Below are positions 1-43,050 of a stretch of 43,050 nt of DNA, piece by piece. The first letter of the stretch is position 1; each line of letters begins with the position of its first letter. The notes below the pieces were generated by a model that was not told the origin of the DNA, made no database searches, and was given only the letters and a program-made list of their open reading frames with translations. A program made the translations under genes and the position numbers. The stretch lies in NCBI GenBank assembly GCA_019244235.1, contig JAFASY010000314.1, forward strand, positions 1 to 43,050, read 5' to 3'. This DNA is from Chroococcidiopsidaceae cyanobacterium CP_BM_ER_R8_30. GTDB taxonomy: Bacteria; Cyanobacteriota; Cyanobacteriia; Cyanobacteriales; Chroococcidiopsidaceae.

Positions 1-345
1 AAAATAGCGTTAGAAAATCTGCTGAGCAATTCTTGGAAATACACCAGCAAGAAAACCAACGCCCGGATTGAACTGGGGTTATTGAATTCGCAAGTTGCAA
101 TACCTAAACTACCGCCCCGCCTACCCAACTCTATAGTGTATTTCATACGTGACAACGGAGCTGGCTTTGATATGAGTCATGCTGATAAGCTATTTAATCC
201 TTTCCAACGTCTACATAGAGAGACTGAATTTGAAGGCACAGGCATTGGACTAGCAACAGTTCAGCGGATTATTCGTCGACATGGAGGACAGATATGGGCT
301 GAAGGGACACCAGAGCAAGGCGCGACATTTTACTTCACTCTTTAA
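1..345 (+). CDS. Sensor histidine kinase, C-terminal ATPase end (partial)
   Basis: The reading frame is open from base 1, so the start lies outside the window and only about 114 residues remain. They form the C-terminal half of a HATPase_c domain. Visible are the N box ([11 protein letters not shown], encoded before position 60), the G1 box DNGAGFD, an F box (FNPFQRLH) and the G2 box GTGIGLA. The [13 protein letters not shown] stretch and the GATFYFTL ending are typical of cyanobacterial phytochrome-like and other hybrid sensor kinases. The protein binds ATP and would autophosphorylate a histidine located upstream. The sensor domain cannot be seen, so the stimulus is unknown. The gene is followed in the same direction by a receiver-kinase gene, a usual two-component arrangement. 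Confidence 0.9.
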
Positions 346-355
346 CTAACGCAAC

Positions 356-457
356 ATGAATAAAATGGTTACACAATTAGAAGATCATTCTGACGATAAA
401 GCGTTAATTCTGGATGTTCTAGAAATAAACAAGATTTTAAAGGTATGGCTCAGATGA
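356..457 (+). CDS. Possible 33-residue ORF coupled to the next gene
   Basis: A short frame begins with ATG 11 bases after the kinase stop. Its TGA (455-457) overlaps the ATG at 454 in the ATGA arrangement typical of translational coupling. The peptide starts [20 protein letters not shown] and matches no family I recognise. It could be a real leader peptide, the remnant of a lost small response regulator, or chance. Only the position and the overlap support it. Confidence 0.2.
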
Positions 458-1488
458 GTATAGCGCTTCGCCTACTTCTAGTTGAAGATTCAGAAAAAGA
501 CGCTATGCTGCTACTAAGGCATCTGCGGCGTAGCAAATATAGAGTCACAGTTGAACGAGTTGATACATCGGCAGCCATGCTTGCTGCACTAAACACACAA
601 ACGTGGGATCTCATTATTTGTGATTATTCAATGCCACAGTTTAGTGCCTTTGCAGCATTGAAATTATTGCAGGACAGCGGACTTGATCTGCCATTTATTA
701 TTGTTTCAGGCACTATCGGTGAAGATACTGCAGTAGCTGCGATGAAAGCTGGTGCCCATGACTACATTCTCAAAGGCAATTTCACGCGACTTGTTCCTGC
801 CATTGAGCGTGAGTTGTGTGAGGCAGAAGTGCGGTTAGCACGGCGGCGGGTGGAAGAGCAACTTAAAGCATCACTCCAAGAAAAAGAAGTGCTGTTGAAA
901 GAAATTCATCACCGAGTTAAAAATAATTTCCAGATTATTTCCAGTCTTCTTAACCTTCAGTCTAATTATATCCAGGATAAACAGGATCTGGAATTCTTCA
1001 AAATTAGTCAAAGGCGAATTGAGGCTATGGCTTTGCTTCATGAGAAATTATATCAATCTCAAGATTTAGCAAGGATCAATGCAGCTGAATATATTCCGGA
1101 TCTGGTATCAAGTTTATTTTATTCATATGAAGTTACCGCATCTATTATTGACCTAAAACTCAATATTGAACCAGTTTTTCTGAGTTTGGATGCGGCAATA
1201 CCTTGTGGATTAATCATCAATGAACTCGTTTTAAATTCTTTAAAACATGCTTTCTCTAATAAAACTTCTGGTGGGATTTTTGTTGCTTTTAGCCGTGTTA
1301 TTAATAGCAGATTTATCCTAATTGTCAGTGATAATGGCATTGGTTTGCCTGAAGATTTTGACTTTCGGAATACAGAGTCATTAGGCTTGCAATTGGTCAA
1401 TGCTTTAACTAGTCAGTTACTAGGTACTATCGAGCTTGACAGAAGTAGGGGAACGGAATTTAAAATTACGTTCTTAGAAGATATCTAA
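454..1488 (+). CDS. Response regulator fused to HisKA_2-type histidine kinase
   Basis: An N-terminal receiver domain (about residues 1-120) has the acidic pair in VEDSE, the phospho-acceptor Asp in IICDYSMP (about D57) and the Lys in YILKG (about K107). A short linker leads to a HisKA_2 dimerisation motif ([11 protein letters not shown], about residue 150), then a HATPase domain with [19 protein letters not shown] and SLGLQLV. No membrane segment or sensor domain is present, so it is probably a soluble relay kinase controlled by phosphorylation of its own receiver. An upstream ATG at 445 is in frame. I prefer 454 because AAAGG lies about 10 bases before it and a preceding small ORF ends over it. 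The gene follows the partial sensor kinase, its likely phosphodonor. Confidence 0.9.
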
Positions 1489-1702
1489 TGTTGGCGAGCT
1501 AGACCGTCGATAGTTTACAAGCTCTTACGGCTACTGTAATAATGTCGGTATTCAGGAGCGTTTCACTCAAAGATAGTTTTCTTGGCTGGTTACGAGAGTA
1601 AGGGCGCGGGGCAGTTGACGGGCAATTTATGGAAAATCTTGGCTTCCAGATTTATAATTGTATGCTGAGGTAAAATTAAAAGGATTAGAAACAGGAAACT
1701 CC
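1489..1702 (+). promoter_or_regulatory. Upstream region of rpsD
   Basis: This stretch has no gene. A TATAAT hexamer lies at 1653-1658, but no convincing -35 box sits 16-18 bases ahead of it. An AGGAAA ribosome-binding sequence at 1692-1697 precedes the ATG at 1703. No tRNA or strong terminator is visible. Confidence 0.4.
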
Positions 1703-2311
1703 ATGTCCCGATATCGAGGACCGCGCGTTAGAATTATCCGTCGTCTAGGTGAACTGCCAGGATTGACTCGTAAGAGTGCTAGGCGTGCCTATCCACCTGG
1801 TCAACATGGTCAAGCTCGCAAGAAGCGCTCTGAGTATGCAATTCGCTTAGAAGAAAAGCAAAAACTCCGCTTCAACTACGGTTTGACTGAGAAGCAACTG
1901 CTGCGTTATGTGCGTAGAGCTAGACGAGTGACTGGCTCCACTGGACAGGTATTGTTGCAACTGCTGGAAATGCGTCTAGATAACACTGTCTTCCGTCTAG
2001 GAATGGCTCCCACAATTCCCGCTGCTCGCCAGCTTGTGAATCATGGTCATGTGACAGTTAATGGGCGAGTGGTTAATATTCCTAGCTACCAGTGCCGCCC
2101 TGGTGAAACAATTGCTGTTAGAGATCAAGAGCGTTCGCGCAAGCTAGTGGAAACTAACCTGCAGTACCCTGGCTTGGCTAACCTACCCAGCCACCTGGAG
2201 TTTGACAAAAACAAGATGGTTGGAAAAGTTAACAGTGTGATTGAGCGTGAATGGGTAGCGCTACAAATTAACGAACTACTAGTGGTCGAGTACTACTCGC
2301 GGCAAGCATAG
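1703..2311 (+). CDS. rpsD: 30S ribosomal protein S4
   Basis: S4 is a primary 16S rRNA-binding protein that nucleates assembly of the small subunit. The product is 202 residues, the usual cyanobacterial length. It begins [16 protein letters not shown] and includes the conserved [11 protein letters not shown], the [14 protein letters not shown] region and an S4 RNA-binding domain ([20 protein letters not shown]). The frame is open further upstream to a codon at 1658, but homologues start at MSRYRG and AGGAAA lies just ahead of this ATG, so the start is set at 1703. The gene stands alone, as is common in cyanobacteria, and converges on moaA with only four bases between the stop codons. Confidence 0.98.
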
Positions 2312-2315
2312 CCAG

Positions 2316-3302
2316 TCAACCACCAATCTGGGACATTGTGCGAGTATAGCTACTTGTTGTCCCAGATTCTCGTTGTTTAAAGTTAATCTCTGGCTTGAGT
2401 GTTAATAGTTGACCAACCTGCTTCCGTAATTGGGCGGGTTCTACTCCAGCGCGAAGAGAGGTTTTTAAGTCAATTTGACCTGTTTCATTCAGTAGACAAG
2501 GGCGTAACCAACCATCAGCTGATAGGCGCATCCGATTGCAGCGATCGCAAAAACATTCCGACATCTGACTAATAAATCCCAGTGTTCCTATCGCTCCGGG
2601 AATTTGAAATACGTCTGCAGGACCATTACCACGAACGTGGGATTCTCTTAAGCCGAAAGCATCACTGATTTGCTGCCGTAGCTGGGCTGAAGCTATCCAA
2701 CCCTGGTCACTAAACAACTGATCGTTACCAATTGGCATAAACTCAATAAACCGAACATGCCATTGTCGGTCAATCGTCAAGGCAGCTAAATCAAGGACTT
2801 CGCTATCATTCACTCCTGGTATGACAACAACATTGAGCTTCAGCGGATCGAATCCTACTTGGTGGGCAGTCTGAATACCCTCCCAGACTTGTCGCCACCG
2901 AGAACGAGAGCGATTGCCAATGATCTGGTTAAAGGTATCTGGATTGAGGGAGTCAAGGCTGATATTGATGCGTCTTAGACCACCATTATAGAGGTCTTGT
3001 GCCATTCCAGCTAGCAAAAAACCATTAGTGGTCATGGCAAGATCTTGAGTTTGGGGAAGGGAGGCGATTGCTCGGACTAATTCCACTACACTCGGACGTA
3101 ACAGCGGTTCCCCTCCAGTGAGACGAAACCGGGTAAATCCGACTGGAATAAAAACCTCTTTTATCAGGATGAGTAATTCCTCATCAGTCAAAAGTTGTTG
3201 CCGCAGGATATAGTTAAGCTCTGCCCCTTCTGGCATGCAGTACTGACACCGGAAATTACAGCGATCTATTAGACTGATGCGAAGATAATCTACTTGATTC
3301 AT
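2316..3302 (-). CDS. moaA: GTP 3',8-cyclase MoaA
   Basis: This radical SAM enzyme converts GTP to 3',8-cyclo-GTP, the first step of molybdenum cofactor synthesis, together with MoaC. The N-terminal SAM cluster motif is C15-x3-C19-x2-C22 ([10 protein letters not shown]), followed by the SAM-binding TGGEPLL. The C-terminal cluster cysteines are in CDRCNRMRL and the later LRPCL. The chain ends in two glycines (SQIGG), the flexible tail that enters the MoaA active site. At 328 residues it is full length. It lies 47 bases downstream of a co-directional MFS gene. A perfect 8-bp hairpin between them (3317-3335) may reduce read-through. Molybdate uptake genes occur 35 kb away in the same window. Confidence 0.96.
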
Positions 3303-3316
3303 CTGATTTGCGGCGT

Positions 3317-3335
3317 TAAAAGCTGTTAGCTTTTA
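3317..3335 (-). other. Intercistronic hairpin between the MFS gene and moaA
   Basis: TAAAAGCT and AGCTTTTA form a perfect 8-bp inverted repeat with a 3-base loop, between the MFS stop and the moaA start on the minus strand. No T tract follows, so it is not a classic intrinsic terminator. It may process or attenuate the transcript. Confidence 0.4.
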
Positions 3336-3349
3336 GTAATCCATCTCTT

Positions 3350-4846
3350 CTATTCTGACTCATCGGCAATTCTTGTAGCTGCGGTTGCCGATTGGGGCGG
3401 AAAAGGTAGAAAACTTCTAATAGCCTGTAACAGGTGTTGACTGCGCGGCTCTTGCACAAAGACTAGAGGCAAAAGAGCAATCAATCGGACAATAGCTGAG
3501 AGAGCGAACAGTTCAGGTAAGCCATCTATATATTCTAGCTGAACCAAAAAGCCCCCTGCTGTTGTGCCCAGACCACCACTAATACCAGCAACAGCAGCCG
3601 CGATCGCAAAATATTTAGTAGGAAGCTCTACTGGTGCTACTTCCATCTGAATATTATTGCTACACAGGCCAATTGCCGCACCTGCGCCACCGTTGACCAG
3701 ATGTATCAGCGGTAGCCATAACCATAAAGAAAGTTGGTCAGTCCTGACTCCTAGCCAGAATAAAGGTGACACTGCTACCAAAATTCCGACTGACAGTAGC
3801 AGAGGACGATTGCCCAACCGATCTGCCAATCTCCCCCACAACAAGAGCATAACTAAGTCGGCTCCAGATACTAAACTGGTATAGAAAGTAACCCAGCTTA
3901 GGTCTAAGGTCATATCGTCAAGCATGTAGAGGTTGAAAAATGGCGCGCTTAGGTTAACAGCAAACGTCCACAGACCAAAGTAAAGTAGAAACATTAAAAA
4001 GTTGCTGTCTTTGAGCAAGCTAGTCTGTACGGGTTGGTGGAAATTCTCCTCATCAAGACTAGGAATAATTGTAGATTTTCGCTGCGAAACGGACTGCGGC
4101 AGTAGCGGGTTTACATCCGTCATAAAAGACTGACACCCCAAACTCACTATCCCCGCCACGACTCCTAGAAATAAAATCACTCCGTAACCTGGAACTGTCC
4201 CTTGAGGCCAAATAGACACAGCAAATCCGAGCAACGGTACACTGAGCAAAGTTGTCAAGCTGGAGGCGCTATTGCGCAAGCCAAAATACCGCCCCCGCAA
4301 TCGATGGGGAACCAGCGCCGCCATCCAGCTCACCCAAGATGCCCCACCCAAGGATGAGAGGACATTTGTTGCCAATACAATTCCCATTGTCCAGCCGAGC
4401 AGCTTATGTGGAGCAGTATCAAACCAACTCACCCACCCAATTGTGAGCGATAAAACCAGCCACAGCAGCCGAGATGTACCGAAGATCCACAAACAATAAA
4501 GATGGCGACTGCTAGTGCGATCGGCAAAATATGCCCCTACTGGCTGCAGTAGATTCAGCAGCATTGGGATTGATGACAACAGCCCGATTTCAGCGGGACT
4601 AGCACCAACCTGGAGCAAAAAGTTAACAAGTAGGATACCACTCGTAGTACTGCTAAAGATGGCAGCAAACACTCCGTCGAGCGTAGAAGCCTTAAGGCTA
4701 GTCCGAATCGCTTGCTTAGAGGGTTTTTGTGGTGGACCACATGGCTGTGGAGATGCTGGTTCTGCTAAGGAGTCTATAATTTCTGGAGATAAGCTGTTCA
4801 CGTCAGGCAAAATCCGAGCAGGGGTGAAGACAAGTAGCCACTTCAC
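3350..4846 (-). CDS. Major facilitator superfamily transporter
   Basis: The protein has 498 residues with about 12 predicted membrane helices after a roughly 60-residue hydrophilic N terminus. The loop between helices 2 and 3 contains PVGAYFADRTSSR, a variant of the MFS A motif. The matching loop of the second half contains LLWGRLADRLGNRPLLL. It acts in the inner membrane as a secondary transporter; the substrate cannot be told from sequence. It is upstream of moaA on the same strand and may share a transcript with it. It is divergent from the DUF2358 gene, with 50 bases between the starts. The N-terminal extension is polar and proline-rich, so translation could start further downstream. Confidence 0.85.
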   Translation of the reverse strand: MKWLLVFTPARILPDVNSLSPEIIDSLAEPASPQPCGPPQKPSKQAIRTSLKASTLDGVFAAIFSSTTSGILLVNFLLQVGASPAEIGLLSSIPMLLNLLQPVGAYFADRTSSRHLYCLWIFGTSRLLWLVLSLTIGWVSWFDTAPHKLLGWTMGIVLATNVLSSLGGASWVSWMAALVPHRLRGRYFGLRNSASSLTTLLSVPLLGFAVSIWPQGTVPGYGVILFLGVVAGIVSLGCQSFMTDVNPLLPQSVSQRKSTIIPSLDEENFHQPVQTSLLKDSNFLMFLLYFGLWTFAVNLSAPFFNLYMLDDMTLDLSWVTFYTSLVSGADLVMLLLWGRLADRLGNRPLLLSVGILVAVSPLFWLGVRTDQLSLWLWLPLIHLVNGGAGAAIGLCSNNIQMEVAPVELPTKYFAIAAAVAGISGGLGTTAGGFLVQLEYIDGLPELFALSAIVRLIALLPLVFVQEPRSQHLLQAIRSFLPFPPQSATAATRIADESE

Positions 4847-4896
4847 TATGTTTAGCAGTAAGAGCCATAGAGATCAAATAAAAACAGGGGAGCAGA

Positions 4897-5367
4897 ATGA
4901 CTGGAGCAAAGGTTAGGGAGTTGAGCGAGGGTGAATATCAATCACAGATAGAACGGGTGATAGAAACACTCAAGGCGGATCTACCAACCCTGTTTGAGAA
5001 AGACATCACTTACGATATCTATACGGAGGACATCTACTTTCAAGATCCAATTAGCAAATTCAAGGGGAAAATCAACTACCGCATTATCTTTTGGACACTG
5101 CGATTTCACGGTCAGCTATTTTTTACACAACTCTACTTTGACCTGCATGCAGTACATCAAGAAGCTAAGGATACTATCTTAGCAACATGGACCGTTCGAG
5201 GCACTCTGCGTGTTCCGTGGAAAGCCCAGATATTTTTCAACGGTTATTCTACGTACACAATTAATTCAGAGGGACTAATATATAACCATATTGATACATG
5301 GGACCGCAAACCAACCGAGATTTTGCAGCAGTTCTTCCGTAAGGGAGAAAATAGCGGAGTCGTTTAG
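4897..5367 (+). CDS. DUF2358 family protein
   Basis: This 156-residue soluble protein matches the DUF2358 family of cyanobacteria and plastids, whose fold is like NTF2/SnoaL. Family features are the early acidic helix (VIETLKADLPTLFEKDITYD), IYTEDIYFQDPISKFKG, and the C-terminal GLIYNHIDTWDRKP. No biochemical role is established. The gene begins 50 bases from the divergent MFS start, and CAGGGGAG lies just upstream of its ATG. It ends 19 bases before the SWIM gene that converges on it. Confidence 0.88.
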   Translation: MTGAKVRELSEGEYQSQIERVIETLKADLPTLFEKDITYDIYTEDIYFQDPISKFKGKINYRIIFWTLRFHGQLFFTQLYFDLHAVHQEAKDTILATWTVRGTLRVPWKAQIFFNGYSTYTINSEGLIYNHIDTWDRKPTEILQQFFRKGENSGVV

Positions 5368-5386
5368 TCAACAGTTTTTCACTCAT

Positions 5387-6226
5387 CTAAAAAAGACTAG
5401 TATTTTTGTTTCTTATCCGTCCATAGAGTTCTTCCATTGTCTCGATAAATGAACTCTCCTTGGACCAAAAGGGCGGAAAGTCACCTTGCTTTTTCACTAA
5501 AATTGCTGGAACGCTAGTTTGTGAAGCGGCTTCGATCACTTGGGGTAGGCGTTTCGTTCCGTGCCAAAAGTCCTTTAAACTCGCAACAGCGACCGACGAC
5601 TGCAAAGTAGGTCTGGTGTAATAAGTTGAATCAGGGTCAGGTGCAGTTTTTTCTAACGCTAATTCTGCTGATAGGGCTTGTCCTAAAGGAGATTTCGCCA
5701 GTTCTTTTTGGAGGGACTCTCTCGATAGCCCCCGCAATTCAAACAACAAAAATGGGTCTTGGTCTAACTGAGCTGCTAGCAAGTAGTATACTCCAGCAAT
5801 GTGCTTACAGGGGTTGCTCCAGTCGGGACAGGAACATGAAGTCTTGAAATCGGCTTTACTATGTGGCAGCAGGTGCAAATCTAGTTTGGCAAAGGCATCT
5901 TCGATAGTGTCAGGCATTTCTTTGAGCATCAGTCGGGAGATCAAACTGGCTTTGGAGGCAACATAGGCGATCGCGGCTGACCAATTGGCAGCGCTGATGG
6001 ACTTGAACTCAATTGTGGCGATGTAGAGAGGTTCTTTATACACCCCAAAGTATGGATTTACTGAACCGCGTACCTGAGCTTTGATCAATCCATCCTCAAT
6101 CTCGAAGCTTTTCACCTTGCCCCCTCGGGCATAAGAACGACCACGACTTAAGCGCCCTGAATCCATGATTTTTTCTAGCGCTGCAATGAAGCGTTGTCCC
6201 CACCATGTCCGACTAAACTGAGCCAT
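5387..6226 (-). CDS. SWIM zinc-finger protein
   Basis: The 279-residue protein carries a SWIM zinc-binding motif, C131-x-C133-x6-C140-x-H142 (CSCPDWSNPCKH), preceded by a helical region and followed by LLAAQLDQDPFLLFELRGL. SWIM fingers mediate DNA or protein contacts. The gene starts 5 bases after the SNF2 helicase stop on the same strand, so the two are almost certainly co-transcribed. This pairing is widespread in bacteria and suggests that the SWIM protein is the targeting partner of the helicase. The N terminus (MAQFSRTWWGQRFIAALE) is typical of the family. Confidence 0.92.
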   Translation of the reverse strand: MAQFSRTWWGQRFIAALEKIMDSGRLSRGRSYARGGKVKSFEIEDGLIKAQVRGSVNPYFGVYKEPLYIATIEFKSISAANWSAAIAYVASKASLISRLMLKEMPDTIEDAFAKLDLHLLPHSKADFKTSCSCPDWSNPCKHIAGVYYLLAAQLDQDPFLLFELRGLSRESLQKELAKSPLGQALSAELALEKTAPDPDSTYYTRPTLQSSVAVASLKDFWHGTKRLPQVIEAASQTSVPAILVKKQGDFPPFWSKESSFIETMEELYGRIRNKNTSLF

Positions 6227-6231
6227 AACTC

Positions 6232-9200
6232 TTACTCCAAAATTGCGCTCTTGTTCAAGGCAATAAGCTGCTTAAATGCGTTGTTATCTAATTCGGTCAA
6301 CCAGGATTCATCGGTGCCAACAATTGATCCAGCTAGTTTTTTCTTGTCTTCAATCATTTCGTCAATACGCTCTTCTAGGGTGCCAATCGCCACAAATTTA
6401 TGCACAAACACATTTTTTTTCTGACCAATGCGGAAGGCTCGGTCTGTCGCTTGATTTTCGACAGCCGGATTCCACCAACGGTCAAAGTGGAAAACATGGT
6501 TAGCTTTAGTTAGCGTGATGCCGACTCCACCCGCCTTAAGGGACAAAATAAACACCGACGGCTCGGTTTCAGGATCTTGGAATTCGGCGATCATCTGTTC
6601 ACGCTTATTGCGATTGGTACCACCGTGGATGTAGTAGGTGTTGTAATGGCAGATCTGGCGCAGGTATTTTTCCAGAGCATCCCCCAGTTCAGTGAATTGG
6701 GTAAATATCAATAGGCTTTCGCCTTCGGCCATAACTTCTGCGACCATTTCGCTCAGACGGCTGAGTTTGTGTGATCGCTCTGGGGTAAAGTCGCTCTCAT
6801 CCTGTAGAAACTGTCGGGGGTGGTTGCAAATCTGCTTCAATTTTAAGAGGGTAGCTAAGATTAGTCCTTTACGCTGTATACCTTCAGCTGTGTCTAATTC
6901 GCCTGAAATATCTTTGACCACAGCTTCGTAAAGGGACGCTTGTTCTTTAGTAAGGTTGCAATAGAGCTTTTGCTCAACCTTGTCGGGCAGATCTTTGATA
7001 ATGGCTTGGTCGGTCTTCACCCGCCGCAGAATAAAGGGTTCTACAAGCTTTTTGAGGGTTGCCGATCTCACTGTGTCCTGATTTTTCTGAATAGGCACTT
7101 CAAAGCTTTTGCGGAATTGAGCTTCTTTACCCAGATAGCCTGGATTCAGAAAATTGAAAATCGACCAGAGATCTAACAGGCGATTTTCGACAGGGGTGCC
7201 AGTGAGTGCTAGTCGATGGGGAGCAGCCAGCTTCAGAATAGCTTTAGTCTGCTCTGCCTTCGGGTTTTTGATATTCTGCGCTTCGTCTAGGACAACCCGG
7301 TGCCAATTGACGCTTTCAATAAGTTTTAGATCTTTGCGAATCAAGGTGAAGGAGGTAATAACCACATTGTTCTGTGCGGCCATCGCTTGAAACTCTTCTG
7401 TATCCTTTGCCCGTTCAATGCCGTGATGCACAATAGCCCGCAGATGGGGAGCAAATTTTTCGATTTCCTTGCGCCAATTGCCAATCACGGAGGTTGGCGC
7501 AATCAATAAGGTTGGTCGAAGCGAAACATTGGCTTGTTCTGCCTGTTCCTGCTCTTGAACCATTCGCGCAATCACCTGGACGGTTTTGCCTAGACCCATA
7601 TCATCGGCTAGACAACCGTTCAGACCTAGTTGTTCCAGGTAGGAAAGCCAGGAAACCCCGCGTTTTTGATATTCTCGCAAAGAGCCTTGCAGTCCAACCG
7701 GGTCAGTAATTGCCTCTAAACAACTTTTGTCGTTGAGTTTACTGAGCATCTCTGCTAGGGTTTGATCGCGGTCAAACGCAACCTCAAGTTCTTCGTTACC
7801 CTCAGCAGTCAATCGCATAAAGTCCAGCAGCGTGAGTTCCGGGTTTTCCTGCTGCTGCTTTTTCCAAAACTCTAGCATTTGCTGCATTTTATCCTGGTCC
7901 AGGTGCATCCACTGTCCCCGAAATTGAACCAGGGGGAATTTTGCCTTGACCAGCTCCAGCCATTCTGCTTCTGTAACTGGTTCGTTGCCAATTGCTAGGT
8001 CGTACTGATACTGCACTAGCGTGTCGTAGCTAAAGTAGCTCTTCGCCTTATCTTCTGAAAGAGATTTTCCTTTCGCCCAGAGACGCACCTTTGCTCGTTG
8101 GTGACCTTTAGGAGTCCACCAGGCGGGAATAATAACCTTGTATCCGGCGCTCTCTAACACCCAGGCTGAGTCTTGCAAAAACTCGAAGGCTCCTGCTAGA
8201 TCCATCAAAATGCTAACGGGCTGATCGGTTTCTAACCCTTGCCAGAGTTTGGGGTAGATCCGTGCTGCATAGCCCAGGTTTAAGAGCAGATTTTGCTCAA
8301 AACTTTCGCCTAACTGTTTTTGCAGTTCTTGCTGACGCTTGGGTTTTGACGACCAATAGTCTGTTAAGGGGATTCGCAGGGATGGATCTTGTCTGGGTGC
8401 AACGAGAAACTGAAGTTCCCAAGGGTTTTCTGGCTGACTGGGTTCTTGAAGCTGAAAGCAGAGGTAGAAAGGAATTGCCGTTTGGGTATGGCTGATGCGA
8501 TCACGCCAAGTCCGCCACTGTTGATACAGCTCCAAACCTGCATCTTTGCCAAGGGACTGACCATGAGCAGATAGGCAATCGTGCAGAAGTGTGTTGGAAA
8601 TTTTTTGATCGAACCCAGCCGTGGAAGGTGTATGGGTGGCAATTTCGGTCAATAGGCATTCCGAAAAATGCCGCAATAGCGTTTCGCGATCGTAGAATTC
8701 TGGTATCTCCTGTGGTTTTACAAAACCCGCTACACAAGCCAGGGGCATGTAGTCCACATATCGCTTCAGGTTAGCTTCGTATAACTCACTAACAATTTCC
8801 CAGCCAGGATAAATCTCAAATTGAGAAACGCTTTTTTGTTGAGTTTTTACAGCTGATTTTCCTTTGCTTTTACCTGAAGTCGTTGGTTTGGGATTGGCAA
8901 TCTCCCGATACTTAAGAGCTGGAATGTATTGGTCTTTGAGAATGACTTGTTTAAACGCTTGAGTGTAGTGATACCAAAACAGCAGATCTGCACCCAGTTG
9001 CACTTCTGCCAGATTGTTAATAGCGATAAAATGTAGCTCGTTGAGCAGCTTGATAACATTCGTTACCAGCTCGAAATGAAGCCCGCTGAGCTTAATCCAG
9101 GTTTTTGCGGCATAGCAGTCTATTTGCCAATATTGCAGCTCAAAGGCTTCAGGGATATCCTGTTCTAAGTATCGTGACAATTCAAGAGAAGGGAGAGGGC

Positions 9201-9459
9201 GATCGCCGCTACTTGGCAGCAAAAAATACTGTGGCGAAATTTGCTCTTGAGCTAAATGCGATCCCCGCTCAGATTGAATCCCTAACTCTTGACTTAGAAA
9301 TGCCTCAAGACTGCTCTTGAAAAGTTGACATGGATGAATATTCTGAGCAGTTGTGCGCTTTTTGCTTACCTCAGTCGTTTCTACCCAAAGGTAAAATGTG
9401 CCCTCTTGGATAAATCCATCTTCTGCTTGAGGAATCCAGGTACCGTGCAGAATTTTCAT
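6232..9459 (-). CDS. SNF2-family DEAD/DEAH-box helicase (DNA translocase)
   Basis: This 1075-residue protein has an N-terminal SNF2-associated region (to about residue 590), then a complete SF2 motor. Motifs seen in order are LREYQKRGVSWL, Walker A DDMGLGKT (about residue 620), IAPTSVIGNWRKE, DEAQNIKNP in the DEAH position, LTGTPVENRLLDLWSIFNFL, LRRVKTD, then the second RecA lobe with LIFTQFTE, LKAGGVGITLT, FDRWWNP and the arginine-finger motif ATDRAFRIGQ. It would translocate on double-stranded DNA using ATP. Bacterial members of this group are linked to transcription recycling, repair or phage defence. The role here is not settled, and the SWIM protein encoded just downstream is the obvious partner. 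Confidence 0.95.
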   Translation of the reverse strand: MKILHGTWIPQAEDGFIQEGTFYLWVETTEVSKKRTTAQNIHPCQLFKSSLEAFLSQELGIQSERGSHLAQEQISPQYFLLPSSGDRPLPSLELSRYLEQDIPEAFELQYWQIDCYAAKTWIKLSGLHFELVTNVIKLLNELHFIAINNLAEVQLGADLLFWYHYTQAFKQVILKDQYIPALKYREIANPKPTTSGKSKGKSAVKTQQKSVSQFEIYPGWEIVSELYEANLKRYVDYMPLACVAGFVKPQEIPEFYDRETLLRHFSECLLTEIATHTPSTAGFDQKISNTLLHDCLSAHGQSLGKDAGLELYQQWRTWRDRISHTQTAIPFYLCFQLQEPSQPENPWELQFLVAPRQDPSLRIPLTDYWSSKPKRQQELQKQLGESFEQNLLLNLGYAARIYPKLWQGLETDQPVSILMDLAGAFEFLQDSAWVLESAGYKVIIPAWWTPKGHQRAKVRLWAKGKSLSEDKAKSYFSYDTLVQYQYDLAIGNEPVTEAEWLELVKAKFPLVQFRGQWMHLDQDKMQQMLEFWKKQQQENPELTLLDFMRLTAEGNEELEVAFDRDQTLAEMLSKLNDKSCLEAITDPVGLQGSLREYQKRGVSWLSYLEQLGLNGCLADDMGLGKTVQVIARMVQEQEQAEQANVSLRPTLLIAPTSVIGNWRKEIEKFAPHLRAIVHHGIERAKDTEEFQAMAAQNNVVITSFTLIRKDLKLIESVNWHRVVLDEAQNIKNPKAEQTKAILKLAAPHRLALTGTPVENRLLDLWSIFNFLNPGYLGKEAQFRKSFEVPIQKNQDTVRSATLKKLVEPFILRRVKTDQAIIKDLPDKVEQKLYCNLTKEQASLYEAVVKDISGELDTAEGIQRKGLILATLLKLKQICNHPRQFLQDESDFTPERSHKLSRLSEMVAEVMAEGESLLIFTQFTELGDALEKYLRQICHYNTYYIHGGTNRNKREQMIAEFQDPETEPSVFILSLKAGGVGITLTKANHVFHFDRWWNPAVENQATDRAFRIGQKKNVFVHKFVAIGTLEERIDEMIEDKKKLAGSIVGTDESWLTELDNNAFKQLIALNKSAILE

Positions 9460-9731
9460 TGGTGTTTTGTGCGCAGGCTTCTTACTGTTACTTTACCAAC
9501 CACAATAGCGAAACGGCTGGCGCTAACCTTTAAGCTTGTGTTATTCCCCAGATGATTTGTCAGTTGTACGCTGCGCCCAACGGGATCAAAAATTCGAAGG
9601 ATCTGTAGTGACAAGCCCAAATGTGCAACTCTGAAAATAGTCACAGATCTGAGTATGGTAGAAATCTGTTTTGTTGTAATAGGCTACTAGTGGTCCAGCA
9701 TCTACTAAGGCCAGGAGCGGGGACATGAATT
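9460..9731. other. Gene-free interval
   Basis: This 270-base stretch upstream of the SNF2 gene holds no convincing gene, RNA or terminator. It should contain the promoter of the SNF2-SWIM operon on the minus strand, but no clear box stands out. Confidence 0.4.
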
Positions 9732-9977
9732 CTAACGATCTTGATGTCGCTCACTCGCCGAGTCATAAGCAATTCTTTTGCGGGTCTCGCGTTCAGATAG
9801 ATTGGCGGGACCCTCTAGGAAAAACCTTTCCCGCCGTGCCAAGCGCTCAGCAATCGTTAGCGGATGCTCCGGGCTGACCCCATCACTATCTGGCGAGACG
9901 GAATTTTTCGGGGAGACGGTAGTCATTTCGACGTTTTTCGAGAAATCTAACCCTAAGTTAGCTTGAAATTTGACCAT
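9732..9977 (-). CDS. Small hypothetical protein
   Basis: This is an 81-residue frame with no family I recognise. The first third is polar and serine/proline-rich. The second is a charged, probably helical segment (TIAERLARRERFF, then a segment rich in R, E and K). The frame opens at a TTG at 9983, but the ATG at 9977 lies 11 bases after GGAGA, so I set the start there. It is divergent from the Nit1C-type cluster. A shorter frame on the other strand (9726-9878) also has a purine-rich leader, so the coding strand is not certain. Confidence 0.45.
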   Translation of the reverse strand: MVKFQANLGLDFSKNVEMTTVSPKNSVSPDSDGVSPEHPLTIAERLARRERFFLEGPANLSERETRKRIAYDSASERHQDR

Positions 9978-10016
9978 CTGCAATCTTTCTCCAGGTAGCT
10001 ACTAGTCTCGTCTCAT

Positions 10017-10038
10017 CACCTATCGATTTAAATAGGTG
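10017..10038. promoter_or_regulatory. Palindrome upstream of the nitrilase cluster
   Basis: CACCTAT and ATAGGTG form a perfect 7-bp inverted repeat with an 8-base AT-rich spacer, between the small minus-strand gene and the first Nit1C gene. Its symmetry fits a regulator operator. No GTA-N8-TAC NtcA site was found nearby. Confidence 0.4.
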
Positions 10039-10189
10039 TTTAATGTTGGTTAGAGACAGTCTGAGGGGTAGCGATCTTCATCCCTGATTTTATTGTTAGA
10101 CTTGGAAGTTTTGTATTGAAAAACACAAAAAGCCCTAAGAGCCAGCACTTAACCTAGCAGAACAATTCAAATTGACTTAAGAGAAAACT

Positions 10190-10672
10190 ATGCCTGAAGT
10201 AACAGCCCCTGCTCACAAAGCTGGTGACTTTTTTGTTGATTACGAAGAGAAGGTTTTTCCTGATGTTCAGGCAGAACCGGGTGAGAAAGCATTGATCACC
10301 TTCCATACCGTTGCTTTCGAGGGTTCTATTGGTTTGGTGAATTTACTAACTGCTACCCGTATTCTCCGTAAAGGGTTTGAGACTTCAATTCTGCTCTATG
10401 GTCCTGGTGTCACTCTCGGCGTGCAACGAGGCTTTCCTAAGATCGGGGACGAAGCATTTCCTGGTCATCAGGCTATGAATAACCAACTGATTAAGTTCAT
10501 GTCTGAGGGGGGTAAAGTTTACGCCTGTCGTTTCGCTCTGCAAGCTTTGTATGGTCATGGGGAACCTTCGTTGATTCCTGGTATCCGTCCGATTAGTCCC
10601 TTGGATGTGCTGGATATTGTTCTGCTTCACCGCAAAGAAGGTGCATTGATTCTCGATACCTGGACACTCTAA
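10190..10672 (+). CDS. MSMEG_0572/Sll0783-family nitrogen starvation response protein
   Basis: The 160-residue protein matches the MSMEG_0572 family (Synechocystis Sll0783), always the first gene of the Nit1C cluster. Features include the DsrE-like central segment ([37 protein letters not shown]) and the conserved end [16 protein letters not shown]. The family is induced by nitrogen starvation, and in Synechocystis its loss affects polyhydroxybutyrate accumulation. The biochemical role is not known. It begins a four-gene operon with 33 bases to the nitrilase. Confidence 0.93.
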
Positions 10673-10705
10673 ATGTAGTGCAACACTCTATCCCTTGAAA
10701 AACCT

Positions 10706-11710
10706 ATGGATGACTCACACAGGGTTCGAGCAGCCGCAGTGCAGATTAGCCCAGTTCTGTTCAGCCGGGATGGAACGATGGATAAGGTGCTACAGGCGCT
10801 CGTCAAAGCGGCTCAAGAGGGAGTACAACTCGTCGTTTTCCCAGAGACATTTGTGCCTTACTACCCCTACTTCTCGTTTGTGCAGCCTCCAGTGTTAATG
10901 GGCAAAGAGCATAGGCGGCTGTATGAAGAAGCGGTAACAGTGCCAGGTCCAGTAACTGATACCGTTAGCCGAGCTGCTCGCTCTTACGGCATTGTAGTGC
11001 TATTAGGAGTCAATGAGCGGGATAACGGTTCACTGTACAATACTCAACTGCTATTTGACGCTGATGGCACTCTGCTACTGAAGCGACGCAAAATTACTCC
11101 TACCTACCACGAGCGCATGATTTGGGGGCAGGGAGATGGTTCGGGGTTAAAAGTTGTGCCTACTGCTGTCGGCAGACTGGGTTCTCTAGCTTGCTGGGAA
11201 CATTACAATCCCCTAGCCCGGTTTGCTCTTATGGCACAGCACGAGCAGATTCACTGCTCCCAGTTTCCTGGCTCCTTAGTCGGGCAGATTTTCACAGATC
11301 AGATCGAAGTCACAATTCGCCACCATGCTCTAGAATCAGCCTGTTTTGTGGTCAACGCCACTGGCTGGCTCTCCCCAGAGCAAGTAGGACAAATTACCCC
11401 AGATGAGAAATTGCAGTGCGTACTCATAGGAGGCTGCAACACAGCAATTATCGGACCAGAAGGTAACCATCTCTGTCCACCAATTACGGAGGGAGAGGGA
11501 ATGGCGATCGCCGATCTAGATTTTTCTTTGATCACCAAGCGCAAGCGAATGATGGACTCTGTTGGTCATTATGCCCGCCCTGATTTACTACAGTTGCGCA
11601 TTAACATGAGTGCCATGTCATTAATGGCACCAGCTCAGTCAACGGATGGAGCAGAGATAGACAAACAGCTCATTGACGTTCCAGTAGCGTCTTTGTACGA
11701 GCTTAGCTGA
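10706..11710 (+). CDS. Nitrilase (Sll0784/Nit1 type)
   Basis: This 334-residue enzyme hydrolyses nitriles to carboxylic acids and ammonia. The catalytic triad is visible: E47 in VVFPETF, K129 in [14 protein letters not shown], and C163 in [12 protein letters not shown]. It closely matches the clade-1 nitrilases of Nit1C clusters such as Synechocystis Nit6803, including the [12 protein letters not shown] segment after the Lys. Neighbours confirm the assignment: the MSMEG_0572 gene before it and the radical SAM gene 6 bases after it. The natural substrate is unknown; related clusters have been linked to cyanide or nitrile assimilation. Confidence 0.95.
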
Positions 11711-11716
11711 GTACTG

Positions 11717-12805
11717 ATGAACAAACACAAATTGATTACAGAACTACAGTCACATGGGCTGAAACTGGTTGAACCGGGAATTGGCTCTGCCGGACGTCAG
11801 GGTGGGGCTGGTCCTTCCGATCATAAAGCAGTAACAGTGGATGGTACGACGGTCATGGTGCCGACTTTCAACAGTACTGCGGCTCAGTCACCCTACACTG
11901 TGAACATTAACGAAGCAACAGCTCAGGCAATTTTGGAATTGGATGGAGAAGCAGTCACATCGATTAGTTTTCCTCCCCAGCCAAAATTCTACAGCCTCAA
12001 GACTGCTGATGGTATTCCTTACTGGCAGATTGCACTGCTGCATAGCCATGACGTTCTAGCAACAACAGTTTTGCAAACTTGTATCCGCTATGGCGATACG
12101 GCGACCTCCTGCCAGTTTTGTGCTATCGGGCAATCCTTGGCAGCAGGTAAAACCATTGCCCGTAAGACTCCTGCTCAACTAGCTGAGGTGGCAGCAGCGG
12201 CGGTGAAGTTGGATGGAGTTAAGCATCTGGTAATGACAACGGGAACGCCAAATACGGGTGATCGCGGTGCTGCCTACTTAGCAGAATGTGCCGAAGCAAT
12301 CAAAGCCAACGTTGACCTACCAATTCAGGCACAGTGCGAACCGCCCGATGATTTCACCTGGTTTAAGCGCATGCAGGCTGCTGGCATAGACAGTTTGGGA
12401 ATGCACCTAGAAGCCATCGAGCCACAGGTGCGAGCAAAAATTATGCCAGGAAAGGCAACAGTACCAGTGGAGTACTACTTTGAGGCATTTACCTGTGCAG
12501 TTGAGGTTTTTGGTTGGGGACAGGTGAGTACATATCTGCTAGCAGGTTTGGGAGATAGTTTGGAGATGTTACTGATGACATGCGATCGCCTGATCCAAGT
12601 CGGCGTTTATCCCTTCGTCGTGCCCTTTGTACCAATTACGGGAACGCCGTTGGCAGGTCATCCTGCTCCCAAAAGTGAGTTCATGTACGCGCTCTATAAA
12701 CAGGTGGGCACTATGCTACAGCAAGCAGGGATGAGTTCTAAAGATATCAAGGCAGGTTGTGCCAAGTGCGGTGCTTGCTCTGCCCTCTCTACCTTTGAAA
12801 AGTAG
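11717..12805 (+). CDS. MSMEG_0568-family radical SAM protein
   Basis: This 362-residue protein is the radical SAM member of the Nit1C cluster (Sll0785). The cluster-binding motif is TCIRYGDTATSCQFCAIG, giving C122-x9-C132-x2-C135 rather than the usual C-x3-C-x2-C. A TIM-barrel region follows (VMTTGTPNTGDRG, IQAQCEPP, LGMHLEAIEP). The C terminus has another cysteine group (AGCAKCGACSAL), which could hold a second iron-sulfur cluster. It may act on the nitrilase substrate or make a nitrile-containing compound; neither is shown. It starts 6 bases after the nitrilase stop, so the two are co-transcribed. Confidence 0.92.
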   Translation: MNKHKLITELQSHGLKLVEPGIGSAGRQGGAGPSDHKAVTVDGTTVMVPTFNSTAAQSPYTVNINEATAQAILELDGEAVTSISFPPQPKFYSLKTADGIPYWQIALLHSHDVLATTVLQTCIRYGDTATSCQFCAIGQSLAAGKTIARKTPAQLAEVAAAAVKLDGVKHLVMTTGTPNTGDRGAAYLAECAEAIKANVDLPIQAQCEPPDDFTWFKRMQAAGIDSLGMHLEAIEPQVRAKIMPGKATVPVEYYFEAFTCAVEVFGWGQVSTYLLAGLGDSLEMLLMTCDRLIQVGVYPFVVPFVPITGTPLAGHPAPKSEFMYALYKQVGTMLQQAGMSSKDIKAGCAKCGACSALSTFEK

Positions 12806-12917
12806 CAATGGTACGTAACCTGATACAGCCGCTACCCTTCAGAACAAAGTAAAAAATCATACTCATCTGCGTTCATTCCTTGTGCATCTGCGTTTGCAAA
12901 AAAGGTGATAAGGATCT

Positions 12918-13418
12918 ATGACAGAGCAACGCTACAAGTTTAAGTTGGCCCTGTCTCCCCATGAGGTGAAAGCTTACTTTGAGCTAAGACGGGCAATCTT
13001 CTGTCACGAGCAAAAACTCTTTACAGATAGTGATGAAGACGAGATTGACTCTTACGCGTATCCCATTGTGGCTATTGATTGCGAAGCAGCTTCCTTAAAC
13101 CAAGTTGTAGGTGTTGTAAGGATTTACGAATCACAGCCGGGACTTTGGTATGGAGGCAGACTAGGTGTACATCAGGATTATCGTCGTGGCGGTCAAATTG
13201 GTAAGGGGCTGATCTACAAAGCAGTTACGACTGCTAACACATGGGGGTGCGAACGATTCCTCGCAACGGTGCAATTACAAAACGTGCGATTCTTTCAACG
13301 GCTTCACTGGCAGCCTTTAGAAGAGATCGCCATTTGTGTTAACCCAACAGATCCCAAACAGCTTCCTCATCAACTCATGGTAGCCGATCTGAACTACTAT
13401 CCTCCTGCTTTACTTTAG
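12918..13418 (+). CDS. MSMEG_0567/Sll0786-family GNAT acetyltransferase
   Basis: The 166-residue protein has a GNAT fold: a substrate-side helix region (AYFELRRAIFCHEQKLF), a beta strand with VVGVVRIYE, and an acetyl-CoA pyrophosphate loop in LGVHQDYRRGGQIGKGL, followed by FLATVQLQNVRFFQRLHW. It matches the fourth gene of Nit1C clusters. The gap from the radical SAM gene is 112 bases, longer than elsewhere in the cluster. Its TAG (13416-13418) overlaps the stop codon of the DUF1566 fragment on the other strand. The AIR-synthase-like and flavoprotein genes that usually follow are missing. Confidence 0.9.
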   Translation: MTEQRYKFKLALSPHEVKAYFELRRAIFCHEQKLFTDSDEDEIDSYAYPIVAIDCEAASLNQVVGVVRIYESQPGLWYGGRLGVHQDYRRGGQIGKGLIYKAVTTANTWGCERFLATVQLQNVRFFQRLHWQPLEEIAICVNPTDPKQLPHQLMVADLNYYPPALL

Positions 13419-13819
13419 TGGTGATCCCTCAGCAAGCGTACCGACTCTGGGTATGGTCCGCAGTTATCACCCACACCGGTACCGAAATCAATGCACCAAA
13501 GCTGGTTCCTGTCAAAAGGCGTGCTAGTCCAGTAGCTCTCGCCATCGCGAGGAATGTCAGGAAAAACAACTACATTGATATAGGGATCGGTTCCGTGCTC
13601 CTTGCGCTGGTTATCGATTAGTGTCAGCAATTCATCTCTAGTCGGGAGACGCCAGCCATTACTAGCCAATTGTGGTAGCTCTTCGCGTGCGTAGCGCCGC
13701 AGGACACCAACGCACCCAAGTCCCTCCTGATACATTTGACCCATACAACAACGCTGCCAGGTCAGACCAGTGCATTCGCCCTGTTGGGACAGTGGTTTGA
13801 GTTTTGTTTGTGGTCCCAA
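13415..13819 (-). pseudogene. DUF1566 (Lcl C-terminal) domain fragment
   Basis: The frame encodes a DUF1566 domain: TGLTWQRCCMGQ, LASNGWRLPTRDELLTLID, YWTSTPFDRNQLWCIDFGTG and VRLLRDHH. This fold is common in secreted or surface proteins of unknown function. No ATG begins it; the frame starts at a TTG (13819) and stays open to about 13879, inside the attC-like site, where the predicted residues no longer look like the family. The usual N-terminal half of such proteins is absent. It is probably a truncated gene, or a reverse-oriented cassette gene, left beside the integron-like site. It converges on the GNAT gene with overlapping stop codons. Confidence 0.65.
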
Positions 13820-13874
13820 AAGCGCCCATAAGATGAACGGTGAGGCGTATTGGAGGGCGAACGGTCCTTGCTCC

Positions 13875-13957
13875 AGCTAACACGGCAGTGCAGCGGATTG
13901 AGGGGCGATCAAGGCTGCGTTTGGGTCATCTGCAACCGCTGACTTTTGCCGTTAGGC
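13875..13957 (+). repeat. attC-like recombination site (59-base element)
   Basis: This 83-bp imperfect inverted repeat has integron attC architecture. The right end carries the simple-site core GTTAGGC (13951-13957, matching GTTRRRY). The left end carries GCTAAC (13876-13881), complementary to it at all but one position. Inside, CAGCGGATTG pairs with CAACCGCTG across the site with one unpaired A, resembling the extrahelical bases that direct strand choice in attC sites. It lies just upstream of a SnoaL-like gene in the position expected of the preceding cassette's attC. No integrase gene is in the window. Confidence 0.65.
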
Positions 13958-14014
13958 GTTGCTACTGGCATACTGTTTGCTGGACAAAGCTAGATTCCAA
14001 GTTATGGAGGAGCC

Positions 14015-14404
14015 ATGATCCCGACCAAGGCTACTATCATCCGTAAGACGTACGACGACTTCACCAAGGGCGATATTCCCGCGGTCCTTGAGGCATTCGA
14101 CGCATCGATCACCTGGCACGTGCCGGGTCACAGTCTGTTGTCGGGCGACTACAAGGGCCACGAGGAGGTCGTCGGATTTTTCAAACACACCATGGAACTT
14201 TGCGGCGGTATCTTCGGGATCGAAGTTCATCACGTCCTTGCTGAAGAAGATATCGTGGTAGCGCTCGTGACTGTTAAGGCGGAACGCAACGGTCGCTCCG
14301 CGGCATTCCCGGAGGTGCACGTATGGCGGCTTGCGAATGGAAAGGTCTCAGAGTTCCGCGAATTCCAAGGGGACGAGCAGACAGAGGATAGCTTCTGGTC
14401 GTAG
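14015..14404 (+). CDS. SnoaL-like / NTF2-fold protein (probable integron cassette gene)
   Basis: This 129-residue protein matches SnoaL-like, ketosteroid-isomerase-related proteins: an N-terminal helix pair (IIRKTYDDFTKGDIPAVLEA), the pocket strand DASITWHVPGHSLLSGDYKG, and the C-terminal EVHVWRLANGKVSEFREF. The family includes small-molecule isomerases, hydrolases and ligand binders, so the substrate is open. GGAGGA lies at 14006-14011 before the ATG. GC content and GC-ending codons are visibly higher than in neighbours and no HIP1 octamer is present, which suggests transfer. It sits between two attC-like sites in the same orientation, with short flanks of about 57 and 53 bases, as in gene cassettes. 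Confidence 0.85.
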   Translation: MIPTKATIIRKTYDDFTKGDIPAVLEAFDASITWHVPGHSLLSGDYKGHEEVVGFFKHTMELCGGIFGIEVHHVLAEEDIVVALVTVKAERNGRSAAFPEVHVWRLANGKVSEFREFQGDEQTEDSFWS

Positions 14405-14803
14405 GGGACATTGTTTAGGTAGGCAACTGCCACAGTCACGTCCTGCTAGATGTCTGCGCCTAACAATCGCTTCGAGTTGGACGGCTTACCTGGAGCGCAG
14501 CTCCAGTTGTATTTTGTTGTCTTAAAAAAACTACTTCTCAGACATCCTCTAACTGCCTATAATCTCTTGCAATGAGCAGCCAACAATGCTATCGGGATCG
14601 AAGAAACAGAACCTTACAGGACATGTCACGACGCTAACCTGCGGGGAAGACGGAGCTTCTGTTGGATTGAGCTAAAAAATGTCTTCACAATTTTTTCTGA
14701 AACGAAGAAACAATCTTTACATCATCCTAGTTAAATTACTTATTCAAGACGGTAGCCTTTAATCCAATATCTACTTAAGTCAATCAAGGATAATAACGAA
14801 ACA
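14405..14803 (+). other. Interval with half attC and no gene
   Basis: This 400-base stretch holds the left half of a second attC-like site (annotated separately) and a short hairpin. The rest, from about 14510 to 14800, is AT-rich. It presumably contains the promoter of the secreted protein gene, preceded by AAGGA 13 bases before its ATG. No other gene is visible. Confidence 0.5.
14458..14506 (+). repeat. Left half of an attC-like site
   Basis: GCCTAACAATCGCTTCGAG followed by a TTGGACGG box is the canonical left arm of many integron attC sites (R'' core GCCTAAC at 14458-14464). A perfect hairpin, CTGGAGC-GCA-GCTCCAG (14490-14506), follows where the variable loop would be. The right arm with GTTAGGC is missing; the sequence turns AT-rich instead. 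The site is therefore truncated or decayed. Confidence 0.6.
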
Positions 14804-15466
14804 ATGATTGTAGTCAAGAAAGCATTGTCGCTTTTTGGTCTGTGGGCATTTGCCCTTAGTGGTGGCATTTTCTCCCTTGCTCTAACAAGTCTTTCAGCTG
14901 ATGCAGCGCCCCCACCAGCAGTTTTTAGGGATAGTGCGGGGAATGTTTATGTTCACTCTGGAGTCAATCCTAATGAGCATTTGAAAGTTGGACTCATAGG
15001 ACAACCCTACAAAAAGAGCATTAAAGCTGGAGCCTGTGGGCAGATTTCTATTGGCACTAGCACTTCCATGCCTTCTGTTGGTAACACCATCGTCATCGAT
15101 GGGACAACGATTGACCTGACTAAAATTGCTGTTGCTAGTTCAGTACCCAAATGTACTAATGGAGTATATACCCCAACTCCTAGTGGCAACTTTCAGACGG
15201 CAAAAGGCAGATATGAGTTGGTGGGATACACAGCTGGACAATCATACTCAGTGACTTTTAGTGATGTACCCAATCATTTCAATGCCACTGTCAATGGCTG
15301 TGGTTTCGCAGCAATCAAAAGTACAGCTAATCACCCCCTATCAACAGCTTCACAGCTCACAATTAATGGAACTGCTTATACTATTTCTACTTTGACTATT
15401 GCTGACCCCCCACTGTGTAAGAAAAATGGTTCGACTGTGACTATGTACACTCCTGCTAGTTGGTGA
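14804..15466 (+). CDS. Secreted protein with duplicated cysteine-pair module
   Basis: The 220-residue protein begins with a clear signal peptide (MIVVKKALSLFGLWAFALSG, cleavage near SADAAPP), so it is exported to the periplasm or beyond. The mature part contains two similar modules. Each starts at a cysteine (CGQISI, CGFAAI), contains a hydrophobic strand pattern (NTIVIDGTTIDL; SQLTINGTAYTI) and ends at a second cysteine (VPKC; PPLC) followed by YTP. Each module probably forms one disulfide. I do not recognise a family. The stop codon TGA at 15464 coincides with the edge of a TnpB element, so the original C terminus may have been cut by that insertion. Confidence 0.75.
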   Translation: MIVVKKALSLFGLWAFALSGGIFSLALTSLSADAAPPPAVFRDSAGNVYVHSGVNPNEHLKVGLIGQPYKKSIKAGACGQISIGTSTSMPSVGNTIVIDGTTIDLTKIAVASSVPKCTNGVYTPTPSGNFQTAKGRYELVGYTAGQSYSVTFSDVPNHFNATVNGCGFAAIKSTANHPLSTASQLTINGTAYTISTLTIADPPLCKKNGSTVTMYTPASW

Positions 15467-15597
15467 CATCCTCCCACCGAAATCGCGGGGGGCTCCGACC
15501 TCAGCGATTTCGGTGGGAGGGGGAGAGCGGGAAGTCGATGGGGTTCAACACCCCGGAGACTTCCAATAATTTCCCGCTTCGTGGTACTATTATATAC

Positions 15598-16484
15598 ATG
15601 AACCAAGTACTGACACTAGTTGTAAGACTCCAACCTACCCCAGAACAGTGTGCCAAGCTTAAGGATACTGTTTTGGAGTTCGCGTCATGCTGCGAGTTCA
15701 TAAATTCCTCAGTTAAGCCGACACTCACTAACCGTAACTCTATCCAAGCAGTGATATACAACGATGCCAAAGACAAGTTCAATTTGGTGTCTAACCATGT
15801 CATTCGTGCTTGTGCCAGAGTTGGGGCTAATCGCTTAACTGCCAAACATAAAGGTGCCGAACGGGCTGGAGGCGACCTCCAGCCCGCAAGCGGCACCGAA
15901 TTCGAGATAAGTTTGCCAGAGTTAGAGCTTCTTTACAACGCAAGGCTTCCCAAGGCATAAGGTCTACACGGCGTAGATGCCGACAGATTTTGCAACGGTT
16001 ATCGGGAAGAGAGAGAAGATTTCAATCCTGGCTTAATCACAATATCAGTAAGAGTATAATTACCGAAGCCAAGGAATTAAACAGCGTACTAGCAATTGAG
16101 GATTTAACGGGAATTCGTGAGAGAACAAACAAACAACCAAGGGCTAAAACAGAGCGGCGTCGCTCTAATTCCTGGTCATTTCATCAGTTGCGTATCTTTC
16201 TAGAGTACAAGGGTATTAAGGAAGGGGTTAAAGTCGTAGTTGTTCCTCCTGCCTATACCTCTCAAACCTGCCATTGCTGCCTTCACCTTGGTGTAAGAAC
16301 CAATAAGAAATTTAAGTGCATTAACCAGTTTTGTGGATGGATTGGGGATGCAGACACTAACGGTTCGCGTGTAATTGCTTTGCTTGGGGCGACCTATGTA
16401 AACTCGCCCGATAAAGGTCCCTGGTTATCTTGTCCTTTGGATGAGATAGTTGGAGGGCTGTTGAAAGCGTCTGCAAGAGCGTAG
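15598..16484 (+). pseudogene. tnpB: Broken TnpB (OrfB-type RNA-guided nuclease)
   Basis: The N-terminal part (MNQVLTLVVRLQPTPEQCAK, from the ATG at 15598) runs into a frame that stops at 15960. The C-terminal part continues in another frame from before 15900 to 16484, with RLSGRERRFQ, the RuvC glutamate in LAIEDLTGI, the zinc finger SQTCHCCLH...CINQFCGW, and GDADTN. The middle of the protein, including the first catalytic Asp (GIDLG in relatives), is missing. A 45-bp hairpin repeat (15853-15897) sits near the junction. The gene therefore carries both a deletion and a frameshift and cannot make active TnpB. Confidence 0.85.
15853..15897. repeat. Palindromic hairpin repeat inside the tnpB relic
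   Basis: An interrupted perfect stem: GGTGCCG (15853) pairs with CGGCACC (15891), and GGGCTGGAGG (15863) pairs with CCTCCAGCCC (15876), with loop CGA. The inner CTGGAGG-N3-CCTCCAG core is identical to that of the hairpin at 25689-25730, which suggests a dispersed small repeat. Confidence 0.6.
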
Positions 16485-16534
16485 CGGCTAGACGTAGTTT
16501 ACGACTAAAACATGTTTTATTGGGGATTTTACTC

Positions 16535-16807
16535 TCACCGTTCGGTCAAGCGACCGGTAACATACTTATGCAAAATGCTCGAAATGAACGTTTGATAGGG
16601 GATGCCCTCTTCGATGGCTCGCGCTTGAATTGCATCGAGATCGACCGACGAGAGCCGGAGGGTAATCCGCTTGTCTTTTGCGAGCGTAGCCTTGGCATAC
16701 CTTTGGAGTTGCTGCAGGCGACCTCTATCACTGACTGGCTCCCACTCGCCGCGCTCGAACGATTCGAGAAAATCCTTTTCTTCCTCGTCAAGTTCACTCA
16801 TGGTCAT
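16535..16807 (-). CDS. Ribbon-helix-helix antitoxin
   Basis: The 90-residue protein has an acidic N-terminal part (ELDEEEKDFLESFERGEWEP) likely to wrap the toxin, and a C-terminal ribbon-helix-helix-like DNA-binding region (KRITLRLSSVDLDAIQARAI, then GIPYQTFISSILHKY). It is the second gene of a type II toxin-antitoxin operon. Its ATG (16807) overlaps the toxin's TGA in an ATGA junction, which favours this start over the ATG at 16801. It would neutralise the toxin and repress the operon. The toxin-first order is typical of BrnT-type pairs. Confidence 0.85.
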   Translation of the reverse strand: MTMSELDEEEKDFLESFERGEWEPVSDRGRLQQLQRYAKATLAKDKRITLRLSSVDLDAIQARAIEEGIPYQTFISSILHKYVTGRLTER

Positions 16808-17082
16808 AGCCTCCTTCCAAGGTAGTCTTTCGTCGCCTTGCGCGATGGAATGATTGTTTTCAAGAATACTTCCGACTCGGTATCCACATACTTGACAATA
16901 TACGCGTAGCCTTTAATCTGAACGATGAGAATACGCTGGTTCGGGTACTTCCCTTGATTCGGGTGCGTGAAGTCATCGAGCAAGTCTCCTCGCTCCACCG
17001 CCGCCAACACCGCTTCAAATGAGACGCCTCGTTCTGATTTGAGCTTCTTGTTCTTCGCTTGCTCCCAGCGAATAACTTTCAT
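16804..17082 (-). CDS. BrnT-like toxin
   Basis: The 92-residue protein shows BrnT-type features: a basic N-terminal segment (VIRWEQAKNKKLKSERGVSF, compare WD..KN..KHGVSFEE), a strand with ILIVQIKGYAYIVKYV and a C-terminal IIPSRKATKDYL where BrnT proteins have ISARKAT. Toxins of this fold cleave RNA and inhibit translation. It overlaps the downstream antitoxin gene by four bases. A near-palindromic site lies just upstream (17098-17115), suited to autorepression. It could belong to a sister family rather than BrnT itself. Confidence 0.75.
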   Translation of the reverse strand: MKVIRWEQAKNKKLKSERGVSFEAVLAAVERGDLLDDFTHPNQGKYPNQRILIVQIKGYAYIVKYVDTESEVFLKTIIPSRKATKDYLGRRL

Positions 17083-17097
17083 TTTTGAATGATATGC

Positions 17098-17115
17098 TCA
17101 TTGTACACACAATGA
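17098..17115. promoter_or_regulatory. Palindromic operator candidate between the TA operon and adh
   Basis: TCATTGT-ACAC-ACAATGA is a perfect 7-bp inverted repeat with a 4-base spacer, 16 bases upstream of the toxin start and 52 bases upstream of the divergent dehydrogenase. It fits a dimeric ribbon-helix-helix regulator, most simply the antitoxin-toxin complex. Confidence 0.55.
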
Positions 17116-17166
17116 CAACTAGAAACGAAGGTAAGATCACTACTATCTCAGTCAAAAGAAACGCGT

Positions 17167-18174
17167 ATGAAAGTACAAGCTTATGCTGTCATGTCTCCCA
17201 AGTCAGAGCTAGTGCCGTTTGAATACGACCCAAAGCCACTGAACCCACAAGAAGTGGAAGTGCGCGTTCAGTACTGTGGTGTCTGTCACAGCGATCTGGG
17301 AATGATTAACAACGATTGGGGAATAAGTACTTATCCACTCATACCAGGACATGAAGTTGTTGGTGAAATCGCCGCCGTAGGAGAGCAAGTTAACGATCTC
17401 AAAGTCGGACAACGAGTGGGCGTTGGCTGGCAATCTGGCTCTTGCCAAGTCTGCCATTATTGCCGACGGGGGAAAGAACACCTGTGTGTGGTTCATCAAG
17501 AGGAAACTATCGTCGGACGCCACGGAGGATGGGCGGATTCCCTTCGCGTTCAGTCTCACTTTGCTATTCCCCTTCCAGAAAACTTAGACCCCTCCCTTGC
17601 TGGTCCGCTAATGTGTGCTGGCTCTACTGTCTGGACACCAATGATACATTATGATGTACGTCCAGGTATGAAGACAGCTGTGCTGGGTGTAGGTGGGTTA
17701 GGACATTTAGCAGTTCAGTTTTTGGCTAAGTTTGGCACGGATGTAACTGCTATTAGTTCCTCTCACAATAAGGAAGAAGAGGCACGGCAACTAGGCGCAA
17801 CCGACTTCATTGCCACACGCGGCACTGACGAACTTGCCAAAGCCGCAAATCGGTTTGACTTTATCATCTCAACTGTCTCAGCAGACGTGGACTGGAATCA
17901 GTATATTGCAGCTCTCGCTCCGGAAGGGAGGCTATGTATTGTGGGTGTACCTGAAAGCGAATTGAAACTGGCTCCATTTCCAATTTTTCACGAGCAGCGA
18001 TCGGTCAGTGGCGGTCGTGCAGGTGCGCCTGGTGACACGGCAGCGATGTTGGAGTTCTGCACTAAACATGGGGTTGCACCGATGTGTGAGCAGTTTGACA
18101 TGAAAGATGTCAATCAAGCTGTCGATCGCGTTCGTAGTGGTAAAGTGCGCTACCGTGCCGTTTTAGCAAGTTAA
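17167..18174 (+). CDS. Zinc-dependent alcohol dehydrogenase (MDR family)
   Basis: This 335-residue enzyme is a medium-chain NAD(P)-dependent dehydrogenase of the cinnamyl-alcohol/YahK-like group. Catalytic zinc ligands lie in CGVCHSD (residues 37-43), GHEVVG (61-66) and the later MCAGSTVW. The structural zinc site is C93-x2-C96-x2-C99-x7-C107. The nucleotide-binding motif is LGVGGLGHLAVQ. It interconverts alcohols and aldehydes; the substrate is not predictable. It is divergent from the toxin-antitoxin operon and stands alone. Confidence 0.93.
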   Translation: MKVQAYAVMSPKSELVPFEYDPKPLNPQEVEVRVQYCGVCHSDLGMINNDWGISTYPLIPGHEVVGEIAAVGEQVNDLKVGQRVGVGWQSGSCQVCHYCRRGKEHLCVVHQEETIVGRHGGWADSLRVQSHFAIPLPENLDPSLAGPLMCAGSTVWTPMIHYDVRPGMKTAVLGVGGLGHLAVQFLAKFGTDVTAISSSHNKEEEARQLGATDFIATRGTDELAKAANRFDFIISTVSADVDWNQYIAALAPEGRLCIVGVPESELKLAPFPIFHEQRSVSGGRAGAPGDTAAMLEFCTKHGVAPMCEQFDMKDVNQAVDRVRSGKVRYRAVLAS

Positions 18175-18216
18175 CGGTTTCAAGCTCGAACGTTTCTGAC
18201 TCATAAGAAAGGTACC

Positions 18217-18777
18217 TCAACCTAGTGGATGGGGAGCAATCGCAACTAGCAACTCTCGGTATACCTGTTTGAGATCTTCTAGTTGATAATGAGCATTTAA
18301 CCCACTAGGGTTGGGCAATACCCAGATGATTGTCTTATCTAGAGATTTCGCTTGTTGCCCTATAACTGCTTTAGGAAGATTGAATGCTGTCCGATACGCA
18401 CTGATACCGAGAATAGCCAGAAACCTTGGTCGATAACGCTGTACTTTGATGGCTAACTGCTGCTGACCTATAACCAATTCTTCACTACTTAGTTCATCTG
18501 CCCTTGCTGTAGCCCGCTCCACAATATTCGTCAAACCATACCCAAATTGCAGCAGATCCCCATCTTCTGACGGTGTGAGTAATCGCTCTGTGAAGCCTGC
18601 TCTATGTAGTGTTGGCCAGAAGCGATTTCCCGGACGGGCAAAGTGATGTCCAACTGCTGCACTGTAGAGGCTAGGATTGATGCCACAGAACAAAACATGT
18701 AAGTTTGGTGCAATGATGTCTGGAACAGTCTTCCCGGTTGCTGCACGAATCTCCTCTACTGTAGGTTTGCGTTGCAC
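18217..18777 (-). CDS. mug: G/U mismatch-specific DNA glycosylase
   Basis: The 186-residue enzyme belongs to the Mug family of the uracil-DNA glycosylase superfamily and removes uracil or ethenocytosine opposite guanine. The active-site motif is LFCGINPSLYSAA (GINPG in E. coli Mug), followed by FARPGNRFWPTLHRAGF. The second motif is WVLPNPSGLNAHY, whose NPSGLN segment inserts into the DNA helix. The start at MQRKPTVEE suits the family. It stands alone, converging on the dehydrogenase with 42 bases between the stops. Confidence 0.94.
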   Translation of the reverse strand: MQRKPTVEEIRAATGKTVPDIIAPNLHVLFCGINPSLYSAAVGHHFARPGNRFWPTLHRAGFTERLLTPSEDGDLLQFGYGLTNIVERATARADELSSEELVIGQQQLAIKVQRYRPRFLAILGISAYRTAFNLPKAVIGQQAKSLDKTIIWVLPNPSGLNAHYQLEDLKQVYRELLVAIAPHPLG

Positions 18778-19055
18778 AATCTGGACTCTGCCAAAATATC
18801 TACTAGTGATTTTCTCATTTTAGTTCTATAGAATCTCACTAAAGAGCACACTCACCAGCAACACCAACGCTGAGTGCTAAGTGCGTTTTGATAGCAGTGA
18901 GGCAGGTAGTAGGATGAAACTCACAAATTCAAGCGGCAGCAAGTTCATCGAGGTTCACACCAGAAAAATTCATTCGTTAGAGCGATATCCATTTGCTAAG
19001 TTTAAACTAAGCTTAACCTAGTATTAACCTAAAGATAGGCCGCGCTATAGAGTCA
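18778..19055. other. Intergenic region before the HMA2 cluster
   Basis: This AT-rich stretch contains no gene. It should hold divergent promoters for mug and the HMA2 cluster. Runs such as AGTTTAAACTAAGC near 18997 are AT-rich but show no defined operator. Confidence 0.35.
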
Positions 19056-20090
19056 ATGACAAGGACCATTAGCAATGAGGAAGGAGTGAACCCTCGACCG
19101 AGGACATCTCCTGGTTTAATTTCCGAGCCGGAGCAAAACGGGGAGAAGTTTAATTTAACAAGCAAAGCCGCCATAGATCTAACGCTGCTTGTAGAAAGCA
19201 AGTTGCAGATTGTGCATGCTCTGCCTGGTCGTATTCGGCTCCGCACTAATGATAGTCGTTTTAACTCGCTATCAGATGCGCTCTCACAACAACTAAAGCA
19301 GCAAGAAGGGATAAGTGAGGTCTCCGTCAACCAGGAAACGGGCAGTTTACTGGTTAAGTATGACCGGGAAAAGATGTCGCTGCCTCAAATATTTGAGATA
19401 CTCAAGCATTTCGGTGTCTTATTGCCAGGTTCACAAGAGTCGGAGGAAAAAACTGAACTGTTCGCTGCTTGGCGATCGCTTGATTTCTGGCAAGAGCAGG
19501 GGCGTTCGCTCATCCCCCTAGTTACAGGGCTATTAGTTACGGGGAAGTTAGGGCTCCACGGACTGTCAGCAATTCCTGCTTACCTTATTGCAGCAAGTGC
19601 AACTCGTCAGGTAATTGAATATTTAGACTCTGAATCAACTACAACAGAAAAAGACCAAATTTCTCAGACAGCCCAAAGGTCGCAGAAACCACCTACTGCT
19701 ATCAAAACTAGCAAATCTGCAAAGATAGCTTGCAGTATTGTCCATGCAATTCCAGGACGGGTAAGGTTTCATGTGCCTTTGCTAGCTCAGAATCGGCTAT
19801 ACGCCCAGCGACTTGAGGCGCTGCTTAAAGCAGACGAGCGGTTCAAAGGTTACCGCATCAATCGCCCTACGGCAAACCTTGTCATCACCTATGAACCTGG
19901 TTTGCTCCCAGATGCTCAGATGTGTTCCTATGGCATTGAGCTAATTCAGCTTGCTGGCAGTGCAAGTCCGCAAGCAGAACCAAATGTGGCAAATGGGCAA
20001 GCAACTGTAGAATCAGGCCATGGATGGGCGGAGTTGAAGCATCCAGCCCTTGCTGCCTCTCTAGCATATATGGCGAACTTACCTCTCTAG
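19056..20090 (+). CDS. Two-domain HMA2 membrane protein
   Basis: This 344-residue protein has two HMA2 (heavy-metal-associated type 2) domains. The first (about 45-120) has IVHALPGRIRLR; the second (about 222-305) has IVHAIPGRVRFH. In both, H-A-x-PGR replaces the CxxC of classical HMA domains. Between them is a two-helix membrane segment (about 150-190). Residues 221-344 closely resemble residues 33-152 of the following ATPase, ending just where that protein's first membrane helix would continue. This gene thus looks like an HMA2-TM protein joined to a truncated copy of the ATPase N terminus. A GTG at 19086 after AGGAAGG is an alternative start. It heads the cluster and ends 55 bases before the ATPase. 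Confidence 0.85.
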   Translation: MTRTISNEEGVNPRPRTSPGLISEPEQNGEKFNLTSKAAIDLTLLVESKLQIVHALPGRIRLRTNDSRFNSLSDALSQQLKQQEGISEVSVNQETGSLLVKYDREKMSLPQIFEILKHFGVLLPGSQESEEKTELFAAWRSLDFWQEQGRSLIPLVTGLLVTGKLGLHGLSAIPAYLIAASATRQVIEYLDSESTTTEKDQISQTAQRSQKPPTAIKTSKSAKIACSIVHAIPGRVRFHVPLLAQNRLYAQRLEALLKADERFKGYRINRPTANLVITYEPGLLPDAQMCSYGIELIQLAGSASPQAEPNVANGQATVESGHGWAELKHPALAASLAYMANLPL

Positions 20091-20145
20091 TCAACGGTGG
20101 TGTATCAGTGACCGCCTTCCGTGGTCATCAGGGTAGAGGAAAAAA

Positions 20146-22374
20146 ATGGTGAAAGCAAAGGTGCAACTACCACCGTCCCCAAGTGTAGTTGCTAAGAATG
20201 GAAAAGTTGTTCCACTTGATAGAAACAGTCACCAAGTAGCACTGTCAGTGGAGGTCGCGTATAGCATCGTTCACATAATTCCTGGACGAGTGCGATTTCG
20301 GGTGCCTCGGTTGATCCATGATGCAAACTTTGCTCAGCAACTCCAGACGGTGCTTGAAGCAGAGGCACAAGTTACGCGCATCAGAATTAACCGTGATGCT
20401 GCCTCTGTAGCCATTACTTATGAATCCAGTACATCAGACGCCAAAATGCGTTTGTATTTGGTTCGTCTGCTGCAAAAAGCTGGTGGGCCAGTCATTCTAA
20501 CAAACTCTAAAAGTTCATCTCAACAAGCCGCAACTCATACAACCAGCTCTCAATCGGCTCTGAAGCTTTCTGCCCTCGCTACAACTTTGGCATTCCTGGG
20601 GGGACCCTTGGGCCTGCCTATCCCAGCAGTTATAGTAGCTGGAACCATAGTTGTTGCTGCCTTGCCTGTAGCGCAACGAGCTGTGGCAGGTGTGAGAGAG
20701 CAACGGCGACTAAATATTGACTTCCTTGATTTGATGGCAATTACCATTACAACTCTTCAAGGTAACTTTCTGACGCCATCACTGATGCTCGGTCTGATTG
20801 AAATCGGCGATCACATTCGCGAACGGACAGCTCAAAAGAGTAAATTGCAAACACTCAATCTCCTTGACTCTCTCTCAGCATGTGTTTGGGTTGAGCGTGA
20901 TGGACAAAAGCAACAAGTTTCGATCCATGAAGTTCAGCCAGGTGACACAGTCATTGTCTACCCAGGCGAGCAGGTTCCGATCGATGGTCGCATTTTGAGG
21001 GGTAAAGCACTGCTGGATGAACAGAAACTGACTGGTGAATCCATGCCAGTGGTGCGAAACCCAGGACAAGCCGTTTACGCATCCACCTTAGTTAGGGAAG
21101 GGAGGATTTATATTCTGGTTGAACGGGTGGGTAATGACACTCGCGCCGGACAGAGTATTCAATTAATGCAGGCAGCTCCTGTTCACGATACCCGGATAGA
21201 GAACTATGCGGCGAAAATTGCTGACAAAGCAGTGATGCCAACTTTGTTGCTTGGTGGTTTAGTCTTTGCTGCCACGCGCAACCCAGCTCGGGCAGCTTCT
21301 GTCCTCACTCTTGATTTTGCTACTGGTATCCGGGTTTCCGTACCGACAACAGTCCTGGCAGCACTGACCTATGCAGCACGGCGCGGCATCCTAATTCGCA
21401 GCGGGCGGGCATTAGAACAACTAGCACAGGTTGATACTATTGTCTTTGACAAGACAGGTACCCTAACTGAAGGTGAGGTAACTGTCATTGGCGTCAAGAG
21501 TATGAATCCATTGACGCCACCTACACGAGTGTTGGAATTGGCAGCGGCGGCTGAGCAGCGTCTCACGCACCCAGTAGCAGCAGCTGTGATGCGCTATGCA
21601 CAATCTCAGGCAGTCTCAGTTATGCCGCGCGGCAAGTGGGATTATCACCTGGGTCTAGGTGTCCAAGCGCAAGTTGATGGACAGTTGGTTCAGGTCGGTA
21701 GTGATCGCTTTCTGCGTCAAGTGGGGATTGACCTAAGGCAGCATCGAAAGCTCAGTCAGACAGAGGAAACCTCGGCCATCTATGTGGCTAGCAATGGTGA
21801 ACTTCAAGGTAAGATTGAGTACAGCGATGTTCTCCGTCCAGAGAGCCGCGACGTGATTGCAATGCTTCGGACGGTTGCAGGTGTAGAAATTCACCTTTTG
21901 ACCGGAGACAAGTGGCAGACAGCCAATGCTGTTGCCTCTGAGCTTGGTATTCCAGAAACTCACACTCACGCAGAAGCTTTTCCCGAACAGAAAGCAACAG
22001 TCGTTCGTCAACTACATGAGCAGGGTAAGACAGTCGCGTTTGTAGGCGATGGAATTAATGATTCCCCAGCTTTGGCTTACGCTGATGTCTCAATTTCCTT
22101 TGCTCATGGATCTGATATCGCCCGTGAGACAGCAGACATTGTGCTGATGCAGAATGACCTTCAAGGTCTAGTAGAGGCAATTGCGATCGCTCGAAAAGCT
22201 AAACAATTAATTCACCAGAACACAGCCATCGTTGCTATCCCAAACCTAGCTGCCATGGCGCTAGCTGCGGTTTTTGGGATCAGCCCCCTAGCGGCAACAA
22301 TAGTCAATAATGGCTCGACGGTGGCTGCCGGACTGAATGGCTTACGACAACGGTCTTTAAAGGTCGTAAGCTGA
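20146..22374 (+). CDS. P1B-type metal-translocating ATPase with N-terminal HMA2 domain, no CPC motif
   Basis: The 742-residue pump has an HMA2 domain (about 38-115, HIIPGRVRFR), four membrane helices (about 140-225), the actuator loop with TGES (296-299), two helices, the phosphorylation motif DKTGTLT (D435), the ATP-binding domain with TGDK, the hinge VGDGINDSPALAYAD (D635 is the first Asp) and two final helices (NNGSTVAAGLNGLR). In helix 6, where CPC or SPC normally binds metal, the sequence is LTLDFATGIRVSVPT (D390). That variant occurs in a little-studied P-ATPase subgroup, so the metal or ion is unknown. GAGGAAAAAA precedes the ATG. Co-directional HMA2 and DUF5132 genes surround it. Confidence 0.93.
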   Translation: MVKAKVQLPPSPSVVAKNGKVVPLDRNSHQVALSVEVAYSIVHIIPGRVRFRVPRLIHDANFAQQLQTVLEAEAQVTRIRINRDAASVAITYESSTSDAKMRLYLVRLLQKAGGPVILTNSKSSSQQAATHTTSSQSALKLSALATTLAFLGGPLGLPIPAVIVAGTIVVAALPVAQRAVAGVREQRRLNIDFLDLMAITITTLQGNFLTPSLMLGLIEIGDHIRERTAQKSKLQTLNLLDSLSACVWVERDGQKQQVSIHEVQPGDTVIVYPGEQVPIDGRILRGKALLDEQKLTGESMPVVRNPGQAVYASTLVREGRIYILVERVGNDTRAGQSIQLMQAAPVHDTRIENYAAKIADKAVMPTLLLGGLVFAATRNPARAASVLTLDFATGIRVSVPTTVLAALTYAARRGILIRSGRALEQLAQVDTIVFDKTGTLTEGEVTVIGVKSMNPLTPPTRVLELAAAAEQRLTHPVAAAVMRYAQSQAVSVMPRGKWDYHLGLGVQAQVDGQLVQVGSDRFLRQVGIDLRQHRKLSQTEETSAIYVASNGELQGKIEYSDVLRPESRDVIAMLRTVAGVEIHLLTGDKWQTANAVASELGIPETHTHAEAFPEQKATVVRQLHEQGKTVAFVGDGINDSPALAYADVSISFAHGSDIARETADIVLMQNDLQGLVEAIAIARKAKQLIHQNTAIVAIPNLAAMALAAVFGISPLAATIVNNGSTVAAGLNGLRQRSLKVVS

Positions 22375-22468
22375 ACAACCCCCCTTTAGGAGGATGAAAT
22401 AACAATTACAAATAAGAGATATATAAGAGTTTAAGCAAAATTAAACAAATGACTGGAGGTAGTTGGTC

Positions 22469-22786
22469 ATGGCAATAAAAATTGGTGATTTCTTTGAAGA
22501 AGCTGGCGTACCTGGTGTGATAGCGGGGATTGGCGCGGTAGTATTAGCTCCCGTTCTAATTCCGGCTGTGGCTGGAATTGGCAAGCCTTTAGCTAAGGCT
22601 GCAATTAAGGGTGGACTTGTTCTCTATGAGAAGAGTAAGGGTGCTTTATCAGAGGTTAACGAGAGCTTTGAGGATCTTGTCGCTGAGGCAAGAATGGAAC
22701 TTTCTGAAAGCCAGCATCAGTCAGTAGGTGAATCTACGCTGTCAGCTCATAGTGAGGAGATGTTGCCTGAGAATGGAGGAGCGTAA
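22469..22786 (+). CDS. DUF5132 family protein
   Basis: The roughly 105-residue protein has a short N terminus, a glycine/alanine-rich hydrophobic helix (GVIAGIGAVVLAPVLIPAVA), a KPLAKAAIKGGLVLYEKSKG segment and an acidic tail. This matches DUF5132, a family often encoded beside HMA2 proteins and P-type ATPases. A single membrane helix or membrane-associated hairpin is likely. The frame opens at a TTG (22463), but GGAGG at 22454-22458 points to the ATG at 22469. Its function is unknown; conserved neighbourhood suggests it assists the pump. Confidence 0.8.
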   Translation: MAIKIGDFFEEAGVPGVIAGIGAVVLAPVLIPAVAGIGKPLAKAAIKGGLVLYEKSKGALSEVNESFEDLVAEARMELSESQHQSVGESTLSAHSEEMLPENGGA

Positions 22787-22801
22787 ATAGTTTGAGGAGC
22801 A

Positions 22802-22852
22802 GGGGAGTAGAGGAGATATGAGATACCTAAATCCATATTTAGACTCCTCCCC
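22802..22852 (+). other. Long hairpin between DUF5132 and HMA2 genes
   Basis: The inner stem CTAAAT/ATTTAG (loop CCAT) is enclosed by GGGGAGT and AGGAG segments that pair with ACTCCTCCCC. It has no T tract, so it is more likely an RNA-processing or stability element than a terminator. The following 130 bases hold no gene. Confidence 0.35.
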
Positions 22853-22985
22853 ATTCCTATAGCAGTCCTATTTGATTTGTGAGCAGAATATCTTGGTTAA
22901 CAACCACTCCAGACGCTCTTGAACACTGAGGAGAGTTTCAAATTTATTTAGGATTGCCATAGCTAACTTACCGTGTTATTGACTT

Positions 22986-23510
22986 ATGCAAGAAGTAACC
23001 TTGGCAAAGCTGTCTACACCAATAATTGCACGAGTTGTCAGTTGTACCCCAGGACGGATACGACTTAGGGTTCCGTACCCAAACCGTCAATCTGGAAATA
23101 TAAAACGAATCACCGAAATTTTAGAAGTACAGCCTGAGATCAGTCAGGTACGGAATAATATCGCAAATGGCAGCATTGTTATCAATTACAATCACGATCT
23201 TGTAAATCTTGCTCAAATTGCTGCCACTATAAGGAATTCAGGGATTGTTTTTAGTGAGCGTAAGCAAGGAAAATCTACAGCAGCAGAGCAAATAACGGAG
23301 ACAGTTTTTGGCTTGAACCAGCAAGTCAAACGAGCAACAAGTGATGCAATCGACTTGCGTTTCCTTTTACCTTTAGGATTTAGTGCGCTTGCTCTCAGGC
23401 AACTGCTGGCTAAGGGGCTGCAATTTGAGTCTATTCCCTGGTACGTCTTGGCTTGGTATGCTTTTGATAGCTTTATCAAACTGCACTATACAACCGAAGA
23501 ACAACCTTAA
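22986..23510 (+). CDS. Single-HMA2 membrane protein
   Basis: The 174-residue protein has one HMA2 domain (about 10-90) with VVSCTPGRIRLRVP, where the usual His position is occupied by SC. A linker and two hydrophobic helices follow (RFLLPLGFSALALRQLL; SIPWYVLAWYAFDSF). The layout matches the N-terminal half of the first gene of the cluster. It is the last gene of the run and lies 200 bases after DUF5132. It may deliver or sense metal for the pump, or organise it in the membrane; there is no direct evidence. Confidence 0.82.
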   Translation: MQEVTLAKLSTPIIARVVSCTPGRIRLRVPYPNRQSGNIKRITEILEVQPEISQVRNNIANGSIVINYNHDLVNLAQIAATIRNSGIVFSERKQGKSTAAEQITETVFGLNQQVKRATSDAIDLRFLLPLGFSALALRQLLAKGLQFESIPWYVLAWYAFDSFIKLHYTTEEQP

Positions 23511-23539
23511 TCTTGTATATCACACCGAAGGAAGAACAA

Positions 23540-25615
23540 TTAAACATGCCAAATTTTAATTGTTTTATCAGAACTACCACTAACAAAAAACTGACCATCT
23601 GGACTGAATGCAAGAGAATTTACTGTCTTTGAATGTCCGGTAAGGGTTTGTAGCAGTTCGCCTGTGCTTAGACGCCAAATCTTAATAGTATTATCAGCAC
23701 TGCCACTGATTAAGATTGTTCCATCAGAACTAATAGCAACAGATCTTACCTCACCTGAATGCCTAGTCAGGGTTTGCAGCTGCTTGCCTGTGCTTAAACG
23801 CCAGATCTTGATGGTATTGTCAGTACTGCCACTGGCTAAGATTGTTCCATCAGGACTGATAGCAACAGATTTCACCTCACCTGAATGCCCAACAAGGGTT
23901 TGTCGCAATTCGCCTGTGCGAAGTTGCCACAGCCTAATTTTGCTGTCACTACTACCGCTAGCGAGGATACCATCAGGGCTAATGGCAACAGCATTAACTG
24001 AGCATGAATGCCAAAGGGTACAAAGCCGATTACCTGTATGCAAATGCCAAATCTTGATTTTATTACTAGCACTAGCAAGTAGCTTCCCATCGGGAGAGAT
24101 CGCAACACAGTTAACTGATTTTTTATGCCCCAATAGAGTATGTAGTAGTTTGCCAGTGTTCAGATGCCATACCTTGACATTTTTTCTAGGGTCATCGTAG
24201 CTGCCACTAGCAAGGAACTGTCCATCAGGACTGATGACAACTGATGAAACTCCATCAGCATGTCCAGTAAAGGTGCGGAGTAATTTACCAGTGCTCAGAC
24301 TCCAGACTCTGATTGTTTTGTCTAAACAACTACTCACTAAAGTTTGCCCATCAGGACTGAGGGCGAGAGATGAAACATTGCCAGAATCTCTGGTGAGTGT
24401 GGAGTGTGAAGTTACATATTCTGGTTGGTGTTTTCGCTCTAAGTCAGCGATCGCGTTCAGAAGCATCTCCATTTGGTTGGAACTCTGACTTTTTCCAAAA
24501 GTCTCTCTAAGAAGATCGGGTAGCAACTTTGGCAGTAGGGGAGATACAGCATGCTGAGCAAGATGGTATGCATCTGCTACCCATCCAGCAACAAGGCAGT
24601 GACAAATAATTAAGAACTGGTAAAGCTTTTCCAAATCCTGATAATTAATCTGATAAGGCAGAGATAATTGACTAGTATCAATTCCCTTACTCTTCCAGAA
24701 CTCTTCTTTTTCCAAAGTTGCTAAGTTTGTCACATTATCTTTGCCAAGCTTGTTAATTTCCTCTAGATCTTCTCCTAGTGCTATAAGTTCGTCTCTAATT
24801 TTTTTCCAATCTAAAGCTCGACTTCTTGCCGCTTCATGAAGAGTTTCTCGATATGGCAGTGTAAAAATGGTTGTGTAGTAATAATTTTCTTGACCAAACC
24901 CCCAGTAGGCAATATAGAATTTTAGATATTCTCCGTTAATTTCTGATCCTAAAATCAAACTCGGTTCAGATCTTAGAACACCGAACATAGTTTTAATACT
25001 AGATTCATCATGAAAACGTTTACTTTCCCAAGCTCCAGCCAAGAACTCTGTTGGTCTATCTTGACTATGTAAAGAGTAATTTTGATTTAAAAATTCTCGT
25101 ATTCCTTCGGTTAACTTTAGCTCAATCCCTGAAATTTCCTCGGTACCATTGTCGAATTGCTTAAGCTGAATTTTATTTGGAGGTGCCAGAAAAATCTTCA
25201 GCGGAATGACTCTACTATCTTCTTTATTAGATTCTAGGATCTGGGAGGGATACAATTTCAAGGGCCAGTTCTCTAAAATCTTATGAAACTCAGCCAACCT
25301 AAATGCTGTTTCTCGCTCTTCTTCTGCTAGTTTAAATTGTGTTCCACCACAGTAAGCAGCAAAATTTTGCTGCAATCCTTTTTGCTCAAAATCCCAGGTG
25401 AAACTTTTTTGTCGAATTGGATCATTCAAACCTTGGATGAATCCTTGAATCTCTCTACTCTGTTGGCTCTTAAGCTTGCGCTCTTGAGTTGTCAGAGCTT
25501 CCTCTGGCAAAGTCTTGAGTATATGACCTGACTCATTGCTCCTTTGTACTGAAACGGCAATGATAGGTGCCAATTCTACTACCCACTGAAGTAGTAATCT
25601 TAACCATTGCTCCAT
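23540..25615 (-). CDS. WD40 repeat protein with cyanobacterial N-terminal region
   Basis: The 691-residue protein has about 400 residues of mostly helical N-terminal region, followed by seven WD40 repeats that should close a single propeller. Repeats show the usual SPDGQ-LASGS-D-TIKIW-L-TGK pattern; the last ends at SGSSDKTIKIWHV. Repeats 5 and 6 are nearly identical in protein and DNA, a sign of recent duplication or gene conversion. The N-terminal region has a cytoplasmic character, with HCLVAGWVADAYHLAQHAV recurring in other large cyanobacterial proteins. It is likely a scaffold. The gene converges on the last HMA2 gene with 29 bases between. Confidence 0.88.
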   Translation of the reverse strand: MEQWLRLLLQWVVELAPIIAVSVQRSNESGHILKTLPEEALTTQERKLKSQQSREIQGFIQGLNDPIRQKSFTWDFEQKGLQQNFAAYCGGTQFKLAEEERETAFRLAEFHKILENWPLKLYPSQILESNKEDSRVIPLKIFLAPPNKIQLKQFDNGTEEISGIELKLTEGIREFLNQNYSLHSQDRPTEFLAGAWESKRFHDESSIKTMFGVLRSEPSLILGSEINGEYLKFYIAYWGFGQENYYYTTIFTLPYRETLHEAARSRALDWKKIRDELIALGEDLEEINKLGKDNVTNLATLEKEEFWKSKGIDTSQLSLPYQINYQDLEKLYQFLIICHCLVAGWVADAYHLAQHAVSPLLPKLLPDLLRETFGKSQSSNQMEMLLNAIADLERKHQPEYVTSHSTLTRDSGNVSSLALSPDGQTLVSSCLDKTIRVWSLSTGKLLRTFTGHADGVSSVVISPDGQFLASGSYDDPRKNVKVWHLNTGKLLHTLLGHKKSVNCVAISPDGKLLASASNKIKIWHLHTGNRLCTLWHSCSVNAVAISPDGILASGSSDSKIRLWQLRTGELRQTLVGHSGEVKSVAISPDGTILASGSTDNTIKIWRLSTGKQLQTLTRHSGEVRSVAISSDGTILISGSADNTIKIWRLSTGELLQTLTGHSKTVNSLAFSPDGQFFVSGSSDKTIKIWHV

Positions 25616-25664
25616 AACACTCTCCTGAAAGGGAGTTCACATTACCCTTAATAGCAGTATACTT

Positions 25665-25811
25665 ATGCAGGAAGCAGAAATTGACGCAGTCAACGCAGCT
25701 TCTGGAGGTTTCCTCCAGGAGAACGTTGGCTATGCTCCAATCAGCTCGCTGCTTGACAAGCTAGCCAACCAGCATTATGTTCATGAACACAGCGCTGAGT
25801 CGGATGCATGA
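25665..25811 (+). CDS. Possible 48-residue ORF ending over the fasciclin start
   Basis: The frame starts at an ATG and stops at a TGA that overlaps the fasciclin ATG (ATGA, 25808-25811). It spans the hairpin repeat at 25689-25730. The peptide (MQEAEIDAVNAASGG...) has no family I know. Its overlap with the next gene is the only evidence, and the hairpin suggests repeat-derived DNA. Confidence 0.2.
   Translation: MQEAEIDAVNAASGGFLQENVGYAPISSLLDKLANQHYVHEHSAESDA
25689..25730. repeat. Palindromic hairpin repeat
   Basis: GTCAACG (25689) pairs with CGTTGGC (25724), and CTGGAGG (25702) pairs with CCTCCAG (25712) across a TTT loop. The core matches the hairpin in the tnpB relic at 15853-15897, with a similar two-part stem. 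Confidence 0.6.
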
Positions 25812-26458
25812 AATTAAGTCAAAGCAAATTCAGAAAGGTTTGGTTTGGTGTACTTGTTGGAAGTAGCTTGATTGGGAGCTTGGTCTTAAGTCAGTTAGTT
25901 CCCGGTCAGCTTAGCCCGACACATGCAAATGAAATAAATCATTTAGCCCAATCTTCAACCCCTGAATTGCCTGCCAATGAATCGCCAACTCCGGCATCTC
26001 CTCCTGACGCACAATCAAGCCAAAATTTACTTAAGGTTTTAAGTAGCAATAATTCCTTTGGGATTATATCTCAATTGATACAAGCATCGGGCCTAGCTGA
26101 TACTATTTCCATGAAAGGTCCTTACACCTTATTTGCACCAACTGATAATGCTTTTAATGACCTCCCAAAGGGAACATTAAAAAAGTTACTCCTGCCACAA
26201 AATCAAGAAGTCTTAGCAAATATCTTAACTTATCATTTAGTTGTTGGAAAATTTGATACCAGTCAGATCCAACCTGGGCAATTACCAACAGTTGAGGGTG
26301 ATTCACTCACTGTTAAGGTTGATAATGCTGGTAAACGAATAATGGTTGACAAGGCTAGAGTGACACAAGCAAACATTCAAGCTAGTAATGGTGTTATCCA
26401 TGCTATCAACAAGGTACTTTTACCGCCAGGATTCAAGCTAAGTAGTCTTAATTCCTAA
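25808..26458 (+). CDS. Secreted fasciclin (FAS1) domain protein
   Basis: The 216-residue protein has an N-terminal membrane segment that looks like a signal peptide (VWFGVLVGSSLIGSLVLSQL), a proline/serine-rich linker and one FAS1 domain (about 75-210). FAS1 motifs are YTLFAPTDNAFNDLP, ILTYHLVVGKFD and NGVIHAINKVLLPP. Such proteins mediate adhesion in the periplasm or outside the cell. The 26471-26516 inverted repeat lies between it and the convergent papain-like gene and may end both transcripts. Confidence 0.92.
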   Translation: MKLSQSKFRKVWFGVLVGSSLIGSLVLSQLVPGQLSPTHANEINHLAQSSTPELPANESPTPASPPDAQSSQNLLKVLSSNNSFGIISQLIQASGLADTISMKGPYTLFAPTDNAFNDLPKGTLKKLLLPQNQEVLANILTYHLVVGKFDTSQIQPGQLPTVEGDSLTVKVDNAGKRIMVDKARVTQANIQASNGVIHAINKVLLPPGFKLSSLNS

Positions 26459-26470
26459 TTTCTCATTGTG

Positions 26471-26516
26471 ATAAAACAAGCATGAGCAGCGCAGTTACCA
26501 TACACACTTGTTTTAT
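26471..26516. terminator. Possible bidirectional terminator
   Basis: ATAAAACAAG (26471-26480) and CTTGTTTTAT (26507-26516) form a perfect 10-bp inverted repeat between two convergent genes. The T-rich right arm on either strand resembles a terminator, though the loop is long (26 bases) and the stem is AT-rich. Confidence 0.45.
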
Positions 26517-26534
26517 TCGATATATTTAGCCTAA

Positions 26535-27107
26535 CTACTTTTGGGCAGCTAGAGAGTCTTGCAGATCTTGCCATTGAGGCGTTGTGGGAATGCGCCATGT
26601 TGGAGGAGGAGCCGTCTCAAGTGGCGAGATGGTGAGTGGTTCAATCGCCTCTGCTTTAGTCCTAAGATTTTCCACCTCGTTCACAAAGTACGACTGTCCC
26701 AGGATTTTATCGAACCAACCGTTAGGAAGCCAATGCAACGCTGGAGGGGGTAAATCTGGGACACCAAAAGCTCTCAGGACATCATAGGTACTGTCCATGC
26801 AGTTATACCAAGCAAATGCATACCAATGATGACCTACCCACTGCACGGCTTGCCAAGCGTCAGTTGGATTGGGGTGTTGCACTTCTATGAGCTTGAACTC
26901 GTCGTAATGCCTGAGCTTCATTGGTGCAACGATTTCTGATGTGCGAACTGTCCAGAAAGCCATGTCCTTTGGTCCTTCTAAGGGATAACCTTGAGTGTTT
27001 TCGACTGCACCGACATTAGACGTGCCATCGGTGTAATCAAAAGCCCAACCAACATGCCCAGCACCGGAGGCTCCACAACGACGAACAAATACAGCTGCTC
27101 TTAGCAT
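26535..27107 (-). CDS. Possible circularly permuted papain-like protein
   Basis: This protein of about 190 residues has no certain family. An early GHVGWAF segment (His near residue 18), a strand region (HYDEFKLIEVQHP) and a later WYNCMDSTYDVLRAFG (Cys near residue 103) give the His-before-Cys order of permuted NlpC/P60- or LRAT/YiiX-like enzymes, which act on amide or acyl bonds. The C terminus is proline-rich. There is no signal peptide. The frame opens at a TTG (27110); the ATG at 27107 is the likelier start. It converges on fasciclin. Confidence 0.6.
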   Translation of the reverse strand: MLRAAVFVRRCGASGAGHVGWAFDYTDGTSNVGAVENTQGYPLEGPKDMAFWTVRTSEIVAPMKLRHYDEFKLIEVQHPNPTDAWQAVQWVGHHWYAFAWYNCMDSTYDVLRAFGVPDLPPPALHWLPNGWFDKILGQSYFVNEVENLRTKAEAIEPLTISPLETAPPPTWRIPTTPQWQDLQDSLAAQK

Positions 27108-27110
27108 CAA

Positions 27111-27457
27111 AAATTTTGCTCTCTTATTGCATCACAAAGGCATTATTGTAAATCTAAAGGTAGCCTGTGCACTAACATGAATTGGCAAAAATCTAGAATG
27201 TAGTTACCTCTACTTAAGCCTTCTTACAGAGACGTTTTAATGTCTACACTCCAGTTGCTCCTGTTTGAACCGAATCTATTTGATGCTCAAAGGGTGCAAG
27301 CCACACCTTTGTGTTTCTTTTTGTGAACCAACTGTTAGCGCGTAGCTTGTGTATCCCCTGCTTAACTTTGCTTCGCTTGGATAGGTAAAAATTTGATATA
27401 AGAGACGGTGGCATATTATTCTAGTCTAGTTAGCACACCATAAACCTAAAGTCCTCC
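27111..27457. other. Gene-free interval
   Basis: This stretch lies between the divergent papain-like and HNH genes. It has no ORF, RNA or repeat I can support and presumably contains both promoters. Confidence 0.4.
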
Positions 27458-27928
27458 ATGCAGCCGATTAAATTTTTTGCTATCGTTTTGGTGCTTGTTT
27501 TAGGTGTTTGCACTATAGCTGTAGCTGACCAAACCTCCCCCTACCTTCCAGATCCTCAATTGACTCCTGGTAGTGTTTTTGCCGATGTCTCTCAGCAAGA
27601 GATTTGTCAGCCTGGCTATACGAAGAGCGTCCGAGCTGTGTCTTCAGAGGAGAAGCAACAAGTTTACCGAGAATACGGGATCAGCAATCGTCGTCCTAGA
27701 GAATATACTATAGACCACTTAATTCCTCTAGAGCTAGGGGGGTCAAACGAGATTCGTAACCTTTGGCCTGAGCCTAACCAAGGTCCCAATAATGCACATG
27801 ACAAAGATGAGCTGGAGAATGTATTGCACGAGCAAGTCTGTGCCGGGAACATTCCGTTGGAACAGGCGCAACAGGAAATTCAATCTAATTGGACATCAGC
27901 ATATCAGCAATATGTAGCAAGGCAATAG
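27458..27928 (+). CDS. Secreted HNH-type nuclease-like protein
   Basis: The 156-residue protein starts with a signal peptide (FFAIVLVLVLGVCTIAVA, cleavage near VADQT). The mature part has an HNH-like motif, EYTIDHLIPLELGGSNEIRN, with LWPEPNQGPNNAHDKDELEN behind it; the D-H pair and the later N and H/K residues fit the metal-binding HNH core. Two cysteines (IC, VC) could form a disulfide, as expected outside the cytoplasm. It could degrade extracellular DNA for nutrients. It stands alone, and no immunity gene lies next to it. Confidence 0.8.
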   Translation: MQPIKFFAIVLVLVLGVCTIAVADQTSPYLPDPQLTPGSVFADVSQQEICQPGYTKSVRAVSSEEKQQVYREYGISNRRPREYTIDHLIPLELGGSNEIRNLWPEPNQGPNNAHDKDELENVLHEQVCAGNIPLEQAQQEIQSNWTSAYQQYVARQ

Positions 27929-27966
27929 CTTGCAACAACACAGGATTTCAACCGACTTTCCACACT

Positions 27967-28136
27967 GGGAGCGTAACAAATCGGCATGTTTTATAGTATA
28001 GATGTGGAGAGACAAAAGTTATTGAGAATAATCTACGAAAAATCAGGCTTTTTCACATTTGTTTTCTCAATGATTAGCCTTTAATTCAAAAAAGTTCTAC
28101 AAATGTAACAAAAACAGCTCGATTTGTTACGCTCCC
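27967..28136. mobile_element. MITE-like element with 17-bp perfect terminal inverted repeats
   Basis: GGGAGCGTAACAAATCG (27967-27983) is exactly inverted as CGATTTGTTACGCTCCC (28120-28136). The interior is AT-rich, noncoding and partly self-complementary (TTATTGAGAA with TTCTCAATGA). No transposase lies within it. No clear target-site duplication is seen at the edges. It looks like a non-autonomous element mobilised in trans. Confidence 0.6.
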
Positions 28137-28172
28137 TTCCAATTACCACTAATCCCTTTTAGGAATTGAAAC
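28136..28172 (+). CRISPR. Orphan CRISPR-repeat-like sequence (single copy)
   Basis: A 37-base sequence ends in AGGAATTGAAAC and contains CACTAATCCCTTTTAGG, closely resembling the 37-base repeats of cyanobacterial arrays that end in GGGATTGAAAC. Only one copy exists here and no cas gene is in the window. It may be the remnant of a decayed array or chance resemblance. Confidence 0.35.
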
Positions 28173-28199
28173 AATACGAAGTTTGGGCAAACGAACAGG

Positions 28200-28655
28200 A
28201 TGACGAGGTTGAAAAATAAGCACGAGAGCCTAGATTTATACGATCGCGACTTTTACCAATGGACTGAGCAGCAAGCTCAACACCTCCGCGATCGCGAATT
28301 TTCCAAACTAGACATCACAAATTTAGTAGAAGAGGTAGAATCTTTGGGCAGGTCGGAAAAGAATGCTCTTAGTAGTAATCTAAGAGTTTTACTACTGCAT
28401 CTGCTCAAATACAAATATCAACCAGAAAAAAGAACTGGTAGTTGGAGCTCGACTATTCGCGAACATCGAGAACGAATTATTGAAGCAATCGAAACTAGCC
28501 CCAGTCTCAAGCTATATTTTGAGCCGATATTCGATCGCGCCTATACGGTCGCCCGGAGAAGTGCGGCAGACGAAACGGGTTTGTCTATATCGAAATTTCC
28601 AGCCTCGTCGCCATTTCTTCCAATAGACGTTATTGATGAAGATTTTTGGCCCTAA
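28200..28655 (+). CDS. DUF29 family protein
   Basis: The 151-residue protein matches DUF29, an abundant cyanobacterial family. Features are the start LYDRDFYQWTEQQAQHLRDR, DITNLVEEVESLGRSEKNAL, LLLHLLKYKYQPEKR and the helical GSWSSTIREHRERI, with the C-terminal FLPIDVIDEDFWP. DUF29 is predicted all-helical and has no established activity. It starts just after the CRISPR-like repeat and lacks an obvious ribosome-binding site. Confidence 0.93.
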   Translation: MTRLKNKHESLDLYDRDFYQWTEQQAQHLRDREFSKLDITNLVEEVESLGRSEKNALSSNLRVLLLHLLKYKYQPEKRTGSWSSTIREHRERIIEAIETSPSLKLYFEPIFDRAYTVARRSAADETGLSISKFPASSPFLPIDVIDEDFWP

Positions 28656-28710
28656 GAGGATGTTTGGAAAGTATAGAATCGAACTTCTATACGTTTAGAT
28701 TACAGAAGTG

Positions 28711-28779
28711 ATGGCTCGAAAACTTTATCAAACCGACCTGACGGAGCAGCAATGGCACATCCTCTACCGCCTCAGTTAG
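28711..28779 (+). pseudogene. IS5-type transposase N-terminal remnant
   Basis: A 22-residue frame (MARKLYQTDLTEQQWHIL...) matches the start of IS5-family transposases (M-RK-YP-DLT-EQW). It stops at a TAG after YRLS. GAGGATGTTTGGAAAGT at 28656, just upstream, resembles an IS5-type terminal repeat. The rest of the transposase is missing. Confidence 0.7.
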
Positions 28780-28790
28780 TCCGGCATTGT

Positions 28791-28919
28791 CTAGAGGGTG
28801 CGATCCACTTTTGTCGAACTCAGTCTAGGAGAGGAATTCAGCCATCGTTAATATTTTAGAGGCATCGCTGAAACTGGCTCAGAGAGCCGATGCTTTTCAG
28901 AGTTCATAACACCCTCTAG
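28791..28919. repeat. Inverted-repeat-bounded 129-bp segment
   Basis: CTAGAGGGTG (28791-28800) is perfectly inverted as CACCCTCTAG (28910-28919). The interior has no ORF. It may be another small non-autonomous element or part of the decayed IS. Confidence 0.4.
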
Positions 28920-28966
28920 TTGCCAGTATGATTAATGAGACAATGAATATGCAGCAAATCATCGAT

Positions 28967-29026
28967 TTGAACAATGATTAAACTATATGGTGGTGCTTGA
29001 ACAATGATTAAACTATATGGTGGTGC
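28967..29026 (+). repeat. Tandem 30-bp duplication across the GST start
   Basis: The 30 bases at 28967-28996 are repeated exactly at 28997-29026, beginning TTGAACAATG and ending GGTGGTGC. The unit includes the start codon and first codons of the GST gene. The first copy makes a short ORF from 28974 that ends at TGA (MIKLYGGA-stop), while the second copy supplies the working start. Confidence 0.9.
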
Positions 29027-29558
29027 GCGGAGTCGGGCGGCGATCGTTCGCTGGTACTTAGAAGAATTAGCTATCCCCTATGAATTCATTTTGTTAGACA
29101 TGGCTGCGGGAGAACATCAACAACCAGATTTTCTGCAATTAAATCCGTTTGGTAAGGTGCCTGTAATTGTTGATGGTGACTTGGTGCTATTTGAATCGGG
29201 GGCCATTTTGTTGTATCTCGAACGCAAATCCGGTGGGAAGCAGTTGTCAATCGAGCAGCAAGCAATCCTCTCGCAATGGACATTATTTGCTAATGCCACC
29301 TTGGGACCTGGTATCTTTGTCGAAGCTAGCCGGGAGCGCGAACTGCTTAAATTAATGACTCCGCTAAACGAGATTTTAAGTAAACATCCTTATATACTAG
29401 GCGATGAATTTAGCGTTGCTGATGTGGCTGTTGGCTCGATTTTGAGTTACATTCCTGTGTTACTCAAATTAGATCTGTCTGCCTATCCAGCAATAGTTAA
29501 TTATATTCAAGCCTTATCTACCCGTCCCGCATTTAAGAAGGGAATGTCTTTAACTTGA
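29004..29558 (+). CDS. Glutathione S-transferase family protein
   Basis: The 184-residue protein has a thioredoxin-like N-terminal domain (MIKLYGGARSRAAIVRWYLE, then FGKVPVIVDGDLVLFESGAI with the cis-Pro and the SES-type glutathione-binding segment) and an all-helical C-terminal domain (YILGDEFSVADVAVGSIL, the N-capping box motif). It is shorter than most GSTs (about 200-220). It likely conjugates or reduces electrophiles using glutathione. Its start sits inside a 30-bp tandem duplication that creates an upstream mini-ORF, which might alter translation. Confidence 0.92.
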   Translation: MIKLYGGARSRAAIVRWYLEELAIPYEFILLDMAAGEHQQPDFLQLNPFGKVPVIVDGDLVLFESGAILLYLERKSGGKQLSIEQQAILSQWTLFANATLGPGIFVEASRERELLKLMTPLNEILSKHPYILGDEFSVADVAVGSILSYIPVLLKLDLSAYPAIVNYIQALSTRPAFKKGMSLT

Positions 29559-30392
29559 GGCTTCTCACCTCATCACAAAATCTGACCTTGCTTACCAGGC
29601 TCAACTAGGTTTTAGAATTCAAGTCTTTTTTCACATGTTCTTCATCTGAAAGTTGAGTTTTCTGACAATCTAAGTATATATACGGAGGATGACTAATCAC
29701 AACACTATAAATTAACCACAAAATGCCTTTAAAGGTGATCTTTAGGGGCATTTGACATCTAAGAGAATAAGCGCCTAATTTTTCGTTAACTATTCTCAAC
29801 AAATTTTACCTCCCCACGCTCATACTAAAAAGCAGCTTGATTTGTTGTGTTGCCTCTGTTAAACGAGTTGATAAATTGCGAAAGCTCTTTAAAGTTACTT
29901 AATGAAAGAAACGGAAAAGGAAAGTTTTATTGATAAAAAACTGTAATCTGAGTAGTCAGTTCTGACAATTTTAAAATAAAAATATGGTCATGTTACCAAT
30001 TTGTTGAGCCCCAATTAAATCGCTATGCCAAATTCATAGGTATTGATGAATAGTCCAACCACGATGTCATGCATCTCTTCACCGCGGGAAAAGCACATTA
30101 TACGCCAAGCTAAACGCTTGATCCGAGTTTCAGCAGTCAAATAGGAAACAAGCCAAGTGCAGAAGCAGCCAGTTTTTGTTGCTATCCTAGCTTCTGTTTA
30201 CCTTAATGGAGCAAGAAGGCTCGCGCTTTAGCGGGAAGACGGGCAGTTGCACATCCGAGCAAGGCGACAGGCTCGCACTGCCCTCATGAATTGCGACCAG
30301 TAAACAAACCGAGCGTCAGCGAAGCGAAGCCGTGAGGCGTTAGCGAGTCCTTACCCATAATTGTAGCGGGTAAACTATGGTATGATGTGTTT
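29559..30392. other. Long gene-free interval
   Basis: About 830 bases hold no convincing gene. An 11-bp inverted repeat (29795-29805 and 29998-30008) may bound a small element. The last part (30180-30392) is GC-richer and contains short stem segments, as expected of the left end of the adjoining TnpB element. The final TATGATGTGT lies just before its start. Confidence 0.5.
29795..30008. repeat. Inverted-repeat pair in the intergenic interval
   Basis: CTCAACAAATT (29795-29805) is perfectly inverted as AATTTGTTGAG (29998-30008), spanning 214 bp. An internal TTGATTTGTTGTG near 29840 resembles the end of the element at 28120-28136. It may be a decayed MITE-like element. Confidence 0.35.
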
Positions 30393-31680
30393 ATGCTAAT
30401 ACTTGAAGCCAAGCTCAAAGGAACCCAAGCTCAGTACACCAAGTTGGATGAAGCCATCCGCACTGGACAATTCATCCGAAATAGTTGCCTGCGTCATTGG
30501 GAAGATAACAAGGGGGTCACTCGCAATGACCTCCAAAAGCTTTGTGCTGTGTTAGCTAAGAACAAAGAGTTTCCGTGGGCAAATAAGCTCAACTCTCAAG
30601 CTAGACAAGCTCATGCGGATAGAGCCTGGTCTGCTATTCAACGATTCTATGAGAATTGTAGATTGGGTAAACCTGGAAAAAAGGGATATCCCAAGTACAA
30701 GAAATTCTCTCGGTCTGTTGAATATAAAAACACCGGATGGAAGTTATCTGCTGATAGAAGACAAATAATTTTCACGGATGGATTCAAGGTAGGAACTCTT
30801 GCTCTCTGGAGTTCTAGAGATTTGGTCTGGTACTCAGAAAAACAAATTTCTAGAGTGAGAGTCATTAGACGTGCTGATGGCTATCATGCTCAATTTCTCG
30901 TTGATTGGGACAGGAAGGAAGAGCATGAATTTCAGGGGAAGATGACAGGAATCGACTTAGGACTGAAAGAGTTTTATACTGATTCCGAAGGGGTAACTGT
31001 AGAAAACCCTCGTTTTTTAAGGAAGTCTGAACGTAGGCTAAAAATGCTTCAGCGTCGAGTCTCTAAGAAACATATAAAGGGTAAGAAACAGACCAATAGA
31101 TACCATAAAGCACGCAAGGCTTTGGCTAAGCAGCATCTTAAGGTGAGTAGACAGCGTGAAGACAGAGCAAGAAAAGATGCCCTGGCGCTAGTTAGATCTA
31201 AAGACCTAATAGTCTACGAAGATCTCAAGATCAGAAATATGGTGAAAAATCACCACTTAGCTAAAACTATCAGTGATGCGAGTTGGTATCAGTTCACTCA
31301 GTGGCTAAAATACTTTGCCAAGGTTCATGGTGTAATAGTTATTGCTGTACCTCCACACTATACGACAGTTGACTGTTCTTGTTGTGGAGCTAAAGTCAAG
31401 AAAACTCTTAGCACTAGAACTCATAGATGCAATAAATGCGGAACAGTCTTAGACCGCGACCATAACGGGGCAAAGAACATTCTGGCAAAGGGATTTAAGC
31501 TCCTGGCTGAACATCTAAACAGTACCCAAGGGCATTGGGAATCTGGAGCTAATAGCTCAAAAGCTCAGGGAGAAACTAACCTCTGGCTCAAGAACGGAGA
31601 CGCTCTTGCTCTAAGTTGGCTCGATGAACTGAGAACCAAGTCTCTTGGGAATCCCCCGCTTTAGCGGCGGGAGCATGTCA
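30180..31680 (+). mobile_element. IS605/IS1341-type element with intact TnpB, no TnpA
   Basis: The right end contains the hairpin CCGC-TTTA-GCGG and the terminus GGGAGCATGTCA (about 31646-31680), overlapping the tnpB stop. Such right ends encode the guide RNA (omega RNA) that extends from the 3' part of tnpB into flanking DNA. The left end lies in the GC-rich stretch before 30390 and is approximate. There is no tnpA, so movement requires a transposase in trans. Confidence 0.65.
30393..31664 (+). CDS. tnpB: TnpB, RNA-guided nuclease of IS200/IS605 elements
   Basis: The 423-residue protein has the full TnpB layout: an N-terminal helical REC-like region (LEAKLKGTQAQYTKLDEAI), a bridge region, and the split RuvC nuclease. 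The catalytic residues are D188 (GIDLGLKEF), E276 (VYEDLKI) and D356 (DRDHNGAKNI), with a zinc finger CSCCGAKVKK...HRCNKCG just before the last Asp. All are intact, so it should be active as an RNA-guided nuclease. The frame opens at a GTG (30387); the ATG at 30393 matches homologues. The C terminus overlaps the right-end hairpin of the element. Confidence 0.95.
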   Translation: MLILEAKLKGTQAQYTKLDEAIRTGQFIRNSCLRHWEDNKGVTRNDLQKLCAVLAKNKEFPWANKLNSQARQAHADRAWSAIQRFYENCRLGKPGKKGYPKYKKFSRSVEYKNTGWKLSADRRQIIFTDGFKVGTLALWSSRDLVWYSEKQISRVRVIRRADGYHAQFLVDWDRKEEHEFQGKMTGIDLGLKEFYTDSEGVTVENPRFLRKSERRLKMLQRRVSKKHIKGKKQTNRYHKARKALAKQHLKVSRQREDRARKDALALVRSKDLIVYEDLKIRNMVKNHHLAKTISDASWYQFTQWLKYFAKVHGVIVIAVPPHYTTVDCSCCGAKVKKTLSTRTHRCNKCGTVLDRDHNGAKNILAKGFKLLAEHLNSTQGHWESGANSSKAQGETNLWLKNGDALALSWLDELRTKSLGNPPL

Positions 31681-31723
31681 AAACTGTAATGTGTTGATTC
31701 CAAACACAGAAGGATGAATTCCC

Positions 31724-33499
31724 TTGGTTCAGCAACCAGATTTGCAAAATACCTCATCGCTGCAACCGCTACAACGTGTGCTGAGCAGTTTAAGTGCCTA
31801 CCGTTGGGTTTCGCTAGGGGCGTTAGCTAGCTCATTGCTCTTGACGGCTGCCTCTGCGGTCACTCCGCAACTGTTTCGCTGGGCAATTGATCAGGGCATT
31901 TCTCAACAAAACCTACAAAATGTACTTTATAGTGCCGGATGGATGGTTGTTGCCGCAATCGTCCGCGGTCTATTTAACTTTGGCCAAAGCTTCTGGGCAG
32001 AAACGGCATCTCAAGGTGTTGTCTATGATCTGCGCAACAAAATTTTCAGCAAGATACAAAACCTCAGTTTCAGCTACCACGACCAATCACAGACGTCGCA
32101 ACTGCTGACCCGTGTCACTAGCGATATTGAACAAATTCGCACATTCCTCAGTACGAGCTTGATGCAGGTAATCAGTGCAGTCGTAACACTGGTGAGTATT
32201 GCTGTAATTTTGCTAGTAATGAACTGGCAACTGGCACTGATTACCCTGACGGTGGTACCAATGGCCGGTTGGTTGATGGTTAAGTTCATCAGTCAGAATA
32301 GCCAATTGTTCCGGCAGGTGCAAGAGCAACTGAGTGATCTGAATACGGTATTGCAAGAGAACCTTTTGGGTGTGCGTGTGGTGAAAGCCTTCGTGCGAGA
32401 GTCTGCTGAAACAAGGCGCTATACGAAGCTGAATGATACCCTAGTTAGGGTAAACATGAAAACCATTCATGCTATCCGCAATACCTTCCCATTTATCTTT
32501 CTCCTGAGCAATTTAGTAACGGTGGTCGTTGTTGGCTATGGAGGAGCAGCGGTGATTGGGGGCAGGTTCTCCATTGGTGAGTTGGTAGCATTCAACTCCT
32601 ATTTGCTATTACTGCTGCAACCGATTTTGTTGATCGGGTTTGCGGCTCCGGCGGTCGCCCAAGCCGCTGCCTCTGCCGAACGGGTTTACGAGGTAGTGGA
32701 TGCGAGGATTGAAATTCGCGATTATCCTGGTGCTGTACCGTTTAATACTTGTAGGGGAAGAGTTACCTTTGAAAATGTCTCATTCCGCTATCCAGGAGCG
32801 ACGACTGAAGCAGTCAAAGGCATTTCTTTTGAAACCAATCCGAATGAACTGATTGCCGTTCTAGGAATGACAGGTTCTGGAAAAAGCACAATTATGAACT
32901 TGATTCCCCGCTTTTATGATGTCACGTCGGGTGCTGTTCGGATCGACGGCAGGGATGTGCGGGACTTTACCCTGGCAAGTTTGAGATCGCACATCGGCAT
33001 TGTGTTTCAGGAAACCACACTGTTTTCGGGTACCCTGCGGGAAAATATTGCCTATGCCAAACCTGACGCCTCATTGGAGCAGGTGATCGAGGTTGCCCAA
33101 ACCGCACAAATTCACGACTTTATTGCCAGCTTGCCCCATGGGTACGACACGATTGTTGGTGAACGGGGAGTGGGTTTGTCCGGTGGACAAAAGCAACGGA
33201 TCGCGATCGCCCGCACGTTGCTGGCAGATTACAGCATTCTGATCCTGGATGACAGTACCTCTGCTGTAGATGCCAAAACTGCTGCCCAGATTCAAGCTGA
33301 ACTCGATGATTTGATGCGCCAAAAAACCTGTAATGCTTTTGTGATTGCCCAACGGATTAGCACCGTGAAGAATGCGGATCGCATCTTGTTGATCGATCAA
33401 GGACGACTCGTGGCTCAGGGAACTCATGAAGCGTTGATGCAACATCCACTTTATGAAGCGATTTTAGAGTCCCAGGTGAGGCAAAAGGAGACTGCATGA
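31724..33499 (+). CDS. ABC exporter half-transporter (degenerate-site subunit)
   Basis: The 591-residue protein has a six-helix membrane domain (to about 320) followed by an ATP-binding domain: Walker A GMTGSGKST, Q loop IVFQETTLF, signature LSGGQKQR and Walker B ILILDDSTSAVD. The catalytic Glu after Walker B is Asp (DDST), as in the degenerate site of heterodimers such as TM287/288 and BmrCD. The start is a TTG with AGAAGG 10 bases upstream. Its stop overlaps the next gene by four bases (ATGA), ensuring paired expression. It probably exports lipids, drugs or peptides with that partner. Confidence 0.95.
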   Translation: MVQQPDLQNTSSLQPLQRVLSSLSAYRWVSLGALASSLLLTAASAVTPQLFRWAIDQGISQQNLQNVLYSAGWMVVAAIVRGLFNFGQSFWAETASQGVVYDLRNKIFSKIQNLSFSYHDQSQTSQLLTRVTSDIEQIRTFLSTSLMQVISAVVTLVSIAVILLVMNWQLALITLTVVPMAGWLMVKFISQNSQLFRQVQEQLSDLNTVLQENLLGVRVVKAFVRESAETRRYTKLNDTLVRVNMKTIHAIRNTFPFIFLLSNLVTVVVVGYGGAAVIGGRFSIGELVAFNSYLLLLLQPILLIGFAAPAVAQAAASAERVYEVVDARIEIRDYPGAVPFNTCRGRVTFENVSFRYPGATTEAVKGISFETNPNELIAVLGMTGSGKSTIMNLIPRFYDVTSGAVRIDGRDVRDFTLASLRSHIGIVFQETTLFSGTLRENIAYAKPDASLEQVIEVAQTAQIHDFIASLPHGYDTIVGERGVGLSGGQKQRIAIARTLLADYSILILDDSTSAVDAKTAAQIQAELDDLMRQKTCNAFVIAQRISTVKNADRILLIDQGRLVAQGTHEALMQHPLYEAILESQVRQKETA

Positions 33500-35283
33500 G
33501 AGGCACAAGTCCCATCATTGCATTCGATCAAAAAGCAACTCAGCAGCTCTCCACCCTGCGGCGCTTTTTGCAGTATCTCCGACCCTTTGGCAAAGAAATT
33601 CCAGTTGCCCTGACGCTGATTGCTATTGGTGCTGCCACGCAGTCGATTGGCCCCTTCTTAGTCGGCTGGTCGATTGATAATCTGATCCTGCGGGGAAATT
33701 TGCCGGGTTTGCTAGTGATGTTGGGGCTATTGTCTCTGATCTACATCCTGGGTATCTGGGCCATTCGAGGTCAGATTTTGCGGGTCGGTTGGATTATGCA
33801 ACGGCTACTGGCTCAACTGCGACAAGATATCTTCACCAAAATCCAAAGCCTACCTGTCAGCTTTTTCGATCGCAGCGAAGCGGGGGATCTGATGAGCCGC
33901 CTGTTGAACGATGTGAATACGGTCAATCAGGCATTTGGGCAGACAATTGCCCAAATGCTGGGTAATCTGTTCAGCTTGGTGGGCATTATCATCGCTATGC
34001 TTGCAATTGATCTCCAACTTGGCTTACTGAGCAATCTGGTCGTGCCGCTGATGATCTTCACAACTAGCTTATTTTCCCGCTGGGCCAGAGCTAGATTTCG
34101 CCTTACCCGGCAGACGATTGGTGAACTCTCCGCCAATCTGGAAGAAAGCATCGTCAGTGTCCGGGAGGCACAGGCATTTAACCGCACCCAACTCAATATT
34201 GCCGAGTTCGACCTGTTGAATGCTGCCAATCGCGATGCAAATGTTCAAGCAGTGGCAATTACTGCTGCATTTTTGCCGTCGATTGATTTTCTCAATACGC
34301 TGGCCACTGCTACAGTACTAGCCTATGGAGGCTATCTCGCAGTCACAGGAGCCGCTACCGTGGGGGTTGTGACTGCGTTTTTAATCTATGTCCAGCAATT
34401 CTTTCGCCCGATCCAAATTCTCAGCCAGTTTTATACGCAAGCTCAGTCTGCCATGGCAGGCTTAGAGCGGATCTTTCTGCTACTGGATGAACCCTCACAA
34501 CTCAATGATGCACCCAATGCTATTGAAATGCCATCGATTCAGGGTGAGGTAACGTTTGAGGATGTCGCCTTTGGATACACATCAAATCAGCTAGTGCTGA
34601 ACGGGGTAAATCTGCAAGCTCAGCCTGGACAGATGATAGCGTTGGTAGGACCTACTGGAGCGGGTAAAAGTACCATTATCAACCTGATTCTACGCTTCTA
34701 CGATGTGTCTGGCGGTGCAGTCAAAATTGATGGAATTGACGTACGTAGCGTGACACAGGCAAGTTTGCGCCGTCAAATCGGCATCGTTTTGCAAGATAAT
34801 ATTCTGTTCAGCGGGACTGTGGCAGAAAATATTGCCTTTGGCTGTCCCCATGCTGCACAAGTTGATATTGAAGCGGCTGCCCAGTTAGCTAACGTGCATG
34901 AGTTTATCACTTCATTACCGCAGGGATACATGACACAATTGGGAGAGCGGGGTGCTCCGCTGAGCCAGGGACAACAACAGCTTGTCAGCATTGCCCGGGC
35001 TGTATTAATTAATCCCCAAATTCTGATTCTCGATGAAGCGACCAGCAGCATTGATACTCGTACAGAAGCACTGGTGCAAGATGCGATCACCCGTTTGCTT
35101 CAAAAGTGCACTAGCTTCGTGATTGCCCACCGCCTTAGCACAGTCATCCGAGCCAATCAAGTTTTAGTCATTCAACAGGGACAAATTGTCGAGCAGGGTA
35201 CTCACACAGAACTACTTGCTCAACAGGGGGTCTATGCAAATCTCTATGCTCTGCAACTCGATGCAGCTTCAACGGGAGCGTAA
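33496..35283 (+). CDS. ABC exporter half-transporter (canonical-site subunit)
   Basis: The 595-residue partner has the same layout: six helices, then Walker A GPTGAGKST, Q loop IVLQDNILF, signature LSQGQQQL (Q replaces the second G) and Walker B ILILDEATSSIDTR with the catalytic Glu intact. In a heterodimer, its Glu faces the canonical LSGGQ of the first subunit to make one full site, leaving the other site degenerate. The start ATG overlaps the previous stop. It acts in the inner membrane; the substrate is unknown. Confidence 0.95.
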   Translation: MRGTSPIIAFDQKATQQLSTLRRFLQYLRPFGKEIPVALTLIAIGAATQSIGPFLVGWSIDNLILRGNLPGLLVMLGLLSLIYILGIWAIRGQILRVGWIMQRLLAQLRQDIFTKIQSLPVSFFDRSEAGDLMSRLLNDVNTVNQAFGQTIAQMLGNLFSLVGIIIAMLAIDLQLGLLSNLVVPLMIFTTSLFSRWARARFRLTRQTIGELSANLEESIVSVREAQAFNRTQLNIAEFDLLNAANRDANVQAVAITAAFLPSIDFLNTLATATVLAYGGYLAVTGAATVGVVTAFLIYVQQFFRPIQILSQFYTQAQSAMAGLERIFLLLDEPSQLNDAPNAIEMPSIQGEVTFEDVAFGYTSNQLVLNGVNLQAQPGQMIALVGPTGAGKSTIINLILRFYDVSGGAVKIDGIDVRSVTQASLRRQIGIVLQDNILFSGTVAENIAFGCPHAAQVDIEAAAQLANVHEFITSLPQGYMTQLGERGAPLSQGQQQLVSIARAVLINPQILILDEATSSIDTRTEALVQDAITRLLQKCTSFVIAHRLSTVIRANQVLVIQQGQIVEQGTHTELLAQQGVYANLYALQLDAASTGA

Positions 35284-35418
35284 TTGAAGGGTCGCTGACA
35301 CCAGGGGCAATCAACAAAATATAGACCAAAAATAGCGTGAGAGAAATTGCCAGTCTGCTTAAACACAACTGACTTTGGGCAGAAAATCTTTCTATCGCGA
35401 GAGATTGCAGTTAAGGAA

Positions 35419-37173
35419 TTATGGTTCCTCAAACAAGCGATCGCCCCGATGCAAGCGATAGGCCATTTGATAGGTTTGCTCCTGCGATCGCATAGTTGGG
35501 GCATGAGCTGCTAGATAACGCGCGGTTGCCACCAGCACATGCACACCTTCCGGTGTATCACCTAAGTTGGTATACAGTCTGAATGCCGCTTCCATTGACT
35601 GAATCACATGAAAGTCACGATTCTCACGCAGCATAAGTTTACCCAGCAGTGCCATGAGTCGCTGGGGCTTGCCGCCGCTGTAAAGATATTGCGCTACCAG
35701 ACGTCCAGTTTCGTTCACCTGCTGCTGGCGGTTAAGTAACTCAGGCAATCGCTCGATGAGAAGCTCTGGCTCGGCAACGGTGTCTTGCGGATCTGGTAAC
35801 CGGGCAGGCGGCACATTGAGAAACCGATTGAGATACACACTCATAGCAGCATCGAACACACCGCGCAGCAAATCACCTGTTGGTACTCGCTGTAAGCCTT
35901 GCTGCACTGCATTGGCAAACGTAAAGGGATGATGCGCCGTGTTCCAGTCACCATGGTCGTTGTTGGTGTGGAACCGAGCCACTCGCAGAGCAGCGGCATA
36001 GGTAACAGTTGCGGCTAATTGCTCCTCTGTGCAGCCCGTTCGTAGGGCGTTGAGCAACCTATCTGCAATTGCCTGTGCATCCTCACTCAATAGAATCGGC
36101 AATAAGTCTGCTTGTCCACTCCAGCTTCCCCGATGGGAGTGCCCAGTTTCCAGCACAGCAGGCAACTGCTCAAATGCAGATTCTAAGATTACCACCAAAT
36201 CGATTGGGTAGCGCCATGCACTCGACTCTTCCATACGAGTTGCACTTGCTAAACCAGCCACCAAACTTGCCAGTACGAGTTCTGCCTCCTGCCAATTCAC
36301 AAGATCCAGCGCTTCGAGAGCTTTGTTGATAAAATCCAACATATGCCCTCCGTCTAGGTAGCGGTGATCGGTAGCAGCCGCAAACAGCATCTCGGCAATT
36401 TGTGTGCGGGGTACCCCCACCCGCACTGCCGTCACCAAACAGCGCTCTGCAGCTTCTCGATCGCGCCGTTCAATAAACTGGCGAAACCAAGTTTTCAAAG
36501 TCTGGAAATCAACCGCAGCATTGGGTAAGGGATGTACCAAAAAGTGAGGTGGTGCATCCGAGCTATCTCGCGCCACAGCAGAGAGCCCTTGATAAAGAGC
36601 CCGCGGGCGATCGTCGGCATTTAAGTAGGGCAGCAGATTTACAAGACATGTAAGAATGGTCAGTCCTGTATCCCATCCTGTTTTCGTGTAGCGCGTTCCA
36701 AACGTTAGCCCAACTTGAAACGGTTGTGTTGGAGCAACACCGAGATCTAGCAAAGCGATTACAGACTTTGCAATCACAAGCGAAATCCCCTGTTCTAAGC
36801 CATCCTGCAACCGTTGCTGCTGGTGAAATTGTGGATCAATTTGCGGCGATAGATCGATCCACACATCTCCATCGCGAATCTGTACGGGGAACGCTCGCAC
36901 ATCATCTGCCCAAGAGTCAAACGTCCCACCAGTAGCGAGATCGAAGCGGGCATAGTGCCAGGGACAAGTCACAATGCCGTCTTTGCACACACTGCCATGT
37001 AAGGGAAAGCCCATGTGCGGGCAGCGATTATCGATTGCATACACCTGATCGTCAACGTAGAACAACGCAATTGTCTGGTTACTCAGATGCACTAACAACT
37101 GACCTTTCGCTTGCAGCTCTGTAAGATTCGCGGCGCGGATGAGGGAGGTTGAGAGCTGTGTGATGTGAGTCAT
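35419..37173 (-). CDS. Rieske [2Fe-2S] protein fused to a large helical domain
   Basis: The 584-residue protein has an N-terminal Rieske ferredoxin-like domain with C51-x-H53 and C70-x2-H73 (CPHMGF, CPWHYARF) that binds a [2Fe-2S] cluster. The remaining roughly 470 residues are helical and repetitive, with a GVPRTQIAEMLFAAATDHRY motif and several histidines (ATDHRYLDGGH, AHHPF). I do not recognise a defined family for that part; it may be an oxidase or other oxidoreductase fed by the Rieske cluster. The gene is divergent from a SufR-like regulator, with 80 bases between the starts, and is probably under its control. Confidence 0.85.
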   Translation of the reverse strand: MTHITQLSTSLIRAANLTELQAKGQLLVHLSNQTIALFYVDDQVYAIDNRCPHMGFPLHGSVCKDGIVTCPWHYARFDLATGGTFDSWADDVRAFPVQIRDGDVWIDLSPQIDPQFHQQQRLQDGLEQGISLVIAKSVIALLDLGVAPTQPFQVGLTFGTRYTKTGWDTGLTILTCLVNLLPYLNADDRPRALYQGLSAVARDSSDAPPHFLVHPLPNAAVDFQTLKTWFRQFIERRDREAAERCLVTAVRVGVPRTQIAEMLFAAATDHRYLDGGHMLDFINKALEALDLVNWQEAELVLASLVAGLASATRMEESSAWRYPIDLVVILESAFEQLPAVLETGHSHRGSWSGQADLLPILLSEDAQAIADRLLNALRTGCTEEQLAATVTYAAALRVARFHTNNDHGDWNTAHHPFTFANAVQQGLQRVPTGDLLRGVFDAAMSVYLNRFLNVPPARLPDPQDTVAEPELLIERLPELLNRQQQVNETGRLVAQYLYSGGKPQRLMALLGKLMLRENRDFHVIQSMEAAFRLYTNLGDTPEGVHVLVATARYLAAHAPTMRSQEQTYQMAYRLHRGDRLFEEP

Positions 37174-37188
37174 ACTTTCTAAATAAAA

Positions 37189-37203
37189 ATCTTTAGAAAA
37201 GAT
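37189..37203. promoter_or_regulatory. Palindrome between the Rieske and SufR-like genes
   Basis: ATCTTT-AGA-AAAGAT is a perfect 6-bp inverted repeat in the 80-base divergent region, 15 bases from the Rieske start. It is a plausible operator for the neighbouring regulator. Confidence 0.45.
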
Positions 37204-37253
37204 CGTAGACAGGTTGGATTGACTTTGTAAAGGTTTTTCTTTAATTTCTTAAT

Positions 37254-37910
37254 ATGAAATCAAACAGCACCACATTAGGAACAGTTCGGACAAGACGGGC
37301 AATCGTTCACCTGCTTAAGCAAGCTGGAGCACTCGATTCTGCTACGCTGGCTGAACGGCTAGGCGTATCAGCAATGGCAGTACGGCAGCACTTGTACGCC
37401 CTGCAGTCTGAATGCCTTGTCACCTACACTGAAGAACCGCGCTCAATGGGTCGTCCGGCAAAGCTATGGCAGCTAACGCCAGCCGCGGACAAGTTCTTTC
37501 CCGATGGCTACGCCGAATTGACCTTGAGCTTGCTTCAGTCAGTAACTGAAGCGTTTGGTGTAGAGGGACTTGCTCGATTGTTGGAGGTGAGATCAAGCCA
37601 ACAGGTGGCGAATTATCAAGAACGCATGGGAGCGCAGGAAGAGGTACTCTCGAAACGACTAGTAGGCTTAGCAGCCCTGCGAACAGAGGAGGGCTACATG
37701 GCGGAGGTCGAAGCGTTACCCGATGGGTCGTTTTTGCTAATTGAGAACCACTGTCCTATCTGCGTGGCAGCAACGGCTTGTACGGGATTGTGCGATCGAG
37801 AACTTGAAGTGTTTCAAACGATACTGGGGCAAGGGGTTACGGTTGAGCGCACGGAACACATAGTAGCAGGTGATCGACGTTGTGTGTACCGGATGCAAGG
37901 CTCTGGTTGA
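37254..37910 (+). CDS. SufR-like iron-sulfur-sensing transcriptional regulator
   Basis: The 218-residue protein has an N-terminal winged-helix domain (LDSATLAERLGVSAMAVRQH, RSMGRPAKLWQLT) and a C-terminal sensing domain with cysteines C167, C170, C176, C180 and C210 (HCPICVAATACTGLC). The C167/C180/C210 spacing corresponds to the three conserved cluster ligands of cyanobacterial SufR (C164, C177, C205). SufR represses suf operons when its [4Fe-4S] cluster is loaded. This copy is not next to suf genes but divergent from a Rieske protein, so it may be a paralogue controlling that enzyme. Confidence 0.9.
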   Translation: MKSNSTTLGTVRTRRAIVHLLKQAGALDSATLAERLGVSAMAVRQHLYALQSECLVTYTEEPRSMGRPAKLWQLTPAADKFFPDGYAELTLSLLQSVTEAFGVEGLARLLEVRSSQQVANYQERMGAQEEVLSKRLVGLAALRTEEGYMAEVEALPDGSFLLIENHCPICVAATACTGLCDRELEVFQTILGQGVTVERTEHIVAGDRRCVYRMQGSG

Positions 37911-37936
37911 TATAACTCTGTCGAAGACTTCGCATC

Positions 37937-38428
37937 TCACTGTGCAGCAATCATTACACTGTTGGATTTAATCACTGCAAAAACTTCTTTTCCTTTCTTT
38001 AATCCCAGTTTGTCAGCTGATGTACGAGTCACAATCGAAACCAACTCTATATCAGGCGCGATCACCAAAGTGACTTCCGCATTGACGGCCCCTTTTACAA
38101 TTCGTTTCACTTTTGCTTTTAAGATGTTGCGGGCACTTATTTGTACGGCTTGTAAAGTTGCTGTATCTACTGTCTCGATTGCTTTTTCTTCTAAATCTTC
38201 AGAAGATTTGCTGGGGTTGACGGAGTCTTTAGCGTTGCTCCCGGAGGCTCTACGAGTGAGAACGTTGACATCAAGCAAGTCAGATGAGATGGATTGCCCT
38301 ATTTGGCGAATCATCTCCCTCAAGATTTCTGTTTTAGTACGCTGAGTTTGCTGACAAATCTGTTCGAGAATTCGTCGTTCTTCATTTGAGGATTGGAAAG
38401 TTATCCAGCCTTGCTCTTTTCTTGGCAT
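37937..38428 (-). CDS. Ribbon-helix-helix protein with TOBE/Mop molybdate-binding domain
   Basis: The 163-residue protein has an N-terminal ribbon-helix-helix-like region (QGWITFQSSNEERRILEQIC, then TKTEILREMIRQI), a polar linker, and a C-terminal TOBE/Mop domain (about 97-163; SARNILKAKVKRIVKGAVNA) that binds molybdate or tungstate. The gene is divergent from modA, and the 8-mer GTTGGTAT occurs three times in the shared promoter region. This arrangement suggests a molybdate-responsive regulator that replaces ModE. Related Mop proteins without DNA-binding domains act as molybdate stores. Confidence 0.88.
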   Translation of the reverse strand: MPRKEQGWITFQSSNEERRILEQICQQTQRTKTEILREMIRQIGQSISSDLLDVNVLTRRASGSNAKDSVNPSKSSEDLEEKAIETVDTATLQAVQISARNILKAKVKRIVKGAVNAEVTLVIAPDIELVSIVTRTSADKLGLKKGKEVFAVIKSNSVMIAAQ

Positions 38429-38445
38429 CGTAACCTACAAAATAG

Positions 38446-38536
38446 GTTGGTATAAAGTTGGTATGATGTTGCTTTGAATACTACTAATTCTAGCGATAGA
38501 TTAACGTTCTGACTGATTTAAGCTAACCATACCAAC
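38446..38536. promoter_or_regulatory. Triple GTTGGTAT repeat in the mod divergent promoter
   Basis: GTTGGTAT occurs at 38446-38453 and 38457-38464 (11 bases apart, one helical turn) and inverted as ATACCAAC at 38529-38536. The sites lie between the RHH-Mop gene and modA. Their spacing fits binding by a ribbon-helix-helix dimer. Confidence 0.6.
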
Positions 38537-38559
38537 CCTATTACCCCAATACAAGTCTG

Positions 38560-39357
38560 ATGAAACGAAGACACATTCTCGTTTTCTTAAGCGGATTAAT
38601 AGCAACACTACTACTGACGCTCGGTGTTAGGGTAGTCACACCCGTTGCAGCTAACGCCCAATCTACAACGCTTTTGGTCGCAGCCGCAGCCAGTCTGCAA
38701 GATGTCCTGCAAGAACTCGCTCCAATTTTTGAAAAATCCAGTCCCGGCATGAGCGTCAAATACAACTTTGCCGCGTCCGGATCGCTCCAGCTGCAAATCG
38801 AACAGGGCGCACCTGTTGACCTGTTCATTTCAGCTGGAACTAAACAAATGGATGCATTGCAGAAGCAAAATCTCATTGTGATCAATACCCGTCGCAACCT
38901 ACTGACAAATAGCTTGGTGCTGGTAGTGCCAAGTAACTCCCAGTTGGGGCTAACAGATTTCCGGCAATTAACAAACCCCAATGTCAAGAGAATTTCGGTA
39001 GGAGAGCCACGCAGCGTCCCGGCAGGACAGTATGCCGAACAAGTGTTTAAAAACTTGGGAATTCTGGCTCAACTGCAACCTAAGTTGGTTTACGGTAACT
39101 CTGTGCGCAATGTTTTAGCAACTGTTGAGAGTGGAAACGCTGATGCGGGAGTTGTCTATACAACTGATGCCAAAATTTCATCTAAAGTCAAACAAGTGGC
39201 AACCGCTCCCAGTAACTCGCACTCTCCCATCGTTTACCCAATGGCAGTCATTGCAGCTAGTCGCAACCAGGAAGCTGCCCGTGCCTACGCTCAATTCCTG
39301 ACCAGCAGCCAAGCTCAAGCTGTGTTTAAACGATACGGCTTTGGCATTGCTCAATAA
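38560..39357 (+). CDS. modA: Molybdate ABC transporter substrate-binding protein
   Basis: The 265-residue protein has a signal peptide (MKRRHILVFLSGLIATLL, cleavage near ANAQS) and a ModA fold: LVAAAASLQDVLQELAPIFE, YNFAASGSLQLQIEQGAPVD, LISAGTKQMDAL, and the late FKNLGI and AGVVYTTDAK segments. ModA binds molybdate or tungstate in the periplasm and hands it to the ModBC importer encoded 26 bases downstream. It is divergent from the RHH-Mop gene. Confidence 0.95.
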   Translation: MKRRHILVFLSGLIATLLLTLGVRVVTPVAANAQSTTLLVAAAASLQDVLQELAPIFEKSSPGMSVKYNFAASGSLQLQIEQGAPVDLFISAGTKQMDALQKQNLIVINTRRNLLTNSLVLVVPSNSQLGLTDFRQLTNPNVKRISVGEPRSVPAGQYAEQVFKNLGILAQLQPKLVYGNSVRNVLATVESGNADAGVVYTTDAKISSKVKQVATAPSNSHSPIVYPMAVIAASRNQEAARAYAQFLTSSQAQAVFKRYGFGIAQ

Positions 39358-39383
39358 AAACTGACTTTTTGTGCTTCGCTAGT

Positions 39384-41225
39384 ATGACTGCCGATTTTTC
39401 TCCATTGTGGATTTCTCTTAAAACCGCAGGGCTGGCAACCATTACGATCTTCTTTGCCGGGACTGCTGCTGCTTACTGGATGTTAGGCTACCGGGGGCGA
39501 TGGAAGCCAGTGATTGAGGGGATTTTTGTTGCTCCATTGATTTTGCCACCGACGGTTGTGGGTTTTTTACTCCTGCAACTGTTTGGTAGGAATGGTCCAC
39601 TGGGTCAATTGACGGCTCAATTTGATTTCACAGTTATCTTTACCTGGTATGCAGCAGCGATCGCGGCTACAGTTGTGGCGTTTCCCTTGATGTACAAAAC
39701 GACATTAGGGGCATTTGAACAAGTTGATCGGAGTCTGTTGCAAGTTGCCCAAACGCTTGGTGCATCAAAACGACACATCTTCTGGCGCGTACTACTCCCG
39801 CTTTCGGTTCCTGGTATTCTGGCTGGCACAACTCTGGCATTTGCACGAGCGTTAGGGGAGTTCGGTGCCACATTGATGCTAGCAGGAAATATTCCCGGTC
39901 AAACGCAAACTATTCCCATGGCAATTTACTTTGCGGTGGAAGCAGGAGCAATGGATGAGGCATGGATGTGGGCGATCATCATCATGACGATCTCATTGTC
40001 GGGCATTATTGCGGTCAATCTGTGGCAGAAGCAATATGAGCACAGAATTCAAGGAAATTCCTTCAGGGTAGTTGAAGCCAATGAACCTATAAACAGTAGA
40101 GTTCAAAGAATTCAAACCTCCCAAATTAAGCCCCAGTTATCTACTCTAGACCAGGGATTACTCGTTGATATTAAAAAACAACTGGCAAACTTTGCGCTCT
40201 CTACAGCTTTTACTGCTCAACAAGAAACATTAGGAATACTAGGTAGTTCAGGTTCTGGCAAGAGCATGACCCTTCGCTGTATTGCGGGAGTCGAAACGCC
40301 GAGCCTTGGGCGAATTGTCTTGAATGGTCGTACCTTGTTTGATTCACAGAAGCGAATTAATGTCCCCAGTCATCAACGCAAGGTCAGTTTAGTGTTTCAA
40401 AACTACGCCCTATTTCCTCACATGAGCGTGGCTCAGAATATTGCCTTTGGTTTGCAGCATTTACCCAAAACTGTGCGGTCACAACGGGTTAATCAACAGA
40501 TGGCATTGATGCAATTGCAGGCATTTGGCGATCGCTACCCGCATCAATTGTCAGGTGGACAACAGCAGCGGGTGGCGTTAGCAAGAGCACTCTCCACCGA
40601 ACCAGAAGCATTATTACTGGATGAACCATTTTCTGCATTGGATACCTATCTCCGTGCTCAAGTCGAGCGTCAACTGAGCGAAACTTTGGCTACCTATTCT
40701 GGTGTGACGTTATTCGTGACGCACAATTTAGAGGAAGCCTATCGGTTGTGCGAAAACTTGATGGTGATGTCAAGTGGTCAACCCATCGCCTTCGATTCTA
40801 AACATCGCATTTTTGAGCATCCCCGGACTCGGCATGTGGCTCAACTAACAGGATGCAAAAATTTTTCTCGTGCTGTTGCACTCAGCCGAGACACAATCGC
40901 AGCAACTGATTGGGGTATTAACCTGCAAGTTGTGGAAGCGATTCCTGATGGTTTAGCAGATGTGGGGATTCGTGCTCATCAGCTCAACATTACGCCCCAT
41001 CCTGACATAGGTTTGAATAATACATTTCCCTGCTGGTTGGCTGCAACTAGCGAAACCCCGCATCGAATGACACTCTTTTTGAAGTTAAATGCTGCACCTA
41101 CAAGTTCACAGGACTACCACATGCAGGCAGAAGTTTTCAAAGACAAGTGGCAAGCGATCAAGGATCACCCATTTCCCTGGTATGTGCGATTTGCTCCTCT
41201 GCGTCTAATGTTGATGGTCGGCTAA
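39384..41225 (+). CDS. modBC: Fused molybdate ABC permease-ATPase (ModBC)
   Basis: The roughly 613-residue protein joins a ModB permease (about residues 1-210, ending in helices around EAWMWAIIIMTISLSGI, with the conserved EFGATLMLAGNIPGQTQT loop) to a ModC ATPase. ModC motifs are Walker A LGSSGSGKSM, LVFQNYALFPHM, signature LSGGQQQRVALARAL and Walker B ALLLDEPFSALDT. The C-terminal region is a degenerate TOBE-type regulatory part. Such fusions are known in heterocystous cyanobacteria. The frame opens at a TTG (39369); I prefer the ATG at 39384, though no clear ribosome-binding site precedes either. Confidence 0.93.
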   Translation: MTADFSPLWISLKTAGLATITIFFAGTAAAYWMLGYRGRWKPVIEGIFVAPLILPPTVVGFLLLQLFGRNGPLGQLTAQFDFTVIFTWYAAAIAATVVAFPLMYKTTLGAFEQVDRSLLQVAQTLGASKRHIFWRVLLPLSVPGILAGTTLAFARALGEFGATLMLAGNIPGQTQTIPMAIYFAVEAGAMDEAWMWAIIIMTISLSGIIAVNLWQKQYEHRIQGNSFRVVEANEPINSRVQRIQTSQIKPQLSTLDQGLLVDIKKQLANFALSTAFTAQQETLGILGSSGSGKSMTLRCIAGVETPSLGRIVLNGRTLFDSQKRINVPSHQRKVSLVFQNYALFPHMSVAQNIAFGLQHLPKTVRSQRVNQQMALMQLQAFGDRYPHQLSGGQQQRVALARALSTEPEALLLDEPFSALDTYLRAQVERQLSETLATYSGVTLFVTHNLEEAYRLCENLMVMSSGQPIAFDSKHRIFEHPRTRHVAQLTGCKNFSRAVALSRDTIAATDWGINLQVVEAIPDGLADVGIRAHQLNITPHPDIGLNNTFPCWLAATSETPHRMTLFLKLNAAPTSSQDYHMQAEVFKDKWQAIKDHPFPWYVRFAPLRLMLMVG

Positions 41226-41288
41226 AATTAGTAAGGAAGCCTATGCTGTCATTAAATCCAGTGATGTGATGGTAGCAATTGATTAAAT

Positions 41289-41318
41289 TTGCCATATCTT
41301 TGTAAACCCCTATGGCAA
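41289..41318. other. Inverted repeat after modBC
   Basis: TTGCCATA (41289-41296) and TATGGCAA (41311-41318) form a perfect 8-bp stem with a 14-base loop, 63 bases after the modBC stop and before a convergent gene. No T tract follows, so termination is possible but weakly supported. Confidence 0.35.
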
Positions 41319-41361
41319 GTACAAATGTCAACCCCAATTCAACTCATAAAACCAATTGGCA

Positions 41362-42135
41362 CTATACTTTTGCCAAAAACTCGTTTGCCCAAGCTGTATC
41401 TTCCTTGGTCAGCGGCGGTTGAGGGGGTTGGGTATAATCGATAGCCAGATAATACCGACCCCGTTCATATACTCTTTCAAGAATGCCTTGCAGATTCAAT
41501 AAAGGCTCTTCCTCCCCAGTTTTCAAGGGCACGGGAAAACTAGGAATTTCCTGCCGAACGCTAAAGGCATAGAGTTGAGCCGAGGGACGGAGATCGCTCC
41601 AGCTAACCACAATCCGGTAATCCGATTTTGTTGCTCCTAGAATGGGCAGAGGTTGCCCGCCCCGCAGTAGGTCAATTTCCACAAGATGAGTGAAACTAGC
41701 TAACACTTGATTGCGCTTTCGTTCATATACCTGCCTCCCCTCACCTGCACGCTTATTTTTGGGTGATAAAACCTCGATTGCCGTGATTACTACCCCCGTT
41801 GCCACCTCTCGAATTTCGAGATATCGCTCTTGCACTTCTTCCGCCATCGGCAGTGTCACAGTGATTGGTTCAATGGGAGGGGTAAGCGTCGCAGTCGCAG
41901 AAGATTGGCTTTGCTCAGGCTGCTTGCCAACCACAGAAACATCTGGAATGCCAACCAGCAGACTGTCGTCCTCCCCACTGAAGTAAGTCCGTTTCTCGAT
42001 TGCAACCCTGTACTTCTCGCTTATATGCTCGCTTAAGTCGTCCGCAATTGCCACAATCAAACGGCTATGCACTTCCGACCATAGCTCAGAGTTTTCCAAA
42101 TATGGGTTCATTCCGGGAAAGGGCGATCGCATCAC
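41362..42135 (-). CDS. DUF4058 family protein
   Basis: The 257-residue protein matches DUF4058, common in cyanobacteria and planctomycetes. Family features are MRSPFPGMNPYLENSELWSE at the start, RTYFSGEDDSLLVGIPDVSV, YLEIREVATGVVITAIEVLS followed by PKNKRAGEGRQVYERKR, which is reminiscent of PD-(D/E)xK nuclease cores, and the final QPPLTKEDTAWA. No function is established. Confidence 0.92.
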   Translation of the reverse strand: MMRSPFPGMNPYLENSELWSEVHSRLIVAIADDLSEHISEKYRVAIEKRTYFSGEDDSLLVGIPDVSVVGKQPEQSQSSATATLTPPIEPITVTLPMAEEVQERYLEIREVATGVVITAIEVLSPKNKRAGEGRQVYERKRNQVLASFTHLVEIDLLRGGQPLPILGATKSDYRIVVSWSDLRPSAQLYAFSVRQEIPSFPVPLKTGEEEPLLNLQGILERVYERGRYYLAIDYTQPPQPPLTKEDTAWANEFLAKV

Positions 42136-42341
42136 TAAACCCTAAGTAGACACTGCTTCTCTTGACCTTTTTTCATCTTCATTATCGCCGCATTTTTCTT
42201 ATGATATATCTTGATTCCAAATCAATGAATCGCGTTGCAAGTCCTGTTTTGTCTCTAAAACATTATTAGTTCAACTAGAGACTCTTCTAAGCTAACTATT
42301 TTGTCCTTAGATCGGCGTAGCTAGTCGGCTTTAAGGTACTT
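42136..42341. other. Gene-free interval
   Basis: This AT-rich stretch lies between the DUF4058 and FGE-like genes, both on the minus strand, and holds the promoter of DUF4058. No repeat or RNA is visible. Confidence 0.4.
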
Positions 42342-43050
42342 TCAAAGCTTTAAAGAACACACAATCCGAAACCCAATGCCGCTGCCCCCGTTATCTAGAT
42401 GATTCCAGTGACGCTGCGCTGCACGGCAGAGCCTGGGAAGGCAGTACCACGAACCACCCCGCAGCAGACGGTAATTATCATTTCCATCAGATTCCCACAC
42501 ACTGCCATCAGAAGGTGCGCCTCGGTAATTTTCGTGCCAGGAGTCAGCACACCATTCCCAGACATTACCGTGCATGTCGTACAAACCAAAGGCGTTAGCT
42601 ACCTGAAAACTCCCAACTGGGGTTGTTTGTTGGCGGTAATGCCCCCCTGCTCCAGAACTATAAGTATACTTACCGTCATAATTGGCTATGTCAGTGGTGA
42701 TTGTCTCGCCAACGTGAAAAGGTGTCATCCTTGCAGCGCGACAGGCGTATTCCCATTCTGCTTCACTGGGCAGTCGATAATCTCGTCCAGTTTTTTGGGT
42801 GAGCCTTGCACAAAACTCTACTGCGTCATGCCAAGATACTTGTTCCACAGGGAGGTCTGCACCCTTAAAGTTAGATGGATTGGGATTTAGGGAGCGATTG
42901 ATCCGGGGTAAAGCCGCAACAGCCCGCCACTGAGTTTGAGTCACTGGAAACTTGCCCATCCAAAAAGGCAGTACCGTAACCTGATGCTGTGGCTCTTCAT
43001 TGACATCCCGCCCCTCTTCAGTGTCAGGCGAACCCATCCAGAATGTACCT
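42342..43050 (-). CDS. Formylglycine-generating enzyme (SUMF1)-like protein, partial
   Basis: The frame is open to the window edge, where residues GTFWMGSPDTEEG show the family's usual start, so about 235 C-terminal residues are present. Conserved features are QHQVTVLPFWMGKFPVTQTQ, PVEQVSWHDAVEFCARLTQK, YRLPSEAEWEYACRA, FGLYDMHGNVWEWCAD and LLRGGSWYCLPRLCRAAQR. The paired cysteines in GGSWYC-x4-C match the two copper-binding cysteines of true formylglycine-generating enzymes, which most cyanobacterial paralogues lack. It may oxidise a cysteine in a target protein. The N terminus is missing. Confidence 0.9.
   Translation of the reverse strand, partial: GTFWMGSPDTEEGRDVNEEPQHQVTVLPFWMGKFPVTQTQWRAVAALPRINRSLNPNPSNFKGADLPVEQVSWHDAVEFCARLTQKTGRDYRLPSEAEWEYACRAARMTPFHVGETITTDIANYDGKYTYSSGAGGHYRQQTTPVGSFQVANAFGLYDMHGNVWEWCADSWHENYRGAPSDGSVWESDGNDNYRLLRGGSWYCLPRLCRAAQRHWNHLDNGGSGIGFRIVCSLKL

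Follow-up and report, generated by a model that had tools for sequence, protein, structure and literature searches.

A probable relic of an integron cassette array, with a SnoaL-like gene, in a cyanobacterial genome with no integron integrase over cut-off

Background

The integron integrase, IntI, cuts the folded bottom strand of an attC site at the G/TT of its R' box, and a cassette spans the DNA from the TT of one attC to the G of the next. The core boxes of attC follow the consensus RYYYAAC for R'' and GTTRRRY for R'. According to the available parts of the papers cited here, integrons are already in print for cyanobacteria (PMC2426708, PMC8618304, PMC9668308), and a Cyanobacteria attC model has been published (PMC8352920, PMC9176274). 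In Xanthomonas, the available part of one paper reports that the integrase was lost and that the arrays survive (PMC12444791). Clusters of attC sites without an integron integrase are called CALIN, and the part of its description available to us gives at least two attC sites as the default of IntegronFinder 2.0 (PMC9024848). Finally, the insertion of cassettes at genomic sites of the attG type is credited to Loot et al. (2024) in the available parts of PMC12444791 and PMC12901181.

Since cyanobacterial integrons, an attC model for them and the loss of the integrase in Xanthomonas are all in print, the locus described below is not new in kind: it adds one more case to a gene-capture system already known, and no new type of element is involved. 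In the open-access literature, we found nothing on this locus or on an integron of Kovacikia, the cyanobacterium that provides its closest relatives.

Overview of the locus

The window (the whole stretch of DNA analysed here, 43,050 bases) is contig C106 of a draft genome of 5.54 Mb in 328 contigs, in which two matches of the photosystem II CP43/CP47 type exceed the family cut-off and so mark the host as a cyanobacterium. The locus that it carries is probably what remains of an array of integron cassettes; no IntI over cut-off was found in the host. Its features are the following:

13781..13957, + strand: 3' portion of a short cyanobacterial-type cassette without an ORF, which ends in site 1 (blastn)
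13875..13957, + strand: attC site 1 (covariance model R1, 59 bits, E=2.5e-13); R'' AGCTAAC at 13875-13881, unpaired G at 13890, R' GTTAGGC at 13951-13957
13952..14506, + strand: putative remnant of the SnoaL cassette, between the TT in the R' box of site 1 and the point where the cassette's own attC breaks off (7/7 R-box match; putative boundaries, set by the G/TT crossover rule)
14006..14011, + strand: GGAGGA, likely ribosome-binding site (read from the sequence)
14015..14404, + strand: SnoaL-like ORF (SnoaL_2, PF12680; Pfam E=9.9e-18), 129 aa, P0001
14458..14506, + strand: putative left half of the attC of the SnoaL cassette; R'' GCCTAAC at 14458-14464, apical 7-bp hairpin at 14490-14506
14507..14549, - strand: probable remnant of an IS; AT-rich, with a terminal inverted repeat of IS5 type at 14531-14549

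With a CALIN the window has in common an attC site, a cassette gene, a single orientation and the lack of an integrase over cut-off; it differs in holding one complete attC and one half, while three sites in a row on another contig of the same genome (C189) would pass the default as given in the available part of the CALIN paper. The original prediction, a captured cassette or a CALIN, stands as far as the cassette is concerned; with one complete attC, the window alone falls below the CALIN default. Compared with the cyanobacterial integron attC, as far as the available part of PMC8352920 describes it, site 1 belongs to an integrase-linked attC family, as judged with a model built on Kovacikia sites (R1, see below), and the genome differs in having no integrase over cut-off. 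Kovacikia minuta CCNUW1 is alike in that a site of its plasmid pA is 82% identical to site 1 and that pA carries homologous short ORF-less cassettes. However, pA has rows of attC sites and plasmid pB has an annotated integrase, whereas in the window one site stands alone, without an integrase. An attG-type insertion, as described in the available parts of the papers cited above, is likewise a case of cassette material outside an integron platform, but a cassette inserted singly in this way would begin, upstream, with a match to the R'' of site 1 and would have genomic sequence in R'. The 2.5 kb upstream of site 1 contain no such R-box match (GTTAGCT), which would also have marked the start of the upstream cassette.

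An attC family linked to integron integrases

A region of Kovacikia plasmid pA carries a row of attC-like sites, all in one orientation, with 0-3 ORFs between neighbours in the pairs inspected. Ten aligned sites from this row, the window being excluded, were used to build the covariance model R1. The consensus fold of the source alignment comprises 19 pairs, 10 of which show changes on both sides. In addition, 90.5% of the alignment cells are paired, compared to 75.6% after shuffling and at most 43.9% after sliding; the structure used for this count came from the ten aligned sites themselves.

Of 386 cyanobacterial genomes, 22 encode an integron integrase that passes the TIGR02249 cut-off, and 30 have an IntI match at E<=1e-40. 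With R1 we scanned two pA loci and fifteen cyanobacterial regions that surround an integrase or a broken copy of one. This yielded 38 matches at E<=0.1, 11 on pA (all within its first 50 kb) and 27 in the integrase regions; sites were found beside the integrases in 11 of the 15 regions, up to nine per region, and none in the other four. No integrase over cut-off was found on pA, and pB has five R1 sites on the 5' side of its annotated integron integrase. The fact that R1 sites adjoin integrases, in these 11 regions as well as on pB, identifies the family as integron attC. The association also holds across whole genomes: at E<=1e-6, 79 of the 386 have sites. Genomes with an IntI match at E<=1e-40 account for 23 of these (out of 30) and genomes without one for 56 (out of 356; Fisher p=5e-12). 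At most 11 candidates were scored per genome, which makes the site counts lower bounds. With 56 genomes that have sites but no such IntI match, the fate of cassettes after the loss of the integrase becomes testable.

Site 1 and the cassette that it closes

When R1 was run on both strands of the window, the sole match at E<=10 was 13875-13957, with the score given above (the E-values of R1 are rough, owing to a short calibration). This stretch is an imperfect inverted repeat of 83 bases with GTTAGGC at its 3' end and an unpaired G, at 13890, in the left stem; its imperfect stem and extrahelical base are part of a structure kept in relatives, as the covarying family model indicates. An attC-like repeat of 83 bp with that end and an unpaired base is what the original prediction had described, with coordinates that proved exact, and a scan with an attC covariance model, of the kind that it proposed but built on Kovacikia sites, has thus given a match. 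The R' box, GTTAGGC, lies within the attC consensus, and the R'' box, AGCTAAC, is off at one position. Taken alone, the DNA fold of site 1 is of ordinary stability (z=-1.05, 33 of 200 shuffles being equally stable); the evidence is therefore homology and covariation, not energy. The best plasmid match to site 1 (82.4% identity) is to Kovacikia pA, the sole record matched by blastn among 72,556 plasmid records, and Rfam, at gathering thresholds, gave no match in the window. Judged from its sequence, site 1 is a member of the integrase-linked cyanobacterial attC family.

The similarity to pA extends beyond the site itself. Positions 13839-13957 are 80.8% identical over 120 bases to 9966-10085 of a pA locus (L019), 13781-13866 are 78.4% identical over 88 bases to 9852-9939 of the same locus, and a second pA copy matches this tail at 75.2% over 145 bases. 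The two pA copies (L019, about 9780-10085 and 15398-15703) are short cassettes without an ORF, the tails of which are homologous to 13781-13957. Because of this homology, site 1 is taken to close an upstream cassette, the 3' part of which is still present.

The probable SnoaL cassette and its half site

The gene that follows site 1 encodes a SnoaL-like protein. As had been predicted, it is preceded by a strong GGAGGA and is richer in GC than its surroundings, with 56.2% GC and 70.0% GC at third codon positions (the highest values among the 25 ORFs measured in the window, which has 46.4% GC overall). A second copy, identical at 91% of bases, lies on another contig of the genome (C195, locus L009 231-620), and the match between the two is confined to the gene. 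The C195 copy is without an attC and follows the terminal part of an ORF located at the edge of the contig. The differences between the two copies fall 10, 2 and 21 times on the first, second and third codon positions (p=0.0003), a third-position bias that would fit a gene under selection. The nearest relative found outside the genome, with 83% amino acid identity, is in a soil Binataceae metagenome-assembled genome (MAG); 15 plasmid records match the protein, all below 60% identity and the best at about 33%, and there was no match in viral contigs. The original prediction had set conservation of the gene and its flanks in related genomes against its own reading; a search of the 386 cyanobacterial genomes at E<=1e-20 recovered the gene from its own genome alone.

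Fifty-four bases past the stop codon of the SnoaL ORF stands GCCTAAC (14458-14464), which had been taken for the canonical left arm of an attC. Site 1, the ORF and this half site are all on the + strand, in the single orientation and cassette-like spacing originally described. Of the two arms of an attC (R''-L'' and L'-R'), only the left one is present at 14458, R'' included, and it extends as far as the apical hairpin. Scored with the full R1, the half site reaches 10.5 bits (E=0.025 in 601 bases), and nothing but the R box is paired, its partner being a nearby GTTGGAC. With a profile of left halves built on 35 sites (the eight weakest R1 matches left out, five from pB added), 14458 comes out second to site 1 in the window (E=2.8). 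The half site has no relative in plasmids, its exact 19-base pattern is in none of the viral contigs, and the 386 cyanobacterial genomes hold three short matches beyond itself, none of them attC-like on inspection. The half site is thus not significant alone, and it is by its position and its exact R-box match that it may be recognized as part of an attC.

The R-box match draws its meaning from the way in which IntI works: as the cut falls at G/TT in R', the R' of one site should match the R'' of the next. We examined this hand-over in 22 pairs of consecutive sites at most 2 kb apart, taken from 37 of the 38 R1 matches (L068, with no neighbour, was left out) and three sites from C189; 6 of the 22 join pA sites that had served to build R1. 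The R' matched the R'' of the next site at 7/7 in 15 pairs and its own R'' in 3; shuffles gave a mean of 2.1 and a maximum of 9, and 7 pairs did not reach 7/7. In the window, the downstream GCCTAAC fits the R' of site 1 (GTTAGGC, 13951) at 7/7, and AGCTAAC, the R'' of site 1 itself, fits it at 5/7. It is the 7/7 match that argues most strongly for a genuine half site and for the SnoaL gene being part of a cassette. The cassette so delimited has an R' complementary to its own R'' (7/7) and a single ORF that points to its attC. Hand-over of the R box thus offers a simple, sequence-only test for cassette boundaries, and it works with one attC broken.

Although the half site is weak alone, it is improbable that the SnoaL gene reached a genuine attC relic (site 1) by a separate transfer and that GCCTAAC stands at 14458 by chance. 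No R1 site was found near the C195 copy (20.0 kb scanned) or the Binataceae copy (8.3 kb scanned) of the gene, which means that it also moves or lives without attC, as a separate arrival would have it. However, in about 200 kb of the same genome GCCTAAC has a density of 0.032 per kb per strand (13 in 400,928 strand-bases, these sites included), so that a chance match within the 501 bases after site 1 has a probability of about 2%; the second rank of 14458 in the whole window by the left-half profile also goes against chance.

The broken end

In the cassette reading, which we prefer, the attC of the SnoaL cassette is interrupted at 14506. At this point GC content falls from 59% (14458-14506) to 37% (14507-14803), and 25 bases past the cut begins an IS5-type terminal inverted repeat (14531-14549, GAGGATGTCTGAGAAGTAG), followed by TAA on the outside. 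In Sphaerospermopsis, a 21-base match to 14532-14552 ends an element of about 620 bases that encodes a DUF4096 (IS4/5-type) transposase and has a similar repeat at its opposite end. The right attC was probably lost through insertion of an IS5-type element in or beside it, followed by deletion. The right site had originally been described as decayed; a left half only is indeed what remains, and we infer that it was cut off beside an IS end rather than worn away slowly. The IS account is complicated by two observations. The repeat with its TAA is also found in a relative (G001), about 400 bases from a TnpB-type gene, where no IS5-type transposase was found around it among ORFs of at least 100 aa, and the stretch 14507-14800 has no second copy in its own genome at E<=0.001 among the 13 of 18 candidates scored.

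The history of the locus that we infer includes past recombination by IntI, an order of events, a deletion by the IS and a gene now fixed in place. While an integrase was present, folded bottom strands would have been exchanged at G/TT and cassettes moved in and out. An ORF-less cyanobacterial cassette ending in site 1 would have been followed by a SnoaL cassette of foreign composition, the attC of which would then have been cut at the hairpin tip by the IS5-type insertion and the deletion of most of the IS together with the right arm. With no integrase over cut-off and the right attC broken, the SnoaL gene should now be fixed in place, and site 1 might be used only by an integrase coming from outside.

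Other attC-like sites in the genome

No integron integrase over the TIGR02249 cut-off was found in the draft genome, in keeping with the cassette without an integrase originally described, and an assembly gap is possible; no integrase gene of the kind that a complete integron requires is thus recognized in the draft. Four IntI pieces score below the cut-off, the best with 57.8 of 265 bits. A search for further attC, also suggested with the original prediction, was productive: R1 matches 13 places at E<=10, and the 11 at E<0.01, ten besides the window's own, are spread over nine contigs. The three sites in a row on C189 (locus L098 1056-2772) show both hand-overs at 7/7 and have isochorismatase-type and glutathione S-transferase-type ORFs between them, making up a small array without an integrase. 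On contig C85 (locus L099 8157-8790), an attC-like site is followed by a GNAT acetyltransferase ORF and by the left half only of an attC (CACCTAACAACCCGGTTGGACC), a layout like that of the window; the R boxes of this half site do not match the R' of its neighbour. A contaminant contig was considered and rejected, as R1 sites are on other contigs of the genome, among them one with a photosystem II gene (C101). A cyanobacterium without a detected integrase thus keeps genes apparently gained through integrons, the SnoaL-like gene among them.

The scatter of these sites over nine contigs would suit another explanation, in which an integrase acting in trans placed cassettes in the chromosome at attG-type sites (neither attI nor attC), as the available parts of PMC12444791 and PMC12901181 describe, with no local integron. 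This was assessed on 40 sites hand-picked from part of the R1 list (loci L126-L165), 14 with a neighbour on the same strand and 26 solo (one of the latter, L153, with a weak match on the opposite strand). At 10 of the 26 solo sites, the complement of R'' occurs upstream at a distance of up to 2.5 kb (shuffled mean 4.3, p=0.002), and at 3 there is a downstream R-box match (mean 2.6, p=0.48), as insertion of lone cassettes predicts; the 14 sites with neighbours had 6 matches upstream and 6 downstream. Nevertheless, the site set was hand-picked, the wrong-side controls gave 3/26 and 0/26, and the upstream match is absent at the window, where two cassettes stand in a row, and at all other solo sites of the same genome. 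For this locus we therefore regard such an origin as very unlikely. As to cyanobacteria at large, it is a tentative possibility that the single cassettes scattered over many IntI-free genomes were put by IntI directly into ordinary chromosomal sites, the window being an eroded entry; if this were true, cyanobacteria would offer a natural record of attG-type cassette insertion. It can hardly be credited that site 1 has nothing to do with integrons and is just a hairpin repeat of cyanobacteria: similar sites are indeed scattered, also in the 56 genomes that have no IntI match at E<=1e-40, but the strong association with IntI, the rows beside integrases and the R-box hand-over all contradict it.

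Other features of the window

Upstream of the relic, the window carries a Nit1-type cluster (10190-13418) made up of MSMEG_0572, nitrilase, radical SAM and GNAT genes, without an AIR-synthase-like gene. The latter comes next after GNAT in two other genomes (G006 and G025), and its best match in the present genome is on contig C206. We do not claim that an insertion broke the cluster, as nothing links the move of the AIR-synthase-like gene to the cassettes. An Lcl_C-domain ORF (PF07603, E=3e-17) on the - strand, at 13415-13819, overlaps the GNAT stop codon and starts within the region homologous to the short cassettes. Downstream, ORFs for a CopG/BrnA-like antitoxin and a BrnT-like toxin, the BrnT match being below the Pfam cut-off, lie on the - strand at 16535-17082, and a fragment of a Cas12f1-like/TnpB C-terminal domain (PF07282) on the + strand at 15990-16484. 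Ahead of this fragment, there is an inverted repeat near 15466-15520.
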